From positions 868,001-932,000 of the forward strand of contig OY282379.1 of NCBI GenBank assembly GCA_958295875.1: a stretch of 64,000 bases of DNA, read 5' to 3'. The notes beneath the pieces were generated by a model. It made no database searches and was not told the origin of the DNA. It saw nothing but the letters and a program-made list of their open reading frames with translations. The position numbers and the translations under genes are program-made. Numbering within the stretch: position 1 is the first letter of the stretch; each line of letters opens with the position of its first letter. Shown piece after piece: positions 1 to 64,000 of this stretch. The DNA comes from an uncultured Pseudomonadales bacterium. Its GTDB lineage: Bacteria > Pseudomonadota > Gammaproteobacteria > Pseudomonadales > Azotimanducaceae.

Positions 1-449
1 ATCTCGACGCCAAACGATTCGGTGAGGGTGAAGTGCCGGTCGTAACCGGGCACCGGGCAGATCGCCTTCACGGCGCCCAGTTCGCGCCAAGGCGGGCCGT
101 TCAAGCCGTCGTTCATGGCCGTGTCGAAGGCCAAGTGCATCATCGAGAGGCTGCTGTTGCCAGCGGCCATCACTTGCTCCGGAGATATCCCCAAGAGCTC
201 GGCGCCGAGGGCGCGCGCCTCCGGAATGCCGCGCAGCCCGCCATAGTTGCGCACGTCCACGCCGTCGCTGGCGAGGAAGTCCCCCGCCAAGGCGCCGTCC
301 AGCGCATCGGAGAGCGCCACCTGATCCGCGCCGGGCTTGCCGCGCGTGAGATCGAGGGCGAGGTTGGCGCCTTGGGCAGTGGCGTAGCGAGCTTCCAGTT
401 CTTGCGTGAGGCCCTCGAGCTCGTCCGCGTCGCGTTCGTCGTATCTCAT
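1..449 (-). CDS. PLP-dependent aminotransferase, AspAT type Ic/MocR-like (partial, C-terminus outside window)
   Basis: The first 149 residues of a fold-type I PLP aminotransferase are visible; the rest lies left of the window. The segments LTRGKPG, RNYGGLRG and AAGNSSLSMMHLAFD match the N-terminal part of the aspartate aminotransferase type Ic group (Pfam PF12897), which transfers amino groups between aspartate or alanine and 2-oxo acids. The catalytic lysine would lie in the missing part, so substrate cannot be judged. The ATG overlaps the argC stop (ATGA), so the two genes are probably co-transcribed and translationally coupled, which would suit a transaminase in amino-acid synthesis. This last point is inference. 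Confidence 0.82.
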   Translation of the reverse strand, partial: MRYDERDADELEGLTQELEARYATAQGANLALDLTRGKPGADQVALSDALDGALAGDFLASDGVDVRNYGGLRGIPEARALGAELLGISPEQVMAAGNSSLSMMHLAFDTAMNDGLNGPPWRELGAVKAICPVPGYDRHFTLTESFGVE

Positions 450-1384
450 GCAGCGAGGCCGGTGGTCTCTGGCAAGCCCAGCATCAGGTTCAGGTTCTGC
501 ACGGCGGCGCCGGCCGCGCCCTTGCCCAGATTATCGAAGCGCGCGCAAAGCAGCACATGTTCTTCACTGCCGAACACCATGAGCTCGATGCGGTTGGTGC
601 CGTTGCAGGCGGTGGGGTCTAGAAAGCCATCGTCGCCGGCCGGCACCTCACCGAGCGGCAGCACCTTCACGAACGGCTCCCCGGCATAGCGCGCCGCCAG
701 CGTTTCCCGAACATCCGCCGCGGTCGCGCCGTGGCGCAGTTCGGAGCGGAACAGCGGCACCTGGGTGAGAATGCCCTTGAAGTAGTGCCCCACCATCGGC
801 GCGAACAACGGCGCGGCGGCGGTGCCCGCGTAGCGCTGCATCTCCGGCACATGCTTGTGGTTCAAGGTGAGCGCGTAGGCCTGCGTGCGCCACGGCGGAC
901 CGGCAGCGCAGGCCTCGTGCTTGGCGATGAGCGCCTTGCCGCCGCCGGAGTATCCCGACACCGCGTTGACGCGCAGCGGCGTCTCCGGCGGCAGCAAACC
1001 GGCGTCGATGAGCGGCCGCACAGACAGGCTGAAGCCGGTGGGATAGCAACCGGGGTTCGCCACCCGCCGCGCCTTTGCAATGGCGTCGCGGGCGCCGGCG
1101 GTGAGCTCTGGCAAACCGTAAATCCAGCCCGGCGCGATGCGATGCGCCGTGCTCGCATCGATGTAGCGGGCATTCGGCGCCAGCGCCGCGGCCGCACGGG
1201 CGGCGGCGTCCGGCAGGCACAGGATGGCCACATCCGCCGCGGCATGCAGGCCGGCGCGGCACGCCGCGTCCTTGCGTTGCGCGGCTGGCACCGTGAGGAG
1301 TTCGATGTCGTCGCGGGCGCTTAAGCGCTCGGCCAACTCAAGCCCTGTCGTGCCCGCTTGGCCATCGATGAAAACCTTGTGCAT
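446..1384 (-). CDS. argC: N-acetyl-gamma-glutamyl-phosphate reductase, short (type 2) form
   Basis: Catalyses the NADPH-dependent reduction of N-acetyl-glutamyl-phosphate to the semialdehyde, the third step of arginine synthesis, in the cytosol. The 312-residue length and the N-terminal segment FIDGQAGTTGLELAERL identify the short ArgC2 type. The catalytic cysteine is Cys113 in NPGCYPTG, and the SGYSGGGKALI loop follows. Longer ArgC1 proteins have about 345 residues, so this is full length for its type. It is the upstream gene of a pair with the overlapping aminotransferase. A -10-like TAGAAT lies 25 bases before the start. No other arg genes are in the window. Confidence 0.93.
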   Translation of the reverse strand: MHKVFIDGQAGTTGLELAERLSARDDIELLTVPAAQRKDAACRAGLHAAADVAILCLPDAAARAAAALAPNARYIDASTAHRIAPGWIYGLPELTAGARDAIAKARRVANPGCYPTGFSLSVRPLIDAGLLPPETPLRVNAVSGYSGGGKALIAKHEACAAGPPWRTQAYALTLNHKHVPEMQRYAGTAAAPLFAPMVGHYFKGILTQVPLFRSELRHGATAADVRETLAARYAGEPFVKVLPLGEVPAGDDGFLDPTACNGTNRIELMVFGSEEHVLLCARFDNLGKGAAGAAVQNLNLMLGLPETTGLAA

Positions 1385-1408
1385 CTCACAACCTTGAAGA
1401 TTCGGCGC

Positions 1409-1414
1409 ATTCTA
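1409..1414 (-). promoter_or_regulatory. Candidate -10 box of argC
   Basis: TAGAAT on the minus strand, 25 bases upstream of the argC ATG. No good -35 hexamer is visible at 16-18 bases. Position and sequence only. Confidence 0.35.
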
Positions 1415-1480
1415 GCCGACTCGGTTGGCAGCCTCTTGGGCGCTTGGCCGGCGGCGCTTCCGTGCGCGACGGCTCGCTTT

Positions 1481-2131
1481 TCAGGCGAACCGGGCCTGAA
1501 GCCAGCGCGCGATGTCCAGCGTCTCTTCGTGGCAGACATGGTGCCCCATGTCGTACTGCCGCCACTCCACCTGATAGTTGAGCGCGACCAAGGTGTCGCG
1601 GGAGGTGACGGCGCGGGCGATGGGAATCATCGGATCCAAGCGCCCATGCGCCATGAAGATGGGCACATCGACGCTCGCGAAGCTCACCCGCTCCGCCAAG
1701 CGCTCGTGGTCATGCACATAGGTGGACAGCGCCATGATGCCGGCGAAGCGGTCGCCGCTGGCGAGGCCCAAGTGCAAGGCCACGACGCCGCCTTGGGAGA
1801 AGCCGGCCAAGACGATGCGGTGCGGGGGAATGCCACCAGCGCGCTGTTTTTCCACCAACTCGGCCACCTGCGCCGCGGACGCCTCGATGGCGTCCATCCC
1901 GGCCAACGGCGCGCGTGGGTCGATGTCGTACCAAGCGCGCATCTCGGCGCCGCCATTGATGGTGACCGGCCGCATCGGCGCGTGCGGGAACACGAACTTG
2001 AGCGGCACGTCGAGGCCCAGTTCCGCCACGATCGGCTCGAAATCGTGCCCATCCGCGCCCAAGCCGTGCAGCCAGATGACAGCGCCGGCCGGCGGTTCGG
2101 CTGGGTTCAATTCCACGCACTCAAGGCTCAT
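1481..2131 (-). CDS. Carboxylesterase/phospholipase, alpha/beta hydrolase
   Basis: A 216-residue alpha/beta hydrolase of the carboxylesterase 2 / acyl-protein thioesterase family (Pfam Abhydrolase_2), which hydrolyses short-chain esters or thioesters in the cytosol. The oxyanion-hole segment LHGLGADGHDFEPIV is at residues 21-35. The catalytic triad can be read as Ser112 in GFSQGG, Asp166 in GRLDPMIP and His197 in YDMGHHVC. No signal peptide is present. The length is normal for the family. A -10-like TATGCT stands six bases before the ATG, so the transcript may be leaderless. It is transcribed away from the ABC exporter that follows. Natural substrate unknown. Confidence 0.9.
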   Translation of the reverse strand: MSLECVELNPAEPPAGAVIWLHGLGADGHDFEPIVAELGLDVPLKFVFPHAPMRPVTINGGAEMRAWYDIDPRAPLAGMDAIEASAAQVAELVEKQRAGGIPPHRIVLAGFSQGGVVALHLGLASGDRFAGIMALSTYVHDHERLAERVSFASVDVPIFMAHGRLDPMIPIARAVTSRDTLVALNYQVEWRQYDMGHHVCHEETLDIARWLQARFA

Positions 2132-2137
2132 GCGTGA

Positions 2138-2143
2138 AGCATA
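2138..2143 (-). promoter_or_regulatory. Candidate -10 box of the esterase gene (leaderless arrangement)
   Basis: TATGCT on the minus strand, separated from the ATG at 2131 by six bases. Transcription would start at or next to the start codon. One of several similar cases in this window. Confidence 0.35.
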
Positions 2144-2461
2144 GCACCCGCTGTTTGCCCGCAGCTTGGCGGCGGCGCTGGCGGGGCTGCACCACCGGGG
2201 CGGGGTATAGAATCAAGCATGGCCGCATCCGCCGGCACCCCTTCAGAGCAGGACCACCCCATGCCGCAAAGAACGCGAACCAGCGCCTCCGGGCATGCCG
2301 GGACGTGTTCGAGCCGAGCAGCAAGAAGGCGGCGCGTCCACGTCACCGGACGCCAACGCATTCCGGCGCGGAACGCGCGCCACCGCGCCGCGGCGCCCTG
2401 AGCCGCAGTGGGCCAAGACACGTCGGCCGGCGCCACGATGCGCCAGGAAGAGGCTCAAACC
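2144..2461. other. Divergent intergenic region, with a possible 60-codon leader ORF (2219-2401, plus strand)
   Basis: About 320 bases between the esterase and the ABC exporter. TAGAAT at 2208-2213 stands five bases before an ATG at 2219 that opens a 60-codon, Arg- and Ala-rich reading frame ending at 2401. This frame is in phase with the ABC exporter but separated from it by a stop. Its composition does not look like a conserved protein. It may be a leader, or the decayed N-terminus of the exporter gene. Nothing else was recognised here. Confidence 0.3.
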
Positions 2462-4267
2462 ATGGGCCGCCAAGGGCAAGCGGCGGTGGCGAGCCTGCGG
2501 CCGGCGCTGGCGTTCGCCCGCCCCTATCTCGGCCAAATGGCCATCGCCGCCGCCGCGCTCATCGTCACGGCTTCCGTGACCCTCTCCGTCGGCTGGGGCA
2601 TCCGCTTGGTGATCGACGAGGGCTTTGCCACCGGCAGCCCGGAACTGCTGCGGGCGAGCTTGGGCGTCTTCGCCGCGCTGGTTCTGGTGCTCGCCGCCGG
2701 CACCTTTGTGCGCTTCTACTTCGTTTCTTGGGTGGGCGAGCGGGTGAGCGCCGACATCCGCTTGGCGGTGTACGCCCGGTTGGTGCGGATGCATCCTGGC
2801 TTCTTCGAGGTGAACCTGCCCACGGAGATTCAATCGCGCATCACCACGGACACCACGCTCCTGCAAACCGTGATTGGGTCTTCCGCCTCCGTGGCGCTGC
2901 GCAACGCGCTCATGTTCATCGGCGGCCTAGTGCTGCTCTTCGTGACCAATCCCAAGCTCTCCACCATCGTTGTGATCAGCGCGCCGGTGGTCATCTCGCC
3001 CATCGTGCTGTTCGGGAGGCGGGTGCGGCGCCTGTCGCGCGCCAGCCAAGACACGTTGGCCGACGTCGGCAGCTACGCCGGCGAATCCCTGCGGCACATC
3101 AAGGTGGTGCAGGCATTCAGCCACGAGCGCCAAGACATCCACGCCTTTGGCACCAAGGTGGACACCGCCTTCGCCGTGGCCGCGCGGCGCATTCGTCAGC
3201 GCGCGTGGCTCGTCGTCGTCGTGATGACGCTCACGTTTGCAGCCATCGCCGGCATGTTGTGGTCTGGCGGCCAAGACGTGCTCGCCGGCCGCACCACCCC
3301 CGGCGAACTGGCCGCCTTCATCTTCTACGCCTTCATCGTCGCCGGCGCCGCCGGCGCCGTGAGCGAGGTGTGGGCAGACTTGCAGCGCGCCGCCGGCGCC
3401 ACCGAGCGGCTCATGGAACTGCTCGCCGAAGCGCCGGGGCTGCCGGAACCGCCAAAGCCCAAGGTGCCGATCACGCCGGGCGCCATCGCGTTCAAGGGCG
3501 TCTCCTATCGCTATCCGACGCGGCCAGACACCGCGGCGCTGGACGCCATCGACTTTGCCGTGCAGCCCGGCGAGATGGTGGCGCTGGTGGGGCCTTCCGG
3601 CGCCGGCAAAAGCACCGCGCTCGACCTGATGCAGCGCTTCCGCGACCCGACGGCGGGCGTGGTGGAAGTGGCCGGGGTGGATGCGCGGCAACTCTCGCTG
3701 CAGGCGCTGCGGGCAGACATCGCCTTCGTGCCACAGCATCCGGCGCTGTTCTCCGGCAGCATCCGCGACAACGTGCGCTACGGCGATGTCGAGGCGAGCG
3801 AGCAGCGCGTGCATGCGGCGCTCAAGGCGGCCCACGCCCAAGACTTCGCCAGCGCTTTGGCGCAGGGCATCGACACCCGCATCGGCGAGGACGGCGAAGG
3901 GCTCTCCGGCGGCCAGCGGCAACGCATCGCCATCGCCCGCGCCCTGCTCCCGGCGCCACGCATCCTGCTCATGGACGAACCCACCAGCGCGTTGGATGCG
4001 CACAGCGAGGCGGCCATCCGCAGCACCCTCGGCGAGCTCAAGGGCCGTTGCACCACCGTCATCGTCGCGCACCGGCTCTCTACCGCGGCGGCGGCGGACC
4101 GCATCATCGTGCTCGATGCCGGCCGCATCGTCGCCACCGGCAGCCACGAAGCCTTGCTGCGGGATTGTGAGCTCTACCGTGGCTTCGCAACGGTGCAGCG
4201 CACCGATGGCGGGCGAGCAGCCGACGCCTATAATGACCGCGCAGCCATTGCTGGGAGCATGACTTGA
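2462..4267 (+). CDS. ABC exporter, MsbA-like fused permease/ATPase
   Basis: A 601-residue half-transporter: six-helix type-1 exporter domain (about residues 20-300) followed by a nucleotide-binding domain. The Walker A GPSGAGKST is near residue 377, the signature LSGGQRQRIAIARALL near 480, and the Walker B ILLMDEPTSALD near 502. Such proteins work as dimers in the inner membrane and export lipids, drugs or peptides; MsbA itself flips lipid A. No lpxK is adjacent, so lipid A specificity is not implied. I chose the ATG at 2462 because GGAAGAGG stands eight bases upstream. GTG 2408 and ATG 2438 are in-frame alternatives. Confidence 0.88.
   Translation: MGRQGQAAVASLRPALAFARPYLGQMAIAAAALIVTASVTLSVGWGIRLVIDEGFATGSPELLRASLGVFAALVLVLAAGTFVRFYFVSWVGERVSADIRLAVYARLVRMHPGFFEVNLPTEIQSRITTDTTLLQTVIGSSASVALRNALMFIGGLVLLFVTNPKLSTIVVISAPVVISPIVLFGRRVRRLSRASQDTLADVGSYAGESLRHIKVVQAFSHERQDIHAFGTKVDTAFAVAARRIRQRAWLVVVVMTLTFAAIAGMLWSGGQDVLAGRTTPGELAAFIFYAFIVAGAAGAVSEVWADLQRAAGATERLMELLAEAPGLPEPPKPKVPITPGAIAFKGVSYRYPTRPDTAALDAIDFAVQPGEMVALVGPSGAGKSTALDLMQRFRDPTAGVVEVAGVDARQLSLQALRADIAFVPQHPALFSGSIRDNVRYGDVEASEQRVHAALKAAHAQDFASALAQGIDTRIGEDGEGLSGGQRQRIAIARALLPAPRILLMDEPTSALDAHSEAAIRSTLGELKGRCTTVIVAHRLSTAAAADRIIVLDAGRIVATGSHEALLRDCELYRGFATVQRTDGGRAADAYNDRAAIAGSMT
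4229..4234 (+). promoter_or_regulatory. Consensus -10 box inside the end of the ABC exporter gene
   Basis: TATAAT, a perfect -10 hexamer, 29 bases before the TTG start of the small secreted protein. The -35 region is poor. It could give that gene its own transcript. Confidence 0.35.
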
Positions 4268-4677
4268 CCCATCTGACACGCGCCGCCGCCATCGCAGCCC
4301 TCGCCTTCGCCAGCCCGGGTTTCGGCCATCCAGCCGACGCTGACGCGCCATCTGGGCTCGTTGGCGCTTGGGTGATCACCTCCGAAGGGCGGCGCGGTCC
4401 GAGCGAGAGCCTGCTCACCGTCGAACACACGGACGCCGGCTATCGCGGCACTTGGGTCGGCCCACGCGGGAACGAGCTCGAAGTGGACAACCTGCAGATA
4501 GACGGCGCCAACTTCTCATTCGGGATGACGCTGAACATCCGGATAATGAACGTCAAACTCACCTATCGCGGCACCTTGGCCGGAGACGCGGTGAGCGGCA
4601 CCATCGACACGCCGCGCGGCCAGCAGCCGTTCACCGGCGCGCGGCGTCAAGCCGACAGCGAGGCCGCCGCCGACTGA
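4264..4677 (+). CDS. Small secreted protein of unknown function
   Basis: A 137-residue protein beginning at TTG, which overlaps the stop of the ABC exporter (TTGA); no ATG is available in frame before the signal peptide. The N-terminus has a hydrophobic stretch (AAAIAALAFASPGFGHPADA) that looks like a signal peptide, so the product is probably periplasmic. The mature part is rich in short beta-like segments (GYRGTWVGPRG, KLTYRGTLAGD, VSGTIDT). I do not recognise a named family. The overlap suggests translation together with the exporter, but a TATAAT box within the exporter could also drive it alone. Confidence 0.65.
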   Translation: MTHLTRAAAIAALAFASPGFGHPADADAPSGLVGAWVITSEGRRGPSESLLTVEHTDAGYRGTWVGPRGNELEVDNLQIDGANFSFGMTLNIRIMNVKLTYRGTLAGDAVSGTIDTPRGQQPFTGARRQADSEAAAD

Positions 4678-4749
4678 CCGGCGGTTGCCGCTGGCGGACG
4701 CCGTCTGGCGATTAGAGGCCGCTCCAAGAACGGCTCGCCACCCATCGCT

Positions 4750-4755
4750 TAGACT
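4750..4755 (+). promoter_or_regulatory. Candidate -10 box of the ZIP transporter gene (leaderless arrangement)
   Basis: TAGACT ends eight bases before the ATG at 4764, placing the expected transcription start at or beside the start codon. No Shine-Dalgarno sequence is present. Confidence 0.35.
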
Positions 4756-4763
4756 GCCGCGGC

Positions 4764-5564
4764 ATGGATCCCCTTTCGCTGCTGGCCGTCTACGCGGCGG
4801 CCTTGGTCGCGCTGTCGCTGCTCGGCGGCTGGCTGCCTTCTCTGGTGCAAGTCACCCACACCCGCCTGCAGGCCTCGATGAGCCTCGTGGCCGGCCTCAT
4901 CCTCGGCATCGCCCTCTACCATCTGCTGCCACACAGCGTGGCCTTGTTCACCGGGGAAGACGCCTTCGAGACAGCGCTCTGGTGGGCGATGCTGGGCGTC
5001 GTCTTCCTCGTGCTGCTGCTGCGCGTCTTCCAATTCCATCAGCACGACTTCAGTAATGAGGCGCAGGGGCACGGGGATGCCCCTGCGACCACGCCGCGCT
5101 GGCTCGGCATCGCGCTCGGCTTGGGGCTGCACACCGCGGTGGAAGGCATGGCGCTCGGCGCCAGCGTGCGCGCGGTCGGCGGCGCCTACGGCGGCACCGC
5201 GCTGCTCGGCGCCGGCGTGTTCCTCGCCATCGCCCTGCACAAACCGCTGGACGCGCTCTCCATCGCGGCGACGATGCGCAGCGCGCGCCTAGGCCGCCGG
5301 ACGCGGATGGCCATCAACATCGGCTTCGCGGCGCTGTGCCCCGCCGCCGCCGCGCTTGCGTATTGGGGCGTGGGCTTGGTGGCGCCGGGCAGCGAGTTCG
5401 TCGTGGGCCGGGCGCTGGCCTTTTCTGCCGGGGCGTTCCTGTGCATTTCGTTGAGCGACCTGCTGCCCGAAATCCACTTCCACGGCCACGACCGCGGCAA
5501 GCTCAGCGTGTGCTTCTTGGCCGGCGTCGCCCTTGCCTACTCGCTGCACTTGATGGAGGCGTAG
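4764..5564 (+). CDS. ZIP family divalent metal transporter
   Basis: A 266-residue polytopic membrane protein with about eight hydrophobic segments, typical for ZIP carriers, which bring Zn2+, Fe2+ or related ions into the cytosol. The helix-4 metal motif is present as [12 protein letters not shown] (His123, Glu127). Helix 5 has [11 protein letters not shown] (His159), a variant of the HExxE-like motif with Lys in place of Glu. A short His-containing cytoplasmic loop (FHQHDF, about residues 91-96) lies between helices 3 and 4. The gene stands alone between the secreted protein and the racemase. Metal specificity cannot be told from sequence. Confidence 0.88.
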
Positions 5565-5653
5565 CACAGCCGCAGCGCGGCCGCAGCCGGAAGCCCGCCC
5601 GCTGCGCTTCGGGTTACACTCGCGTTCGGGAGAGTGAGCTTTGGGGGAAGCGC

Positions 5654-6784
5654 ATGGGACCGCTGCGAGGATTTCGCGTTATCGAGCTGGCCGGCATCGG
5701 CCCCGGCCCATTCTGCGGCATGATGCTCTCAGACATGGGCGCGGAGGTGATCCGGGTGGACCGCTTGGCCGCCGGCGGCCAAGGCAAGCGCCCGCGCGAC
5801 GTGATGGCGCGCAATCGCCGCTCCATCGGCGTGGATCTCAAGTCGCCGGAGGGCGTCGAGGTGGTGCTGCGGCTCTGTGAATCCGCAGACGCGCTGTTCG
5901 AGGGGTTCCGCCCCGGCGTCACGGAACGCTTAGGGGTAGGGCCGGAGCCGTGCATGGCGCGCAATCCGCGCCTCGTCTATGGCCGCATGACGGGTTGGGG
6001 CCAAGTTGGCCCGCTGGCCCGCGCCGCCGGCCACGACATCAACTACATCGGCCTCGCCGGCGCCCTGCACGCCATCGGCGAGAAGGGGCAGAAGCCCGTG
6101 CCGCCGCTCAACTTGGTTGGAGACTTCGGCGGCGGTGGCATGTTGCTCGCGTTCGGCTTGGTGTGCGCCATGCTGGAGGCCAGCCGCTCTGGGCAAGGCC
6201 AAGTGGTGGACGCCGCGATGGTGGACGGCGCCGCCGCGCTGATGGCGACGTTCTTCTCCATGGGCGGCTTCTTCAGCGACAAGCGCGGCAGCAACCTGCT
6301 CGACGGCGGCGCGCACTTCTACAACACCTACGAGACGAAAGACGGCGAACACATCTGCGTCGGCGCCATCGAGCCGCAGTTCTACAAGCTCTTGGTGGAA
6401 AAGTCTGGCGTGGACGCCGCAGCGTTCAGCGCGCAGATGGATGCCAGCAAGTGGGACGGCTACAAGGCGGAACTCACCGCGGTGTTCAAGACGCGAACGC
6501 GCGACGAGTGGTGCGAGATCATGGAAGGCACGGACATTTGCTTTGCGCCAGTGCTGTCCATCTTCGAGGCGCCGGAGCATCCGCACAACAAGGATCGCCA
6601 AACATTCGTGGAAGTGGACGGTTTGATGCAGCCGGCGCCGGCGCCACGCTTCAGCCGCACAGAGCCGGAAATCGCCCACAGCGCGCGCCGCCCTGGGGAA
6701 GATTCCGCCACGGTGCTTGAAGAGGCCGGCTTGACTGCCGCGGAAATCGCGGCGTTGCAGGATGCGGGGGTGGTGGCGGCGTAA
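5654..6784 (+). CDS. Alpha-methylacyl-CoA racemase (CaiB/BaiF CoA-transferase family III)
   Basis: A 376-residue enzyme that inverts the C2 configuration of 2-methylacyl-CoA esters, a step in degradation of branched fatty acids and sterol side chains. The catalytic pair of the mycobacterial racemase MCR can be placed as His127 ([13 protein letters not shown]) and Asp157 (LVGDFGGG), and the glutamate of [12 protein letters not shown] is also kept. These residues separate it from CoA-transferases of the same fold. The ATG at 5654 is preceded by GGGGGAAG, a good ribosome site; longer frames upstream run into the ZIP gene and are not used. TACACT at 5615 may be its -10 box. Confidence 0.92.
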
Positions 6785-6875
6785 CGAGGCGCTCGCCATG
6801 CGCCGCTTGGCCGAGTGTGGGGACGCTCGCCAAGGTTCACAAGGCTCGGGAGGAAGCTGACAACGGGAGGATTCG

Positions 6876-7409
6876 ATGAGCGTGGAGCTGCTCGACACGC
6901 CGCGCTTTCATGGGTTCCGGGTACGCAGACAAATCGACAAGAAGACGTACCAGGAATACTTTTCGCTGAAACAGGGCGGCCATCGGCTGCGTGGCCCGGC
7001 CCGGGCGGCGGTGCGTCAGCGCGCCGAGGCGCGGGACGCGGAGCTCGCCTCGACGCAACGCTTGGCCCGCGAACGCGCCGCCAAGAACGTGCGCTTGGAT
7101 GAACGCGGGCGGGTGCGCGGCATCCTGTTCCGCCGCAAGGTGGAGAAGAGCGGCGCCGTCACGCCAACATTCCAAGTGGGCATCATGTCCGTGATGGAAG
7201 GCCGGCTGGTGAACACCACCGTCTCCATCAAACAGCACGGCTTCGACGAGGCCTGGCGGCGCGCGGTGTCGTTCTACGCCCGCCACCGCGGGCTCTCTCC
7301 CGGCTCGACCGCTTATCGACGCCTGCTTAACGCCAAGCCCCACGAGACCGATGCGCCGCGTCTGTACGGGCCCGCTCTGGCGGCGCGGGGGCCGCGGCGC
7401 GCCTCATGA
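6876..7409 (+). CDS. Conserved-looking protein of unknown function, possibly AP2-like
   Basis: A 177-residue soluble basic protein with a strong ribosome site (GGGAGG) before the ATG. The first part, FRVRRQIDKKTYQEYFSLKQ, followed by an Arg/Ala-rich helix, then VRGILFRRKVEKSG and TFQVGIMSVMEGRLVNTT and SIKQHGFDEAWRRAVSFYA, has a beta-beta-beta-alpha rhythm that reminds me of AP2/integrase DNA-binding folds. This is a pattern impression only. Fourteen bases separate it from the PrpE start, so they may be co-transcribed. Function unknown. Confidence 0.7.
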   Translation: MSVELLDTPRFHGFRVRRQIDKKTYQEYFSLKQGGHRLRGPARAAVRQRAEARDAELASTQRLARERAAKNVRLDERGRVRGILFRRKVEKSGAVTPTFQVGIMSVMEGRLVNTTVSIKQHGFDEAWRRAVSFYARHRGLSPGSTAYRRLLNAKPHETDAPRLYGPALAARGPRRAS

Positions 7410-7422
7410 GCAGTTGCGCCCC

Positions 7423-9321
7423 ATGAGCGCCTACGCGAACGCCCATCGCCGCGCGCTTGAAGACCCGCAGGGTTTCTGGGGCGACCGGGCACGGGAGATC
7501 GATTGGTTTCGGTTTCCCGACACCATCTTGGACCAAGACGAAAACGGCGCTTGGCGCTGGTTCCAAGGCGGCAAGCTGAACACCGCTTGGCTCGCGTTGG
7601 ACCGGCATGTGGAAGCGGGGCGCGGTGACACGACGGCGCTCATCTACGATTCGCCCGCCACCGGCGCCGTCCAACGCTTCACCTATTCGGAGTTGAAGGA
7701 CCTGACGGCGCGTTTGGCCGGCGGCCTCGCCGCCCTCGGCGTCGCAAAGGGCGACCGCGTGCTCATCTACATGCCGATGGTGCCGGAGGCGGTGGCGGCG
7801 ATGCTGGCGTGTGCCCGCCTGGGCGCCGTGCATTCGGTAGTGTTCGGCGGTTTCGCGGCGCCGGAACTCGCCGCCCGCATCGATGACGCGCGGCCCAAGG
7901 TGATCCTCTCCGCCTCCTGCGGCATCGAGTTCGACCGCGTCATTCCCTACAAGCCGCTGCTCGACGCCGCGGTGCAACACGCGGACCACAAGCCGACCCA
8001 CTGCGTCATCCTGCAGCGCGAGCAGGCCACCGCAACGCTCCACGCGCCACAAGACTTGGACTGGCGGGATTGGCAGGCGGCAAGCGCTCCCCACGACCCG
8101 GTGGCCGTGGATGCGACAGACCCGCTCTACATCCTTTACACGTCTGGCACCACCGGCAAGCCCAAGGGCGTGCTGCGCGACAACGGCGGCCACGCGGTGG
8201 CGTTGCACTACAGCATGGAGGCCATCTACGGCATGCGCGCCGGCGAGGTGTTCTGGGCCGCCTCCGACATCGGCTGGGTGGTCGGCCACTCCTACATCGT
8301 TTACGCCCCCCTCTTTGCCGGCTGCGCGAGCGTGCTGTACGAAGGCAAGCCCGTGCGCACCCCAGACGCCGGAGCGTTTTGGCGCGTCATCGCCGAGCAT
8401 GGCGTGAAGTCCTTCTTCGTGGCGCCCACGGCGTTCCGCGCCATCAAGAAGGAAGACCCAAACGCTGCGTTGAAGGCGCGCTACGACTTGAGCTGCCTCA
8501 AGTACCTCTTCGTGGCCGGCGAGCGGCTCGACCCACCCACCTACCACTGGCTCAAAGACACGCTGCCCGGCGTGCCCGTGATCGACCATTGGTGGCAAAC
8601 GGAGACGGGCTGGGCCATCTGCGCCAACATGGCCGGCGTGGAACTGCGGGAGACCCGCGCCGGCAGCCCCGGCTTTCCCATGCCCGGCTACGACCTGCGG
8701 ATCTTGGACGATGACGGCGCCGAGCTCGGCCCCGACGCAGAGGGCCAGGTGGTCGTGCGGGAACCGTTGCCTCCCGGCTGCTTCCCGACGCTGTGGCAAG
8801 ACCACGAGCGCTTCGTCGACGCCTACTTCAGTCGCTATCCCGGCTACTACCTCACCGGCGATGGCGGCTATCAAGACGCCGACGGCTACGTCTACATCAT
8901 GGGGCGCGTGGACGATGTGATGAACGTGGCTGGACATCGCCTCTCCACAGGGCAGATGGAGGAAGTGGTGGCAAACCATCCAGCGGTGGCGGAGTGCGCG
9001 GTGGTGGGCATCGCGGATGCGGAGAAGGGCCAAGTGCCGCTTGGCCTGGTCGTGTTGAAGGATGGCGTGAACCAAGATGCGGCGGCGCTGCAGCGGGAGC
9101 TTGTCGCGGCGGTGCGCGAGGGCGTCGGCGCGTTCGCCAACTTCAAGCGCGCGCTGGTGGTGCCGCGGCTGCCGAAGACGCGCTCCGGCAAGATTCTGCG
9201 CCAGACGCTGCGCAAGTTGATCGATGGCGAGCCGGTTGCGCCGCCATCCACCATTGAAGACGCCGCGGTGCTGCCAGAGATCGCGACAGTGCTCGGCGCG
9301 GCGGCAGAGGCCGCGCCTTGA
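7423..9321 (+). CDS. prpE: Propionyl-CoA synthetase
   Basis: A 632-residue acyl-CoA synthetase of the acetyl/propionyl-CoA ligase family. It activates propionate with ATP and CoA through an acyl-adenylate in the cytosol. The P-loop YTSGTTGKPKG is near residues 239-249, followed by VLRDNGGHAVAL, a segment typical of PrpE. DHWWQTETGW is the substrate/AMP motif, YYLTGDGGYQDADGY the hinge, and TRSGKILR carries the catalytic lysine. The ATG at 7423 was chosen because the N-terminus then matches the family; the upstream in-frame start overlaps the preceding gene. No prpBCD genes are nearby, so it may feed another propionyl-CoA route. Broader short-chain specificity is possible. Confidence 0.9.
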   Translation: MSAYANAHRRALEDPQGFWGDRAREIDWFRFPDTILDQDENGAWRWFQGGKLNTAWLALDRHVEAGRGDTTALIYDSPATGAVQRFTYSELKDLTARLAGGLAALGVAKGDRVLIYMPMVPEAVAAMLACARLGAVHSVVFGGFAAPELAARIDDARPKVILSASCGIEFDRVIPYKPLLDAAVQHADHKPTHCVILQREQATATLHAPQDLDWRDWQAASAPHDPVAVDATDPLYILYTSGTTGKPKGVLRDNGGHAVALHYSMEAIYGMRAGEVFWAASDIGWVVGHSYIVYAPLFAGCASVLYEGKPVRTPDAGAFWRVIAEHGVKSFFVAPTAFRAIKKEDPNAALKARYDLSCLKYLFVAGERLDPPTYHWLKDTLPGVPVIDHWWQTETGWAICANMAGVELRETRAGSPGFPMPGYDLRILDDDGAELGPDAEGQVVVREPLPPGCFPTLWQDHERFVDAYFSRYPGYYLTGDGGYQDADGYVYIMGRVDDVMNVAGHRLSTGQMEEVVANHPAVAECAVVGIADAEKGQVPLGLVVLKDGVNQDAAALQRELVAAVREGVGAFANFKRALVVPRLPKTRSGKILRQTLRKLIDGEPVAPPSTIEDAAVLPEIATVLGAAAEAAP

Positions 9322-9397
9322 AAATGCACAGGCGGCGCCCAGTGTTGCTCGGTTGCGCCGCAAGCGCACAGTGCAACGGCGGAGGCGGCGGCGGACG

Positions 9398-10804
9398 GTG
9401 AGCGTGAGCGCGCCAGACTCGGAACCCGATCCCTATACCGTGCGCCGCGGTGAGGCGCACCCGCCACCGCAAACGTTCCGCGCGCGGCTGCGCTACTTGG
9501 GGCCGAGCCTCATCGTCACCGGCGCGGTCATCGGCTCTGGCGAACTCGTGCTCACAACAAGCCTCGGCGCCGCGGCGGGCTGGGGGCTGTTGTGGTGGCT
9601 GCTGCTCTCGTGCTGGTGCAAGTCTCTGGTGCAGGCGGAGCTTGCCCGCTACACCATCGTCACCGGCGACACCTACCTGCGCGCCGTCAACCGCCTGCCG
9701 GGGCGCATCTGGCATGTGTCGTGGCCCATTTGGCTGGGCCTCGTCGCGTATCTGCCCGGCACCATGGGCTTGGGCGGCATCATCGGCGGCGCCGGGCAAT
9801 CGCTCTCGTTCCTCGCAGCGTTGGGCGACATCGAAATCGACGGCGTGGTGTGTACGGGCATCATCGCCGCGGCCACCACGCTGATCCTCGGCAGCGGCTC
9901 GTACCGCTGGTTGGAACGGGTGATGCTGCCCTTGGTGCTCGCGTTCACCGCCGCCACGCTCATCTGCTCCATTGCCATGCAGTTCACGGAGTTCCGCGCC
10001 ACCGGGGCAGACATCCTTGGCGGCATGAAGCCAGACTTCGCCGTGTTCATCGCCTTCGCGGCGCTGGCCCTCGCCGCCTATGGCTACACCGGCACCACCT
10101 CCGGCGACATCACGGCCTACACCTATTGGAGCATCGAAAAGGGCTACCCCAGCTTCATCCGCTCAAACCGCGAGGACCCGAACTGGGAGCAGCGCACGCG
10201 CAGCTGGATGAAGGTGGTGCATACCGACGTCTGGCTCGCCATCATCATCGTCACCTGCGCGACCGTGCCGTACTACGTGCTCGGCGCCGGGGTGCTGAAC
10301 AAGATGGGCGTGGTGCCCCAGGGCAACGAAGAGACGATCAGCGCCCTCTCCAACATCTTCACGCAAACCTTGGGCGCTTGGGCCGTTTGGATCTTCAGCT
10401 TCGGCGCCTTCCTCATCCTGTTCTCGACGGTGCTCTCCGGCGTCGGCGCCGCTGGCCGCGTGATACCGGACTACTTCATCGAGATGCGGGTGATGCAGCG
10501 TTCCAATCTGGCGCTGCGCCGGAAGATCATCCGCTGGTATCTCACCATCCTGCCGATCGTCGCCTTCCTCATCTACCTGTTCATCCCGAACTTCGTGGTG
10601 CTCATCATGATCGGGGGGCTCACGTCGGCCATCTTCCTGCCCATCCAGAGCGGCGCCACGCTGTATCTGCATGCCAAGCACTTGGATCCGCGCATTCGCC
10701 CGCGGGCGCTCACGCGCTATGCCCTGTGGGCGGTGTTCCTGTTCGAGTTGGCGATGGCTGGGTTCGTCCTGCGCTACGTGGTGCTGGCGAACCTGTTCGC
10801 CTGA
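9398..10804 (+). CDS. Nramp-related membrane transporter
   Basis: A 468-residue protein with about eleven hydrophobic segments and the general layout of Nramp/SLC11 metal carriers (LRYLGPSLIVTGAVIGSGEL in helix 1). The metal-binding motifs of true Nramps, DPGN in helix 1 and MPH in helix 6, are not seen: helix 1 has TGAVIGSGE and the helix-6 region reads GYTGTTSGDITAYTYWS. It therefore belongs to a distant Nramp-related group whose substrate may not be Mn2+ or Fe2+. Start chosen as GTG 9398, giving a 25-residue polar N-terminus before the first helix. It sits 76 bases after prpE on the same strand. Confidence 0.82.
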   Translation: MSVSAPDSEPDPYTVRRGEAHPPPQTFRARLRYLGPSLIVTGAVIGSGELVLTTSLGAAAGWGLLWWLLLSCWCKSLVQAELARYTIVTGDTYLRAVNRLPGRIWHVSWPIWLGLVAYLPGTMGLGGIIGGAGQSLSFLAALGDIEIDGVVCTGIIAAATTLILGSGSYRWLERVMLPLVLAFTAATLICSIAMQFTEFRATGADILGGMKPDFAVFIAFAALALAAYGYTGTTSGDITAYTYWSIEKGYPSFIRSNREDPNWEQRTRSWMKVVHTDVWLAIIIVTCATVPYYVLGAGVLNKMGVVPQGNEETISALSNIFTQTLGAWAVWIFSFGAFLILFSTVLSGVGAAGRVIPDYFIEMRVMQRSNLALRRKIIRWYLTILPIVAFLIYLFIPNFVVLIMIGGLTSAIFLPIQSGATLYLHAKHLDPRIRPRALTRYALWAVFLFELAMAGFVLRYVVLANLFA

Positions 10805-10816
10805 CGCCGCTTGGCC

Positions 10817-12046
10817 GTGGCCAGCACCCCAACAGCACTGGTTCGACGGGCGCTTTCCCACAGCCGCTGGTTCGCGGGCGAAGTGGTGCGCCAGTTCGCG
10901 CGGCATGACTGTCTGAACGGCGCCGCGTCGCTCACCTTCACCACGCTCCTTGCGCTGGTACCGTTGATGACCGTCACCTATGTCGTGTTGTCGGCGTTTC
11001 CGGAGCTCGCCGCCGTGGGCGCCGCCATGGAAGGCTTCCTGTTCGAGCACTTCGTGCCGCAAGCGAGCGCTGCGCTGGTGGAGCGATTCGCCGAGTTCTC
11101 CGCGCGCGCCACGGAGCTGAGCGTGTTGAGCTTCGCCATCTTGGCGCTTGCAGCGTTTCTCGCGCTGGTGCGCATCGAGGGCGTGTTGAACGCCATTTGG
11201 GGGGCGCCGGCGCCGCGCACAGGCATGCAGCGGCTGCTCGTCTATTGGGCCGCGCTCACCTTTGGCCCGCCGCTGTTGATCGGCGCCCTGCTCGCCACGT
11301 CCTATCTCTACGCGCTGCCATTCGTGAAGGACTTGGATGCGTGGGGGCTGCGCGAGCGCCTGCTCGGTTCGGCGCCGGACATTGCCATCGCCGCCACCTT
11401 CACGTTCCTGTACTACACGGTGCCGAACACGCGGGTGCGGTTCTTGCACGCGCTGTCTGGCGGCGTGTTGACCACGCTCTTGTTCGGAGCGGCCAAGTGG
11501 GGTTTCGCCGAGTTCGTGGCGCGTTCCAGCACCGAGTTCGTCTATGGCACCTTCGCCGCGGCGCCGTTCTTCCTCATCTGGCTCTATCTGGTGTGGACGA
11601 TGGCCCTCGGCGGCGCGGTGTTCGCGCACACGCTGTCCGTGCCACGCGACGATGGCGAGCGCATGGCGCCGCCCCTCGCGCAGTGCCTGCGGGCGCTTGC
11701 CGTGCTGCGGGCAGCCCACGCACGAGGCGAGGCCATCAGCGCGGCCACCTTGGATGACGAGGCATCACTGCGCCCGGCGGACCGCGAGCAGGTGTTCCAG
11801 GCGCTGACGGCAGAGCGCTTGGTGACGCAGTTGGCGGATGGGCGGCTCACCTTGGGGCGGAGCTTGGCGGCGGTGACCCTTTTGGACCTGTACCGGCGGC
11901 TGCCGGAGCCATTGGACCGGCAGCGCTTTGCGGCCATGGACAGCGCCGCCGGGACGCGGCGGCTGCAGGCCGTGGCGGACTTCAGCGAGCGGCAGTTGAG
12001 CGTGAGCTTGGAAGAAGCGCTGGCGGAGGAGGCGCCGGCGGCTTAG
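10817..12046 (+). CDS. YihY/UPF0761 family inner-membrane protein
   Basis: About 409 residues. The N-terminal half has the six-helix YihY/BrkB-type membrane domain (NGAASLTFTTLLALVPLMTVTY, about residues 35-55, and IWGAPAPRTGMQRLLVYWAALTFGPP). The last 120 residues are soluble and Leu/Ala-rich, as in proteobacterial UPF0761 members; part of this tail resembles a winged-helix domain (EQVFQALTAERLVTQLADGR). Function of the family is not established. The start is GTG 10817; TTG 10811 is two codons upstream in frame. Only 12 bases separate it from the Nramp-like gene, so they likely share a transcript. Confidence 0.88.
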   Translation: MASTPTALVRRALSHSRWFAGEVVRQFARHDCLNGAASLTFTTLLALVPLMTVTYVVLSAFPELAAVGAAMEGFLFEHFVPQASAALVERFAEFSARATELSVLSFAILALAAFLALVRIEGVLNAIWGAPAPRTGMQRLLVYWAALTFGPPLLIGALLATSYLYALPFVKDLDAWGLRERLLGSAPDIAIAATFTFLYYTVPNTRVRFLHALSGGVLTTLLFGAAKWGFAEFVARSSTEFVYGTFAAAPFFLIWLYLVWTMALGGAVFAHTLSVPRDDGERMAPPLAQCLRALAVLRAAHARGEAISAATLDDEASLRPADREQVFQALTAERLVTQLADGRLTLGRSLAAVTLLDLYRRLPEPLDRQRFAAMDSAAGTRRLQAVADFSERQLSVSLEEALAEEAPAA

Positions 12047-12082
12047 CGCGGCTCCCGGGGGCGGTGCCGAAGGGGACGCGGC

Positions 12083-13789
12083 TCAAGTGTTCTTGGCTTG
12101 CGCGATTCGCTCTGCGATGCGCTCCGGCGGAGCGAGGTCGCCCTGCCCTTCATGCCGCGGCTTGTACTCGACGAGGCCACGCTTCAGGTTGCGCGCGCCG
12201 ATGGTGACGCGATGCGGGGCGCCGATTAGGTCCGCCTCCGCGAACTTGACGCCGGCGCGCTCGTCGCGGTCATCAAGGAGCGCCTCAATGCCGCGTTCCT
12301 CGCAAGCGTTCAGGAAGGCGTCCGCGGCCTCATGCACCGCAGCGTCGCGGTCGTAGCCCAAGGCCACGATGTGAACGTCAAACGGCGCCACCGCCGCAGG
12401 CCAGATGATGCCGGCATCGTCGTGGCACTGTTCAACGATGGCGCCCACCAGCCGCGTCACGCCCATGCCATAGCAACCCATCGTCAACGTCACGTCTTCG
12501 CCGGCACCGTTTTGCACGCTGAGCCCCATGGGCTCGCTGTACTTCACGCCGAGCTTGAAGATGTGGCCAACCTCGATGCCCCGCGCGAATTGGAGCGTCC
12601 CCTTGCCATCCGGCGATGGGTCTCCGGGCACCACGTTACGCACATCCACGGTTTGCGCACCGCCGGCGTCTCGGCGCCAGTTCACGCCAGTTAGGTGATA
12701 GCCCTCATCATTGGCGCCGCAGACGAAGTTGGCCAGGGCCGTGGCCGCGCGGTCTGCATAGACGGGCATGGCCAAGCCCACCGGCCCGATGGAGCCGGGA
12801 GAACACTGCAACGCGGTGCGAATGTCCGTTTCGGCGGCGAACGCCACTGGCGTCGCCACAGCATCGAGGCGCCCCGCCTTGGTGAGGTTCAACTCATGGT
12901 CGCCGCGCAGCACGATGGCCACCAAGGGCGTTTCGGCGCCGCGCACGATGAGGGTTTTGACGCAGTGCTCCGGTTCGACGGCGAGGAACTTCGCCACGTC
13001 GGCGATGGTGCGGCAATCCGGCGTCGCCACTTTCGCCAACTCCAAGGGCGCGGCGTCCGACGGCGCCGGCGCCACGGCCTCGGCCATCTCCAAATTCGCC
13101 GCGTAATCGCTCTCCGGGCAGTACGCGATGACATCCTCGCCCGAACCCGCGAGCACCTGGAACTCGTGCGACTCGCTGTCCCCGATGTTGCCGCCATCCG
13201 CGAGCACGGCGCGGAAGTCCAGCCCGACACGGCGCAGCACCGCGCTGTAGGCGTCGCGCATGTCCTGATAGGTGCGCTCGAAGGAATCATCGTCCAAATG
13301 GAAGGAGTAGCCATCTTTCATGGTGAACTCGCGGGCGCGCAGCGGGCCGAACCGCGGGCGCACTTCGTCGCGGAACTTGGTTTGGATCTGATAGAGGTTC
13401 ACAGGCAGGCGCTGATAGCTATCCAGCACGCGACGCGCCAAGTCCGTCACCACCTCTTCGTGGGTGGGGCTCATGGCGTAATCGCGCTCGTGGCGATCCT
13501 TCATGCGCAGCATCTCCGCGCCCATGGCCTCCCAACGCCCGCTCTCGCGCCACAACTGCGCCGGCTGCACCACCGGCATCATCACTTCCTGCGCCCCGCG
13601 CCGGTTCAGCTCCTCGCGGATGATCGCCTCCACCTTGCGCAGCACCCGCACCCCCAACGGCAGCCACGTGTACAGCCCGCTGGCCAACCGACGGATGAAG
13701 CCGCCGCGCAGGAGCAGCACATGGCTCGCAATGTCCGCCTCGGCCGGCGTCTCCTTCAAGGTGGGAATCAGCGTCTCAGTGGCGCGCAT
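12083..13789 (-). CDS. proS: Prolyl-tRNA synthetase, bacterial type with editing domain
   Basis: A 568-residue class II synthetase that charges tRNA-Pro with proline. The bacterial form is recognised by the insertion editing domain (about residues 225-390), which removes misacylated alanine, set between class II motif 2 (TKFRDEVRPRFGPLRAREFTMKD) and motif 3 (TMGCYGMGVTRLVGAIVEQ). The C-terminal anticodon-binding domain starts near PFDVHIVALGYD. The length is normal. The gene converges with the YihY-type gene, leaving 36 bases; no poly-T terminator is seen there. Confidence 0.97.
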   Translation of the reverse strand: MRATETLIPTLKETPAEADIASHVLLLRGGFIRRLASGLYTWLPLGVRVLRKVEAIIREELNRRGAQEVMMPVVQPAQLWRESGRWEAMGAEMLRMKDRHERDYAMSPTHEEVVTDLARRVLDSYQRLPVNLYQIQTKFRDEVRPRFGPLRAREFTMKDGYSFHLDDDSFERTYQDMRDAYSAVLRRVGLDFRAVLADGGNIGDSESHEFQVLAGSGEDVIAYCPESDYAANLEMAEAVAPAPSDAAPLELAKVATPDCRTIADVAKFLAVEPEHCVKTLIVRGAETPLVAIVLRGDHELNLTKAGRLDAVATPVAFAAETDIRTALQCSPGSIGPVGLAMPVYADRAATALANFVCGANDEGYHLTGVNWRRDAGGAQTVDVRNVVPGDPSPDGKGTLQFARGIEVGHIFKLGVKYSEPMGLSVQNGAGEDVTLTMGCYGMGVTRLVGAIVEQCHDDAGIIWPAAVAPFDVHIVALGYDRDAAVHEAADAFLNACEERGIEALLDDRDERAGVKFAEADLIGAPHRVTIGARNLKRGLVEYKPRHEGQGDLAPPERIAERIAQAKNT

Positions 13790-13866
13790 GGCGGCGTTTC
13801 TCGCTTGAAACCGGGGGAATGGCCGGCGGCTACGAATCGTACGGCAGGTAAGGCTGAGCGAACTCG

Positions 13867-14274
13867 CTATGCTCGAGATGCATCGCGGTACGCCCTTATG
13901 CCGTACCCGCCAGCTACGCCTGCAGCGAAAATGCCGAGCCCCTTCAGTAGCTCGAAGTAGAGGCTCGCGTGTTCCGGCAGGAGGAACAGCGTCATGAACA
14001 TAAAGACACCCAACCCCATTAGCGTGTAAAGGACCCTAAACCACCTATTAGAACGCTCAAATTGGCGTTCATCTTGTTCCTGTTGGTGGGATTGGCTCAA
14101 GAACTGAGAAACATGCTCGCTCTCGAACTTATCGAAGATCGGATGGTGTTCGGTTTCTGTACGAGAGATGGCTGCGAAGTGGGCAACGAGCTGCCGGACC
14201 AATCTCGGCGGCTGAAGGCCTGCCTGCTCGTCACCTTCTTCCGGAGCACTTGGCATGCTGTCTTCCGCGTTCAC
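13867..14274 (-). CDS. Small membrane protein of unknown function, second gene of a coupled pair
   Basis: A 135-residue protein. The N-terminal 80 residues are soluble, charged and probably helical (HHPIFDKFESEHVSQFL, QQEQDERQFERSNRWF). Two hydrophobic segments follow (VLYTLMGLGVFMFMTLFLL and LLKGLGIFAAGVAGGYGI). The layout resembles DUF2335-type predicted membrane proteins, but I would not assign it. Its ATG overlaps the stop of the upstream gene (ATGA), indicating coupled translation. A+T content is higher here than in the neighbouring housekeeping genes, which fits an accessory origin. Function unknown. Confidence 0.7.
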   Translation of the reverse strand: MNAEDSMPSAPEEGDEQAGLQPPRLVRQLVAHFAAISRTETEHHPIFDKFESEHVSQFLSQSHQQEQDERQFERSNRWFRVLYTLMGLGVFMFMTLFLLPEHASLYFELLKGLGIFAAGVAGGYGIRAYRDASRA

Positions 14275-14645
14275 GGGTGGATCGGGGCAAACTGTCGATT
14301 GAACCTGTCCACCGACTTGCGCAGCCTCCGCTCAAACCGTTGCAGGGGGCTCGTTCGACGAGCCCGTTGGCGGGCATCCATCGCGCTTGCCGCGAGGCAG
14401 GCCGCCAACGCTAAGGCAAACTCGTCAGACACGTCGGTCTCTTCGGAGAGCGCCGCGGAGAGGGCGGAGAGCGCCGCGGCCACCTCGTTTGCACTCCAAC
14501 GTGCCATAGCCTCTTGGCGGTGCGGCCAAGGCTTGCGGAGGCGTTTTGTCGGTGGCACGTCGACGAGCTGACCTGCAATAGGCACTCGGGTCATGGTCTT
14601 TAGCTGCTCTCGGCCCTGGACCTCATGGGCCGCAAAAGGTAGCAC
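14271..14645 (-). CDS. Unknown soluble protein, first gene of a coupled pair
   Basis: Up to 124 residues. The middle is Ala/Leu-rich and helical (ANEVAAALSALSAALSEE), and the C-terminus is basic (QRFERRLRKSVDRFNRQF). No family recognised. The start is uncertain: 14645 gives the full frame, while an internal ATG at codon 18 (14594) precedes the more orderly segment MTRVPIAGQLVDVPPTKR. The left end of the insertion sequence lies only 38 bases upstream of 14645, so the element probably separates this pair from its original promoter or sits inside it. Confidence 0.55.
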   Translation of the reverse strand: MLPFAAHEVQGREQLKTMTRVPIAGQLVDVPPTKRLRKPWPHRQEAMARWSANEVAAALSALSAALSEETDVSDEFALALAACLAASAMDARQRARRTSPLQRFERRLRKSVDRFNRQFAPIHP

Positions 14646-14672
14646 TCCTCTCGACGGCTCGCAAAATCGTGT

Positions 14673-14683
14673 GCGGGCACACT
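14673..14683. repeat. Target-site duplication, left copy (11 bp)
   Basis: GCGGGCACACT directly abuts the left terminal inverted repeat and is repeated exactly at 16746-16756, directly abutting the right one. ISAs1-family elements usually make 8-10 bp duplications, so one outer base may match by chance. Confidence 0.85.
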
Positions 14684-14699
14684 CAGGGCCATCCTAAAG
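14684..14699 (+). repeat. Left terminal inverted repeat of the insertion sequence
   Basis: CAGGGCCATCCTAAAG, reading inward. It matches the right end in 13 of 16 positions. Confidence 0.85.
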
Positions 14700-14863
14700 T
14701 CGGGGCTTCGTTTTCCGCGCCGCGCTGCGATGGGGGAGTTGGCGCGCGCGTTCGGGTTTCCGGAGGTTTCTTCGAGGCTGGCGCGATGGGTTTTGGGGCG
14801 TTTTTCCTCGGATTGGCGCATCTGGGCGGCCCCCGGGCGCGGGAGGGCGCCGGGGGAGGGGCT

Positions 14864-16648
14864 TCAGCGCCGGGGAGGGGTTCCGACCACCTCGCGCAGG
14901 GCCTCGCCCTGCCGGGCGGCGCAGTGGCGGTTGGCTTGGGGCAGGTGGCTGAAGCGCCCGTTGAGCCGGACGATGGAGATGGCGGCGTTGGTCAGGCAGG
15001 CCAGGTTGCGGGGCAGGCGCCTGCGCTTGGCGCGGCATCGGTCCTCGTCATAGGTGAAGTCGCGGTCGTGGTGGAGGCGGTTCTCGATTTCCCAGTGGCC
15101 GCGGTTGAGGGCGAGGAGCTCCGCCGGGCCTGCCCGCTCCGGCCCCAGGGACGTGACGCCGAAGACGGCGTGCGCCGTCGTCCGCCCGGCGCGGACGACG
15201 TGCCGTTCGCGGACGATGCGGAAGGCTTGGCGCCGGCCGGGCAGCGCGGCCAGTTCGTCGGGGGCGCCGTCCAGCGGGATGGCGCGGCAGCGGCGGGACT
15301 CGATCCGGCCGTGGCCCTTCTCCGAGGTCGCGAACTCCGCCGCCGAGTCCCAGTCCAGCAGCGCGAGGTCCTCCAGCAGCGCCGGCCGGTTCTCCTTGAC
15401 CGGCATGGCGTAGTCGGCGCCCAGCCCCACGATCAGGCGCGCCGTCCCGGGGCAGCTGTGCAGCGCGTCCAGCGTCAGGACGCGGCCGGCGACGCGGATC
15501 TCCCGCAGCAGCCGGCGCGCCCCGAGTATCTCCCCGCCGGCGCCGTCCGAGGCCGCCTGCCCGACCGTCAGCCCGCTGCCGTGCTCCACCGCTGCGATCA
15601 GCGTCCGCTCCGGGTTCGGCCCTTCGATCCACTCCGGGGCCGTCTTGCCGTCCAGGGCCAGCGCCCCGCCCGGCCCTTGGCGCGACGCCGCCCAGCGCCG
15701 CAGCGCGCGGTCCAGCGCCTCCGGGTCCAGCGCCGACAGGATGCGGTGGAACGAGGCCGCGGAAGGCGCCGTCCGGCGGCCGCCGCGGGGGCTGCGGAAC
15801 GCCCGGACCGCCGCCAGCTGCGCCTGCGTCAGGCGGCCCGCGAACTCCGCCAGCGCCGTCACGCCCCGAACCCCCGCCAGCTTCCCCGCCAGGGCGATGG
15901 CCAGCACCGTCGCCAGCTGGTGGCGCACCCCCCGCGGCTTGCGGAAGTCGGGCACCTCCCGCAGGAACCCGTATAGGCCGCGGAGCCGCTCCGCCTTCGG
16001 CGGCTCGGCCTCCCCGCAGCCCCACGCCCGCGGCTCCCCCAGGCCGCCCAGCGCCTCCGCCGCGCCACGCCGCAGCGGGCGCACCCAAACCGCCTTCGGC
16101 CGGCCGTGCTCCCGCCAGCCCCCCGAGTCCCGGGCGAAGCCCCGCGTCTCCCCGACCGCCGTCCAGCCCGCCGCCCGGTAGCAGGTCCCCTCGAACTTCG
16201 CCGGGTCCACGAAGGTCTCCGCCAGCAGCACCGGATGCCCGCGGAGCGCCTCCATGTCCGACGACAGGCGGCGCAGCGAAAGGCCCAGGGCCCGCGACGC
16301 CAGGTTCGGAACGCGGAAGCCCGGCAAGACCAGGAACCGCGTGTTGCAGGCGATCAGGTGCAGGCGGCGGAACTGCTGCTCCCGCGCCCAGCCCAGCCAG
16401 CGGTCGCGCGCCCCCACCTTGAACGCCCCCGCCGACCAGCCCAGCAGCGCCGCCCACTCCCCGCCCGGCAGCTCCGCCACCTGCCGCAGCGCCGCCCCGA
16501 ACGGGCTGCGGAAGCCCAGGTAGTGGTGCGCCTCCATGAGGCCGTCCCAGCGCGACCGCTCGCCGGCGTCCCGAACCGGGCGAACCCGGACGTCCCGCAA
16601 AGCGACGCCCCGCGCAGCCTCCGCCATGACAGGAGCCCCGACAGCCAA
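14864..16648 (-). CDS. ISAs1-family DDE transposase with N-terminal DruA-like DUF4338 domain
   Basis: A 594-residue fusion. Residues about 20-195 match DUF4338, the family of the Druantia anti-phage protein DruA: MEAHHYLGFRSPFGAALRQ, then ARDRWLGWAREQQFRRLHL, NTRFLVLPGFRVPNLASR and LLAETFVDPAKFEGTCYRAAGW. Residues about 215-310 are the ISAs1 N-terminal domain (LYGFLREVPDFRKPRGVRHQ). The rest is the DDE catalytic domain: first Asp in LALDGKT, second Asp in VLTLDALHSC, and a candidate Glu in EKGHGRIESRR, with HWEIENRLHHDRDF near the end. Ordinary ISAs1 transposases have about 370-440 residues and lack the first domain. All catalytic acids seem present, so it should be active. An alternative ATG lies seven codons in (16627). 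Confidence 0.93.
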   Translation of the reverse strand: MAVGAPVMAEAARGVALRDVRVRPVRDAGERSRWDGLMEAHHYLGFRSPFGAALRQVAELPGGEWAALLGWSAGAFKVGARDRWLGWAREQQFRRLHLIACNTRFLVLPGFRVPNLASRALGLSLRRLSSDMEALRGHPVLLAETFVDPAKFEGTCYRAAGWTAVGETRGFARDSGGWREHGRPKAVWVRPLRRGAAEALGGLGEPRAWGCGEAEPPKAERLRGLYGFLREVPDFRKPRGVRHQLATVLAIALAGKLAGVRGVTALAEFAGRLTQAQLAAVRAFRSPRGGRRTAPSAASFHRILSALDPEALDRALRRWAASRQGPGGALALDGKTAPEWIEGPNPERTLIAAVEHGSGLTVGQAASDGAGGEILGARRLLREIRVAGRVLTLDALHSCPGTARLIVGLGADYAMPVKENRPALLEDLALLDWDSAAEFATSEKGHGRIESRRCRAIPLDGAPDELAALPGRRQAFRIVRERHVVRAGRTTAHAVFGVTSLGPERAGPAELLALNRGHWEIENRLHHDRDFTYDEDRCRAKRRRLPRNLACLTNAAISIVRLNGRFSHLPQANRHCAARQGEALREVVGTPPRR

Positions 16649-16729
16649 CCCGGCCGACAGTGCAGCACACTCGGGGGCGAATGTCCAGAAACAAAACCTT
16701 CCGCAATCAAATCAACATCTTGCGCGCAA

Positions 16730-16745
16730 CCTTAAAATGGCCCTG
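16730..16745 (-). repeat. Right terminal inverted repeat of the insertion sequence
   Basis: Read on the minus strand it is CAGGGCCATTTTAAGG, pairing with the left end at 14684-14699 with three mismatches. Confidence 0.85.
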
Positions 16746-16756
16746 GCGGGCACACT
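16746..16756. repeat. Target-site duplication, right copy (11 bp)
   Basis: GCGGGCACACT, identical to 14673-14683, immediately outside the right inverted repeat. Confidence 0.85.
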
Positions 16757-16976
16757 CCCTGAACTTCGGACATTTTGTGGTCGATGGCCAGTCGTGCCAA
16801 ACCGGCACTCGTCAAGCGATTCTGCGTCGTGGCGTGATGCGAAGGGCTTGCGGGGCAAGTTGGCGCCCCAATCCCGAAGGCTCGCGAAAACTCCGATTCC
16901 CCGCCCAGCGCGTGTTTTGCGCCCCACATTCATTTATTCTTGTCGGTTGCCACCGAGTCTGCTGCGGGAATCTGGC

Positions 16977-17324
16977 GTGCCCATCTACGAATACGGCTGC
17001 AAGGCCTGCGACCATGAGTTCGAGACGATCCAGCGGTTGAGCGAGGCGCCCCTTGTGGATTGCCCGGCCTGCGGCGAGGCGGCGCTGCGCAAGAAGGTGT
17101 CCGCGGCGGCCTTCCGGCTGAAGGGCGGCGGCTGGTACGAGACAGACTTCAAGGGCGGCGGCAAGAAAAACCTGCACGGCGAGCAGGGCGCCGCCGCCGG
17201 CGACAAGGACAAGGCATCCTCCACCGACGCCGCCAAGGGCGACGCCAAGCCGAGCGCTGCGAACGGCAAGTCTGCTGGCGCGGAGGCTTCCAAACCCGCC
17301 AAGAGCGCGGCGTCGGCTGATTAG
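16977..17324 (+). CDS. FmdB-family zinc-ribbon protein
   Basis: A 115-residue protein with an N-terminal zinc ribbon: [16 protein letters not shown] supplies one CxxC pair and [10 protein letters not shown] the other. An aromatic/Gly segment ([13 protein letters not shown]) typical for the FmdB family follows, and then a long low-complexity Lys/Ala/Ser/Asp tail (residues 60-115). The family was named after a putative amidase regulator but its function is not established. Start is GTG 16977, which puts the usual PxYEY at the N-terminus; the longer frame runs back into the insertion sequence. Its place just before aspS is standard in gammaproteobacteria. The preceding 220 bases hold no recognisable gene. 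Confidence 0.87.
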
Positions 17325-17343
17325 CAGCCCGCCGCAAACAGCC

Positions 17344-19104
17344 ATGCGCACGCACGATTGCGGCGCGCTCACGTCCGCAGACGTTGGCGCGGAGGTGGTC
17401 GTGGCCGGCTGGGCACACCGGCGGCGCGACCACGGCGGCGTCATCTTCTTGGATGTGCGCGACCACACCGGCATCGTGCAGGTGGTCTTCCACCCAGACG
17501 CGCAGGAGAGCTTCGCCGTCGCAGACCGCGTGCGCAACGAGTATGTCCTGCAGGCACGCGGGCGAGTGCGCCCACGCCCGGAAGGCATGGTCAACCCAGA
17601 GTTGGCCACTGGCGAGGTGGAAGTGCTCGGCGCCTCCCTTCAGGTGCTGAACGCCGCCGAAACGCCGCCCTTTCAGCTCGATGAACATTCCAGCGCCGGC
17701 GATGACGTGCGCCTCAAGCACCGTTATCTGGACCTGCGCCGCCCCCTCATGCAGGAGCGGTTGCGGCTGCGCGCCCGCGTCGCAAGCCATGTGCGGCGCT
17801 ACTTGGAGGGCGAGGGTTTCCTCGAGGTCGAAACGCCCACCCTCACCCGCGCGACGCCAGAGGGCGCGCGCGACTATTTGGTGCCGAGCCGCACCCACCC
17901 TGGCGCGTTCTTCGCGCTGCCGCAATCGCCGCAGATCTTCAAGCAACTGCTGATGGCCGGCGGCGTGGACCGCTACTACCAGATTGCGCGCTGCTACCGC
18001 GACGAGGACTTGCGTGCCGACCGCCAGCCGGAGTTCACGCAAATCGACATCGAGGCGTCTTTCGTCACCGCCGCAGATGTCATGCAGCTCACCGAAGGGA
18101 TGCTGCGATCGCTGTTCCAAACAGCGCTGCACGTCGAGTTGCCGCCATTCGAGCGCCTCACCTGGGCCGAGGCGATGCGCCGCTTCGGCAGCGACAAGCC
18201 GGAGCTGCGCAATCCGTTGGAGCTCATCGACGTGGATGACCTTGTAGCCACGGCCGGCTTCAAGGTGTTCGCCGCGCCGGCCAACGATCCGGGCGGGCGC
18301 GTGGCTGCGCTCAAAGCCCCAGGCGCCGCGGCGGCGCTGTCACGCAAGGCGCTCGATGATTACCAAACGTTCGTGGGCCGCCACGGCGCGAAGGGCCTCG
18401 CGTACATCAAGGTGAATGACCGCGGGCAAGGCATGGACGGGCTGCAGTCGCCCATCATCAAGTTCTTGGACGCTGCAACCGTCGAAGCCGTGCTCGACCG
18501 CGCCGGCGCCCAAACCGGCGACATCGTGTTCTTCGGCGCAGACAAGCGCGCGGTGGTCAACGAGGCATTGGGCGCTTTGCGGTTGCAGCTCGGGCGAGAC
18601 CTCGGCCTGACGCGCCCCGGCTGGGCGCCGCTGTGGGTCACCGATTGGCCCATGTTCGAGACGGCGCGCGACGGTTCCCTCGCACCGGCGCACCACCCGT
18701 TCACGCAGCCGGCCTGCTCCACCGAGCGCCTGCTGGCCGAACCGGCGGCGGCGCTGGCGAACGCCTACGATGTGGTGTTGAATGGCTGCGAACTCGGCGG
18801 CGGCTCCATCCGCATCCACGAGAGCGCGATGCAACGCAAAGTGTTCGAGGCGCTCAACATCGGCCAAGAGGCTGAGGTGAAGTTCGGCCATCTGCTGGAC
18901 GCGCTGCAGCACGGCTGCCCGCCCCACGGGGGCGTTGCGCTGGGGCTGGACCGCCTCGTCATGCTGATGGCCGGGGCAGATTCCGTCCGCGACGTCATCG
19001 CCTTCCCCAAGACGCAGACGGCCCATTGCCTGTTGACGGACGCGCCGGCGCCAGTGGACGCCGAGCAATTGCGCGAGCTCCACATCCGCCTGCGGGGAAG
19101 CTGA
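17344..19104 (+). CDS. aspS: Aspartyl-tRNA synthetase, probably non-discriminating (Asp/Asn)
   Basis: A 586-residue class IIb synthetase. It has the N-terminal OB-fold anticodon domain ([20 protein letters not shown]), motif 2 ([20 protein letters not shown]), the bacterial GAD insertion (about 280-420) and motif 3 (GLDRLVMLM). Residue 30 is His in [10 protein letters not shown]; the E. coli enzyme has Leu here, and His at this place is a published mark of enzymes that also charge tRNA-Asn. Such cells then need GatCAB to amidate Asp-tRNA-Asn. The window has no gatCAB or asnS, so this is inference. It is the head of the aspS-yebC-ruvCAB run, with one base between aspS and yebC. Confidence 0.95.
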
Positions 19105-19105
19105 C

Positions 19106-19843
19106 GTGGCGGGGCACTCCAAGTGGGCCAACATCAAGCACCGCAAGGCCGCCCAAGACGCCAAGCGCGGCAAGCTCTGGTCTAAGCTGATCCGGGAAGT
19201 GACGGTGGCCGCCCGCGTCGGCGGCGCCGCGGACAATCCGCGCCTGCGCACGGCCGTGGATGCGGCGCTTGCCGCGAACATGCCGAAGGAGACCATCGAA
19301 CGCGCCGTGCAGCGCGGCGCCGGTGGCCACGACGGCAGCGACCTTGAGGAACTGAACTACGAGGGCTACGCGCCGGGCGGGGTTGCCGTGCTGGTGGAAG
19401 CGATGACGGACAATCGCAACCGCACCGCGGCGGAAGTGCGCCATGCGTTCAGCAAGCACGGCGGCAATCTGGGCACGGACGGCTCGGTGGCGTACCTGTT
19501 CGAAGCGAAAGGCGTCATCGCCTTCGCGCCGGGAGCGGACGAAGACGCCATCCTCGAAGTGGCGCTCAATGCCGGCGCCGAAGACATGAACACCGAGGCC
19601 GACGGCGCCATCGCGCTCACCACCACGCCGGACGCCTTCCGCGAGGTGCTCGCCGCTCTGCAATCCGCTGCCTTGGCGCCGGACCATGCCGAACTCACCA
19701 TGCTGGCGTCCACCCAAGCGGCCGGCGATGCAGAGCAAGCCGCCCGCGCCCTGCGCTTGATCGATGCGCTGGATGACTTGGACGACGTGCAGCGCGTTCA
19801 CACGAATGGCGATTTCTCCGCCGTGTTCGACGCAGACCGCTGA
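19106..19843 (+). CDS. yebC: YebC/PmpR-family protein (TACO1-like)
   Basis: A 245-residue protein with the family's opening [21 protein letters not shown] and the later [11 protein letters not shown]. YebC-family proteins were annotated as transcriptional regulators and are now also linked with translation of difficult (proline-rich) sequences. Starts with GTG one base after the aspS stop. Its TGA overlaps the ATG of ruvC, so the genes are translated in sequence. Length and spacing are typical. Confidence 0.95.
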
Positions 19844-20340
19844 TGCGGGTGCTCGGCGTGGATCCAGGCTCGCGGGTCACCGGCTACGGCCTCATCGACC
19901 ATGACGGCGGCGCCCCCGCCTATGTCGCCAGCGGTTGCATCAGAACCCGCGGAGCGGATTTCACGGCGCGGCTAGCCGACATCTACAAGGGCATTGAAGC
20001 CGTCATCAACGACTATGGCCCGGCGGAGCTTGCCATCGAGGAGGTGTTCATCGCCAAGAATCCCGGCACCGCCTTGAAGCTCGGCCAAGCGCGCGGCGCG
20101 GCCATCGCCGCGGCGGTGGCGCGGGACATACCCGTCACCGGCTACGCGGCGCGGCGCGTGAAGCAGGCCGTGGTCGGCACCGGGCGCGCCTCCAAAGAGC
20201 AAGTGCAGCATATGGTGGTGGCCCTGCTCGCCTTGGACGCGAGCCCGGCGCCGGATGCCGCGGACGCGCTGGCCGTGGCGCTCTGCCATGCCGGCGCCGG
20301 CGCGGCGCTCAGCGCCCGATTCGCAGGGCTTGGCGCGTGA
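19843..20340 (+). CDS. ruvC: Crossover junction endodeoxyribonuclease RuvC
   Basis: A 165-residue Holliday-junction resolvase with an RNase H-like fold. It cleaves junctions on RuvAB. The first catalytic Asp is Asp7 in [14 protein letters not shown], a Glu is in [12 protein letters not shown], and the C-terminal acids are in [17 protein letters not shown]. The length is close to the usual 173. It overlaps yebC by one base and ruvA by four. Confidence 0.96.
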
Positions 20341-20966
20341 TCGGGCGCGTCAAGGGGCGTGTCCACGCGAGCGAAGGGAACGTGCTGCTCATCGACGTCG
20401 GTGGCTTGAGCTACGAGGTTGAAGTGCCCACCGGCGCGGTGGCCGAGGCCGGCGCCGAAGTGGAGTGCTTCACCCACCTCGTTGCCCGCGACGACGGCAT
20501 GACATTGTTCGGCTTCCGGTCGTTGGCGGAACGGCGCCTGTTCCGGGTGCTCATCAAAGTGGGCGGGGTGGGGCCGAAGCTCGCGCTCACCCTGTTGTCG
20601 TCGCTGTCGCCGGCCGCGCTGGCCGAGTGCATCGCCAATCAGGACACGGGGCTGCTCGCCAAGGTGCCGGGCATCGGCAAGAAGACCGCGCAACGCATCG
20701 CCCTCGAACTGAAAGACCGCTTGGGCGAACTGCCCGTGACCGGCGGCGACCCAATGCCGCAAGGCGCCGCGGCGCAAGCCGTGGCGGCCCTCGTGGCCCT
20801 AGGCTGGCGGCCGGCCGAGGCGCGCGCCGCCGTGCGCGCCGCGGATGGGGACGCCGATACCACGGAAGACTTGATTCGCGCCGCGCTCAAGCGCATGGCC
20901 GGTGCCAAGGGCAACGAACCGGCGCCGGCAGGGAGTGCGCCGGCCCATGCCGGCACACCGCAATGA
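20337..20966 (+). CDS. ruvA: Holliday junction branch migration protein RuvA
   Basis: A 209-residue junction-binding subunit. The OB domain begins [22 protein letters not shown], the helix-hairpin-helix region has [14 protein letters not shown] and [20 protein letters not shown], and a flexible linker leads to the C-terminal domain that contacts RuvB ([21 protein letters not shown]). The last 20 residues are a short Ala/Pro-rich tail. Start is GTG, overlapping the ruvC stop; its own stop overlaps the ruvB ATG. Confidence 0.96.
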
Positions 20967-22000
20967 CGCTGGAGCGAGACCGCATCACCTCCCGGCTGGC
21001 GAGCGCTGCCGACAAATCCTTTGACCGGGCGCTGCGCCCAACGCGCCTCGCGGACTTTGTGGGCCAAGCGTCGGTGAAGGAGCAGATGGCCATCGCCATC
21101 GAGGCGGCGCGGCAGCGCGGCGAAGCGTTGGACCACGTCCTCATCTACGGCCCGCCGGGGCTTGGCAAGACGACGCTCGCGCACATCGTCGCCCACGAGA
21201 TGGGGGTTGAGCTGCGCGGCACGTCCGGCCCGGTCATCGAGAAGGCCGGCGACCTCGCGGCCATGATCACCAACCTTGAGCCGCGCGACGTGTTGTTCAT
21301 CGACGAGATACACCGGCTCGCGCCAGTGGTGGAGGAAGTCCTGTATCCGGCCATGGAGGACTTCGAGATCGACATCCTGATCGGCGAGGGGCCGGCCGCG
21401 CAGTCCATCAAATACCGGCTGCCGCACTTCACCTTGGTCGGCGCCACCACCCGCGCTGGGCTCCTCACTTCGCCGTTGCGCGATCGCTTCGGCATCGTGC
21501 AGCGCTTGGAGTTCTACGACGCCGACGACCTAGCGAAGATCGTGCTGAGTTCCGCTGCCAAACTCGAATTGCCGGTGGCACGCGCCGGCGCAACGGAAAT
21601 CGCACGGCGCGCCCGCGGCACGCCGCGCATCGCCAACCGCTTGCTGAAGCGCGTGCGCGATTGGGCGCAGGTGAAGGCGGACGGCGCCGTGACCGCTACC
21701 ACCGCCCGCGACGGACTCGACATGCTCGGCGTGGACGGCGAAGGGTTGGATGGCGCGGACCGGCGCCTGCTGCAGGTGATCGTCGAGCATTTCCAAGGCG
21801 GCCCGGTGGGGTTGGACTCGCTGGCCGCCGCGCTCTCGGAGGAACGCGACACCATCGAGGACGTCATCGAGCCGTTCCTCATTCAACAGGGCTTCCTCGC
21901 GCGCACGGCGCGGGGGCGCGTCGCCACCGAAAAGGCTTACCATCACCTTGGGCTCAAAACGGCGCCGGGCGGCGCCCAAGCTCCGCTGCCTTTGGATTGA
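20963..22000 (+). CDS. ruvB: Holliday junction branch migration ATPase RuvB
   Basis: A 345-residue AAA+ motor that drives branch migration. The Walker A is [13 protein letters not shown], the Walker B FIDEIHRL, the sensor/arginine-finger region [18 protein letters not shown], and the C-terminal winged helix ends [13 protein letters not shown]. The ATG at 20963 overlaps the ruvA TGA. In many gammaproteobacteria ybgC follows; here tolQ starts two bases after the ruvB stop. Confidence 0.97.
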
Positions 22001-22002
22001 CG

Positions 22003-22680
22003 ATGCCACAGCAGCTTTCCCTGCTCGAACTCATCGCCAACGCGAGCTTCCTAGTGCAGCTCGTGATGGCGCTCTTGGCGCTCGCCTCCGTCGCCTCGTG
22101 GGTGATGATCTTCCAGCGCTGGATGGTTCTGAACCGCGTGCGCCGGCAAATGGACGACTTCGAGGACGAGTTCTGGTCTGGCGTGGATTTGCGCGAGCTC
22201 TACACCCAACTGGACGAGGAGCCCGACAACCTGACCGGCAGCGAGACGGTGTTCCTCGCCGGGTTCCGAGAGTTCCTGCGCCTTTCCGAGCAATCGGGGG
22301 CAGACCCAGACGCCGTGATGCAAGGCGTGCAGCGCGCCATGCGCGTGGCGCTCAACCACGAGGAGGAGAGTTTGGAGCGCCACCTCGCGTTCCTCGCCAC
22401 GGTTGGCTCCACCAGCCCCTATGTGGGCCTGTTCGGCACCGTCTGGGGCATCATGAACTCGTTCCGCAGCCTCGCCAACATGAGCCAAGCGACGCTCGCA
22501 TCCGTGGCGCCGGGCATCTCCGAGGCGCTCATCGCCACGGCGATGGGGCTGTTCGCCGCCATCCCCGCGGTCATCGGCTTCAACCGCTTCTCGGCGCGCG
22601 CGGAGGTGCTGATGAAGCGCTACGAGACGTTCGCCGAGGAATTGACCAGCGTTTTGTACCGCGCCGCGCACAAGACCTGA
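22003..22680 (+). CDS. tolQ: Tol-Pal system proton channel subunit TolQ
   Basis: A 225-residue inner-membrane protein with three hydrophobic segments (LVMALLALASVASWVMIFQ; GLFGTVWGIMNSF; IATAMGLFAAIPAVIGFN), homologous to ExbB and MotA. Together with TolR it uses the proton gradient to energise TolA, which pulls on Pal and helps outer-membrane constriction at division. The ATG follows ruvB by two bases, so the recombination and envelope genes may form one transcript. Confidence 0.96.
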   Translation: MPQQLSLLELIANASFLVQLVMALLALASVASWVMIFQRWMVLNRVRRQMDDFEDEFWSGVDLRELYTQLDEEPDNLTGSETVFLAGFREFLRLSEQSGADPDAVMQGVQRAMRVALNHEEESLERHLAFLATVGSTSPYVGLFGTVWGIMNSFRSLANMSQATLASVAPGISEALIATAMGLFAAIPAVIGFNRFSARAEVLMKRYETFAEELTSVLYRAAHKT

Positions 22681-22696
22681 CCGGCCGCCGACCATC

Positions 22697-23131
22697 ATGC
22701 GCCGCAAGCCAATGTCCGAGATCAACGTCGTGCCTTACATCGACGTGATGCTGGTGTTGCTGGTGATCTTCATGGCCACGGCGCCGCTGCTCAACCAAGG
22801 GGTGGAGGTGGACTTGCCGGAAGCCCCCTCGGAGCCGCTCAGCAACGAGCAGGACGATCCGCTGGTGGTGAGCGTCAAGGACGACGGCGCCATCTTCGTC
22901 AACATCGGCATGCGGCGGGCAGACGACCAAGGCAGCCGTGTGACTATCTTCTCCTTGGAAGATCAAGCCGCCAAGGTGATCGGCGCGCGGCCAGACATCG
23001 CGGTGTACGTGCGCGCCGACGCGAGCCTCGCCTACGGCGAGGTGGTGAAGGTGATGACCGTGCTGCAGCGCGCCGGCGCAGCCAGCGTGGGCCTCATCAC
23101 AGACCCGCCGGACCTCGCAGCCGAAGCATGA
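22697..23131 (+). CDS. tolR: Tol-Pal system subunit TolR
   Basis: A 144-residue ExbD/TolR protein: a single transmembrane helix (NVVPYIDVMLVLLVIFMAT) with the proton-carrying Asp in YIDVML, and a periplasmic domain ending LQRAGAASVGLITDPP. Works with TolQ and TolA. Sixteen bases after tolQ, and overlapping tolA by four. Confidence 0.96.
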   Translation: MRRKPMSEINVVPYIDVMLVLLVIFMATAPLLNQGVEVDLPEAPSEPLSNEQDDPLVVSVKDDGAIFVNIGMRRADDQGSRVTIFSLEDQAAKVIGARPDIAVYVRADASLAYGEVVKVMTVLQRAGAASVGLITDPPDLAAEA

Positions 23132-23832
23132 CCGCCGCCCGCGACTATGGCCTGCCACTGTTGTTGGCATTGGCCTTGCACGCCTTGCTCGGCGCCATGC
23201 TCGCGCAGGGCTGGAACCCGTCCGCAGCCGAGCCGCGGGTGCTGCAGCCGCGCATCGTCAAAGCCGAGCTGATGGTGCTTGAGGCAACGCCGCCCAAGGC
23301 GCGTCGCGCAACGCCGCCACCGCAGCCAGCGGCCCCGGCGGCGCGCCGGCCGGAACCCGCGCCGCGGCCAGCGCCTGTGCCGCGTCCAGACCGGGAAGCC
23401 GCCCAGCAGGCAGAGCGCGACGCGCAGCGCGCGAAGGAAGAGGCCGAGCGACGCGAGCGCTTGGCGCGGCTCGCTGAGCGCGCCTTCGAGCAAGCGCTGG
23501 CCGATGAGGCCGCGGCGCTTCAGGATAACGCCAGCGCCGACGCGGCCATGTCTTACCTGCACGGCATCTATGCCAAGGTGGTGGAGAACTGGTCGCGCCC
23601 GCCATCGGCGCGCAACGACATGCAGGCGGAACTCGTGGTGGAACTCATCCCCACCGGCGAGGTGGTATCCGTTACCCTGCTCACGTCGAGCGGCAGCCCG
23701 CGCTTCGACGAATCCGCTGAACGCGCAGTGCGCAAGGCGCGCCGCTTCGACGTGCCGCAGGACATGAGCCTGTTCGAGGCGCGGTTCCGCCGATTCACCC
23801 TGTTGTTCAAACCGGAGGACTTGTTGCGGTGA
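23128..23832 (+). CDS. tolA: Cell envelope integrity protein TolA
   Basis: A 234-residue protein, short compared with the 420 residues of E. coli TolA because the helical domain II is reduced. An N-terminal membrane anchor (LPLLLALALHALLGAML) is followed by a Pro/Ala/Arg-rich segment (residues 50-90), a charged helix (AAQQAERDAQRAKEEAERRE), and the C-terminal domain III (YLHGIYAKVVENWSRPPSA ... LTSSGSPRFDESAERAV). It spans the periplasm and links TolQR to TolB and Pal. Its ATG and stop each overlap the neighbouring genes. Confidence 0.93.
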   Translation: MTAARDYGLPLLLALALHALLGAMLAQGWNPSAAEPRVLQPRIVKAELMVLEATPPKARRATPPPQPAAPAARRPEPAPRPAPVPRPDREAAQQAERDAQRAKEEAERRERLARLAERAFEQALADEAAALQDNASADAAMSYLHGIYAKVVENWSRPPSARNDMQAELVVELIPTGEVVSVTLLTSSGSPRFDESAERAVRKARRFDVPQDMSLFEARFRRFTLLFKPEDLLR

Positions 23833-25148
23833 CGAGACACCACTTGGCGCTCACGGCCTTGGCCGCGCTGTTGGCGTGGCCGGCACATGCCTTGGAAAAG
23901 ATCATCATCGACCAGGGCTACGACAACCAGACCCGCATCGCCGTGGTGCCCTTCGACGGCGGCTTGGTGGGCGACGACGACATCGCCGACATCATCTCCT
24001 TCGACCTGGCCCGCAGCGGCCAGTTCGATGCCCTGCCAGCCGAGAACATGCTGTCTCTGCCAACGCATCCGGAAGACGTGCTGTTCCGCGATTGGCGCGT
24101 GCTCGGCATCGAGTACGTCGTCATCGGCCGCATGTGGAGCAACGCCCAAGGCGAGTTGGCGGTGGCGTGGCACCTGTTCGACGTGTTCAACGAACGTGAA
24201 CTGATGGCGGCCAACCTCGCGGCGCCTCCAGCCAAGGCCCGCGACATCGCCCATCGCATCGCCGATGACGTCTACGAACGCATCACCGGCGTGCCGGGCG
24301 CGTTTTCCACGCGCATCATCTACGTGCTCGCCACCGACGCTGGCACGGCGCAGGCGCGTTACCTGCTGAAAATCGCGGATTCGGACGGCGCGCGGTCGCG
24401 CACGCTGTTCAATTCAGACCAGCCGCTCCTTTCGGCAAGCTGGTCGCCAGACGCCCGGCGCGTGGCGTATGTGTCCTTCGAGAGCGGCCGCCAAGCGATT
24501 GTCGTCCAAGATCTGGCGACCGGCGCTCGGCAGCGCGTCGCGGAGTACCGCGGTTTGAACGGGGCGCCGGTGTTCTCGCCCGATGGCCAACGCTTGGCGC
24601 TGGTGCTCTCGCGGGACGGCAACCCGGAAATCTATGTGATGGATTTGGCCGGCGACCGGGCGTTACGCCGCGTCACCCGCTATCCCGGCGCCATCGACAC
24701 CGAGCCGAGCTGGTCCGCAGACGGGCGCAGCCTCATCTTCACGTCGGACCGCGGCGGCCGGCCGCAGATTTATCGCATCGAGCTCGCCAACTCGATGATT
24801 GAGCGCTTGACCTTCCAAGGGGACTACAACGCTCGCGCCCGCCTGCTTCCAGACGGCCAGCACCTGATCTATGTGCATCGGCGCCGCGGCACCTACCACA
24901 TCGCGTGGCAAGATCTCGAACGCAACGATGTGCGCGTGTTGACAGAGACCTCTCTTGACGAATCTCCATCCATTGCGCCGAACGGCATGATGCTGATATA
25001 CGCGACGCAAAATGCGGGACGCGGTATACTCGCAGTAGTCTCAATCGATGGGCGGGTGAAGTACAAGCTGCCGTCGGATGAAGGCGATGTGCGCGAGCCG
25101 GCGTGGTCTCCGTACATTGACGCGCTGTCACCGGACAGTCGGCATTAG
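23829..25148 (+). CDS. tolB: Tol-Pal system periplasmic protein TolB
   Basis: A 439-residue periplasmic beta-propeller. Signal peptide (LALTALAALLAWPAHA, about residues 5-20), TolB N-terminal domain (IIIDQGYDNQTRIAVVPFDG) and PD40 propeller blades (SWSPDARRVAYVSFESG; PVFSPDGQRLALVLSRDGNPEIY; SWSADGRSLIFTSDRGGRPQIY). Binds Pal and the TolA tip. GTG start overlapping the tolA stop by four bases. The gene ends about 12 bases before an array of 21-bp repeats. Confidence 0.96.
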   Translation: MTRHHLALTALAALLAWPAHALEKIIIDQGYDNQTRIAVVPFDGGLVGDDDIADIISFDLARSGQFDALPAENMLSLPTHPEDVLFRDWRVLGIEYVVIGRMWSNAQGELAVAWHLFDVFNERELMAANLAAPPAKARDIAHRIADDVYERITGVPGAFSTRIIYVLATDAGTAQARYLLKIADSDGARSRTLFNSDQPLLSASWSPDARRVAYVSFESGRQAIVVQDLATGARQRVAEYRGLNGAPVFSPDGQRLALVLSRDGNPEIYVMDLAGDRALRRVTRYPGAIDTEPSWSADGRSLIFTSDRGGRPQIYRIELANSMIERLTFQGDYNARARLLPDGQHLIYVHRRRGTYHIAWQDLERNDVRVLTETSLDESPSIAPNGMMLIYATQNAGRGILAVVSIDGRVKYKLPSDEGDVREPAWSPYIDALSPDSRH

Positions 25149-25160
25149 GGGCATGGCGAG

Positions 25161-25267
25161 CCTGAAAGGGCGAGTGCGGTGCCTGAGGAAGGCGAGTGCG
25201 GTGCCCTGAGAGGGCAAGTGCGGTGCCTGAGAGGGCAAGTGCGATGCCTGAGAGAGCAAGTGCAAAA
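25161..25267 (+). repeat. 21-bp tandem repeats between tolB and pal
   Basis: About five head-to-tail copies of a 21-bp unit (consensus CCTGAGAGGGCAAGTGCGGT plus G). Unit starts are 25161, 25182, 25205, 25226 and 25247. The second copy is 23 bp and the last decays after 17 bases. The array fills nearly all of the tolB-pal spacer. Read in the pal frame it would encode a PERASAV heptad, but pal most likely starts downstream. It could affect RNA folding or processing between the two genes. Confidence 0.88.
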
Positions 25268-25285
25268 GAGGGCAGGAGTAACGAA

Positions 25286-25843
25286 ATGACGCGAACACCG
25301 TTAAAGCGCCGGTCGCCTAAACAGACTTTCGGCGCGATCGCGACGATCTTGGCCGCGGGCATCTTGGCCGGCTGCGCCGGCTGCGCCAGCCCCGAGGCAC
25401 CCGCGCCCATTGAGATTCCGGACGAACCCGAAGAGATCGCCCCCATCGTCGCAGATCCCGAACCGGCGCGCCCGACGGACGCGGACGGCGTGTGGCTCGA
25501 CGAGAACGGCCGCCCCATCGCTCGCACCGTGTACTTCGATTTCGACCAAGCCGTGCTCAAGCCACGCGACCTGCGCGTGCTGGAGCGCCACGCCGAGTTC
25601 TTGCGCGACAACCGCAGCCGCACCTTGACCATCGAGGGGCACTGCGACGAGCGTGGCACCCGCGAATACAACCTCGCCTTGGGCGAACGGCGCGCCAATG
25701 CCGTGCAAGACTTCCTCACCAGCGCCGGTGTGCGCAGTTCGCAACTGGAGACGGTGAGCTACGGCGAGGAGCGCCCCGTCGATGTGGGCCACGACGAATC
25801 TGCTTGGTCGAAGAACCGGCGGGCAGAACTCATCTATCGATGA
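25286..25843 (+). CDS. pal: Peptidoglycan-associated lipoprotein Pal
   Basis: A 185-residue outer-membrane lipoprotein. A signal peptide ends in a lipobox (ILAGC, with more cysteines close by), then an acidic Pro-rich linker and an OmpA-like peptidoglycan-binding domain (VYFDFDQAVLKPRDLRVLE, TIEGHCDERGTREYNLALG, RRANAVQDFL). The ATG at 25286 has GGCAGGAG upstream and places the signal peptide correctly. A longer in-frame start (GTG 25196) would read through the tandem repeats and bury the signal peptide, so it was not used. Pal anchors the outer membrane to peptidoglycan and binds TolB. Confidence 0.95.
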   Translation: MTRTPLKRRSPKQTFGAIATILAAGILAGCAGCASPEAPAPIEIPDEPEEIAPIVADPEPARPTDADGVWLDENGRPIARTVYFDFDQAVLKPRDLRVLERHAEFLRDNRSRTLTIEGHCDERGTREYNLALGERRANAVQDFLTSAGVRSSQLETVSYGEERPVDVGHDESAWSKNRRAELIYR

Positions 25844-25877
25844 CATTGCAGCCCCCGAGCGCCCGCTCCCGCCCCAA

Positions 25878-26699
25878 ATGAGCGGGCCGGGCGCGGCTCG
25901 GGGGATCGGCCGAGGCAGCCGGCCAGCCGCGCTCGCTCGCGCATCGGCCATCGTAGCGCTGCTCCCCCTCGCCGCTTGGGCAGCGGCCCCGGTGGAAGAA
26001 TCCCGCCCGGCGCCGCCAGCGACGCCATTGCCAGCGCCGGCCGCGCCAGACGCCGCGCAGCCCTCGCAACTTTCCCAGCTCTTCCAAGTAGTGCAGCAGC
26101 TCCGCCAAGAGGTGAACATGCTGCGCGGCCAAGTGGAAGACCAAGCGCATCGTCTCGAGCAATTAGGCCGTGAACAGCAAGCCCGCTACTTGGATCTAGA
26201 CCGGCGCTTGGCCGGCGGCGCAGCCGCTCCCCCCACACGCGCCGGCGCGGATGGCGCCGGCAGCCTTGCCGGAGATGCAGATCGGGTGGGCGGCCTCGGC
26301 GAGAACGTTGCCGGCGACGCGCCCGCATCGGAACAGGGCGCCTACCAAGCGGCGTATGCGCTATTGGACGCCGGCCAGCTCGATGCCGCGGCACAAGCGA
26401 TGGAGCGCGTCATCGAGGGGTATCCCAACGGCCAGTACACGCCCAACGCCTTCTACTGGTTGGGAGAGATGCATCGGCGCAATGGCGAGTTGGAGAACGC
26501 CCGCCAAGCGCTGGTGCAAGTGATTACCCTGTTCCCAGACCACGGCAAGGTGCCAGACGCCCTATTCAAGGTGGGTGTCGTCTATGCCGAAATGGACGAT
26601 GCCGACCGCGCCCGCAGCTACTTGGAACAGGTGGTGCGCGAACACCCGGCCTCCACCGCGGCAAGCCTCGCCAAGGACTATTTGGCCGAACTGCCGTAA
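25878..26699 (+). CDS. cpoB: Cell division coordinator CpoB (YbgF)
   Basis: A 273-residue periplasmic protein. N-terminal signal peptide (AIVALLPLAAWA), then a trimerising coiled coil (SQLFQVVQQLRQEVNMLRGQ ... HRLEQLGREQ, residues about 60-105), and TPR repeats (AYALLDAGQLDAAAQAMERV; FYWLGEMHRRNGELENARQA; DALFKVGVVYAEMDDADRA). It coordinates PBP1B activity with Tol-driven constriction. It is the last gene of the tol block; queE and queC, which often follow, are absent, and tRNA-Lys comes next on the other strand. Confidence 0.94.
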   Translation: MSGPGAARGIGRGSRPAALARASAIVALLPLAAWAAAPVEESRPAPPATPLPAPAAPDAAQPSQLSQLFQVVQQLRQEVNMLRGQVEDQAHRLEQLGREQQARYLDLDRRLAGGAAAPPTRAGADGAGSLAGDADRVGGLGENVAGDAPASEQGAYQAAYALLDAGQLDAAAQAMERVIEGYPNGQYTPNAFYWLGEMHRRNGELENARQALVQVITLFPDHGKVPDALFKVGVVYAEMDDADRARSYLEQVVREHPASTAASLAKDYLAELP

Positions 26700-26801
26700 C
26701 CGGCACCCATGGCTTTGGCCACGACGCCCCCGCGTGGGAGGCGGCGCGTCGCGCTTGCACCGGCGATCTTGCTTGCGCGGGGCGATAGAGGCAGGAAACG
26801 C

Positions 26802-26877
26802 TGGTGGGCCGTCTGGGACTCGAACCCAGGGCCAACGGGTTAAAAGCCCGCTGCTCTACCAACTGAGCTAACGACCC
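26802..26877 (-). tRNA. tRNA-Lys (anticodon TTT)
   Basis: A 76-base tRNA on the minus strand. The acceptor arm GGGTCGT pairs with ACGGCCC (one T-G pair), the D arm contains AGCTCAGTTGGTAGAGC, the anticodon arm reads GCGGGCTTTTAACCCGT with anticodon TTT, and the T arm contains GGTTCGAGTCC. CCA is encoded at the 3' end. A tRNA-Lys next to the tol operon is common in gammaproteobacteria, though usually on the same strand. Confidence 0.96.
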
Positions 26878-26975
26878 CAAGCGCCGACGCATTGTATTCG
26901 CCAGCACTCACCGCAGACAACTTTGCGTGGCCGGCACCAGCCTCCCCCTTGCGCTCGCCCCCTCCACCGTCGCCG

Positions 26976-28013
26976 TCAGGCGCGTTGGTTCAGCCCGGCC
27001 AGCTCTGCCATGAAGCGCACGGCCTCGTCTTGATTGGCGCCCACCGTCAAGCCGGTGAAGCCGGCGTCCACCCAATCCCGATAGCGCTTGCGAATGCGCT
27101 CCTTCGGCCCCAACAGCGCCGCCTCGTCGATGAACTCGTCCGGCACCGCGGCGGTGGCCTCATCTTTGCGCCCGGCGAGATAGAGCTCTTGGATGCGCTC
27201 CGCGGCGTCGCCGAAGCCACGCTCGATCATCATGTGCTTGTGGAAGTTGAGCGTCTTGTGGCCCATGCCGCCGATGTACAGCGCCGCGTTGGGCTTGCCG
27301 GCGTCGATGGCGGTTTGCACGTCGTCCGTGATGTGAACTTGCACGCCGGATTGCGCATCGAGGGCGTCCAGCCCGCGGCCGCTCTTCCTCGCCCCGGCGG
27401 CGAGCCATGCCCTCGCCTTTGGCACGTACTCTGGCGTCATGCGCAACGGCAGCCAGCCATCGGCGATTTCCCCGGTGAGCCGCACCATCGTCTCGGTGCC
27501 GGTGCCAAGCCAGATGGGGATGTGGGGGTTCATGTGCAGGATGGATTTCAACGGCTTGCCGATGCCCATTGCGCCTTCGCCCGCAAACGGCAGCGCTATC
27601 TCGCGCCCGTCGTGGCTCACCACCTCGCGCCGCAACGTCTTTCTGATGATGGCCACATAGTCCTTCAGGCGGTAATAGGGGCGGCCCCAAGGCTGGCCGT
27701 ACCACCCCTCGACGATCTGCGGGCCAGACATGCCGAGGCCGATGATCACGCGGTCTCCCCCGGCGAGGGCATCCACCGTGGCGGCCTGCATCGCCGCCAT
27801 CACCGGCGGACGCCCAGCGATTTGCTGAATGGCCGTGCCCAAGCGGATGCTCCGCGTGTGCGCCGCAATGAAGGCGAGCGGCGTCCAAGCGTCCGAACCG
27901 TAAGCCTCGGCGGTCCACACCGAGTCGTAGCCCAGCGCCTCCGCCAGCGCGATGCGCTGCATCGGAATGTCGAGGTGCCGCCCGCTGTAGCCAAGGCTCA
28001 AGCCCAACTTCAT
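26976..28013 (-). CDS. LLM-class (luciferase-like) oxidoreductase, F420-type
   Basis: A 345-residue TIM-barrel protein of the luciferase-like monooxygenase family: MKLGLSLGYSGRH, AEALGYDSVWTAEAYGSDAW, RLGTAIQQIAGRPPVMAAM, GGDRVIIGLGMSGPQIVEGW. This subgroup resembles F420-dependent enzymes of actinobacteria, which transfer hydride between F420 and small organic compounds. Most gammaproteobacteria are not known to make F420, so the cofactor may be FMN or F420; sequence alone does not say. The start at 28013 has GGGAGGCGG upstream; the longer frame (28058) is unlikely. It diverges from the SDR gene. Confidence 0.87.
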   Translation of the reverse strand: MKLGLSLGYSGRHLDIPMQRIALAEALGYDSVWTAEAYGSDAWTPLAFIAAHTRSIRLGTAIQQIAGRPPVMAAMQAATVDALAGGDRVIIGLGMSGPQIVEGWYGQPWGRPYYRLKDYVAIIRKTLRREVVSHDGREIALPFAGEGAMGIGKPLKSILHMNPHIPIWLGTGTETMVRLTGEIADGWLPLRMTPEYVPKARAWLAAGARKSGRGLDALDAQSGVQVHITDDVQTAIDAGKPNAALYIGGMGHKTLNFHKHMMIERGFGDAAERIQELYLAGRKDEATAAVPDEFIDEAALLGPKERIRKRYRDWVDAGFTGLTVGANQDEAVRFMAELAGLNQRA

Positions 28014-28082
28014 GTCCGCCTCCCACTCCCTCAAAGGTGAGCGGACAGAGTGCCACAAGCCGTGGCGCAGTGATGTCCGCGC

Positions 28083-28088
28083 TAGAAT
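28083..28088 (+). promoter_or_regulatory. Candidate -10 box of the SDR gene
   Basis: TAGAAT, 26 bases before the ATG at 28115, followed by a GGGAGG ribosome site. This gene has a conventional leader, in contrast to several others here. Confidence 0.35.
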
Positions 28089-28114
28089 CGGTGAACGAAA
28101 TCTTGGGAGGAGCT

Positions 28115-28891
28115 ATGAAACTGTCGAGCTTGAGCCGCTCCATCGCCGGTAAGACGGCCATCGTCACCGGTGCCGCGAGCGGCATGGGGCGCGCCACCGC
28201 GCGCTTGTTCGCAGACGAGGGCGCGAATGTCGCTGCTCTGGACATCAACGCCGACGCCCTCGCCGAGGTGACCGGCGAAATCGAGGCGGCCGGCCGTCCC
28301 GTGCGCGGCTGGCAACTGGACTTGGCGGACAAGGACGCCGTGGAGCGCGTCATCGGCGCCGTGGCCGACACGTTCGGCGGCATCGACATCCTCATCAACA
28401 ATGCTGGCATCGGCGCCGGCGGCGCCATTGACAGCGACAACTACGAGGCCACCTGGCAGCGCGGCTTCGATGTGCTGCTCACGGCCCATGTGCGCACGAT
28501 TCGCGCCGCGCTGCCATGGCTGCGCCAATCCGACGGAGCGCGCATCGTCAACATCGCCTCGACGGAAGGGTTGGGCGCCACCAAGTACGGCAGCGCCTAC
28601 AGCGCGGCGAAAACCGGCGTCATCGGGCTGACGCGCTCGCTGGCAGTGGAGTTCGGCGCCGAGGGCATCACCGTGAACTGCATCTGCCCTGGGCCCATCC
28701 GCACCGGCATGACGGACGCCATTCCCGAGGCGAGCAAGCAGGAGTACGCCCGTCGCCGCGTCGCGCTCAAGCGCTACGCGGAACCGGAAGAGGTGGCCCA
28801 CGCGACCCTGAGCTTGGTGCTGCCGGCCGCATCCTTCATCACTGGCGTCGCACTGCCGGTGGACGGCGGCCTCACCATCAAGAACGCCTAG
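28115..28891 (+). CDS. Short-chain dehydrogenase/reductase
   Basis: A 258-residue classical SDR. The NAD(P)-binding TGAASGMG is at residues 18-25, NNAG at 95-98, and the catalytic Ser149 (NIAST), Tyr162 and Lys166 (YSAAK) are all present, with the closing CPGPIRTGM after the active site. It probably oxidises or reduces a hydroxy/keto group on a small substrate. The Asp at residue 43 (ALDIN), after the second beta strand, favours NAD over NADP. GGGAGG precedes the ATG by four bases. Substrate unknown; the neighbouring LLM oxidoreductase and crotonase-like protein suggest catabolism. Confidence 0.92.
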   Translation: MKLSSLSRSIAGKTAIVTGAASGMGRATARLFADEGANVAALDINADALAEVTGEIEAAGRPVRGWQLDLADKDAVERVIGAVADTFGGIDILINNAGIGAGGAIDSDNYEATWQRGFDVLLTAHVRTIRAALPWLRQSDGARIVNIASTEGLGATKYGSAYSAAKTGVIGLTRSLAVEFGAEGITVNCICPGPIRTGMTDAIPEASKQEYARRRVALKRYAEPEEVAHATLSLVLPAASFITGVALPVDGGLTIKNA

Positions 28892-28961
28892 CGTGTGCGC
28901 ATCTGCTCCATGGTGGCGAAACCGATGGCGTGGGAGCCTTTCAGCCGTGGCTAGAGGAACC

Positions 28962-29159
28962 ATGGTGGGCAAGTCGAGGAAGGTCGATAAGGGCACGGTC
29001 AAGGTGCATGTGACATTTCTAGGTGGCATGTACGTGGATGCAGACGAACTGCTGCGCAGCGAAGCCGCAAAGCGGACGATGGCCAAGATGCAGAAGGCAC
29101 TGGGCCACATCCCCCAAGAATCACAAGAAGGTGTCCGGCCAACCGAGAGAGCGGACTAA
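28962..29159 (+). CDS. Small protein of unknown function
   Basis: A 65-residue basic protein, MVGKSRKVDKGTVKVHV and so on, with a beta-like segment (VKVHVTFLGGMYVDADELL) and a helical one (SEAAKRTMAKMQKALGH). AGAGGAAC precedes the ATG. The ordered middle part and the ribosome site make it a likely gene, but I recognise no family. A longer frame starts at 28893, two bases after the SDR stop; its extra N-terminus is Trp/Arg-rich and unconvincing. The 267 bases after it, up to 29426, hold nothing I can identify. Confidence 0.5.
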   Translation: MVGKSRKVDKGTVKVHVTFLGGMYVDADELLRSEAAKRTMAKMQKALGHIPQESQEGVRPTERAD

Positions 29160-29426
29160 GAGAGCCCGCGGTCTCCGCCACCGGCACTCCTCCGTCGCGG
29201 CACGGCTCGAAGCGCCATCTCACACCGGCAAACTCGTCCGCCTGCATCTAGCGACGCGGACGCGAGTGCGTCCTTGGAAAACAGGCCGTGCCTGCCACCC
29301 GCGCCTCAGACCTAGTGCAGCACCATCCCCGCGGCAGCTTGGCCTGCCAAGCCCCGCCGCGGCGAGCGGCTAGCCCGCCGGGCGTGTGCTCGGCAGGCTC
29401 CGCGGTGTGGCGGTGCCAGCCGTCCT

Positions 29427-30209
29427 TCAGCGCCCGACGAAGTTGCCGGGGCGTCGTTCCGACACGGCGCGCACGCCTTCCTTGTGGTCTTCGGTCTGCT
29501 GCAGGCGCCCCTGCTCGCTGTTCTCCCAATCCGTCGCCGCCTGCACCGCTTCGGGCAGCCCTTGGCGCATGGTGGCGCGCACGGATTGCACCGCGAGCGG
29601 CGCGTTCTCGGCGATCTCCGCGGCGAGCCGCATCGCTTGATCGCGCAGATCATCCGCATCCGCCAAGATGTCCGCCAAACCCCACTCGTAGGCCGTTTCG
29701 CCGTCGATGCGACGCCCGGTCAGGAACATCAAGTTGGCCTTTTGCTGGCCGACGATCTTCGCCAGCGTGTGCGTCAAGCCAAAGCCCGGATGGAAGCCGA
29801 GCTTCACGAAGTTGGCGGTGAAGCGCGCTCTGGGGGAGACAACGCGAAAGTCTGCCATCACGGCAAGCCCGAAGCCGCCGCCCACCGCCGCGCCCTGCAC
29901 CGCGGCGATGACGGGCTTCTTGGCCGAGAACAGGCGCACCGCCGCGGTGTAGAGAGGGTTCTTGCCCGTCACCGGGCGGCTGCCCTGCGTGGAATCCCGC
30001 GCCGGATCCGCGAAGTTGTTGCCGGCGCAGAAGTGCTTGCCCTCGGAGCACAGCACCAGCGCGCGCACATCGATGTCCTCGTCCAAGGCATGGAACGCAT
30101 CCCCCATGTCGTTCATGAGGGCCACGTCAAAAAAGTTGTTGGGCGGGCGCTGTATCTCCAACGTGGCCACATGGCCATCGCGCCGCACCTCAATGTCGCC
30201 GTACCTCAC
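29427..30209 (-). CDS. Enoyl-CoA hydratase/isomerase (crotonase) family protein lacking both hydratase glutamates
   Basis: A 260-residue crotonase-fold protein. The oxyanion-hole segments are present (SEGKHFCAGNNFA and VQGAAVGGGFGLAVMADFRV). When the following stretch (ARFTANFVKLGFHPGFGLTH) is laid on rat crotonase, the position of Glu144 falls on Phe and that of Glu164 on Leu, so ordinary hydration is unlikely. It may be an isomerase, a lyase or another CoA-ester enzyme. GTG start with GGGGAGGAA upstream. It is transcribed away from the MBL-fold gene, and a TAACAT lies upstream as possible -10. Confidence 0.85.
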   Translation of the reverse strand: MRYGDIEVRRDGHVATLEIQRPPNNFFDVALMNDMGDAFHALDEDIDVRALVLCSEGKHFCAGNNFADPARDSTQGSRPVTGKNPLYTAAVRLFSAKKPVIAAVQGAAVGGGFGLAVMADFRVVSPRARFTANFVKLGFHPGFGLTHTLAKIVGQQKANLMFLTGRRIDGETAYEWGLADILADADDLRDQAMRLAAEIAENAPLAVQSVRATMRQGLPEAVQAATDWENSEQGRLQQTEDHKEGVRAVSERRPGNFVGR

Positions 30210-30350
30210 TGCAGTTCCTCCCCGAAAATTGCCGCTTTGCCAGCATGTTATGGTGCCCCAAAACCGAGTCTGGGCATAGCGAGGCGGCGCATGGCAAGCG
30301 TAGCCAAGCTAGCCGTTAGGCGGGCGAGGCAGGCACAGAGGATGGAATAG

Positions 30351-31208
30351 ATGGCGGAGTTTCTGCGTTGGCGCGTGGGCGAGGTGACGGTCACGCGGGT
30401 GGTGGAGCTCACCTCTGCCAGCCTTGGCAGCCACCTGCTGCCGCAAGCATCGCCAGACATCGCCCGCGAGCTGCCTTGGCTCAAGCCATTTGTGAGCGAG
30501 AAGGGCGAACTCGTGCTCTCGTTTCACAGTTTGGTGTTGGAGTGCCGCGGCGAGGTGATCGTGGTGGACACCTGCATCGGCAATGACAAAGAGCGCACCT
30601 ACCCGCGCTGGAACGCGATGCAAACGAACTTCTTGGCAGACTTCGCGGAAGCCGGGTTCGACCCGCAGCGTGTGGCCACCGTGCTCTGCACCCACATGCA
30701 CGTGGATCATGTGGGCTGGAACACCCGGCTTGTCGATGGGCGCTGGCAGCCGACGTTCGCCAACGCCCGCCACCTCTATGCCGAGGCGGAGTGGGCGCAT
30801 TGGCAGACGCATGACCAGACGGCGGCGTTCGGCCCCGTCATCGAGGATTCCGTGCAGCCGATCTTCGACGCCGGCTTGGCAGACCTCGTGCCGAGTGAGC
30901 ACGCCGTGAGCGATGTGGTGACGCTCTTGCCGACGCCGGGCCACACCCCCGGCCATGTCTGCGTCCACATCGCCTCCAAGGGCGAGGAAGCGGTCATCAC
31001 CGGCGACCTGATGCACCACCCGTGCCAAGCCGCGCACCCGGATTGGAATGCCAGCGTGGACTTTGACCCCGATCTAGCCGCCACGACGCGGCGGGGCTTC
31101 CTAAACCGCTATGCGGACCGGCCTGTGCTAGTGATCGGCACCCACTTCGCCGGCCCAACCGCCGGGCGCATCGTCCGGGACGGCGACGCCTTCCGCCTAG
31201 ATTGCTAA
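30351..31208 (+). CDS. MBL-fold metallo-hydrolase
   Basis: A 285-residue metallo-beta-lactamase-fold hydrolase. The zinc motif HMHVDH is at residues 115-120, a further His lies in TPGHTPGHVC, the bridging Asp in ITGDLMHHP, and the last His in VLVIGTHFAGPTAG. The family includes lactonases, glyoxalases and arylsulfatase-like enzymes. There is no signal peptide, so it acts in the cytosol. Its neighbour on the other strand is the crotonase-like gene. Substrate unknown; a lactone or ester is only a guess. Confidence 0.9.
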   Translation: MAEFLRWRVGEVTVTRVVELTSASLGSHLLPQASPDIARELPWLKPFVSEKGELVLSFHSLVLECRGEVIVVDTCIGNDKERTYPRWNAMQTNFLADFAEAGFDPQRVATVLCTHMHVDHVGWNTRLVDGRWQPTFANARHLYAEAEWAHWQTHDQTAAFGPVIEDSVQPIFDAGLADLVPSEHAVSDVVTLLPTPGHTPGHVCVHIASKGEEAVITGDLMHHPCQAAHPDWNASVDFDPDLAATTRRGFLNRYADRPVLVIGTHFAGPTAGRIVRDGDAFRLDC

Positions 31209-31317
31209 GGCCGGCGTAAAGCCGGGCGCAACCGCATCATCCGGTCGCCAAGCGCTCGGCAGCGACTCGACGGGCGGCGAACCGCGATAGCATTGGGCGT
31301 TTTGCCGCGCCCTCGCC

Positions 31318-32568
31318 TTGTCCTCCCGCCACATCGCCAACGTGTGCAAGCGCCGCGACTTCGTGGGCCTTTGGGCCGGCAGCGTCGCGGCATCGTTCGC
31401 CATGAACATGCAGATCATCGCACGCGGCTGGCTGGTCTACGCGATGACGTCCTCCGCCACGGACTTGGCGTTAGTGACGCTGTCCTTCACGGGGCCGCAA
31501 GTGGTGCTGTCGCTCGTCGGCGGCGTCGTGGCAGACCGCTTCTTCAAGCGCCGCATCCTCATCATCGCCCAGCTCTCGAATTGCGTGGCCACCGTGGCGA
31601 TGGCATCGATCATCGTCGCCGGCCGCGTCACCTTTGCAGACTTCATCTGGTTCGGCATGTTCAACGGCAGCGTGCTCGCGCTTTCCATGCCGGCGCGCCA
31701 TTCCTTCGTGCCGGATCTCGTGCCGCGGCGCCTGATTTTCACGGCCATGGCCTTGAACACCGCCGGCATGAACCTCGCCCGCGTCTTGGGGCCGGTGATC
31801 GCCGGCTTCGTCATTGCTTGGATGGCGGACGGCGACACCACCAGCGCTCGCGGCGTCGGCATCGTTTACTGCCTGATTGCGGCGCTGTACTTCACGGCCG
31901 CGGCCACGACGTTCTTCGTTCAGAGCCCCGGAGCGCCGCAGCCTCGGGGCGGTGCCGGCCCCTTGGCGGACATCCGCGCAGGCTTGGCCTATGTGCGCAC
32001 CAACCCGCCGGTGCTGGGGCTCATCCTGCTCTCCATCGTGCCGTTCATGTTCGGCATGCCGTTGAACACCCTGATGCCCGCCTTCAACGAAGATATCTTG
32101 GGTGGCGGCGCGGACGACCTTGGCCTGCTCGTCTCCGCCATGGGCATCGGCGCCATCGTCGGCTCGGTGACGTTGGCCGCCGCCGGGGAGCTGCGCCGAA
32201 AGCGGGCGACGCTCCTTGCCCTGAGCGCCGGCTGGGCCGTCAGCGTCGCCGCCTTGGGCGCCGCCGGCAGCTTGCCGCTGGCCATGCTGGCAGTGATAGC
32301 ATTCGGTTGGATGTCGTCCTCGACCATGGCGCTGAACCGCGGCCTGCTGCAAACGCAGACGACGTTCTCCATGCGCGGGCGCGTGATGAGCATCGACATC
32401 ATGTGCCACGGCCTCATGCCCTTAGGCGCCATCCCCATTGGCTTGATCGCGGACGGTTTCGGCGTGGCGGCGGCATTGCTGGTGAGCGGGACGCTGTTCG
32501 CCATCGCCATCGCCAGCTTGGCGCGGTTCTCCTTCTCTGTGCGCCAGATCGGCGTGGCGCCGGCGTGA
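31318..32568 (+). CDS. MFS transporter (MFS_3/enterobactin-exporter-like)
   Basis: A 416-residue carrier with about twelve hydrophobic segments. The opening NVCKRRDFVGLWAGSVAASF and the loop VVADRFFKRRILIIAQ are typical of the MFS_3 group, which includes the siderophore exporter EntS and macrolide exporters. The start is TTG 31318, because the first in-frame ATG (about 31402) already lies within helix 1. The stop overlaps the ATG of the sulfatase (TGATG arrangement), suggesting a transcriptional pair, so the carrier may move a substrate or product of that enzyme. This is inference. Confidence 0.86.
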   Translation: MSSRHIANVCKRRDFVGLWAGSVAASFAMNMQIIARGWLVYAMTSSATDLALVTLSFTGPQVVLSLVGGVVADRFFKRRILIIAQLSNCVATVAMASIIVAGRVTFADFIWFGMFNGSVLALSMPARHSFVPDLVPRRLIFTAMALNTAGMNLARVLGPVIAGFVIAWMADGDTTSARGVGIVYCLIAALYFTAAATTFFVQSPGAPQPRGGAGPLADIRAGLAYVRTNPPVLGLILLSIVPFMFGMPLNTLMPAFNEDILGGGADDLGLLVSAMGIGAIVGSVTLAAAGELRRKRATLLALSAGWAVSVAALGAAGSLPLAMLAVIAFGWMSSSTMALNRGLLQTQTTFSMRGRVMSIDIMCHGLMPLGAIPIGLIADGFGVAAALLVSGTLFAIAIASLARFSFSVRQIGVAPA

Positions 32569-33970
32569 TGGTGGCGTGCCGGCCAATGGCGTGGCTGCTG
32601 GCCCTTCTTGTAGGGGCGTGGCCCGGCGGCAGCCACGCGGCAATCGGCGCGAAGCCCCCCCCCCCAACATCGTCTTCATCATGGCGGACGATCTCGGCTA
32701 TGGCGAACTAGGCTCTTACGGCCAACGCAAGATCCGCACGCCTCGGTTGGACCACATAGCGGCGCAAGGCATGCGCTTCACGCAGTTCTACTCCGCCGCG
32801 CCAGTTTGCGCACCGGCTAGGGAGGCGCTACTGCTTGGCCGACACGCCGGGCATGTCCGCCATGCCAACCAAAACGCACCCATGGCCGCTGAGAGCGTAA
32901 CGTTGGCAGAACTTCTGCGAACACAGGGCTACGCCACGGCGATGATCGGCAAGTGGGCACTTGGCGATTTGGGAACGGGCGGCGAGCCGGACCGCCACGG
33001 CTTCGACCACTACTTCGGCTACCTCGATCAAACCGCGGCGCATCGCCACTACCCGACGCAGCTATACCGCAATGGGGAACGGCTGCAGTACCCCGGCAAT
33101 GCGCTGTTCCACGGCGACGTCCACTCCGGCGATGCCTTCGTCGCCGAGGCGCAAGCCTTCATCAATCGGCACCAAGGCCAGCCGTTCTTCCTCTACCTGC
33201 CGCTCACGCTGCCCCATGCCGATATCGTCGCACCGCAGGCGTTCCTCGACGCATACGCCGGCCGTTTTCCCGAGATGCCATTCGCCGGCGGGCACTACGC
33301 ACCCCAAACCATGCCAAATGCCGCCACCGCGGCGATGATCAGCTTACTGGACCACCATGTTGGCAAAGTGTTGGACAGCCTCGCCTCCGCGGGGTTGGAC
33401 GAACGGACGATCGTCTTCTTCACTTCCGACAACGGCCCGGTTTCGGTTGGTGGGCGCAACTTCGAGTTCTTTGATGGTGCCGGGGGGCTCCGAGGTGGCA
33501 AGCGCAGCCTCTACGAGGGCGGCATCCGCGTGCCGATGATCGTGCGCTGGCCTGGCCGGGTCCCCGCGCAGGTAGTGAGCGACGCAGTGTGGAGCTTAGT
33601 CGATGTGTTTGCGACAGTGGCCGACTTGGTGGATGCGCCGGACGGCGAGACGGACGGCACATCAATGCTGCCCATCCTCCTCGGCGAGGCCGAGCGTTTG
33701 GCCCGGCGCCCCCTCTATTGGGCTTGGCGCGGGTCGCAGTTATCCGGGCCGCCGGACGATGCTGGGTCGTGGAGCGAGCCGGAGTTCGTGCAGGCGGTGC
33801 GGCTTGGGGATTGGAAGGCCGTTCGCTTCAACCGCTCGAGCGAAGTGGAGCTCTACAACTTGGCCGAAGACAGCGGAGAAACGCGCGACCTCGCGGCCCG
33901 ATACCCTCGCAAGGTCGCCACCCTGACGGCGATCATGGAGCGCGAACATGCGCCGTTGCCCGTGCGTTGA
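32568..33970 (+). CDS. Exported sulfatase with signal peptide out of frame across an 11-C tract
   Basis: The body (from about 32666, NIVFIMADDLGYGELGSYG) is a type I sulfatase. It has the metal Asp pair (ADD), the CxPxR motif CAPAR with the cysteine at 32807-32809 that is converted to formylglycine, IGKWALG, and TSDNGPVS. The ATG at 32568 overlaps the MFS stop and opens a good signal peptide (AWLLALLVGAWPGGSHA), but that frame does not join the body. The break lies at a run of 11 C (32655-32665); 12 or 9 C would restore one reading frame. As read, the body can only be made from an N-terminus without a signal peptide. Phase variation, recent decay or a sequencing error are all possible. Confidence 0.82.
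32655..32665 (+). repeat. Homopolymeric C(11) tract in the sulfatase gene
   Basis: Eleven consecutive C at the junction between the signal-peptide frame and the sulfatase frame. Such tracts gain and lose bases by slippage. It is by far the longest homopolymer noticed in the window. Confidence 0.85.
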
Positions 33971-34115
33971 CCGGGATGCACGCCGAGCCGGCGCATCGCG
34001 TCGGCAGCGTGATCCGGCGACGCCGGCCGAGCGTTACAATGCGCACCCGAAACCGTTGCCTCCAAAGCCAGCCGTCAGCAGTGCCGCGGCGGTGATGGCG
34101 TAGGGAAGTGCGCCC

Positions 34116-35141
34116 ATGCTGGTGCTCGGCATTGAAACATCCTGCGACGAAACCGGCATCGCGCTGTACGATTCGGCCGCCGGCCTCATCGCCAACGCCC
34201 TCCACAGCCAAGTTCTCACCCATGCGGACTACGGTGGCGTGGTGCCGGAACTCGCTTCCAGAGACCACATCCGCAGGATCGTGCCCCTCGCGCGGCAAGC
34301 CCTCGCCGACGCCGAGCGGCAACTCGCAGACATCGACGCCATCGCCTACACCGCCGGGCCGGGGTTGCTCGGCGCATTGATGACCGGCGCTGGCGTCGCC
34401 CGCTCCCTCGCCTGGGCCTTGGGCGTGCCGGCCCTCGGCGTGCATCACATGGAGGCGCATCTGCTCGCACCTTTGCTGGACGCGCCGCGCCTGCGCCTAC
34501 CGTTTGTGGCGCTGCTCGTCTCCGGCGGCCACACGCAACTCGTCAAGACCACCGGCGTTGGCCGCTACGAACTGCTCGGCGAATCCTTGGACGACGCGGC
34601 CGGCGAGGCGTTCGACAAGACGGCGAAGCTGCTCGGCCTAGGCTATCCCGGCGGCCCGGCCATCGCCGCCCAAGCGGACGCTGGGCGCCCGCACCGCTTC
34701 GCTTTTCCGCGGCCGATGACGGACCGCCCCGGCCTCGACTTCAGCTTCAGCGGCTTGAAGACCCATGTCGCCAATGTCGTGCGCACCTTGCAGCCGTTGA
34801 CGACGCAAGACGTGGCGGACATCGCCAGAGGCTTTCAGGATGCGGTGGTGGAAACGTTGATCATCAAGTGCCGCCGCGCCCTCGACGCCACCGGCATGGA
34901 CGCGCTGGTGGTCTCCGGCGGTGTGGCGGCGAACCGCGCCCTGCGCGCGCGTCTCAAAGAGGTGGCACCGGCGGTTTACTATCCGCCGCCGGCACTGTGT
35001 ACCGACAACGGCGCGATGGTGGCCTATGCGGGCTGGCTGCGCCTCAAAGGCGGGACGGCGGCGCCGAGCGCAGACGGCGAGGAGCGCCTTGCCATCGCCA
35101 CCCGGGCGCGTTGGCCGCTGCAGGAGTTGGCGCCGCCATGA
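34116..35141 (+). CDS. tsaD: tRNA N6-adenosine threonylcarbamoyltransferase TsaD
   Basis: A 341-residue ASKHA-fold enzyme that, with TsaB, TsaE and TsaC, makes t6A at position 37 of ANN-decoding tRNAs. It opens [18 protein letters not shown], has the metal-binding histidines in GVHHMEAHL, then [30 protein letters not shown] and [18 protein letters not shown] precedes the ATG. TACAAT at 34035-34040 is a possible -10 box. Its stop overlaps the folB start. In many gammaproteobacteria rpsU lies beside tsaD; it is not here. Confidence 0.97.
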
Positions 35142-35488
35142 TGATCCGCATCGAGGCGCTGGAGGTGTTCGCCATCATCGGCGTGCATGAAGCCGAGCGG
35201 GAACGGCCGCAATCCCTCTTGGTGGACATCGAGTTCCGCGTGCCAACCCCCGCGACCGACGATCTGGACGCCACGGTGGACTACTCTGAGGCGCAAGCCA
35301 TCGCCGCACGTTGCATCCAAGCCGGCGAGTTCCGCCTCATCGAGACCGCGGCGCAAGCCACGGCGCGGCGCTTGGCGCAGACGCTAGGTGTGGACGATGT
35401 GGCGGTGAAGGTGGCGAAGCCGGCCGCCTCCCGCACCGCCCGCTCCGTGTCCGCGTCATACCGGCTTGAGCTGCCGGGCCGCCGCTGA
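35138..35488 (+). CDS. folB: Dihydroneopterin aldolase FolB
   Basis: A 116-residue enzyme that splits dihydroneopterin to hydroxymethyl-dihydropterin in folate synthesis. The family pattern is clear: [63 protein letters not shown] and [16 protein letters not shown]. The start is ATG 35138 or 35141, overlapping the tsaD stop. The last 33 bases overlap, on the opposite strand, the end of apaH. Confidence 0.95.
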
Positions 35489-36274
35489 CGGGACGCTGAT
35501 GTGCTTGCCGTCTTCCAGGCGGTAGGCGGTGAGCTTGCCGCCCCACACGCAACCCGTGTCCACGCCGATGGCGCGTTCGCCGCGGACGCCGTTCAGTGCC
35601 GCCCAGTGGCCGAACAGGATGGGGCGCTTGATGCGCGGCGGATACGCGAACCAAGGCGAGTATCCCGGCGGCGCATCCACCGCCGACCCCTTGCGCGAAA
35701 GCTGCAGCTCGCCGGCCGCGCCGACGAAGCGCATGCGGGTGAAATAGTTGACGATGACGCGCAACCGCTCCACCCCGGCCAAGGACTTCGACCAGCGGCG
35801 CGGCTCGTCGCCGTAGATGCGGCTCAAGAACGGGTGGCAGGCGTCGCCACGCAGTGCCGCTTCCACTTCCGCGGCGCGGCGCTTGGCTTGCTTCAGCCGC
35901 CAAATGTGCGGCACGCCGGCATGTGCCATCACGAGGCCCTTGGCGCAGTGCAAGAGCGGCTGCCGGCGCAGCCACTGCGCCAACTCGCGGCAGTCCTCGG
36001 CGTTCAGCAGCGCATCCAAGGTGTCCGCCGGGCGTGGCGCGTGGCCGCCCAAGGCGATGGCGAGGAAGTGCAGGTCGTGATTGCCGAGCACCGTCACGGC
36101 AGCGTCGCCCAAGCCCTTGACGAAACGCAATGTCGCCAACGATTCCGGCCCCCGGTTGATGAGATCGCCAACGAACCAGAGCTGGTCGCGGCGGCGCCGA
36201 AAGCGCACCTTGGACAAGAGCGCCTGCAGTTCGGCGAAGCAACCCTGCACGTCGCCAATGACGTAGGTGGACAC
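35456..36274 (-). CDS. apaH: Bis(5'-nucleosyl)-tetraphosphatase (symmetrical) ApaH
   Basis: A 272-residue metallophosphatase that splits Ap4A into two ADP and also decaps Np4-capped RNA. The metal motifs are GDVQGCF (near residue 7), VGDLINRGPES and LGNHDLHFLAIA. It is the last gene of the block lptD-surA-pdxA-rsmA-apaG-apaH, 13 bases after apaG. Its 3' end overlaps folB convergently. Confidence 0.96.
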   Translation of the reverse strand: MSTYVIGDVQGCFAELQALLSKVRFRRRRDQLWFVGDLINRGPESLATLRFVKGLGDAAVTVLGNHDLHFLAIALGGHAPRPADTLDALLNAEDCRELAQWLRRQPLLHCAKGLVMAHAGVPHIWRLKQAKRRAAEVEAALRGDACHPFLSRIYGDEPRRWSKSLAGVERLRVIVNYFTRMRFVGAAGELQLSRKGSAVDAPPGYSPWFAYPPRIKRPILFGHWAALNGVRGERAIGVDTGCVWGGKLTAYRLEDGKHISVPSAAARQLKPV

Positions 36275-36287
36275 GTGAGGCTAGCCG

Positions 36288-36677
36288 TCAGTGGACGGCG
36301 TTCGGCATGGCGAGCGAGAAAGGTGGAATCGGCACGATGAACTCGTCGCCATCATCCGACTGGAACAGATAGTGGCCCTCCATGGAGCCGACCGCGGTGG
36401 GGAGCGCCGCCGCGCTGGTGTAGCGAAACGCCTTGCCGGGCGGAATGCGCGGCTGGCGGCCCACCACGCCGGCGCCCTCCACTTCCTGCGTGTGGCCTTC
36501 GCCGTCCGTGATGACCCAGCGCCGCGCCAGCAACTGCCCTGCGCTGGCGCCGACATTGGCGATGGTGATGGTGTAGGCGAAGACGTAGCGGTTCGCGTCC
36601 GCGTCGGATTCGGCGTCGATGTAGCGCGTCTCCACCGAGATCTCAAACGCCTGTTCGGCGGCATCCAGAGCGCTCAT
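36288..36677 (-). CDS. apaG: Co2+/Mg2+ efflux protein ApaG
   Basis: A 129-residue protein with a fibronectin-like fold: VETRYIDAESDADANRYVFAYTI split over two strands, then LARRWVITDGEGHTQEVEG, GVVGRQPRIPPGKAFRYTS and MEGHYLFQ. The family has been linked with divalent-cation resistance, but its biochemical role is unsettled. The ATG overlaps the rsmA stop by four bases. Confidence 0.95.
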   Translation of the reverse strand: MSALDAAEQAFEISVETRYIDAESDADANRYVFAYTITIANVGASAGQLLARRWVITDGEGHTQEVEGAGVVGRQPRIPPGKAFRYTSAAALPTAVGSMEGHYLFQSDDGDEFIVPIPPFSLAMPNAVH

Positions 36678-37498
36678 CGCTGGCCTCGCCCAAGCTCCAC
36701 GGCATTCGCCATGGCGACGAAATCGGCGACGGCCAAGGCTTCCGGCCGCACATCCGCGTCGATGCCCAAGGCCGCCAGATCAAGCCGCAAGGATTGTACG
36801 GCATTGCCTAGGCGCTTGCGGCGCTGCGCGAAGGCCACGCGCACCACATGGCGCAAGGCCAGACTATTCCGCGCCGGCGTTGGCGGCGGGCGCGGCGTCA
36901 ACCGCAGGAACGTCGAAGACACCTTGGGCGGCGGCGCGAAGGCGGTGGCCGGCACGTCGAACATGGGCGCCACCTCGCAGTGGTATTGGGCGATGACGGA
37001 GAGCCGCCCCCAGTCGCGGGTGCCGGGCGTCGCCGCGAGCCGGGCCGCCACCTCCGCCTGCAGCATGAAGTGCATGTCCCGCACTGGCGCACCGGCGGCG
37101 CAGGCGTCGAACAGGCGGTTGAGGAGCGGCGTGGAGATGTTGTACGGCAGGTTGCCGAAGACGCGCGCCGGCACCTGCCCCAGCACATCCGCATAGTCCA
37201 CGGCCAGCGCATCCGCTTCCAGAATCCGCGCAGCCGGCAACCGGCGGCGCAAGCCGGCGGCTAGGTCGCGGTCGATCTCCAGCGCCGTCACGCATGCGCC
37301 GGCAGCGCTCGCCGGCACCGTCAACGCGCCATGCCCCGGGCCGATTTCCAGCACCGCCTCACCACGTCGCAGCGCCAGCGCCGCCATGATGGCGTCCACC
37401 ACTTCCGCGTCGATGAGGAAGTGTTGTCCGAAGCGCTTGCGGGCGCGCGGCAAGGTGGCCGGCGCGGTTATGCAGCCCCCTCGCCCGCCGAGCCACAC
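36674..37498 (-). CDS. rsmA: 16S rRNA dimethyladenosine transferase RsmA (KsgA)
   Basis: A 274-residue SAM-dependent enzyme that dimethylates two adjacent adenosines near the 3' end of 16S rRNA. It has RKRFGQHFL, the SAM motif LEIGPGHGALT, VFGNLPYNIS with the NLPY active-site loop, and the C-terminal helical domain with AQRRKRLGNAV. The start is uncertain: GTG 37498 lies inside the end of pdxA, while TTG 37453 (codon 16) would begin after the pdxA stop and still precede the conserved region. I list the longer one. Confidence 0.94.
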   Translation of the reverse strand: MWLGGRGGCITAPATLPRARKRFGQHFLIDAEVVDAIMAALALRRGEAVLEIGPGHGALTVPASAAGACVTALEIDRDLAAGLRRRLPAARILEADALAVDYADVLGQVPARVFGNLPYNISTPLLNRLFDACAAGAPVRDMHFMLQAEVAARLAATPGTRDWGRLSVIAQYHCEVAPMFDVPATAFAPPPKVSSTFLRLTPRPPPTPARNSLALRHVVRVAFAQRRKRLGNAVQSLRLDLAALGIDADVRPEALAVADFVAMANAVELGRGQR

Positions 37499-38430
37499 GC
37501 CAGTTCGAAGGCGGCGCGGAAGCTCCCCGCGTTCGCGCAGCCGGAACCAGCAAGGTCAAGCGCGGTGCCGTGATCCACCGATGCGCGCAGGAACGGCAGC
37601 CCCAAGGTGATGTTCACGGCGTTCCCAAAGCTCGCCTGCTTGAACGCCGGCAAGCCTTGGTCGTGGTACATCGCCAGCACGGCGTCATCCTGCCCTCGGC
37701 GGTTGAAGATGGTGTCGGCGGACAGCGGCCCGACAACGTTCGCGCCGGCGGCTCGCCAGGCGGCGCACACCGGCTCGATCACGTCGATCTCCTCACGGCC
37801 GAGCCAACCGCCTTCGCCGGCGTGGGGATTCAAGCCGGCCACCGCGACGCGGGGCGAGGCGATGCCAAAGACGTCCCGCAAGCCATCCACCAAGAGGCGC
37901 AGCGCGCGATCCACCCGTGCCTGGGTCACCAAGCCCGGCACCGCCTGCAGCGGTGCATGATCCGTCACCAGCGCCACCCGCAACGGCCCGGCGGCGAGCA
38001 GCATCAACACCTCCTCCACGCCGCAGGCATCTCGCAGAAAACCGGTGTGCCCGGTGAAGGCAATGCCGGCCTCGTTGAGCACGGACTTCTGCACCGGCCC
38101 GGTGACGAGGGCGTCAAACTCGCCGTTGAGGCAGCCCGCGACGCCGTGCTCCAACGTGTCGAGGACATAACGTCCATTGCGGGCGTCCAGCTTTCCCGGC
38201 GTGACGGGCGCAGCCGTGGCGTGCGGCAGCACGGTCATGCGGCCGGCCGCGCAGGTGTCCACAGCGTCGATCACGAGGGGCAAGCCGAGCCGCTTGGCGC
38301 GGGCGGCGAGCAGGTGCGGATCCGCCAGCACCACCGCAGCGGCGTTGCGCGGCTGTTGAAACGCCTGGATGGCAATGTCCGGCCCGATGCCGGCCGGCTC
38401 CCCAAGCGTCACCGCGATGCGCCGCGCCAT
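37468..38430 (-). CDS. pdxA: 4-hydroxythreonine-4-phosphate dehydrogenase PdxA
   Basis: A 320-residue NAD-dependent enzyme of pyridoxal phosphate synthesis. The family opening RIAVTLGEPAGIGPDI is present. The three zinc-binding histidines lie in FTGHTGFLRD, GLNPHAGEGGW and MYHDQGLPAFK, and VDHGTALDLAG is near the end. Situated between surA and rsmA as usual, with 11 bases to surA. Confidence 0.96.
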   Translation of the reverse strand: MARRIAVTLGEPAGIGPDIAIQAFQQPRNAAAVVLADPHLLAARAKRLGLPLVIDAVDTCAAGRMTVLPHATAAPVTPGKLDARNGRYVLDTLEHGVAGCLNGEFDALVTGPVQKSVLNEAGIAFTGHTGFLRDACGVEEVLMLLAAGPLRVALVTDHAPLQAVPGLVTQARVDRALRLLVDGLRDVFGIASPRVAVAGLNPHAGEGGWLGREEIDVIEPVCAAWRAAGANVVGPLSADTIFNRRGQDDAVLAMYHDQGLPAFKQASFGNAVNITLGLPFLRASVDHGTALDLAGSGCANAGSFRAAFELACGSAGEGAA

Positions 38431-38441
38431 GTCCTGAACGC

Positions 38442-39770
38442 CTAGCCTTCGGCGTCAACGCCCGTGCGCAGTTCCACATGGGCCTCGTCGCGGATTTCCT
38501 GCAGCCACTCTTGCAGCTCTTCATCGAAGCGCCGGTTGTGCAGCACCGTCATGGCCATGTTGCGCCGCGCCTCCTCGGACATGTCCTGGTCGCGCCGTTC
38601 CTGCACCTGCACGATGTGCCAGCCATGCGTGCTGGGGAATGGCTCACTCACCTGTCCCACCTCAAGCGCGTCCATGACGGCGCGGAACTCCGGCACGAAG
38701 TCGCTGCCGTCCGTCCAGCCGAGCTCGCCGCCGGCCAACGCGCTGCCTGGATCCTCCGAGTGTTCCTTGGCGATCTCCGCGAAATCCTCCCCCGCCACGA
38801 CGCGGCGGCGCAGGTCGAACGCCAGCTCGCGGGTTTGCTCAGGCGCCCGAATAGCCGATGGACGCACGAGAATGTGCCGCACGAGAGACTGCATTTGGCG
38901 CTGTTGGCTCACGCCGCGCTGCTCCAAGAGCTGCACGATGTGAAAGCCCAGGTTGTTGCGGATGGGGTCTGCCGTCTCGCCCGGAGACATGTTGACGATC
39001 TGCTCGGCAAACAGGCTCGGCAGCCCACCGGCGCGGCGCCAGCCCAAGTCGCCCCCTTCCAACGCAGTGGATGCAGCAGAGTGCTCAATCGCCATCTGCC
39101 CGAAGTCTGCTCCGGCGCGCAGTTGCGCCACGATCCCTTCCGCCGCCTCGGCAGCCTTGGCGATGGTCTCTGCGGCGTTGCCCTCCACCGCCAGCAGAAT
39201 GTGCCCGACGCGATATTCGTCCGAAATCATCTCTTGGAAGAATGCGGAGGCGATGAGGTCGTCAATGTCTTGGTCTGTGATGGTGATGCGCCGATTCACC
39301 AACAGCCGCTGCACACGCTGCAGTTGCAGTTCACGGCGCACGTCCTCGCGGAACTGCCGGTAGCTGATGCCGTCTTGCTCCAGCGCGGCGCGGAACTCGT
39401 CCAGGGTCATCTCGTTCTGCCGCGCGAAGCCGTTGACGGCTTCCGTCAAGGTCTCGTCGTCGATGACGATGCCGCGCTGGTCTGCCATTTGCAGCTGCAG
39501 GCTCTCGATCACCAGCCGTTCCATGAGCTGGCTCATCAACGCATCCTGGGGCGGCAGCTCCGCGCCCTGCTGCTGCAGGCGCTCCAACACCGCATCGCGG
39601 CGCTCCAAAAGTTCCGAGGCGAGCACCACATCGTCGTTGACGATGGCCACGATGCCATCCAAGCGCTCGATTTCGGCCAAGAGCGGCACAGCGCCAAGGG
39701 CCAGCGCGCCGGCCAACGCCACCGCGCAACGGCGGCGCACGCTGGCACTGGCCGAACTAACGATCGGCAT
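38442..39770 (-). CDS. surA: Periplasmic peptidyl-prolyl isomerase and chaperone SurA
   Basis: A 442-residue periplasmic chaperone that escorts outer-membrane proteins, including LptD, to the BAM complex. Signal peptide (AVALAGALALGAVPLLA), N-terminal SurA domain (IERLDGIVAIVNDDVVLASEL begins it), and two parvulin domains recognisable by EYRVGHILLAVEG and QSLVRHILVRPS, with LGWTDGSDFVPEF in the second. Start ATG 39770 gives the signal peptide; longer frames extend into lptD. It overlaps the end of lptD by 14 bases. Confidence 0.95.
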   Translation of the reverse strand: MPIVSSASASVRRRCAVALAGALALGAVPLLAEIERLDGIVAIVNDDVVLASELLERRDAVLERLQQQGAELPPQDALMSQLMERLVIESLQLQMADQRGIVIDDETLTEAVNGFARQNEMTLDEFRAALEQDGISYRQFREDVRRELQLQRVQRLLVNRRITITDQDIDDLIASAFFQEMISDEYRVGHILLAVEGNAAETIAKAAEAAEGIVAQLRAGADFGQMAIEHSAASTALEGGDLGWRRAGGLPSLFAEQIVNMSPGETADPIRNNLGFHIVQLLEQRGVSQQRQMQSLVRHILVRPSAIRAPEQTRELAFDLRRRVVAGEDFAEIAKEHSEDPGSALAGGELGWTDGSDFVPEFRAVMDALEVGQVSEPFPSTHGWHIVQVQERRDQDMSEEARRNMAMTVLHNRRFDEELQEWLQEIRDEAHVELRTGVDAEG

Positions 39771-42081
39771 ACGATTCCTCCCGATAGCCTTTGATGCCTC
39801 GCGCAAGGTTGGATTCCACGCTGCCAAACCCTGCAACGCCGCGAAGCACAAACTGTAACAGGATGCCTCGCGCCTCGTCCGCCTCGTCCAACAGGCGGCC
39901 CGTGCGCGATTCCACATAGCGGCGATAGATGACGCGCGCCTGCCAGCAGCAGTTGGCGTATTCGAAGCCGGCGAACACCTCGTTGGCGCGGCCGATCTCA
40001 AAATCGTAGCCGAACCGAGCGATGGCGCTCCACCTGCGACTAAGCGGCCAGATGAACGACACGTCGCTCTGATCGATGCGCTGGGCGCGGCGCTTGCGGT
40101 GGCCGATGTTCACGATGCGCCGGTTGTCGCGCCGGTACTGCAGGGCGACGCCGATCTCCTGCTCTTCCGCCGCCGCGGCATCCCAAGTGAGGACAGCGCT
40201 CGCCCGGAAGTGGCCGGCGCGCCCTTCGAGCTCCGCCACCACTGGCGAGGTGGAATGGGCCGGGTCGGGATCCGCAGCGCCCAAGACCACCCGCCGATCT
40301 TGGAAGTGGACGATGGTGCCCAAGCTCGCCCGCAGCCGCTCCTGGCCGCTGGTGGCGCCCAACATCCGGCTCACCAGTGCCACCGTCAATTGATCGGCGT
40401 CGCTGATGCGGTCTAGCCCGGCGAAGCGGTTGCGGCGGAACAACTGCTGGAAAGAGAACGCCGTCACGCTCGGGTCGAAGCGCGGCAGGTGATCTTGCTC
40501 GGCGAACTGTTGGCGCAAGTAGTAGACGCGCGGCTCCAAGGTTTGCACGAAGTCCGCGCCGCCAAACGTGGCGCCCCGCTCGAAGAACAGCCCCGCGTCG
40601 ACGTCGCCAAAGGCAATGCGCCGTTCCGGGCTCGCGCCCCGCCGCCCCAATGCGCCATCGACGTCGTAGGCGGTGTAGCGATAGCCGGCGCCCAGCTTCA
40701 GAAAGCCCCAGCTGCGGTTGAACGGCAGCGAGACGGTGGGTTCCAGATGCAGGCGGCGGCCGTCCGGGAGACCGGCGCGAGCGCGGTCTTGCGGCGCGTC
40801 GAAGGCCGTCCACACCGCGGCAAGAGACCAGTTCAACACGCCGGCGGCGCCACTCACATACGACACGTCCACTTCGGGCAGGCGCCGATAGGGAGTGACG
40901 CGCGGCGCCAGCCACTGAAAGCCCAAACCGCTGACACCGGCGGACCAACCGCCGCGGGCATAACGGGCTTGGGCGAACCGCGTCAGGAACGGGCGCCGTG
41001 CCAAGGCGAGGTCTGTGCCGAGGTCCCGCAGGTAGTCCGCATCGCTCGCTGCGGCGTAGTCGATGTCGGTGCTGAGCGCCCCAAAACGGCCGCGGTGGTC
41101 GATGGTGGCCAGCCAGCGGTCGCTGTCGCGCTCGCCAGTGTCCTGCCGATACAGGTCGTCATCCATCAGCATGGCGACGCCAACGGTGGCCATGGCCGAG
41201 CGCGTCAGGCCCCGCGCCTCCACCTCTAGCCCAGAGCCGCGATTGGCGATGTAACGGGGCGCAACGGTGGCATCGTACTGCGGGTGAAGGTTGAAGTAGT
41301 AGGGAACGGCGACGTCGAGGCCGTCGTCGCGAGACCAGGCGACCGGCGGGAACAGAAAGCCAGAATGCCGCGCCTCCGAAAGCGGCAGGCGCAAGCGTGG
41401 GGCATACAGAACCGGCACGCCCTTGAATCGGAGGGTGGCGCCCCGCACTTGGGCACTGTCCGCCCCTTCCCGCAACGTCAGTTCCGCTGCCTCGACCTGC
41501 CAGGTCGACGCGTCGGGTTCGCAGCGGGTGAAGCGCGGCTCGGTTAGCCGCGTGAGGTCGCCGCTGCGTTCCATCGCCCGTGCAGCGCCGCGGAACCCCG
41601 GGCCGAACAGCAAGAACTCCATGTCTTCAAAGCGCCCGTCGCCCCGCGTCAACTGCGCGGTGGCGCCGGTCACCGCCATGCCCGGTTCAGAGAACGCGAA
41701 GCCACCCGTGAGGCCCACCTGGCGCGTTCCATCCGCCAGTTCGGCTAATGTGGCGCGTTCGCCGGTGAGGCGGCGATTGCCTTGCTCCAACACCACGCCG
41801 CCCTCCAACAGCAACCGTTCGCCGAGGCCGTGGCGCACCCGTCGCGCCTGCCCATAGAGGGGCAACGCGGACAGGTCGGCGCCCAAGGCGTGGGGATGGC
41901 TGCGTTCAACGTAGGTGCCGTCGCACCAAGCCGGCAGACGCGCTCGGTGCCGAGGAGCGAGCTCGGCGCGGGGCAGCCAATGCGCGGCGGCGACGGCGGC
42001 GCCAGAGGAGTCGTCTGCGGCCGCGGCGCCCAAAGACGCGGCCCCGATGGCGACCAAGACGAGAGCGCGGACGGGGTTCAC
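39757..42081 (-). CDS. lptD: LPS-assembly protein LptD
   Basis: A 774-residue outer-membrane beta-barrel that, with LptE, inserts LPS into the outer leaflet. Signal peptide (VRALVLVAIGAASLGAAAA), a short periplasmic OstA-like domain (residues about 60-180) and a barrel region (LRLPLSEARHSGFLFPP onward). The cysteines needed for the nested disulfides can be matched: Cys53 near the N-terminus, one in RFTRCEPD, and the adjacent pair in YANCCWQ. Start chosen at GTG 42081, because it opens a proper signal peptide and TATCAT lies eight bases upstream; longer frames read through the divergent amgK gene. Head of the minus-strand block. Confidence 0.94.
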   Translation of the reverse strand: MNPVRALVLVAIGAASLGAAAADDSSGAAVAAAHWLPRAELAPRHRARLPAWCDGTYVERSHPHALGADLSALPLYGQARRVRHGLGERLLLEGGVVLEQGNRRLTGERATLAELADGTRQVGLTGGFAFSEPGMAVTGATAQLTRGDGRFEDMEFLLFGPGFRGAARAMERSGDLTRLTEPRFTRCEPDASTWQVEAAELTLREGADSAQVRGATLRFKGVPVLYAPRLRLPLSEARHSGFLFPPVAWSRDDGLDVAVPYYFNLHPQYDATVAPRYIANRGSGLEVEARGLTRSAMATVGVAMLMDDDLYRQDTGERDSDRWLATIDHRGRFGALSTDIDYAAASDADYLRDLGTDLALARRPFLTRFAQARYARGGWSAGVSGLGFQWLAPRVTPYRRLPEVDVSYVSGAAGVLNWSLAAVWTAFDAPQDRARAGLPDGRRLHLEPTVSLPFNRSWGFLKLGAGYRYTAYDVDGALGRRGASPERRIAFGDVDAGLFFERGATFGGADFVQTLEPRVYYLRQQFAEQDHLPRFDPSVTAFSFQQLFRRNRFAGLDRISDADQLTVALVSRMLGATSGQERLRASLGTIVHFQDRRVVLGAADPDPAHSTSPVVAELEGRAGHFRASAVLTWDAAAAEEQEIGVALQYRRDNRRIVNIGHRKRRAQRIDQSDVSFIWPLSRRWSAIARFGYDFEIGRANEVFAGFEYANCCWQARVIYRRYVESRTGRLLDEADEARGILLQFVLRGVAGFGSVESNLARGIKGYREESYADR

Positions 42082-42089
42082 ACGCGGCA

Positions 42090-42095
42090 ATGATA
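42090..42095 (-). promoter_or_regulatory. Candidate -10 box of lptD (leaderless arrangement)
   Basis: TATCAT on the minus strand, eight bases before the chosen GTG start. It supports the 42081 start and a transcript with no leader. Confidence 0.35.
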
Positions 42096-42141
42096 TGCCA
42101 CGCACCGGCACGGCACGCCCAAGCGGTTGCGGCTCGGCCCT

Positions 42142-42147
42142 TACAAT
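42142..42147 (+). promoter_or_regulatory. Candidate -10 box of amgK (leaderless arrangement)
   Basis: TACAAT, six bases before the GTG at 42154. Together with the lptD box on the opposite strand it makes a compact divergent promoter of about 70 bases. Confidence 0.35.
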
Positions 42148-42153
42148 TCGCCC

Positions 42154-43128
42154 GTGGAACACCGTCGCCGTCAGCTTGAGTCTTGGTGCGCGGCCGAGCT
42201 CGGCCCCCTTGCCGCCTTCGACCCCTTGCCGGTGGAGGCGAGCACGCGGCGCTTCTACCGGGCGCATGGGCCGTCGGGCAGCGTCATTGCCATGGATGCG
42301 CCGCCGGCGACGGAAGACAATGCGCAGTTCCAAACGCTGTCGCGGGTGTTTCGCGCCGGCGGCGTGCCGGTGCCGGCGGTGCTCGCGTTCGACCCGCGTG
42401 GCTTCATGTTGGTGACGGACTTCGGCGAAACGTTGTTGGAGCGCGCCTATGCCGATGGTAGAACAGAGGAGGCGCTGCGCCTCGCGCTCGATGCCCTGCT
42501 GCGGCTGCAAGCCACTCGTTCCGACGCCATCCCGCCCTACAGCGTGGAGCGTTTTCGAGACGAGTTGGACATCTTCTTCGAGTGGCTGATCCGGCGCTTC
42601 CTCGGCCTGCCAGCGCCAGCGTTCGCCGCCGCCGCGGTGGATGCCTTGGTAGCGGCCACGCAGGCGCAGCCCCACGCGACGCTGCATCGGGATTACCACT
42701 GCCGCAACCTGCTGTTGCGCGACGACGGCAGCTTGGGCGTGGTGGACTTCCAAGATGCGCTGGTGGGCCCGGTGGCCTATGACTTGGCGTCCCTGCTGCG
42801 GGATTGCTACCACATCTTCCCCGAGCCGCTGGTGGCGAGTTGGCGATCACGGTATCTGGCGGAGGCGGACTGCGGCATGGCAGAGGCGGATTTCCACCGC
42901 GCCTTCGACCTCACCGGCGCGCAACGCCATCTTAAGGCCGCCGGCATCTTCGCCCGCCTGCAGTTGCGCGACGGGCGCAGCACCCATCTGGCCGCCATCG
43001 CGCCAACGCTGCGCCGGGTGGTTGCCTTGGGCCGCAGCCGCCCGGAGCTCAAGGCCCTCGCTGCATGGTTGGACGCCGAGGTGTTGCCGGCCTTGGCGCA
43101 GCGTCTCGCCGCGGCGCCGCGGCCATGA
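42154..43128 (+). CDS. amgK: N-acetylmuramate/N-acetylglucosamine kinase AmgK
   Basis: A 324-residue aminoglycoside-phosphotransferase-fold kinase. The catalytic loop is LHRDYHCRNLLL and the metal motif VVDFQDALVGPVAYDLASLLRD. In Pseudomonas the AmgK homologue phosphorylates MurNAc at C1 in a peptidoglycan recycling route that bypasses MurA and so gives intrinsic fosfomycin tolerance. Assignment rests on its partner: it overlaps murU by four bases and lies beside lptD, exactly as in Pseudomonas. The start is GTG 42154; the longer frame from 42127 overlaps the -10 box. Confidence 0.9.
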   Translation: MEHRRRQLESWCAAELGPLAAFDPLPVEASTRRFYRAHGPSGSVIAMDAPPATEDNAQFQTLSRVFRAGGVPVPAVLAFDPRGFMLVTDFGETLLERAYADGRTEEALRLALDALLRLQATRSDAIPPYSVERFRDELDIFFEWLIRRFLGLPAPAFAAAAVDALVAATQAQPHATLHRDYHCRNLLLRDDGSLGVVDFQDALVGPVAYDLASLLRDCYHIFPEPLVASWRSRYLAEADCGMAEADFHRAFDLTGAQRHLKAAGIFARLQLRDGRSTHLAAIAPTLRRVVALGRSRPELKALAAWLDAEVLPALAQRLAAAPRP

Positions 43129-43790
43129 AGGCGATGATTCTCGCCGCCGGGCGCGGCGAGCGCCTGCGCCCGCTGACGGAGCGCATTCCGAAGCCGTTGA
43201 TCCCCATTGGCGGGGCGGCGCTCATCGAGCATCAGCTGCGCTGGCTGCAGCGCGGCGGCATTGCCGAGGTGGTCATCAACCTGCACCACTTGGGCGAACG
43301 CATCGCCGCGCAACTCGGCGACGGCAGCGACATCGGCGTGCGCATCGCCTACAGCCGGGAAGAGACCCTGCTGGACACCGGCGGCGGCGTGAAGGCCGCC
43401 CTGCCCCTGTTGGGCGCGGCGCCCTTTGTGCTCTTGAACGGGGACATTTGGACGAACTACCCCTTCGCCGGCTTGGCGGGCCGGCGCCCAGAGGCGGCGC
43501 ACCTCGTGTTGACGCCGCGCCCTGAACACCGCCCCACGGGGGATTTCGCCCTGCAGGGCGAACGCGCCCAACGCCACGGGGACGCGCGCGACGATCATGT
43601 GTTCTGCGGCATCGCCGTGGTCCACCCGCAGCTCTTCGCCGCCGCGCCGGACGGCCCCTTCAACATCGCGCACGAACTCTACTTCGCCGCCGCCCGCGCT
43701 GGGCACCTCACCGCTGAGGGCTTTACCGGCGCCTGGTTCGACATCGGCAGCCACGATCAATTGAAGGCCGCCCGTCGCTTCGCGGAGTAG
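43125..43790 (+). CDS. murU: N-acetylmuramate-1-phosphate uridylyltransferase MurU
   Basis: A 221-residue nucleotidyltransferase that converts MurNAc-1-phosphate and UTP to UDP-MurNAc. The signature MILAAGRGERLRPLTERIPK is at the N-terminus, LDTGGGVKAALP follows, and the metal-binding Asp lies in VLLNGDIW. The C-terminus (GAWFDIGSHDQLKAA) is shared with MurU rather than with longer RmlA or GalU enzymes. ATG overlaps the amgK stop. Confidence 0.92.
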   Translation: MKAMILAAGRGERLRPLTERIPKPLIPIGGAALIEHQLRWLQRGGIAEVVINLHHLGERIAAQLGDGSDIGVRIAYSREETLLDTGGGVKAALPLLGAAPFVLLNGDIWTNYPFAGLAGRRPEAAHLVLTPRPEHRPTGDFALQGERAQRHGDARDDHVFCGIAVVHPQLFAAAPDGPFNIAHELYFAAARAGHLTAEGFTGAWFDIGSHDQLKAARRFAE

Positions 43791-43795
43791 GCGGT

Positions 43796-43801
43796 AAAAT
43801 C
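43796..43801 (+). promoter_or_regulatory. Candidate -10 box of rpe (leaderless arrangement)
   Basis: TAAAAT, five bases before the rpe ATG and just after the murU stop. No Shine-Dalgarno sequence is present between them. Confidence 0.35.
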
Positions 43802-43806
43802 CGCTG

Positions 43807-44478
43807 ATGCCCCGCTCTCCCCTGATTGCGCCCTCCGTGTTGGCGGCAGACTTCGCTTGCCTCGGCGCCGAGGTGGATGCCGTGCTGGCCGCCGGCGCAG
43901 ATGCCATCCACTTTGACGTGATGGACAACCACTATGTGCCGAACCTCAGCGTCGGGCCGCCGGTGCTGCGGGCGCTGCGCGCGCACGGCGTGACGGCGCC
44001 CATCGAGGCGCATCTGATGGCGAAGCCCGTAGACCGCCTTTTGGAGGACTTCATCGACGCCGGCGCCACCTGCGTCACCATCCACCCGGAAGCCACCGAA
44101 CACTTGCATCGCTCGCTCTGCCTGATCCGCGAGCGCGGCGTCCAAGCCGGCGTGGCGCTGAACCCCGGCACGCCGATCGCCGCGGTGGAGCGGGTGCTGC
44201 ACTTGGTGGACGTAGTGCTCGTCATGTCCGTGAACCCCGGTTTCGGCGGCCAAGCCTTCATTCCAGAGAGCTTGGACGCGGTGCGCACCGCGCGCGCCCG
44301 GCTCGACGCCAGCCCGGATGGCGCCGCGGCCCGGCTTGAGGTGGATGGCGGCATTCACGCCGGCAACATCGGCGCCGCGCGCGCCGCGGGAGCGGACATG
44401 TTCGTCGCCGGCACGGCCATCTTCGGCGCGCCGGACTATGCGGACGCCATCGCCAAGCTGCGCGCCGCGCTCGGTTGA
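43807..44478 (+). CDS. rpe: Ribulose-phosphate 3-epimerase
   Basis: A 223-residue TIM-barrel enzyme interconverting ribulose-5-phosphate and xylulose-5-phosphate in the pentose phosphate pathway. Metal ligands are in HFDVMDNHYVPNLSVGP and EAHLMAKP, the catalytic Asp in LEVDGGIHAGNI, and VMSVNPGFGGQAFIP is the family signature. First gene of the rpe-gph-trpE run. Confidence 0.96.
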   Translation: MPRSPLIAPSVLAADFACLGAEVDAVLAAGADAIHFDVMDNHYVPNLSVGPPVLRALRAHGVTAPIEAHLMAKPVDRLLEDFIDAGATCVTIHPEATEHLHRSLCLIRERGVQAGVALNPGTPIAAVERVLHLVDVVLVMSVNPGFGGQAFIPESLDAVRTARARLDASPDGAAARLEVDGGIHAGNIGAARAAGADMFVAGTAIFGAPDYADAIAKLRAALG

Positions 44479-44483
44479 AGGCG

Positions 44484-45140
44484 ATGGCGGCGCCCGCCTT
44501 CGACGCCTACCTCTTCGACCTTGACGGCACCTTGGTCGACACCGCGCCGGACATCATGGCGGGCCTCAACGTGGCCTTGGTCGAACACGGCTACCCGGCG
44601 GTGGACGAAGCGTTGACGCGGCATTGGGTGGGGCATGGCATCGCCCGGCTCATCGAGCAGGCGCTCGCTTGGCACAACGAGCCGCAGCCGGCGCCGGCGC
44701 GCTACGAATCCATGTTGCGGCGCTTCCGCGAACGCTACCGCAGCCACATCGCCGACCTCGGCGGCCCCTATCCCGGCGCCCGCGAGACGCTGCGCCAGCT
44801 GCAGGGCCGCGCCAAGCTCGGCGTCGTCACCAACAAGCCGGTGTTCCTGACCACGCCGTTGCTCGATGCTTTGGGGCTAGCGCAGCACTTCGGCGTGGTG
44901 GTGTCCGGCGACACCTTGGCAACGCCGAAGCCAGCGCCAGACCCGGCGCTGCACGCCTGCGCCATCCTCGGCGTGGCGCCAGGCCGAGCGCTCTTCGTTG
45001 GCGACTCCACCACGGACGTGGAGTGCGCCCGCGCCGCCGGCTGTCCGGTGTACTGCGTGCGCGGTGGCTATAGCCACGGCGTAGCGCCGGAAGACCTCGG
45101 CGCCGACCGCGTCATTGATTCGCTCACCGCCCTGATATAG
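44484..45140 (+). CDS. gph: Phosphoglycolate phosphatase
   Basis: A 218-residue HAD-superfamily phosphatase that removes 2-phosphoglycolate. The nucleophile is in LFDLDGTLVDTAPD, motif II is within GVVTNKP, and the late acids are in FVGDSTTDVECARAAG. Start is ATG 44484; a TTG three codons earlier (44475) overlaps the rpe stop and is possible. The position between rpe and trpE is standard in this class. Confidence 0.93.
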   Translation: MAAPAFDAYLFDLDGTLVDTAPDIMAGLNVALVEHGYPAVDEALTRHWVGHGIARLIEQALAWHNEPQPAPARYESMLRRFRERYRSHIADLGGPYPGARETLRQLQGRAKLGVVTNKPVFLTTPLLDALGLAQHFGVVVSGDTLATPKPAPDPALHACAILGVAPGRALFVGDSTTDVECARAAGCPVYCVRGGYSHGVAPEDLGADRVIDSLTALI

Positions 45141-45174
45141 CCTGCCCCTGCATTTCCACAGGCCGCACGCAGAC

Positions 45175-45210
45175 ATGGCGAGCGCAAAGGCACATCACCG
45201 CTGGCGATAG
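45175..45210 (+). other. Possible trp leader mini-ORF (11 codons, one Trp)
   Basis: ATG at 45175 opens a peptide MASAKAHHRWR and stops, 95 bases before trpE. The Trp near its end recalls trp leader peptides, and the downstream segment can form a stem GCTGGG/CCCAGC. There is no run of T to make a terminator, only one Trp codon and no clear ribosome site, so it is weak. Confidence 0.2.
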
Positions 45211-45305
45211 ACACTTAGGCATTTGAGCCAGTCATCGCCGCGGCGAAGCTGGGGACACCACCCAGCACGGCCGCATCGCACGCTTCCATCAACGCGGACG
45301 CCGCC

Positions 45306-46823
45306 ATGAACCAAGACCGATTCACCGCCCTCGCGGAGCAGGGCTACAACCGCATTCCCGTCGTGTACGAAGTGCTGGCCGACTTGGACACACCCCTGTC
45401 GGCCTACCTGAAGCTCGCCGACGCGCCATACACCTACCTGTTGGAATCCGCCGAGGGCGGTGAGAAGTGGGGGCGCTACTCCATCATCGGGCTGCCCAGC
45501 GCCACGGTGCTCCGCGTCCAGAACGGCACGACGACGCTGGAATCGCACGGCGCCATCGTCGAATCGCAGCGCACGGACGATCCGCTCGCCTTCATCGAGC
45601 GGCACTTGAACGCCGTCAAGGCGCCAGACCCAGATGCCACCGGGGAGGCGTTGCCCCGCTTCGGCGGCGGTTTGGTGGGCTACTTCGGCTACGACACCGT
45701 GCGCTGCATCGAGAAGCGGCTTGCCAACAGCGCCCCGCCGGATGCGCTGGGCACGCCAGACATCCTGCTCATGGCGTCCAACGATTTCGTGGTGTTCGAC
45801 AACATGCGCCAACGCATGCAGTTCATCAGTCTGGTGGACCCGCAGCGCCCCGATGCGTATCAGACAGCGCTGGCGCGCCTTCAGGCCACCGCCGCGCGGC
45901 TCGCAGGCCCAGTGCCGCCGGTGCCAGCATGCACCGCGGCAGCGGCGCCGGAAGAGCAGGACTTCGCCTCCTCCTTCGGGCGCGATGGCTTCATGGCGGC
46001 GGTGGAGCGCATCCGCGATTACACGCGCGCCGGAGACGCCATGCAGGTGGTGCTCTCGCAACGCATGTCCGCGCCGTTCAGCGCCGCGCCCATCAACCTC
46101 TATCGAGCGCTGCGCAGCCTGAACCCCTCGCCGTACCTGTACTTCATGAACTTGGACGGCTTTCACGTGGTGGGCTCGTCGCCGGAAATCCTCGCCCGGG
46201 TGGAAGACGGGCGCATCGTCAACCGGCCGCTGGCCGGCACGCGCCGCCGCGGCCACACCGAGGAGGAAGACTTAGCGTTGGAACGAGAGCTGTTGAGCGA
46301 TCCCAAGGAGATCGCCGAGCACCTCATGCTCATCGACTTGGGGCGCAACGACGTTGGGCGCGTCGCCGTCACCGGCTCCGTGCAAGTGACGGAGCGGTTC
46401 GCCATCGAGCGCTACTCCCACGTCATGCACATCTCCTCCAACGTCGAGGGCACGTTGGCGCCCGGCAAGACGGCCATGGACGCGCTGCGCGCCACGTTGC
46501 CGGTGGGCACCCTGTCCGGCGCGCCGAAGATCCGCGCGATGGAGATCATCGACGAGTTGGAGCCGGTGAAGCGCGGCGTCTATGGCGGCGCCGTGGGGTA
46601 TCTCTCCTGGAACGGCAACATGGACACGGCCATCGCCATCCGCACCGCGATCGTCAAGGACGAGACGCTCTACATTCAGGCCGGCGGCGGCATCGTCGCC
46701 GACTCCATCCCGCGTCTGGAGTGGAAGGAGAGCATGAACAAGGGCCGCGCCATCTTTCGCGCCGCGCAACTGGCGACTGCCGGGTTCGGCCCGGGCACCG
46801 CCGCCACGCCGGGCGATGCTTGA
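45306..46823 (+). CDS. trpE: Anthranilate synthase component I
   Basis: A 505-residue chorismate-using enzyme, the first step of tryptophan synthesis; it needs the glutaminase TrpG, which is not in the window. The N-terminal regulatory part has [19 protein letters not shown], including the LLES motif linked with Trp feedback. The catalytic part has [49 protein letters not shown] and [11 protein letters not shown]. The downstream channel gene starts inside its stop codon (TGATG). Confidence 0.95.
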
Positions 46824-47623
46824 TGGTGGAGCTTGCCCGCCGGATTGCCGCGGCGCCGTGGTTCGGGTGGGGCGTCGTGGCGGTGATCGTCGTCAACGGC
46901 GTGGTGATCGGCCTCGACACCTCAGCGACGCTGACGGAGCGGTTTCACGGCACATTCAAGGTGGCCAATCAGCTCTTCCTGGGCATTTTCGTGCTGGAGG
47001 CGGCCATCAAGATCATCGCCGTGCATCCGCACCCGTCGCGCTACTTCAAGGATGGCTGGAACCTGTTCGACTTCACCATCATCGTGGTGAGCCTGCTGCC
47101 GGCCACCGGCGAGCTCGCGACGCTGGCGCGGCTGGCGCGCCTCTTGCGCGTACTGCGCCTCGTGTCCGCGCTCCCGGAACTGCGCCTCATCGTGACGACG
47201 CTGGCTCGTTCGATTCCGAGCATGTTCAACGTGATATGGCTGATGTCCATCATCTTCTACATCTACGCGGTGGCCGGTTATCACCTGTTCCACGACATCG
47301 ACCCCACCCACTGGCGCACGCTGGGCATCGCGCTCATCACGCTGTTCCGCATCGTCACGCTGGAGGATTGGACGGATGTGATGTACGCGGCGATGGAACA
47401 CTATTGGTGGGCGTGGGCCTACTTCGTGAGCTTCGTGGTGGTGGGCACCTTTGTCGTCATCAACCTCTTCATCGCCGTGGTGTTGAACAACCTAGACGAG
47501 GCGAAGACGGAGCGGCTGCGCGAATCCCTCGACGGCGGCTCTGGGCGCGATCTCGTCGATGAATTGAAGGAGGCGCGGGCAGCCTTGGAACGCTTGGAAC
47601 GCAAACTGGCGGAGCGGCCATGA
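46823..47623 (+). CDS. Voltage-gated cation channel, NaChBac-like, with acidic TLEDWTD filter
   Basis: A 266-residue six-helix ion transport protein forming, by family analogy, a homotetramer in the inner membrane. S4 carries four arginines at every third position (Arg103, 106, 109, 112). The pore filter is TLEDWTD (179-185), where NaChBac has TLESWAS. Changing the NavAb filter to TLDDWSD made a Ca2+-selective channel in published work, so the extra acids here may favour Ca2+; this is inference. S6 (FVVINLFIAVVLNNL) leads to a C-terminal coiled coil (DELKEARAALERLERKLAE), as in bacterial sodium channels. Overlaps trpE by one base and the amidohydrolase by four. Confidence 0.92.
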   Translation: MVELARRIAAAPWFGWGVVAVIVVNGVVIGLDTSATLTERFHGTFKVANQLFLGIFVLEAAIKIIAVHPHPSRYFKDGWNLFDFTIIVVSLLPATGELATLARLARLLRVLRLVSALPELRLIVTTLARSIPSMFNVIWLMSIIFYIYAVAGYHLFHDIDPTHWRTLGIALITLFRIVTLEDWTDVMYAAMEHYWWAWAYFVSFVVVGTFVVINLFIAVVLNNLDEAKTERLRESLDGGSGRDLVDELKEARAALERLERKLAERP

Positions 47624-50600
47624 GCCGCCGGCGCCGCCTTCGTGGAGTGCGCCTCGGCGCCGCGGCGACGGTTGCCGCTTGGGCGCTGGCATCGGCGCAG
47701 GCCGCGGACGACGAGTTGCCGCTCGCCGGCGAACGCACCATCGCCTTCGAGACAGAAGCCGTCACTTGGCTCTCCCTCGATGTGTCGCCGGACGGGACGA
47801 CGCTCCTCATCGAAGCCGTCGGAGACCTCTACACCCTGCCCGTCACCGGAGGCGCCGCGACCCGCATCACCGCTGGCATGGCGTTCGACTCGCAGCCGCG
47901 TTACTCGCCCGATGGCAAGCGCATCGTGTTCGTGAGCGACCGCGACGGCACCGAGGACGTGTGGCTCGCGAACGCCGACGGCAGCGACGCCAAGAACCTC
48001 ACCACCGCTGGCAGCCAAGTGGAGTTCGCCTCCCCGGCGTGGGCGCCAGACGGCTCGCACATCGTCGTCTCGCGCACGCACTGGGGGCTCGGCACCTTCG
48101 AGCTATGGGCCTACCACGTCGATGGCGGCGCCGGGGTGCAGATCACCAAGGCCAAACGCGCGCCCAACGCCCCGGTGCGCGACCGCGCCAACGCCTTGGG
48201 CCCCGTGTACTCCCCGGATGGCCGCTACCTCTACTACGCGCGCAAGAGCGGCGGCTTCGGCTACAACCTGCAGCTGCCGCTGTGGCAGATCGCACGGCGC
48301 GACCTCATCGATGGCGCCGAAGACATCCTCACCCAAGCCCGAGGCAGCGCCATGCGGCCGCTGCTGTCGCCGGACGGTTCGACGCTCGTTTACGCCACCC
48401 GCCACGAGGGCGAGAGCGGCTTGCGGCACAAAGACTTGACCACCGGCGAGGAGCGCTGGCTCGCTTGGCCGGCGCAACGGGACGAGCAAGAGTCGCGCTT
48501 CACGCGAGACTTGTTTCCGGGTTACGCCTTCGCGCCGGACGGCAGCGGCGTCTTCTACACTGCGGCAGGCGGCATCCGCCGCGTGGACATGGCCACCGGT
48601 GCGGTGGCCGACGTGCCGTTCACGCTCAAGGTCGATCAGGCGTTGGGGCCGAGCCTCTACGCGCCCTACCGCCTTGGCATCGGCCCCGTCAAGGCGCGGT
48701 TGGCGCGTGGCTTGGCGCCCTCTCCAGACGGCGAGCACATGGCCTTTTCCGCCCTCGGCACCGTCTATGTGCGCGATGCGGCAAGCGGCGAGCACCGCGC
48801 CGTCACCGCGCCGGACGTTGCGGCGTTTCAGCCCGCTTGGTCGCCGGATGGCCGCTGGCTGGCCTACGTCACCTGGTCTCGCCAGGGCGGACACATTTGG
48901 CGCCTGCGCGCAACGGGCCGCGGGGCGCCGCAGCGTTTAACCGAGCGCGCGGCGTTCTATCGCGATCCTGCTTGGTCGCCCGACGGCGACCGCATCGTCG
49001 CCCTGCGCGCCGCCGGCTCCGAACGGCGACATCGCGAGTGGGATTTCGGCGCCTTGGTGGGCTTGGACGTGGTGTGGCTGCCGGCGCGGGGCGGCGCTGC
49101 GCAGGTCGTCTTGCCGGCGCGCGGCGCCCGGCAGCCACACTTCGGCCCGGAGGCAGACCGCATCTACCTCTATCAATCTGGCGAGCTATTCGCGCGCAAT
49201 GGCACGTCTGCGCTGCTGTCGGTGCGCTACGACGGCACCGATCGGCGCGCCCACTTTGGCTTGAAGGGCCCCGGCATCTACTACGCGGAAAACGATGTGC
49301 CGGCGCAAGATGTGGCGCTCTCGCCAGATGGCCGCCACGTCCTCGCCATCCACGCCAATCAACTCTATGTGGCGAAACTCGTGAACCGCAACTTGGCGAA
49401 CGTGCAAACGAGCGTGCGCACCCCTTCTGTGCCACTCGCCCGCATCACCGACGTGGGCGTGGACGAGGCCGCATGGAGCGCCGATGGCACCGAGATTCAC
49501 TGGAGCGTGGGCAACCGCTTCCATGCGCGGCCGCTCGCATCCATCGACTTTGCAGCGAAAGACGCGCCCAACGGCCACGACAACGGGGACGACAAAGAGC
49601 CTAGCGAGGCGAAGGGCGAGGCGGCGCCGGCAGAGGTCGAGGCCGGCGCCCAGGCGAGCGCCGCGGAGGCGCCAACCGAGCCCGCAGCCGACGCCGAGCC
49701 CACGCCGCTGGCTGAAGACCACGAAGCCGTGACCAGCTTCGCCGTCACGGTGTATCGGCCTCGCCACGAACCGGAAGGCGTGCTCGCGTTGGCCGGCGCC
49801 ACCGTCATCTCCATGGCCGATGAGCCGGACGGCGAAGGCATCGCGCCCGCCATCGCCGACGCCGTGGTCGTCATCGAGAACGACCGCATCGCCGCAGTGG
49901 GCCGCCGCGGCGAGGTGGCCATTCCCGCCGCGTCCCGCGTCATCGATGTGAGCGGACACTTCATCGTGCCGGGCTACGTCGACACCCACGCGCACTTCCG
50001 CGTGATGCGCGATGTCTTGGACCACGACAATTGGGCCTTCCTCGCCAACCTCGCCTACGGCGTGACCACGGGCCTCGACGTGCAGCCAAGCACCGTGGAC
50101 ATCCTCGCCTACCAAGACCTCATCGACGCTGGCGCAGTGCTCGGCCCGCGCACGCTCTCAACGGGGCCCGGCATCTTCAACGACAACCGCTTTCGCTCCC
50201 GGGAGCACGCGCACGCCGTGCTGTCGCGCTACAAAGACCACTACCGCGTGCGCAACCTCAAGGCGTACATCGCCGGCAACCGCAAGCAACGCCAGTGGCT
50301 CGCGCAAGCGGCGAAGGCGCTGGGCCTCATGCCCACCACGGAAGGCTCGTTGGACATGAAGCTCGACATCACGCACATCATCGATGGCATGAGCGGCAAC
50401 GAGCACAACTTCCCCGTGCTCGATCTGCACCCCGACATCGTGCAGCTCACGGCGCGGTCCGGCATCGCCTACACGCCGACGCTGCTCGTGGCCTATGGCG
50501 GGCCGGCAGCGGAGACCCATTACTTCGTGCATGAATCCCCCCGCGACGATGCGAAGCTGAACCGCTTCATGCCACGCCACATCCTGGATGCGAAGACGCT

Positions 50601-51039
50601 GCGCGGCCCGTGGGCGCATCCGGATGAGCATGTGTTCGGGCGCATCGCCGCGCAAGCCGCGAAGATTCTCCGCGCCGGCGGGCGCGTGGGCGTCGGCAGC
50701 CACGGCCAATTGCAGGGGCTCGGCTACCACTGGGAGCTGTGGGCGCTGGCGAGCGGCGGGTTGACGCCGGCCGAAGCGCTGCTTGCCGCCACGCGCCACG
50801 GCGCCGAGATCATCGGCGTGGCGCAAGACATCGGCAGCATCGTCCCTGGCAAGCTGGCGGACCTGGTGATCCTGAGCGCCGACCCGCTGGCCGACATCAA
50901 GCACTCCGACGACATTGCCTATGTGGTGAAGAACGGCGAGATGTTCGTCGGCGACACGTTGGATCAGGTTTGGCCTGACGAGGCGCCGTTGCCGATGCAG
51001 TGGTGGTGGGAACTGGGGCCGCCCGGCGACGGCCCCTAG
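47620..51039 (+). CDS. Exported PD40 beta-propeller/amidohydrolase fusion
   Basis: A 1,139-residue protein. Signal peptide (LGAAATVAAWALASAQA), then TolB-like PD40 repeats over residues about 45-600 (YSPDGKRIVFVSDRDGTEDVW, AWAPDGSHIVVSR, WSPDGDRIVALRA). A low-complexity acidic Ala/Glu/Pro linker (about 650-705) leads to an amidohydrolase domain (about 720-1125) with GYVDTHAHF (metal His790 and His792), LDITHIIDGMSGNEH, VGVGSHGQLQGLGYH and IGSIVPGKLADLVIL. The family includes imidazolonepropionase-like and prolidase-like enzymes; secreted members are not well characterised. It presumably hydrolyses a cyclic amide or peptide in the periplasm. ATG overlaps the channel stop. Confidence 0.9.
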   Translation: MSRRRRLRGVRLGAAATVAAWALASAQAADDELPLAGERTIAFETEAVTWLSLDVSPDGTTLLIEAVGDLYTLPVTGGAATRITAGMAFDSQPRYSPDGKRIVFVSDRDGTEDVWLANADGSDAKNLTTAGSQVEFASPAWAPDGSHIVVSRTHWGLGTFELWAYHVDGGAGVQITKAKRAPNAPVRDRANALGPVYSPDGRYLYYARKSGGFGYNLQLPLWQIARRDLIDGAEDILTQARGSAMRPLLSPDGSTLVYATRHEGESGLRHKDLTTGEERWLAWPAQRDEQESRFTRDLFPGYAFAPDGSGVFYTAAGGIRRVDMATGAVADVPFTLKVDQALGPSLYAPYRLGIGPVKARLARGLAPSPDGEHMAFSALGTVYVRDAASGEHRAVTAPDVAAFQPAWSPDGRWLAYVTWSRQGGHIWRLRATGRGAPQRLTERAAFYRDPAWSPDGDRIVALRAAGSERRHREWDFGALVGLDVVWLPARGGAAQVVLPARGARQPHFGPEADRIYLYQSGELFARNGTSALLSVRYDGTDRRAHFGLKGPGIYYAENDVPAQDVALSPDGRHVLAIHANQLYVAKLVNRNLANVQTSVRTPSVPLARITDVGVDEAAWSADGTEIHWSVGNRFHARPLASIDFAAKDAPNGHDNGDDKEPSEAKGEAAPAEVEAGAQASAAEAPTEPAADAEPTPLAEDHEAVTSFAVTVYRPRHEPEGVLALAGATVISMADEPDGEGIAPAIADAVVVIENDRIAAVGRRGEVAIPAASRVIDVSGHFIVPGYVDTHAHFRVMRDVLDHDNWAFLANLAYGVTTGLDVQPSTVDILAYQDLIDAGAVLGPRTLSTGPGIFNDNRFRSREHAHAVLSRYKDHYRVRNLKAYIAGNRKQRQWLAQAAKALGLMPTTEGSLDMKLDITHIIDGMSGNEHNFPVLDLHPDIVQLTARSGIAYTPTLLVAYGGPAAETHYFVHESPRDDAKLNRFMPRHILDAKTLRGPWAHPDEHVFGRIAAQAAKILRAGGRVGVGSHGQLQGLGYHWELWALASGGLTPAEALLAATRHGAEIIGVAQDIGSIVPGKLADLVILSADPLADIKHSDDIAYVVKNGEMFVGDTLDQVWPDEAPLPMQWWWELGPPGDGP

Positions 51040-51092
51040 CGCCAAGCGCCCACGCCGGCGGCGGTGCCATGAATCCGGCGCCTAGCGACGCC

Positions 51093-52667
51093 TTACGTGT
51101 CGCGCAGTGACCTGAAGAGCGCCACCGTTATCGCCACGCCGATGACCAGCAGCGGCAACGAAGCCACCAGCACCATGGATTGAATGGCGCGCAAGCCGCC
51201 CATCATCATCAGCGTCGCCGGCAGCGCCATCAGCGCCAGCGCCCAAAAGACGCGGTGCCAGCGCGCTGGGTTGGCGCCGGCGACGAGCCCCCGCGTCGCC
51301 ACGGCCGCAATGGTGTACGAGGCGGAATCGTAGGTGGTGGCGACGAAGATCAACGCCATCGCCACGAACGCGGCCAACGGCAGCGGCTGCAACGGCAGTG
51401 CCCCCAAGAAGGCGGCGATGGCGGTGTCCCCGGCGCCCTCGGCCACCAACGCCTGCACCGGCGCCAGCCCCTGCATGTCCATCCACATCGCGGTGTTGCC
51501 GAGGGCGACGTAGAACAGGGCGCAGCCGAGCGTGCCAAAGCCGACCATGGCGAAGATCATCTCCCGCAGCGTGCGTCCCTTCGAGATGCGGGTGGCGAAG
51601 ATGCCGATGAACGGCGCGTAGGCCAGCCACCACGCCCAATAGAAGATGCTCCAGTTCTCGATGAAGCCACTCTCCAGAATGGGATCCGTCCAAGTGTTGA
51701 GACGGGCGAAGTGTTGGATGGTGAGGCCAAGGCTGTTGGTGCCGAGCTTGAGGGCGAAGGCCGTTGGGCCGAGCAGCAACACAAATGCCGCGAAGCCGAT
51801 GGCGATGCCAGCGTTGATGTCTGAGAGCCGCTTGATGCCGCGGTCCAGCCCCAGATAGACGCTGCCGGCGAAGAGCGCCGCCGCCGCCATGCCGATGGCG
51901 ATGTCGAGCCCCAAGGACTCTGGCAGGCCGAACAACGCGCCCACGCACGCGGCGATCATGGGCGTGGAGAGGCCCAGCGACGTGCCGGCGCCGGCCACCA
52001 AGGCCACGATGAAGACGAAATCCACCGCGCGCCCCAACGGGCGGCGACCAATGTCGTCGCCTAAGAGGCCGGCCAAGGCGGTGGACAGCCGGAGATAGGG
52101 AATGCGCCGTTGGTAGTAAGGCCAGGCAATGGCGATGGCCGGCAGGCAATAGATGCACCATGCCGAGAAGCCCCAGTGGAAGATGCCGTAGGTGGCTGCC
52201 CACTCGCGCGCCATCGGCGAGCCGGGCGCGAGCCCGAACGGCGGTTCGTCCAGGTAGAACGCCCACTCGATGGGCGCCCAGTAGAGCAGCCCGGCGCCGA
52301 TGCCGGCGCAGAACATCATCGCAATCCAAGACAGGCGGCTGTATTCGGGCCTCGTGTCCTCGCCGCCGAGGCGGCGCCCGCCATGCCGCCCGAAGGCAAT
52401 CACCGCGAGGACGATGGTGGCGCCCAAGGTCATCCATTGGTAGAGCAGCCCGAGCTCGCCGGCGATCCAATCGTAGATGCCGGTGACGAACTCCGCCGCC
52501 TGTTCCGGCGCCAAGGCGATGGGCAGGCAGGTGGCGACGATGAGGGCGACGGTGGCGTTGAACAGCACGGAATCGACCTTGAGCGCAGCCGCCCGCCGCT
52601 CCGTTTTCGCGCGCGAGCGCCCGCCCACGTCCCCCGGCTTTCCGATGGCGCCCGACTTTGGCTCCAT
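51093..52667 (-). CDS. BCCT family betaine/carnitine/choline transporter
   Basis: A 524-residue carrier with about twelve hydrophobic segments. Family marks are MFCAGIGAGLLYWAPIEWA, HWGFSAWCIYCLPAIAIAW, and SIFYWAWWLAYAPFIGIFAT followed by RISKGRTLRE. BCCT proteins take up glycine betaine, choline, carnitine or DMSP, either for osmotic protection or as food. GAGAGGGG lies before the ATG at 52667; a longer frame to 52748 is Arg/Ala-rich and unlikely. Substrate cannot be decided. Confidence 0.92.
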   Translation of the reverse strand: MEPKSGAIGKPGDVGGRSRAKTERRAAALKVDSVLFNATVALIVATCLPIALAPEQAAEFVTGIYDWIAGELGLLYQWMTLGATIVLAVIAFGRHGGRRLGGEDTRPEYSRLSWIAMMFCAGIGAGLLYWAPIEWAFYLDEPPFGLAPGSPMAREWAATYGIFHWGFSAWCIYCLPAIAIAWPYYQRRIPYLRLSTALAGLLGDDIGRRPLGRAVDFVFIVALVAGAGTSLGLSTPMIAACVGALFGLPESLGLDIAIGMAAAALFAGSVYLGLDRGIKRLSDINAGIAIGFAAFVLLLGPTAFALKLGTNSLGLTIQHFARLNTWTDPILESGFIENWSIFYWAWWLAYAPFIGIFATRISKGRTLREMIFAMVGFGTLGCALFYVALGNTAMWMDMQGLAPVQALVAEGAGDTAIAAFLGALPLQPLPLAAFVAMALIFVATTYDSASYTIAAVATRGLVAGANPARWHRVFWALALMALPATLMMMGGLRAIQSMVLVASLPLLVIGVAITVALFRSLRDT

Positions 52668-52832
52668 TGTGGCCCCTCTCGCTCCCGTCCCATGCGCCGC
52701 GTGAGCGCGAGCGCCGAGCCGGGCTTGCCGGCGGACGCTGCCGGCCACACTAACACAAGGCGGCCACGCGCCTTCCTGAGCTAGGTTCGGCTGCTGCAGT
52801 GCGCACGACTGAGCAAATTACATGAAGCGAGT

Positions 52833-52862
52833 TTGTAAAATCGTTCAATCGCGTCGTACAAT
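52833..52862 (+). promoter_or_regulatory. Candidate promoter of the AAA_14 ATPase gene (leaderless arrangement)
   Basis: TTGTAA (52833-52838) and TACAAT (52857-52862) separated by 18 bases, followed after seven bases by the ATG at 52870. This is the best two-box promoter seen in the window. The region is clearly richer in A+T than its surroundings. Confidence 0.5.
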
Positions 52863-52869
52863 TTGACAC

Positions 52870-54048
52870 ATGTGGATTGAACGACACATCGAGCCCTTGC
52901 TCCTGCAGCGGGCCGCGACGCGCCCGGTGATCGTCCTCACCGGCGCGCGCCAAACGGGGAAGACGAGCTTGATGCGCCACCTGTTCCCAGAGCACGGCTT
53001 CGTCAGCTTGGATTTGCCGAGCGAGGCGGAACAGGCTGAGCAAGACCCTGCGGCCTTTCTCGCCCGGCATCCGCCGCCGGTGATCGTAGATGAAGTGCAA
53101 TACGCGCCAGGCCTGTTCCGGCACTTGAAAATCGTCGTGGACGCTGAGCGCGCGCGACCCGGCGCATTCCTGCTCACTGGCTCGCAGCCGCTCACGTTGA
53201 TGCCGGCCATGATGGAATCACTCGCCGGACGCGCCGAGGTGATGGAACTCGAAGGGCTGTCATTCGCCGAGGCGCGCGCCGCCCGTCCGCGGCTGACAGT
53301 GCAGGACTTTCTGGTGCGGGGCGGCTTCCCAGAGCTGCACGCCAACCCAGCCATCGACGCCCGCGGCTTTCTGCAGTCCTACGTGGTGACCTATTTGGAG
53401 CGGGACTTGCGGCAACTCCTCCAAGTGACAAGCCTGCGGAGTTTCGAGCGCTTCCTGCGCACCGCGGCGCTACGCTCCGCGCAACTGCTCAATCAAGCCG
53501 ATCTGGCGCGAGACGCCGGCATCAGCGGCGCCACGGCCACCGCGTGGCTGGCGACGCTCACGGCCTCGCATCAGCTCACGCTGCTTGAACCTTGGTTCGC
53601 CAATCAAAACGTGGCGATGGCCAAGCGGCCCAAGCTCTTCCTGCGCGACGCCGGCCTCGCGGCGTTCTTGTGCGGCGTGCATTCCGTCGAGGCGCTGCGC
53701 GATGGGCCATTGGCTGGCCCCTTGTGGGAGACGCTCGTGTGCGCGGAGCTGCGGCGCGTGCAGGCTGGCCGGCTGGGTAACTGGCAGTTCAATTTCTGGC
53801 GCGACCGTTCCCGTGAAGCGGACTTCCTGCTCCACCGCGGCGGGAACTTTCATCTCGCCGACGCCAAGTGGACGGAGAACCCGCGCCCACGCGACGCCAC
53901 GGGGCTGCGCAAGGTCGCGGCCATGCTGCCGCCCGGAAGCGTGGCCACGATGACGCTGTTTTGCCGCGCGAACCACGCCTGGCCCGTGACGCCAGACGTG
54001 ACGGCCGCCCCGCTTGGCGACGTGGCGGATTCGCCGCACTGGGCTTGA
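52870..54048 (+). CDS. AAA_14/DUF4143-type ATPase
   Basis: A 392-residue ATPase. Walker A GARQTGKTS (residues 25-33), Walker B VIVDEVQYAP (71-80), sensor LLTGSQ (101-106), and LVRGGFPEL. The C-terminal DUF4143 part contains YLERDLRQLLQVTSLRSFE, LFLRDAGLAAFL and FWRDRSREADFLLHRGG, the last resembling a degenerate restriction-endonuclease core. Such genes are common, often mobile, and lack a proven role. It stands alone with its own promoter between a carrier and the TonB receptor. Confidence 0.92.
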   Translation: MWIERHIEPLLLQRAATRPVIVLTGARQTGKTSLMRHLFPEHGFVSLDLPSEAEQAEQDPAAFLARHPPPVIVDEVQYAPGLFRHLKIVVDAERARPGAFLLTGSQPLTLMPAMMESLAGRAEVMELEGLSFAEARAARPRLTVQDFLVRGGFPELHANPAIDARGFLQSYVVTYLERDLRQLLQVTSLRSFERFLRTAALRSAQLLNQADLARDAGISGATATAWLATLTASHQLTLLEPWFANQNVAMAKRPKLFLRDAGLAAFLCGVHSVEALRDGPLAGPLWETLVCAELRRVQAGRLGNWQFNFWRDRSREADFLLHRGGNFHLADAKWTENPRPRDATGLRKVAAMLPPGSVATMTLFCRANHAWPVTPDVTAAPLGDVADSPHWA

Positions 54049-54135
54049 GGGCAACGCGCGCACCGCCCGGCGAGCCGGCCTCAAGCGATAACATTCCGCC
54101 GATCTCACCGTCGCCACCAGAAAGGCACCCTATTG

Positions 54136-56388
54136 ATGGCCAACGCCAACGAACGGCTTCGCCACACGCCGCGGCGGTTTACCGCCAGAAGCAGTTACTC
54201 GGCGCTTCGCCCTGCCACACATAGCACTGTGGCGGTGGCGCTGCTCACCGTCTGCCTCGGCGCCCATCCAAGCCAAATTGCCGCCGCTTCCGAACCCGCC
54301 GCCACGCAACTGGAGGAAATCGTCGTTACCGCGCGCCGCCGCCAAGAAGCGCTCACCGACGTGCCCACGGCCATCACCGCGCTCGACGCCACCGCCATCC
54401 GCGAGCGCGGCCTCACCGAACTCAATCAGATCGAGAAGTTCGCCCCCAACGTGGTGCAAACGAACTTCGGCCAAGGCAGCACCGGCCATGCGGCGATCTT
54501 CATGCGCGGCATCGGCCTGCAGGACCACATCATCACCACAGACCCGGCCGTCGGCATCTATCTGGACGGCGTGTACTTGGGGCGCAACATGGGCGCCAAC
54601 ATGGACTTGATGAACATCGAGCGCGTGGAACTGGCGCGCGGGCCGCAGGGCAGCCTGTCTGGCCGCAACACCTTGGGCGGAGCGCTCAACATCGTCACCC
54701 GCAAGCCAGTTGGCGATGGCGCCGGACGCATCGACGTCAAGGCCGGCAGCCTCGGCCGGCGCAACGCCAACTTCTTCGCCGACATCGCTTTGGCAGACAC
54801 CTTGGCGCTGGCCGTTTCCGGGGGGCTGAAGTCCCGCGACGGGGTGGGCCGCGCCATCGGCATCGCCAACCCGGAGGCGGAAATCGGCGAGATCTTCCAA
54901 GGCTTCGGCCATGCGGCGCTGGCGTGGGATGCCGCCCCCAGCGTCCGTGTGCTGATGAGCGCCGACCAATCGCGTTCAGACCAAGGCATCACCCCCCACG
55001 CCGTGGACGTGTTCAACCCCAACAACGGCTTCGGGTTGCGCCAGGCAGATCAGCCGCGCAATCCGGACGACACGTTCTCGCTCAACAATGAGTTGCTGTC
55101 CACCGAAGACGAGACCAAGGGCTACGCGCTCACCGTGGATTGGGATCTCACGCCGGATGTGGGCTTCAAGGCCATCGGCGCCCGGCGGGAACTCTGGTTC
55201 GAGGCCGGCCTCGACAACGAGAAGGTGGCACCCACGCTCATCGAGTTCCCAGAGCGCGGCGAGGCGGCGCAGACGACTTTCGAGCTGCAGTTGAACGGCA
55301 CGGCCACTTGGGGCGACTGGGTGGCCGGCCTCTATCACTTCCGGGAGTCCGGCTCGAACGACAGCCCGTTCGTGTTCCGCCCGGGCGGCGTTGGCGATGG
55401 CCGCCCCGCCGTCATCCCCGCCAGCGACTTCGATGGGCGCCTCTACCTCTGGCAGCGGGCGCGCAGCCACGCCGCGTTCGCCCATGTGGACATCGACCTC
55501 GCGCCGGCATGGGGGTTGGCATTGGGTGCCCGCCACACACGCGACCAGAAAGACGCCATCGGGTCTCTGCATTACTTCGCCGCGCCGGCGCGACGCAGCG
55601 ACGACTGGGGAGAGACCACGAGTGACGTCTCGCTCACCTATCGGCTCGACGGCGGGCAACGTGCGTACTTGAGCTACGCGAGGGGCTACCAAGCCGGCGG
55701 CTATCCGCCACGCCCCTTCGGCGGCGCCGCCACGTTCGCCGCTTTCGACCCGACCTTCGCGGATTCCTACGAGGTGGGGCTGAAGGGCGCGGTCGGCGCC
55801 GGGCTGAACCTGAACGCCGCCTTGTTCCATGTGCGCTATCGAGACTTGGTGGTGCAGGTGAACGAACTCATCGAAGCCGGCTTCCTGACGCTCTCGCAGA
55901 ACGCCGCCGCTTCTCGCGCCACCGGCATCGAGCTGGAAGGGCTGTGGCGATTGACGCCCCACTTCGACGTGGGCTTCGCCCTCGGCTACCTGGACATCGA
56001 GATTTCCGAGGTGGACGCCCGCGTGCAAGGCATCGTGCCGGGGGATTCGCCGGCGCTGACGCCCGATTTCACACTCTCCCTTTCGCCCCGTTACCAGTGG
56101 CAGCTAGCCGGCGGACGCACAATCACCGCGCGCCTCGACTACTACCACCGCGGGGCGATGTTCGGCCAGCCCATCAACACGGCGCTCAACAAGATTCCGC
56201 CGCTGGACTTGGCCAACGTAAGCGTCACCTATGAACGCGGCGATTGGAGCGTGGCGCTCTACGGCCACAACTTGGGCGACGAGCGTTACCCGCTGGCGAA
56301 GCTCGATCTTGACCCAACCGTGCTCACCATCAACAGCAATGACCGGCGTGAGGTTGGCGTTCGCCTAAGCAAGCGCTTCGGCGGCTGA
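54136..56388 (+). CDS. TonB-dependent receptor
   Basis: A 750-residue outer-membrane receptor. A hydrophobic segment at about residues 31-51 (STVAVALLTVCLGAHPSQIAA) ends the export signal, preceded by an unusually long polar stretch of 30 residues. A TonB-box-like EEIVVTA (about 60-66) starts the plug (DVPTAITALD, IFMRGIGLQDH, GVYLGRN, VELARGPQGSLSGRNTLGGALNIVT). The barrel ends in GVRLSKRFGG. It imports a siderophore, vitamin or carbohydrate-type ligand, not determinable here. An alternative TTG lies one codon before the ATG. No TonB-ExbBD genes adjoin it. Confidence 0.92.
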   Translation: MANANERLRHTPRRFTARSSYSALRPATHSTVAVALLTVCLGAHPSQIAAASEPAATQLEEIVVTARRRQEALTDVPTAITALDATAIRERGLTELNQIEKFAPNVVQTNFGQGSTGHAAIFMRGIGLQDHIITTDPAVGIYLDGVYLGRNMGANMDLMNIERVELARGPQGSLSGRNTLGGALNIVTRKPVGDGAGRIDVKAGSLGRRNANFFADIALADTLALAVSGGLKSRDGVGRAIGIANPEAEIGEIFQGFGHAALAWDAAPSVRVLMSADQSRSDQGITPHAVDVFNPNNGFGLRQADQPRNPDDTFSLNNELLSTEDETKGYALTVDWDLTPDVGFKAIGARRELWFEAGLDNEKVAPTLIEFPERGEAAQTTFELQLNGTATWGDWVAGLYHFRESGSNDSPFVFRPGGVGDGRPAVIPASDFDGRLYLWQRARSHAAFAHVDIDLAPAWGLALGARHTRDQKDAIGSLHYFAAPARRSDDWGETTSDVSLTYRLDGGQRAYLSYARGYQAGGYPPRPFGGAATFAAFDPTFADSYEVGLKGAVGAGLNLNAALFHVRYRDLVVQVNELIEAGFLTLSQNAAASRATGIELEGLWRLTPHFDVGFALGYLDIEISEVDARVQGIVPGDSPALTPDFTLSLSPRYQWQLAGGRTITARLDYYHRGAMFGQPINTALNKIPPLDLANVSVTYERGDWSVALYGHNLGDERYPLAKLDLDPTVLTINSNDRREVGVRLSKRFGG

Positions 56389-56398
56389 CCGCGCCGGG

Positions 56399-56533
56399 CT
56401 ATGGACCGGGCATGTTCCACAGCAAGGCGCCCATGGACACCAGAATGAAGACCATCGCGAGGGCCAAGAGCCACTGCGAGGTCAGCCCCTTGCGGCGGCG
56501 GCCTTCCGGTGGTGCCTGGTCGTCTACTGGCAT
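56399..56533 (-). CDS. 44-residue single-pass membrane protein
   Basis: A short gene on the minus strand, starting eight bases after the stop of the PhyH-like gene. The N-terminus is polar and basic (PEGRRRKGLTSQ); the rest is a single hydrophobic segment (WLLALAMVFILVSMGALLW) ending NMPGP. The clean split into a basic head and a membrane helix, and the tight spacing, suggest a true gene. No family recognised. It may assist the dioxygenase or be independent. Confidence 0.5.
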   Translation of the reverse strand: MPVDDQAPPEGRRRKGLTSQWLLALAMVFILVSMGALLWNMPGP

Positions 56534-56541
56534 GGCGTTTC

Positions 56542-57669
56542 CTACCCCGCAGACCTAGCGGCACCAGCCGCTTCACGCGCCCGCTCCGCGGCAACCACTT
56601 CGGCCATGCCATCCCACTCCGACCACATGTCGCACATGGCGCGTTTGGAGCGCTCCCAAGGATCGTTGCCCGCTTCGTATTCCAGCCACTCGCCCTGCTG
56701 CCCGCGGTCTGGATGGTCTGTCACGCCGTTCACCACCTTGTCTGGCTGGCGCTTCTTGTTGCGGATGCGGAAGATGATGTTCTTGCGCGACCGTTCGCCA
56801 TGCTCGTTGCGCGTGCCGGAGTGCGGGATGTGGTACATGGCGATGCAGGCGTCTCCCGGCGACATGAGTATCTGCGTGGGCTGCGGCCAGCGCTTGCCGT
56901 CTGGCGTGCGCTCGGAGGTCTCATCGACGAACTTGTCGCGCACCGCCTCCGGCAGGTACACGAGGCCGCAGCGGTTCGGCGCGTCGTGGTTGAGGCGCGG
57001 CCAGCCGGGGCCTTCCGGCCCTAAGCAGCCGTTGGTTTCATATTGCCAGCGGAAGAACTTCTCCATTTCGTGGTGGGCGCCGCGCAGCAACGCCGTTTGG
57101 CCACAACCAGGGCGCGTTTGGTCCGTCAGGCAGACGAACACGAACGCGGTGAAGCTGCCGAGGCCGAGCGTCATCGCCGGATCCTCGAACAGCGGCACCA
57201 TGTTGTCGCCCATCACGTCTGGGCTGCGGCCGAGGTCGCCGCGCGGGCCGGACGCGAAGTAGCGGTGGTAGATCTCTTCCGGCGTGCCACGCTGCACTCC
57301 TTGGGGCATGGCGATGGTGATGGCGCCATCCATGTGCGTCTGGGCGCCGTAGTACGGCATGTCCTTGTCGCGGTATCCCAAGTTGTTGAAGTGGTCGCCC
57401 ACCGGGCTGCGCTTGATGACGCCCACTTGGCAGGCCGTGGGCGCATCGAACTCGCCCATCGCATCGCGCAGCGCCGGCGCGACGGATGATGCGTTCAGGA
57501 GATCCGTCATCGCCTTGTCGCCGCCCAAGTTCTCGCCCTTCTGCGCGCGCCCGATGCGGCCCAGCGCGGCTTCCACCAAGCCTTCGGAGACGGCGCCGCG
57601 CAGCACCACATAGCCATCCCGATAAAAGTCGCGTTTCTGCTGAATGGACAAGGCAGGCTTGGCAGTCAT
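56542..57669 (-). CDS. Phytanoyl-CoA dioxygenase (PhyH) family protein
   Basis: A 375-residue Fe(II)/2-oxoglutarate oxygenase. The iron ligands are His112 and Asp114 (THMDGAI) and a later His in YHIPHSGTRNEHGER (280 or 283), with Arg nearby for 2-oxoglutarate. Opening RDFYRDGYVVLRGAV is typical. PhyH-like proteins hydroxylate fatty acyl-CoA, ectoine or secondary metabolites; the substrate is unknown. Start ATG 57669 was chosen because the 21 extra residues of the longer frame are Arg/Pro-rich. It shares a transcript with the 44-residue membrane protein and perhaps with the FG-GAP gene upstream. Confidence 0.88.
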   Translation of the reverse strand: MTAKPALSIQQKRDFYRDGYVVLRGAVSEGLVEAALGRIGRAQKGENLGGDKAMTDLLNASSVAPALRDAMGEFDAPTACQVGVIKRSPVGDHFNNLGYRDKDMPYYGAQTHMDGAITIAMPQGVQRGTPEEIYHRYFASGPRGDLGRSPDVMGDNMVPLFEDPAMTLGLGSFTAFVFVCLTDQTRPGCGQTALLRGAHHEMEKFFRWQYETNGCLGPEGPGWPRLNHDAPNRCGLVYLPEAVRDKFVDETSERTPDGKRWPQPTQILMSPGDACIAMYHIPHSGTRNEHGERSRKNIIFRIRNKKRQPDKVVNGVTDHPDRGQQGEWLEYEAGNDPWERSKRAMCDMWSEWDGMAEVVAAERAREAAGAARSAG

Positions 57670-57742
57670 GGGGCGAAAGAGTCCGTGGCGATTGGGAACG
57701 CGCAATTTAGGCGGGCGGGGCGCCGGGCGCAACCGTGCGCCT

Positions 57743-59404
57743 TCAGCGAGACAACAGAATCGTCACTTGGTTCGTGGCCACGCCAGCGTCGTCTTCGTCT
57801 TCGTCCGCTGCCGGCGGGCGGGCGACATGGTGCATGAGCACATCCTGCTTGCCGTCCGCGTTCAAGTCCGCAAGCCAGGTGAACTCGTGGTCGGCCGGCA
57901 TCGCCACCGGCACCTTGTGCGGCTTGTCGCGGAAATGGCCGGGCGAATCCGTGCCCTCGAACACATGCAGGGCATCGCGCTTGCGTTGCATCAGGAGCTC
58001 GGCGCGGCCATCGCCAGTCACGTCGCCGAGCAGGACGCTAGGATACGGTGGGCGCGGATGGCTCGGCTCGCCCTTGGCGCGGGAGCGCAGCGCCGTCGCC
58101 AAGCCGCCCGGCGGCTCGCCGGAGGGGCTCTTGGCCCGCACCTTGAAGCGCGCGTCCGGCGCTTCCGGCCAGGTGCGCCCGGCCAAGCGATGGATCTCCA
58201 CGTCGAAGGACACGCCGCCCATGAGCAGGCCGCCGATGATCTTGCCCGCGGCCTTCCAAAAGCTCGGGTCGAAATTGGTGAACATCAGGTCTATGCCGCC
58301 GTCGCCATCGATGTCGTGCCTGGTCATGCCAAGCTGCATGCCATCCGAGGGCACCACGGCGTCCGGCACCTGGCCGAACACGACGACGCCCTCAGCGCCC
58401 CGCGCCCCGAACCGCACCTCGTAGGCGGTGTGCTTGTCGAACAGGCTGTCGCCATCGATGCGGATGACGGCGAGGTCGCCAATGCCGTCGCCGTCCACGT
58501 CGTCGAGGGAGTGCAGCACCCGGCCACGCAAAGCAGTGCCGTCCGAAAAGTCCCATGTGCCTTGGGCGAGCCATGTCAGCTCATCAGAATCGAACACGGC
58601 GGGCACCGAGAAATGCCCCGGCTCGGCGGCGAAGCCGCCACTGGCTTCCTGCAAATGCGCTGCGAAGCGCTCCCCGTTCCAATAGACGAGGTCCGCGCGC
58701 CCATCGAGGTTGTAATCCAGCTGGTGGACGCGCCCCAGCGCCCACGGGTCTAGCCGATAGCCGTCCAGTTCGTAGAGGCGGCCCACGCCCACCGACGGTC
58801 CAATCGCAACTGGCGCAGAGAACTCGCCTTCGCTCCTCTGCAGAAGCACTTGGAACGCATCGCCTTGGGGCACTGCGAGGTCTTCACGGCCATCACCGTT
58901 CAAGTCTCGGCTCACATCGAGGTGGAAGAGTTCCCGACTGGCCATCTGCGCGTATGCCACGGGGACGCTGGCCAAGGGCTGCACGGCGCGCGATTCAGGG
59001 TCGAACCAGCTCACGCGCCCGTCGTGGTGGACGATCAGGCGTTCGCGCCCGGCGATGTTGAGCACATCCACGAACGATGCCCCCGCCGGCAGGCGGGCTT
59101 CGATGGCCGGTGCCCACTGCCCATCCGCAGACGCGAAGATGCGCAAGTTCCGTGCGCCCTCTTCAAGCGCGTCAATGACGGCGATGTCTTGCCCGGCCCC
59201 GCCGAGCAGGAAACCAGTCAGCACCACTTGGCCGGGGCTGCCGTCCAAGGGCATGTCCTGGCGCTCAAACGTGATTTGCGATGCGGCGGCAGCATGGCCC
59301 CAAGCGCCGAGCGCGAGCATGGCACTGAGGCACGCCACCCGCCCCAAGCGGCTACCTTGGGGCGCACCGCCTGACGTCGCGGCACCGTCCTTCTCCTTGG
59401 CCAC
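57743..59404 (-). CDS. Exported FG-GAP/VCBS-repeat protein
   Basis: A 553-residue protein with a signal peptide (VACLSAMLALGAWGHAAAA) and several FG-GAP/VCBS-type repeats, each with a calcium-binding-like Asp loop: DLNGDGREDLAV, DYNLDGRADLVYW, DDVDGDGIGDLAV, DIDGDGGIDLMF, DVTGDGRAELLM, DLNADGKQDVLM. These form an integrin-like beta-propeller outside the cytoplasm. Role unknown. GTG start with AAGGGGGTG upstream. It diverges from the HTH regulator gene, whose start is 123 bases away. Confidence 0.86.
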   Translation of the reverse strand: MAKEKDGAATSGGAPQGSRLGRVACLSAMLALGAWGHAAAASQITFERQDMPLDGSPGQVVLTGFLLGGAGQDIAVIDALEEGARNLRIFASADGQWAPAIEARLPAGASFVDVLNIAGRERLIVHHDGRVSWFDPESRAVQPLASVPVAYAQMASRELFHLDVSRDLNGDGREDLAVPQGDAFQVLLQRSEGEFSAPVAIGPSVGVGRLYELDGYRLDPWALGRVHQLDYNLDGRADLVYWNGERFAAHLQEASGGFAAEPGHFSVPAVFDSDELTWLAQGTWDFSDGTALRGRVLHSLDDVDGDGIGDLAVIRIDGDSLFDKHTAYEVRFGARGAEGVVVFGQVPDAVVPSDGMQLGMTRHDIDGDGGIDLMFTNFDPSFWKAAGKIIGGLLMGGVSFDVEIHRLAGRTWPEAPDARFKVRAKSPSGEPPGGLATALRSRAKGEPSHPRPPYPSVLLGDVTGDGRAELLMQRKRDALHVFEGTDSPGHFRDKPHKVPVAMPADHEFTWLADLNADGKQDVLMHHVARPPAADEDEDDAGVATNQVTILLSR

Positions 59405-59526
59405 AAGAACACCCCCTTAGTCCACCCGATGGAGCGGGGAACGCTCTAAGAAAGTACTCCAATTTGCAACGCCCACCCGCCAAGTGCCACCATTTGCATC
59501 ATCTTGGTACTGTGTAGCGATACCCT

Positions 59527-60267
59527 ATGAGCCAGTCTGCAAACTTGGTCTCCGCCTTGAAGCAAGTGCTGAAGGATGGCGGCATCTCCTACGCCCAAGT
59601 GGGCGACCACTTGCGCCTGTCGCAGAGCAGCGTGAAGCGATTGTTCTCCGCCGGCGGCTTCACCGTGGAGCGTCTGGAAGCGGTGTGCGACCTCGCCGGC
59701 ATCGACCTGTTGGAACTGGCGCGCCGGGCGGAGAACCGGCGGCACCGGCTGGATTCCCTCACCGCGACGCAGGAACGCGAGCTCGTCAGCGACCCGCTGC
59801 TCCTTCTCACCGCCATCTGCACCTTCAATCGCTGGCCCTTCGAGCGCATCGTCGAGAACTACCACATCTCGGAGCAAGCGCTCATCCACGCCCTAGCGCG
59901 GCTAGACCGCATGGGCCTGGTCGAACTCCTGCCCGGCAACCGCACGCGGCTGCTCATCGCACGCAACTTCGCGTGGCTGCCAGATGGCCCGATCGAGCGC
60001 TACTTCGTCGCCCATGTGCAAAACGAGCTGCTGGCTGGGGAGTTCGTGCCGGGGAAGGATCTGCGCCGCTTCGCATGGGGTTTGCTGAGTGCCGCCTCCG
60101 CGGCGCAGCTTCGAACCAAGATGCAAGCGCTGCTAGAAACCTTCGACGACCTCACCCGCAGCGACGAGGTGCGCGCCGAAGGCGAACAGCCCGCCACGGG
60201 CGCCTGCCTGCTGCTCGCCCTGCGTGAATGGGAACCCATGCAGTTCCGCGCCATGCGCAGAGCCTGA
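59527..60267 (+). CDS. Helix-turn-helix transcriptional regulator (XRE-like)
   Basis: A 246-residue protein with an N-terminal HTH (ISYAQVGDHLRLSQSSVKRLF, residues about 20-40) of the XRE type, then a C-terminal region that looks like a second winged-helix (DPLLLLTAICTFNRWPFERI, SEQALIHALARLDRMGLVELL) and a helical ligand/dimer part. It probably controls the divergent FG-GAP gene or itself. The spacer 59405-59526 contains two copies of ATTTGCA (around 59461 and 59492) and the half-palindromes AGTACT and GGTACT, which are candidate operator parts. Confidence 0.82.
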   Translation: MSQSANLVSALKQVLKDGGISYAQVGDHLRLSQSSVKRLFSAGGFTVERLEAVCDLAGIDLLELARRAENRRHRLDSLTATQERELVSDPLLLLTAICTFNRWPFERIVENYHISEQALIHALARLDRMGLVELLPGNRTRLLIARNFAWLPDGPIERYFVAHVQNELLAGEFVPGKDLRRFAWGLLSAASAAQLRTKMQALLETFDDLTRSDEVRAEGEQPATGACLLLALREWEPMQFRAMRRA

Positions 60268-60333
60268 GGCTAGCGCTCCCTCACGCGGTGTCGGTTCATG
60301 GCGCACCGCCAAGATGGGCGCAAGGCCCCAGCG

Positions 60334-62694
60334 TCAGTGGCCCACCACGCCTTGCGCCACCAGCCCTTGCACTGCCTCGCCATCGAGCTTGAGGAGGTCC
60401 AACAACACCCGCTCGGTGTGTTCCCCAAGGAGCGGCGGGCGGCGCGTCGCGGGGCGCTTGCCGGCGCCATCGAGCACCGGCATGGCGGTGTAGCGCCGCA
60501 CGCCGGCGACGGGATGCGCCACCGCCGGAAAGAGCCCGATGTCTTGGGCGGCCATGTCGTCGCCGGTGACCACCCGCGAAACCGGCACCGCCGCGGCGCG
60601 CAGGGCGCGTTCCACGTCCGCCACCGCCTGTGGCGCCGTCCAAGCCGCTATGCGCTCGTCCAGCTCGGCAGCCCGCGCCAAGCGGCCGGCCACCTCCCGA
60701 TAGCCTGCATCAGCAGCCCAACCCTCGTTGACCACCGCGGCGAAGCGCGACCACTGCGCGTCGTCCTCCACGGCGATGGCCACCCAACGTTCCACCGCAT
60801 CGTCGCCCTCGCCCTCGGATCGGCACGGATAGCAGCCGTGCGGCGCCATGTCCAAACTGCGGTTCCCCAACGGCTGCAACGTTTCCGCGCTGTAGTGCTG
60901 CGCAAGGAAACGGTCTCCAATGAGATAGGCCGCGCCCTCCACCTGGGTGGCGTCCACGAAGCAACCTCCGTTGCCACCGGCATGGAGGGCCGCGAGGAAC
61001 GGCAACAGCGCTTGCTTGCCGGCGATGTGGTCTGGGTGATTCAGGCTGCCGCCGGTGGGGAACGGATCGTCCGCATGCGCCCACTGTTGGGTGACGCCAG
61101 AGAACGCCTGCAAGTTGGGGCCGTAGGTTTGGAAGCCATCGTAGGGGCCGCGGCCCAGCCCTTGGCTGCCCAGATAGACGATGTTGGCGTTGAGCCTTAG
61201 GACGGATTCGTAGTCCATGCCCCAACGCGCTGCCACCGGGCCGCGCATGTTTTCCATCACGCCATCGCAGCGCGCCACGAGCTGCTGCAACAGCGCCACG
61301 CCGTCGGGCGTCCGCAGGTCTACAGTGAAGCTCTGCACGCCGAGGTTCAGTTGGTTGAAGAGGGGGCTCTCGTCCGCGGTGACATCTGCGCCGTGGGCGC
61401 CCCGCAGGAAGTCCAGATGCACGTCGGACTCCACCTTGATGACCTCGGCGCCGAAGAGCGCCAGCATCGAGGCCGCCTCCGGCACCACCGCGCCGACGCC
61501 CAGCTCAAGAATCCGCAAGCCCTTGAGCGGCTGCTCGACATCGAAGCCCTGCTCCGGCGCCGGCAGCGACGGCGCCGGGGCTGCCGCCACCGCGTGCGCC
61601 AACTCCTGATGCTCGCCCAAGCCGGGCGCCGCCTGGAACGGCACATCGTTCCCACTAGGCTGCAACCGGAACGGCGGGCGCACCACTTCCATGTCGCCGA
61701 ACTCCGGGTCTTCCACGGGCGTCAGCATCTCTCTGGCGCGCACATGGCGATCGGCGCGAAAGCCTTGCAGGGAGTACACCGGCGTGATGGTGAGGCCGAT
61801 CTGCTGGCCGCCGTGGAACAGTTCCTCCACGGTGCGGTTCGCGACCAGCCCGTCGCAGATCATGCGCAGCGCATCGACGTTCTGCACGCGAAAGGCCATG
61901 TCCTGCCACGGGCCATCGAGTTCCTCGGGCCGGCCCAAGAGATCCAAGAGCGCTTCCCACTGCCGCCCGGTCGCCGCCACGATGCGCACATAGCCGTCCT
62001 TCGCCTTATGGATGGGAAACCCGTTGGGGCCTAAGCGCGACGTCACCGTGCCTTGGCCGTTGGCGTGCATGTCATGCGAGTGCAACAGGCGCGTCCACGG
62101 GGTGATGGCCGCAACGGCCGCTTCCTCGAGGGGAACCTCGTAACGGACGGACACGCCGCCGCGCCGCGCCATGACGGCGATCATGCCCATCACCGCCGCG
62201 TAGGCGCCGGCGCCGTCGTGCGCGAGCCAAGACGGCGCGTTGCAGGGCGGCTGCTCCGGCCAGCCGCTGGATGCCAGGCCGCCGCTGGCCGCGAAACTCA
62301 CGATGGACGAGGTGCCGAGGCCGAGGCGGTCTGTAACAGTGACCACCGCGCGGGCGGCGGCAGCGGCGTCCACCGCGCCAAACGGCGAACCGTCGGCATC
62401 GAACACCACGTCCGCCCGCTCGCAGAGGCGGCGCAGGAGCGCAACATCCGCGGCGTCGCTTGGGTCAATCACGACGCTCTTCTTGTTGGCATTGCGCGCC
62501 AGGAACGGAATGCCCCCACGTGGCGATTCGCCGGCATTCGGCACCCGCGGGCGGCGGCGGCGCGCGGCGGCCCCTTCCGGTGGCTCCACCAAGAACACCT
62601 CGGCACCACACGCGGCCCACAAGCGCCCCGCGTACTCGGTGAGTGGATGCGCCATCTCCACGACGCGCAAGCCCGACAACACGCCAATCCCCAT
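60334..62694 (-). CDS. Tandem CaiB/BaiF CoA-transferase-like protein
   Basis: A 786-residue protein made of two family III CoA-transferase domains. The first (1-390) starts LSGLRVVEMAHPLTEYAGRLWA; the second (about 400-780) starts LKGLRILELGVGAVVPEAASMLALFGAEVIKVE and has LNLGVQSFTVDLRTPDGVALL and GVMENMRGPVAARWG. Ordinary members have about 400 residues and dimerise as interlocked rings, so the fusion may fold as an internal pair. The first domain is less typical. It transfers CoA between carboxylic acids or isomerises acyl-CoA. GAGGAGG precedes the ATG. It converges with the HTH gene. Confidence 0.88.
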   Translation of the reverse strand: MGIGVLSGLRVVEMAHPLTEYAGRLWAACGAEVFLVEPPEGAAARRRRPRVPNAGESPRGGIPFLARNANKKSVVIDPSDAADVALLRRLCERADVVFDADGSPFGAVDAAAAARAVVTVTDRLGLGTSSIVSFAASGGLASSGWPEQPPCNAPSWLAHDGAGAYAAVMGMIAVMARRGGVSVRYEVPLEEAAVAAITPWTRLLHSHDMHANGQGTVTSRLGPNGFPIHKAKDGYVRIVAATGRQWEALLDLLGRPEELDGPWQDMAFRVQNVDALRMICDGLVANRTVEELFHGGQQIGLTITPVYSLQGFRADRHVRAREMLTPVEDPEFGDMEVVRPPFRLQPSGNDVPFQAAPGLGEHQELAHAVAAAPAPSLPAPEQGFDVEQPLKGLRILELGVGAVVPEAASMLALFGAEVIKVESDVHLDFLRGAHGADVTADESPLFNQLNLGVQSFTVDLRTPDGVALLQQLVARCDGVMENMRGPVAARWGMDYESVLRLNANIVYLGSQGLGRGPYDGFQTYGPNLQAFSGVTQQWAHADDPFPTGGSLNHPDHIAGKQALLPFLAALHAGGNGGCFVDATQVEGAAYLIGDRFLAQHYSAETLQPLGNRSLDMAPHGCYPCRSEGEGDDAVERWVAIAVEDDAQWSRFAAVVNEGWAADAGYREVAGRLARAAELDERIAAWTAPQAVADVERALRAAAVPVSRVVTGDDMAAQDIGLFPAVAHPVAGVRRYTAMPVLDGAGKRPATRRPPLLGEHTERVLLDLLKLDGEAVQGLVAQGVVGH

Positions 62695-63411
62695 AGAGCC
62701 TCCTCAAAGCCGCCAGCAAAGGCTATGTCCGCCGGGGCGGGCCTTCAAGGGAACCGTGCGGACGCGGCGCGCCCTTGCACTGAAGGCAAAGTGGCGTGAA
62801 GCCAATGCCGCCGGGGTCAACTTCCGCCGCCACATCGCGCCTTAGGCTCACAACCAACCGCGGCGGCTTGCGCTATCCTCTCCACGAACTAGTGGGGTGG
62901 GGTGGAAGAGACATGGCGAGCTTGGGCAGCTCGGCGCGTACCGCCGTTTTTCTGGGCGGGTCGGGTCAGAAGGCCGGGGGCAAGCACTTCGCGCTGGGCG
63001 CACGGAAGGGCCTAGCGAACGCTTCGCCACGCACGGCGAGCAGGAGGGAGGGCGAAAACGGGCAGCCATGCTTTGCCGCCTCGAGGAAACTGGGGTGGCA
63101 GTTCTTGACATAACTCATGGCTGGCAGCCGCATCGAAGCTCGCGGGCGATTCCTCTCTACCATGTCGCCGAGTGGGGGCGCGTTGGTTCCCTTCCGCGCC
63201 GTGCGGCCGAGTGGGCATGGACGCCTGGCGAGGGGAAAGTGGGCGATCAACGGCCAATCCCCGGCAGTGGCGCATCCGCCATCGGAGGAAGGCGCTGGAC
63301 CCCGTTCAAACACTTGCGTTTGCGCTTGGAGGCTATGACAATGTCGTCGGCTGGCGTTAGTGTGCCGTTTACAGTTCGCACGCCTGAACGCAATGGCAAT
63401 GAGCGGCAACG
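62695..63411. other. Long intergenic region without a confident gene
   Basis: About 717 bases. Several open frames up to about 230 codons exist on both strands but are Arg/Ser/Gly-rich and lack ribosome sites or recognisable domains. The stretch 62900-63200 gives orderly-looking but unassignable text in two frames at once (plus strand TAVFLGGSGQKAGGKHF, minus strand KNCHPSFLEAAKHG), which suggests a dispersed non-coding repeat or a decayed gene rather than a working one. Confidence 0.4.
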
Positions 63412-63819
63412 ATGCTGATAACGTATTCGGACCAAGAGCCCCCGGAAGACAGCACGACGCTGCGGAACAAAAAGGGGCGGCAGGCACTGTCCAACTTGCG
63501 GCGCGAATTGTCCGAAGACGAACTGAAGTCGCCAGCCGTCCAGCGAATGCTGTTAGACAAAGTCGACACGTTGGAGACGGATGTTGATGAACTCGGGCAA
63601 TTTCGGGACAAGTTCTATTCTGCGAAGGAGGAAGCCGCGGTGCTACGGGAGCGGCTCCGCGCATCCGGTCCCCGCGACATCTGCCTAGCCGTCGGTGCCG
63701 GGATCATCGGATTGGTACCATCGCTTTCGTCAGGTCCTTCACTTGGAATGTGGATTGCCGGGGTGATCGGCGCCGTGTTGATCCTGTCCGCTGTTTTGGC
63801 CAAGAGGTTCAGGTCTTGA
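63412..63819 (+). CDS. Coiled-coil membrane protein of unknown function
   Basis: A 135-residue protein. The N-terminal part is charged and helical (RQALSNLRRELSEDEL; MLLDKVDTLETDVDELGQFRDKFYSAKEEAAVLRER split into a coiled coil), followed by two hydrophobic segments near the C-terminus (ICLAVGAGIIGLVPSL and GMWIAGVIGAVLILSAVLA). G+C is visibly lower than in the housekeeping genes. Its stop overlaps the TTG of the next gene, so the two are translated together. No family recognised. Confidence 0.65.
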   Translation: MLITYSDQEPPEDSTTLRNKKGRQALSNLRRELSEDELKSPAVQRMLLDKVDTLETDVDELGQFRDKFYSAKEEAAVLRERLRASGPRDICLAVGAGIIGLVPSLSSGPSLGMWIAGVIGAVLILSAVLAKRFRS

Positions 63820-64000
63820 AGGTACAGATTCAATATGTCGCGGACAAAGGCAACTTGAGCCGTGAGCGGCTCGTTATGCGGGTGCGCAAAGAAGTTGACA
63901 TCGGCGACTTCATACTCATCCGTACTGGCTTTGAAGACGACGAAGTCACGACCGAAGTCAGCAACGCCTTCTGGTTCCCCTACCAGCAATTGAGGGCCGG
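63816..64000 (+). CDS. Unknown protein, N-terminal 61 residues only (runs off window)
   Basis: Opens with TTG overlapping the preceding stop. The visible text KVQIQYVADKGNLSRERLVM, then VDIGDFILIRTGFEDDEV, and FWFPYQQLRA looks like an ordered beta-rich domain. I believe similar small proteins with an FWFP motif exist beside membrane coiled-coil proteins, but I cannot name the family with certainty. A frame of this order at a window edge with translational coupling is likely real. Confidence 0.6.
   Translation, partial: MKVQIQYVADKGNLSRERLVMRVRKEVDIGDFILIRTGFEDDEVTTEVSNAFWFPYQQLRA

Follow-up and report, generated by a model that had tools for sequence, protein, structure and literature searches.

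The window analysed here, a 64,000-nucleotide stretch of an uncultured Pseudomonadales genome, contains an autonomous insertion sequence of the ISAs1 family, the transposase of which combines an N-terminal GNAT-fold domain related to the DNA-modifying enzyme Mom with a DDE transposase core. The N-terminal domain, which belongs to the DruA family, is probably a DNA-modifying module. We give this reading, in which we infer the catalysis, the modified base and the role of the domain, a probability of about 0.6.

A mobile ISAs1-family element

The complete element spans 2,062 bp (14684..16745, minus strand). Its 16-bp terminal inverted repeats are imperfect, with 13 of the 16 bases identical: CAGGGCCATCCTAAAG lies at the end distal to the gene start (14684..14699), while the end beside the gene start (16730..16745) reads CAGGGCCATTTTAAGG on the minus strand. 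The element is flanked by a perfect 11-bp target-site duplication, GCGGGCACACT, at 14673..14683 on the left and 16746..16756 on the right. The host genome, a single contig of 3.75 Mb, holds six copies of the element, that of the window and five further ones. Three of the five are 99.8-99.95% identical to the window element, one is 97.9% identical, and one, which is disrupted, is 98.0% identical. All five have their termini at exactly the same bases as the window element, and their target duplications are 11 bp long in four cases and 10 bp in one. Five same-genome copies with the same ends show beyond chance that the window element is a real mobile unit. Since the copies share their ends and carry target duplications, the element has moved as a unit, as a first-pass annotation of this DNA had proposed from the ends and duplication of the single copy in the window, and it probably did so recently.

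The element shares with ISAs1 insertion sequences (NF033564) the transposase core, the DDE triad, CAGGG ends and direct duplications of about 10 bp. It differs in that the plain members sampled are about 380 aa long and lack DruA, whereas the proteins here are about 600 aa, in elements of 2.0-2.2 kb with duplications of up to 11 bp. The direct duplications of ISAs1 elements measure 8-10 bp, and those seen here, 11 bp in the window and 9-11 bp in its relatives, are slightly longer. As an insertion sequence the element is an ISAs1 variant, and its additional domain is related to a known enzyme.

The transposase, of 594 aa, is encoded by a minus-strand ORF (14864..16648) with a TTG start, which is uncertain, an alternative in-frame ATG lying 7 codons downstream (16625-16627). 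Pfam DruA (PF14236) matches residues 22-171 (16136..16585, minus strand; E=1.5e-19, 70.8 bits versus a gathering cut-off of 27), followed by the DDE_Tnp_1-associated domain (DDE_Tnp_1_assoc) at residues 228-320 (15689..15967, minus strand) and DDE_Tnp_1 at residues 350-553. The NCBIfam ISAs1 equivalog NF033564 matches residues 248-560 (14969..15907, minus strand) with 155.7 bits versus a cut-off of 70, and this core contains the DDE triad D333, D394 and E522, which is invariant in 17 full-length relatives. The first-pass annotation had described a DUF4338 (DruA) domain, placed at residues 20-195, and ISAs1 domains within one 594-residue protein, and both are present above the Pfam and NCBIfam cut-offs. 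A model of the full-length protein matches Tn5 transposase and, separately, GNATs.

The DruA domain is a predicted GNAT related to Mom

Modelled with AlphaFold2, residues 1-205 (pLDDT 90.5) show the strand and helix order of a GNAT. Foldseek searches against the PDB returned 124 matches at E<=0.001, of which the 50 listed were all GNATs or GNAT-containing proteins, with the RNA cytidine acetyltransferase NAT10 first; no PDB relatives were found by sequence. DUF4338 has independently been called a GNAT (PMC10853773). Going by the model, the fused DruA domain is a GNAT acyltransferase fold, which occupies approximately residues 18-195 of the window protein.

Mom is the DNA adenine acyltransferase of phage Mu and acylates the N6 position of adenine. 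Of 32 fused domains, 19 matched the Pfam Mom family (PF25680), with a best E of 3.9e-5; the best score, 23.8 bits, is under the Pfam cut-off of 27.1, and no Mom match was listed for the domain of the window itself. DruA and Mom were the only Pfam families matched by more than a couple of the 32 domains, and Mom was the only GNAT-type family listed for them besides DruA. The sole PHROG match was PHROG 1384, 'Mom-like DNA modification protein' (E 0.011). An hhalign comparison of the fused-domain profile with a Mom profile built from 13 phages, Mu among them, gave E 6.4e-6 and a probability of 85%. When the 13-phage Mom HMM was run against the 6,639 ORFs of all collected loci, 58 matched, all of them DruA ORFs, and no non-DruA ORF matched even at E 10. 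A search of the host genome with a Mom-family HMM gave no match, its positive control likewise being unmatched. Profile comparison thus places the fused domain nearest to Mom, a DNA-base-modifying enzyme.

These matches also bear on a different activity, in which the GNAT domain would acetylate a protein, either the transposase itself or a host factor, and so regulate transposition. GNATs mostly modify amines of proteins or small molecules, and SpeG and Naa60 are among the PDB matches. The only GNAT-type relative found by sequence profile is nevertheless Mom, an enzyme acting on DNA, and the residues in common are those conserved in Mom, which makes protein acetylation improbable.

Judged by conservation only, the important residues of Mom are, in Mu numbering, H48, Y49, R101, N111, S114, D139, G146 and Y149. 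Their equivalents in the window protein are, in the same order, H42, Y43, R104, N115, S118, D148, G154 and Y157, and among the 32 fused domains these are conserved in 32, 30, 32, 27, 32, 32, 32 and 32, respectively. The codons of H42 (16523..16525, followed by that of Y43), D148 (16205..16207) and Y157 (16178..16180), the last being the GNAT motif-B tyrosine, all lie on the minus strand, and each of the three residues is likewise found in 13 of 13 Mom proteins. The loop that would contact the acyl-CoA pyrophosphate reads x-N-L-A-S where the canonical form is QxxGxG/A, and Mom has a similar N-x-x-S. DruA domains fused to Tn5-type transposases (see below) have lost the Y of H-Y and, in several cases, also Y157, which suggests that some branches may be inactive.

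The main rival to a DNA-modifying module is that the domain is a catalytically dead Mom-like GNAT fold retained by the transposase for DNA binding or targeting. Such a role would suit its non-canonical CoA loop, the motif loss in the Tn5-fused branch, where drift is possible, and its fusion beside DDE cores that have DNA-binding parts of their own; it is difficult to reconcile with the catalytic-type residues H42, D148 and Y157, none of which varies among the 32 fused domains, and we consider it rather unlikely. The first-pass annotation had suggested something close to this rival, namely that DruA may have a DNA-recognition or strand-handling role borrowed from, or lent to, transposition. The link to transposition is upheld by the wide association of DruA with transposases. 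Because the fold is that of a GNAT and the nearest relative by profile is Mom, however, recognition, strand handling or any purely DNA-binding role is less likely than modification of DNA bases.

The fused domain resembles phage Mu Mom in its GNAT fold and in the conserved H-Y, R, N..S, D, G and Y; the likeness is one of sequence and model, the fused domains score below the Pfam Mom cut-off, and Mom is a separate, unfused phage gene. Mom itself functions in a transposing phage, and jumbo phages encode fusions of Mom domains with endonucleases (PMC7824862). The latter fusions likewise join a Mom-like domain to a DNA-cutting enzyme, which is a restriction-type nuclease there and a DDE transposase here. 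Among viral Foldseek matches to the GNAT/Mom-like model in BFVD were phage proteins named homing endonucleases (I7KLM9, A0A4Y5JUX8 and A0A7T3KDC2), including a PA5oct protein annotated as such; these may be Mom-nuclease fusions.

Relation to Druantia DruA

The first-pass annotation had labelled the domain Druantia-type, a label that did not hold. PADLOC matched the window protein to no family up to E 10, DruA models included, whereas Druantia-like DruA proteins of about 400 aa in the sampled genomes gave E values of 1e-80 to 1e-197. Druantia DruA (PADLOC PDLC00001/PDLC00002) shares the Pfam family PF14236 and an RDxxxGW stretch with the fused domain. It differs in being about 400 aa or more in length, in carrying W-S at the position of the H-Y of the transposon branch, and in lacking the aligned S and D. 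In the domain tree, ISAs1-fused domains form one group (SH-aLRT 97) and Druantia-like DruA another (100), the branch of the latter being very long (4.68) and its place relative to the transposon branch unsure. The ORFs neighbouring the window element, read by eye from their translations, are housekeeping genes (prolyl- and aspartyl-tRNA synthetase, YebC and RuvC), with no druB-E partners among them. The idea that the domain is Druantia cargo, so that an insertion sequence would have captured a component of defence, can draw on the common Pfam family; it was ruled out as a candidate by the lack of a PADLOC match, of the motif and of druB-E, and we rate it as highly improbable.

Several other arrangements were seen on the Druantia-like branch. 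At L115 and L238, a Druantia-like DruA gene of about 400 aa is followed by an ORF of similar size that appears NurA-like by eye. Proteins of about 1,100 aa at L123, L131 and L251 combine a DruA region with a P-loop ATPase part, and that of L123 has weak SspF/DndF matches. They are similar to DndF with an N-terminal DUF4338/GNAT domain (PMC10853773), which resembles the window protein in having DUF4338 joined to a larger protein, there one of DNA defence, and differs from it in its defence context.

DruA-ISAs1 fusions across genomes

Searching GTDB genomes with a profile of the fused proteins returned 179 coding stretches; the best 80 of these correspond to 78 loci. The records of the best 80 come from many phyla, a range that the binning of metagenome-assembled genomes (MAGs) could inflate, many of the records being MAGs, and include Pseudomonadales, Verrucomicrobiae, Acidobacteriota, Bacillota, Alphaproteobacteria, Chloroflexi, Desulfomonile and others. 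Thiodictyon plasmids also carry the fused form, annotated merely as 'ISAs1 family transposase'. No DruA-containing match to the fused form was obtained in the viral and phage collections searched. Ends and duplication were defined for 50 copies, the window's included; these elements are about 2.0-2.2 kb long, with CAGGG-like ends in nearly all and duplications of 9-11 bp. Fused elements cluster separately from a sample of plain ISAs1 transposases taken from related genomes. The fused group includes one 'plain' entry, a short ORF of the same genus that lies near the window element and is probably a truncated relict.

In one Verrucomicrobiae MAG (OX638380.1, loci L047-L107), DruA-ISAs1 elements of two kinds number well over 25. 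Some DruA-ISAs1 transposases, drawn from many phyla, form a subgroup (L034, L089, L096, L100, L102, L104, L106 and L110-L113) in which the reading frame is split at the same place, about 430-450 codons in, at a TTTT(T)CCCCC(C)T tract, of which L034 and L104 have close variants, with the remainder in frame +1. This conserved tract is a candidate site of programmed frameshifting or transcriptional slippage. The window element, unlike this subgroup, has a single ORF.

DruA domains with other transposase groups

Sampling of Pseudomonadota genomes revealed a second set of DruA proteins on the motif-bearing branch, which are about 300 aa long and have an extra N-terminal part. Within this set, DruA is fused to Tn5-type transposases (Tnp_DNA_bind, DDE_Tnp_1 and Dimer_Tnp_Tn5) at L118, L146 and L246 and to an IS4-type transposase at L010. 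Even 'stand-alone' motif-branch DruA genes nearly all abut or are fused to DDE transposase genes (IS4, Tn5-type, ISKra4 and IS66), the assignments of neighbouring transposases covering loci other than L245, L254 and L259. DruA adjoins ISKra4 genes at L009, L116 and L126, IS66 genes at L011, L248, L244, L154 and L263, and Tn5-type genes at L117 and L243; the L011 and L248 neighbours fall below the IS66 equivalog cut-off, yet match Pfam IS66.

In several cases DruA lies inside the ends of a complete element, namely a Tn5-type element of 2,349 bp with a 9-bp duplication (L264), an IS4-type fused element of 2,498 bp with a 10-bp duplication (L268), and two IS66 elements of 3,644 bp (L271) and 2,736 bp (L273), each with an 8-bp duplication. 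Element ends and duplications are less certain at L269 and L274, and the ISKra4 cases yielded no element ends. The Tn5-type, IS4-type and ISAs1 fusions occupy separate branches of the domain tree, so that DruA and transposases have been paired repeatedly. Fusions arose separately at least three times (ISAs1, Tn5-type and IS4), and DruA is in addition adjacent to ISKra4, IS66 and Tn5-type genes. A DUF4338 gene on Thiodictyon plasmid pTs485 (L279) has an integrase gene and IS91/IS4 transposase genes in its vicinity.

Selection on the fused domain

The DruA and DDE parts of the fused proteins have been inherited together, their divergences being correlated (Mantel r 0.91, a value reached in 0 of 5,000 permutations), with less divergence in the DruA part (0.41) than in the DDE part (0.56). 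In most diverged pairs the dN/dS of the DruA domain is 0.10-0.28, and mostly below the value for the corresponding DDE core; the opposite order in two close pairs, window/L005 and L064/L091, is based on few changes. Purifying selection thus acts more strongly on the DruA domain than on the transposase core in most pairs compared. Decay is seen in many of the fused copies, as might be expected if the fusion were neutral and without function. Low dN/dS and the recurrence of independent fusions speak so strongly against a functionless fusion that we give it almost no credence.

A possible role for DNA modification in transposition

If the N-terminal domain is a DNA-modifying module, the two parts of the protein could act on the same DNA. 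The DDE core (D333-D394-E522) would bind the CAGGG ends, cut, and insert the element, duplicating 10-11 bp of the target. Carried to the same DNA as part of the fusion protein, the Mom-like domain would take an acyl group from acyl-CoA and transfer it to a DNA base (N6 of adenine for Mom), either in the element itself or in adjacent target DNA. The substrate could also be RNA or protein. The modification might shield the mobile DNA from host restriction, as Mom does in phage Mu, or serve as a mark that regulates further transposition. Adenine methylation regulates when some other insertion sequences move.

Mom-type DNA modification is known in phages such as Mu. If our reading is correct, a relative of Mom resides in or next to the transposases of at least five transposon groups, and base modification would be a recurrent partner of transposition beyond one phage. 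The recurrence of such a domain in no fewer than four further transposon groups points to chemical marking of DNA by some mobile elements during their movement. DruA, a domain of unknown function, would gain a concrete and testable activity, acyl transfer to DNA. A wider proposal, which we advance tentatively and regard as possible but doubtful, is that the ISAs1, IS4, Tn5-type, ISKra4 and IS66 elements form a class that uses Mom-type DNA-base modification in transposition, with Druantia DruA as a later, diverged offshoot; it would offer a possible origin for this Druantia component. In a search confined to openly accessible journal papers, no paper was found that pairs DruA with transposases, Druantia with ISAs1, or DruA with Mom. 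The link between DruA and Mom and the recurrent pairing with several transposase families therefore appear to be unreported in the open literature, although priority cannot be claimed.

Target sites

The host genome contains a dispersed repeat (e.g. L016-L023) consisting of a hairpin followed by CTGTCCAGAAGGTGMTGATCCCnTTCA, with 27 matches at up to 3 mismatches. Three of the six insertion sequence copies lie at the same position of this repeat and a fourth (L006) lies nearby. Since half of the copies occupy one repeat position, target choice in the host genome is non-random, and this is the kind of preference that a catalytically dead targeting domain might confer. Across 50 insertions, on the other hand, neither hairpins nor another general target motif emerged, which counts against that role. 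General hairpin targeting by the family was ruled out, the median rank over 50 empty sites being 0.66. Copies in other genomes, three in Pseudohongiella (L038, L040 and L041) and one at L045, also appear to lie in dispersed repeats (CCCCTACGAGACC...; GATCCCGTTCACCTTCTGGACAG).
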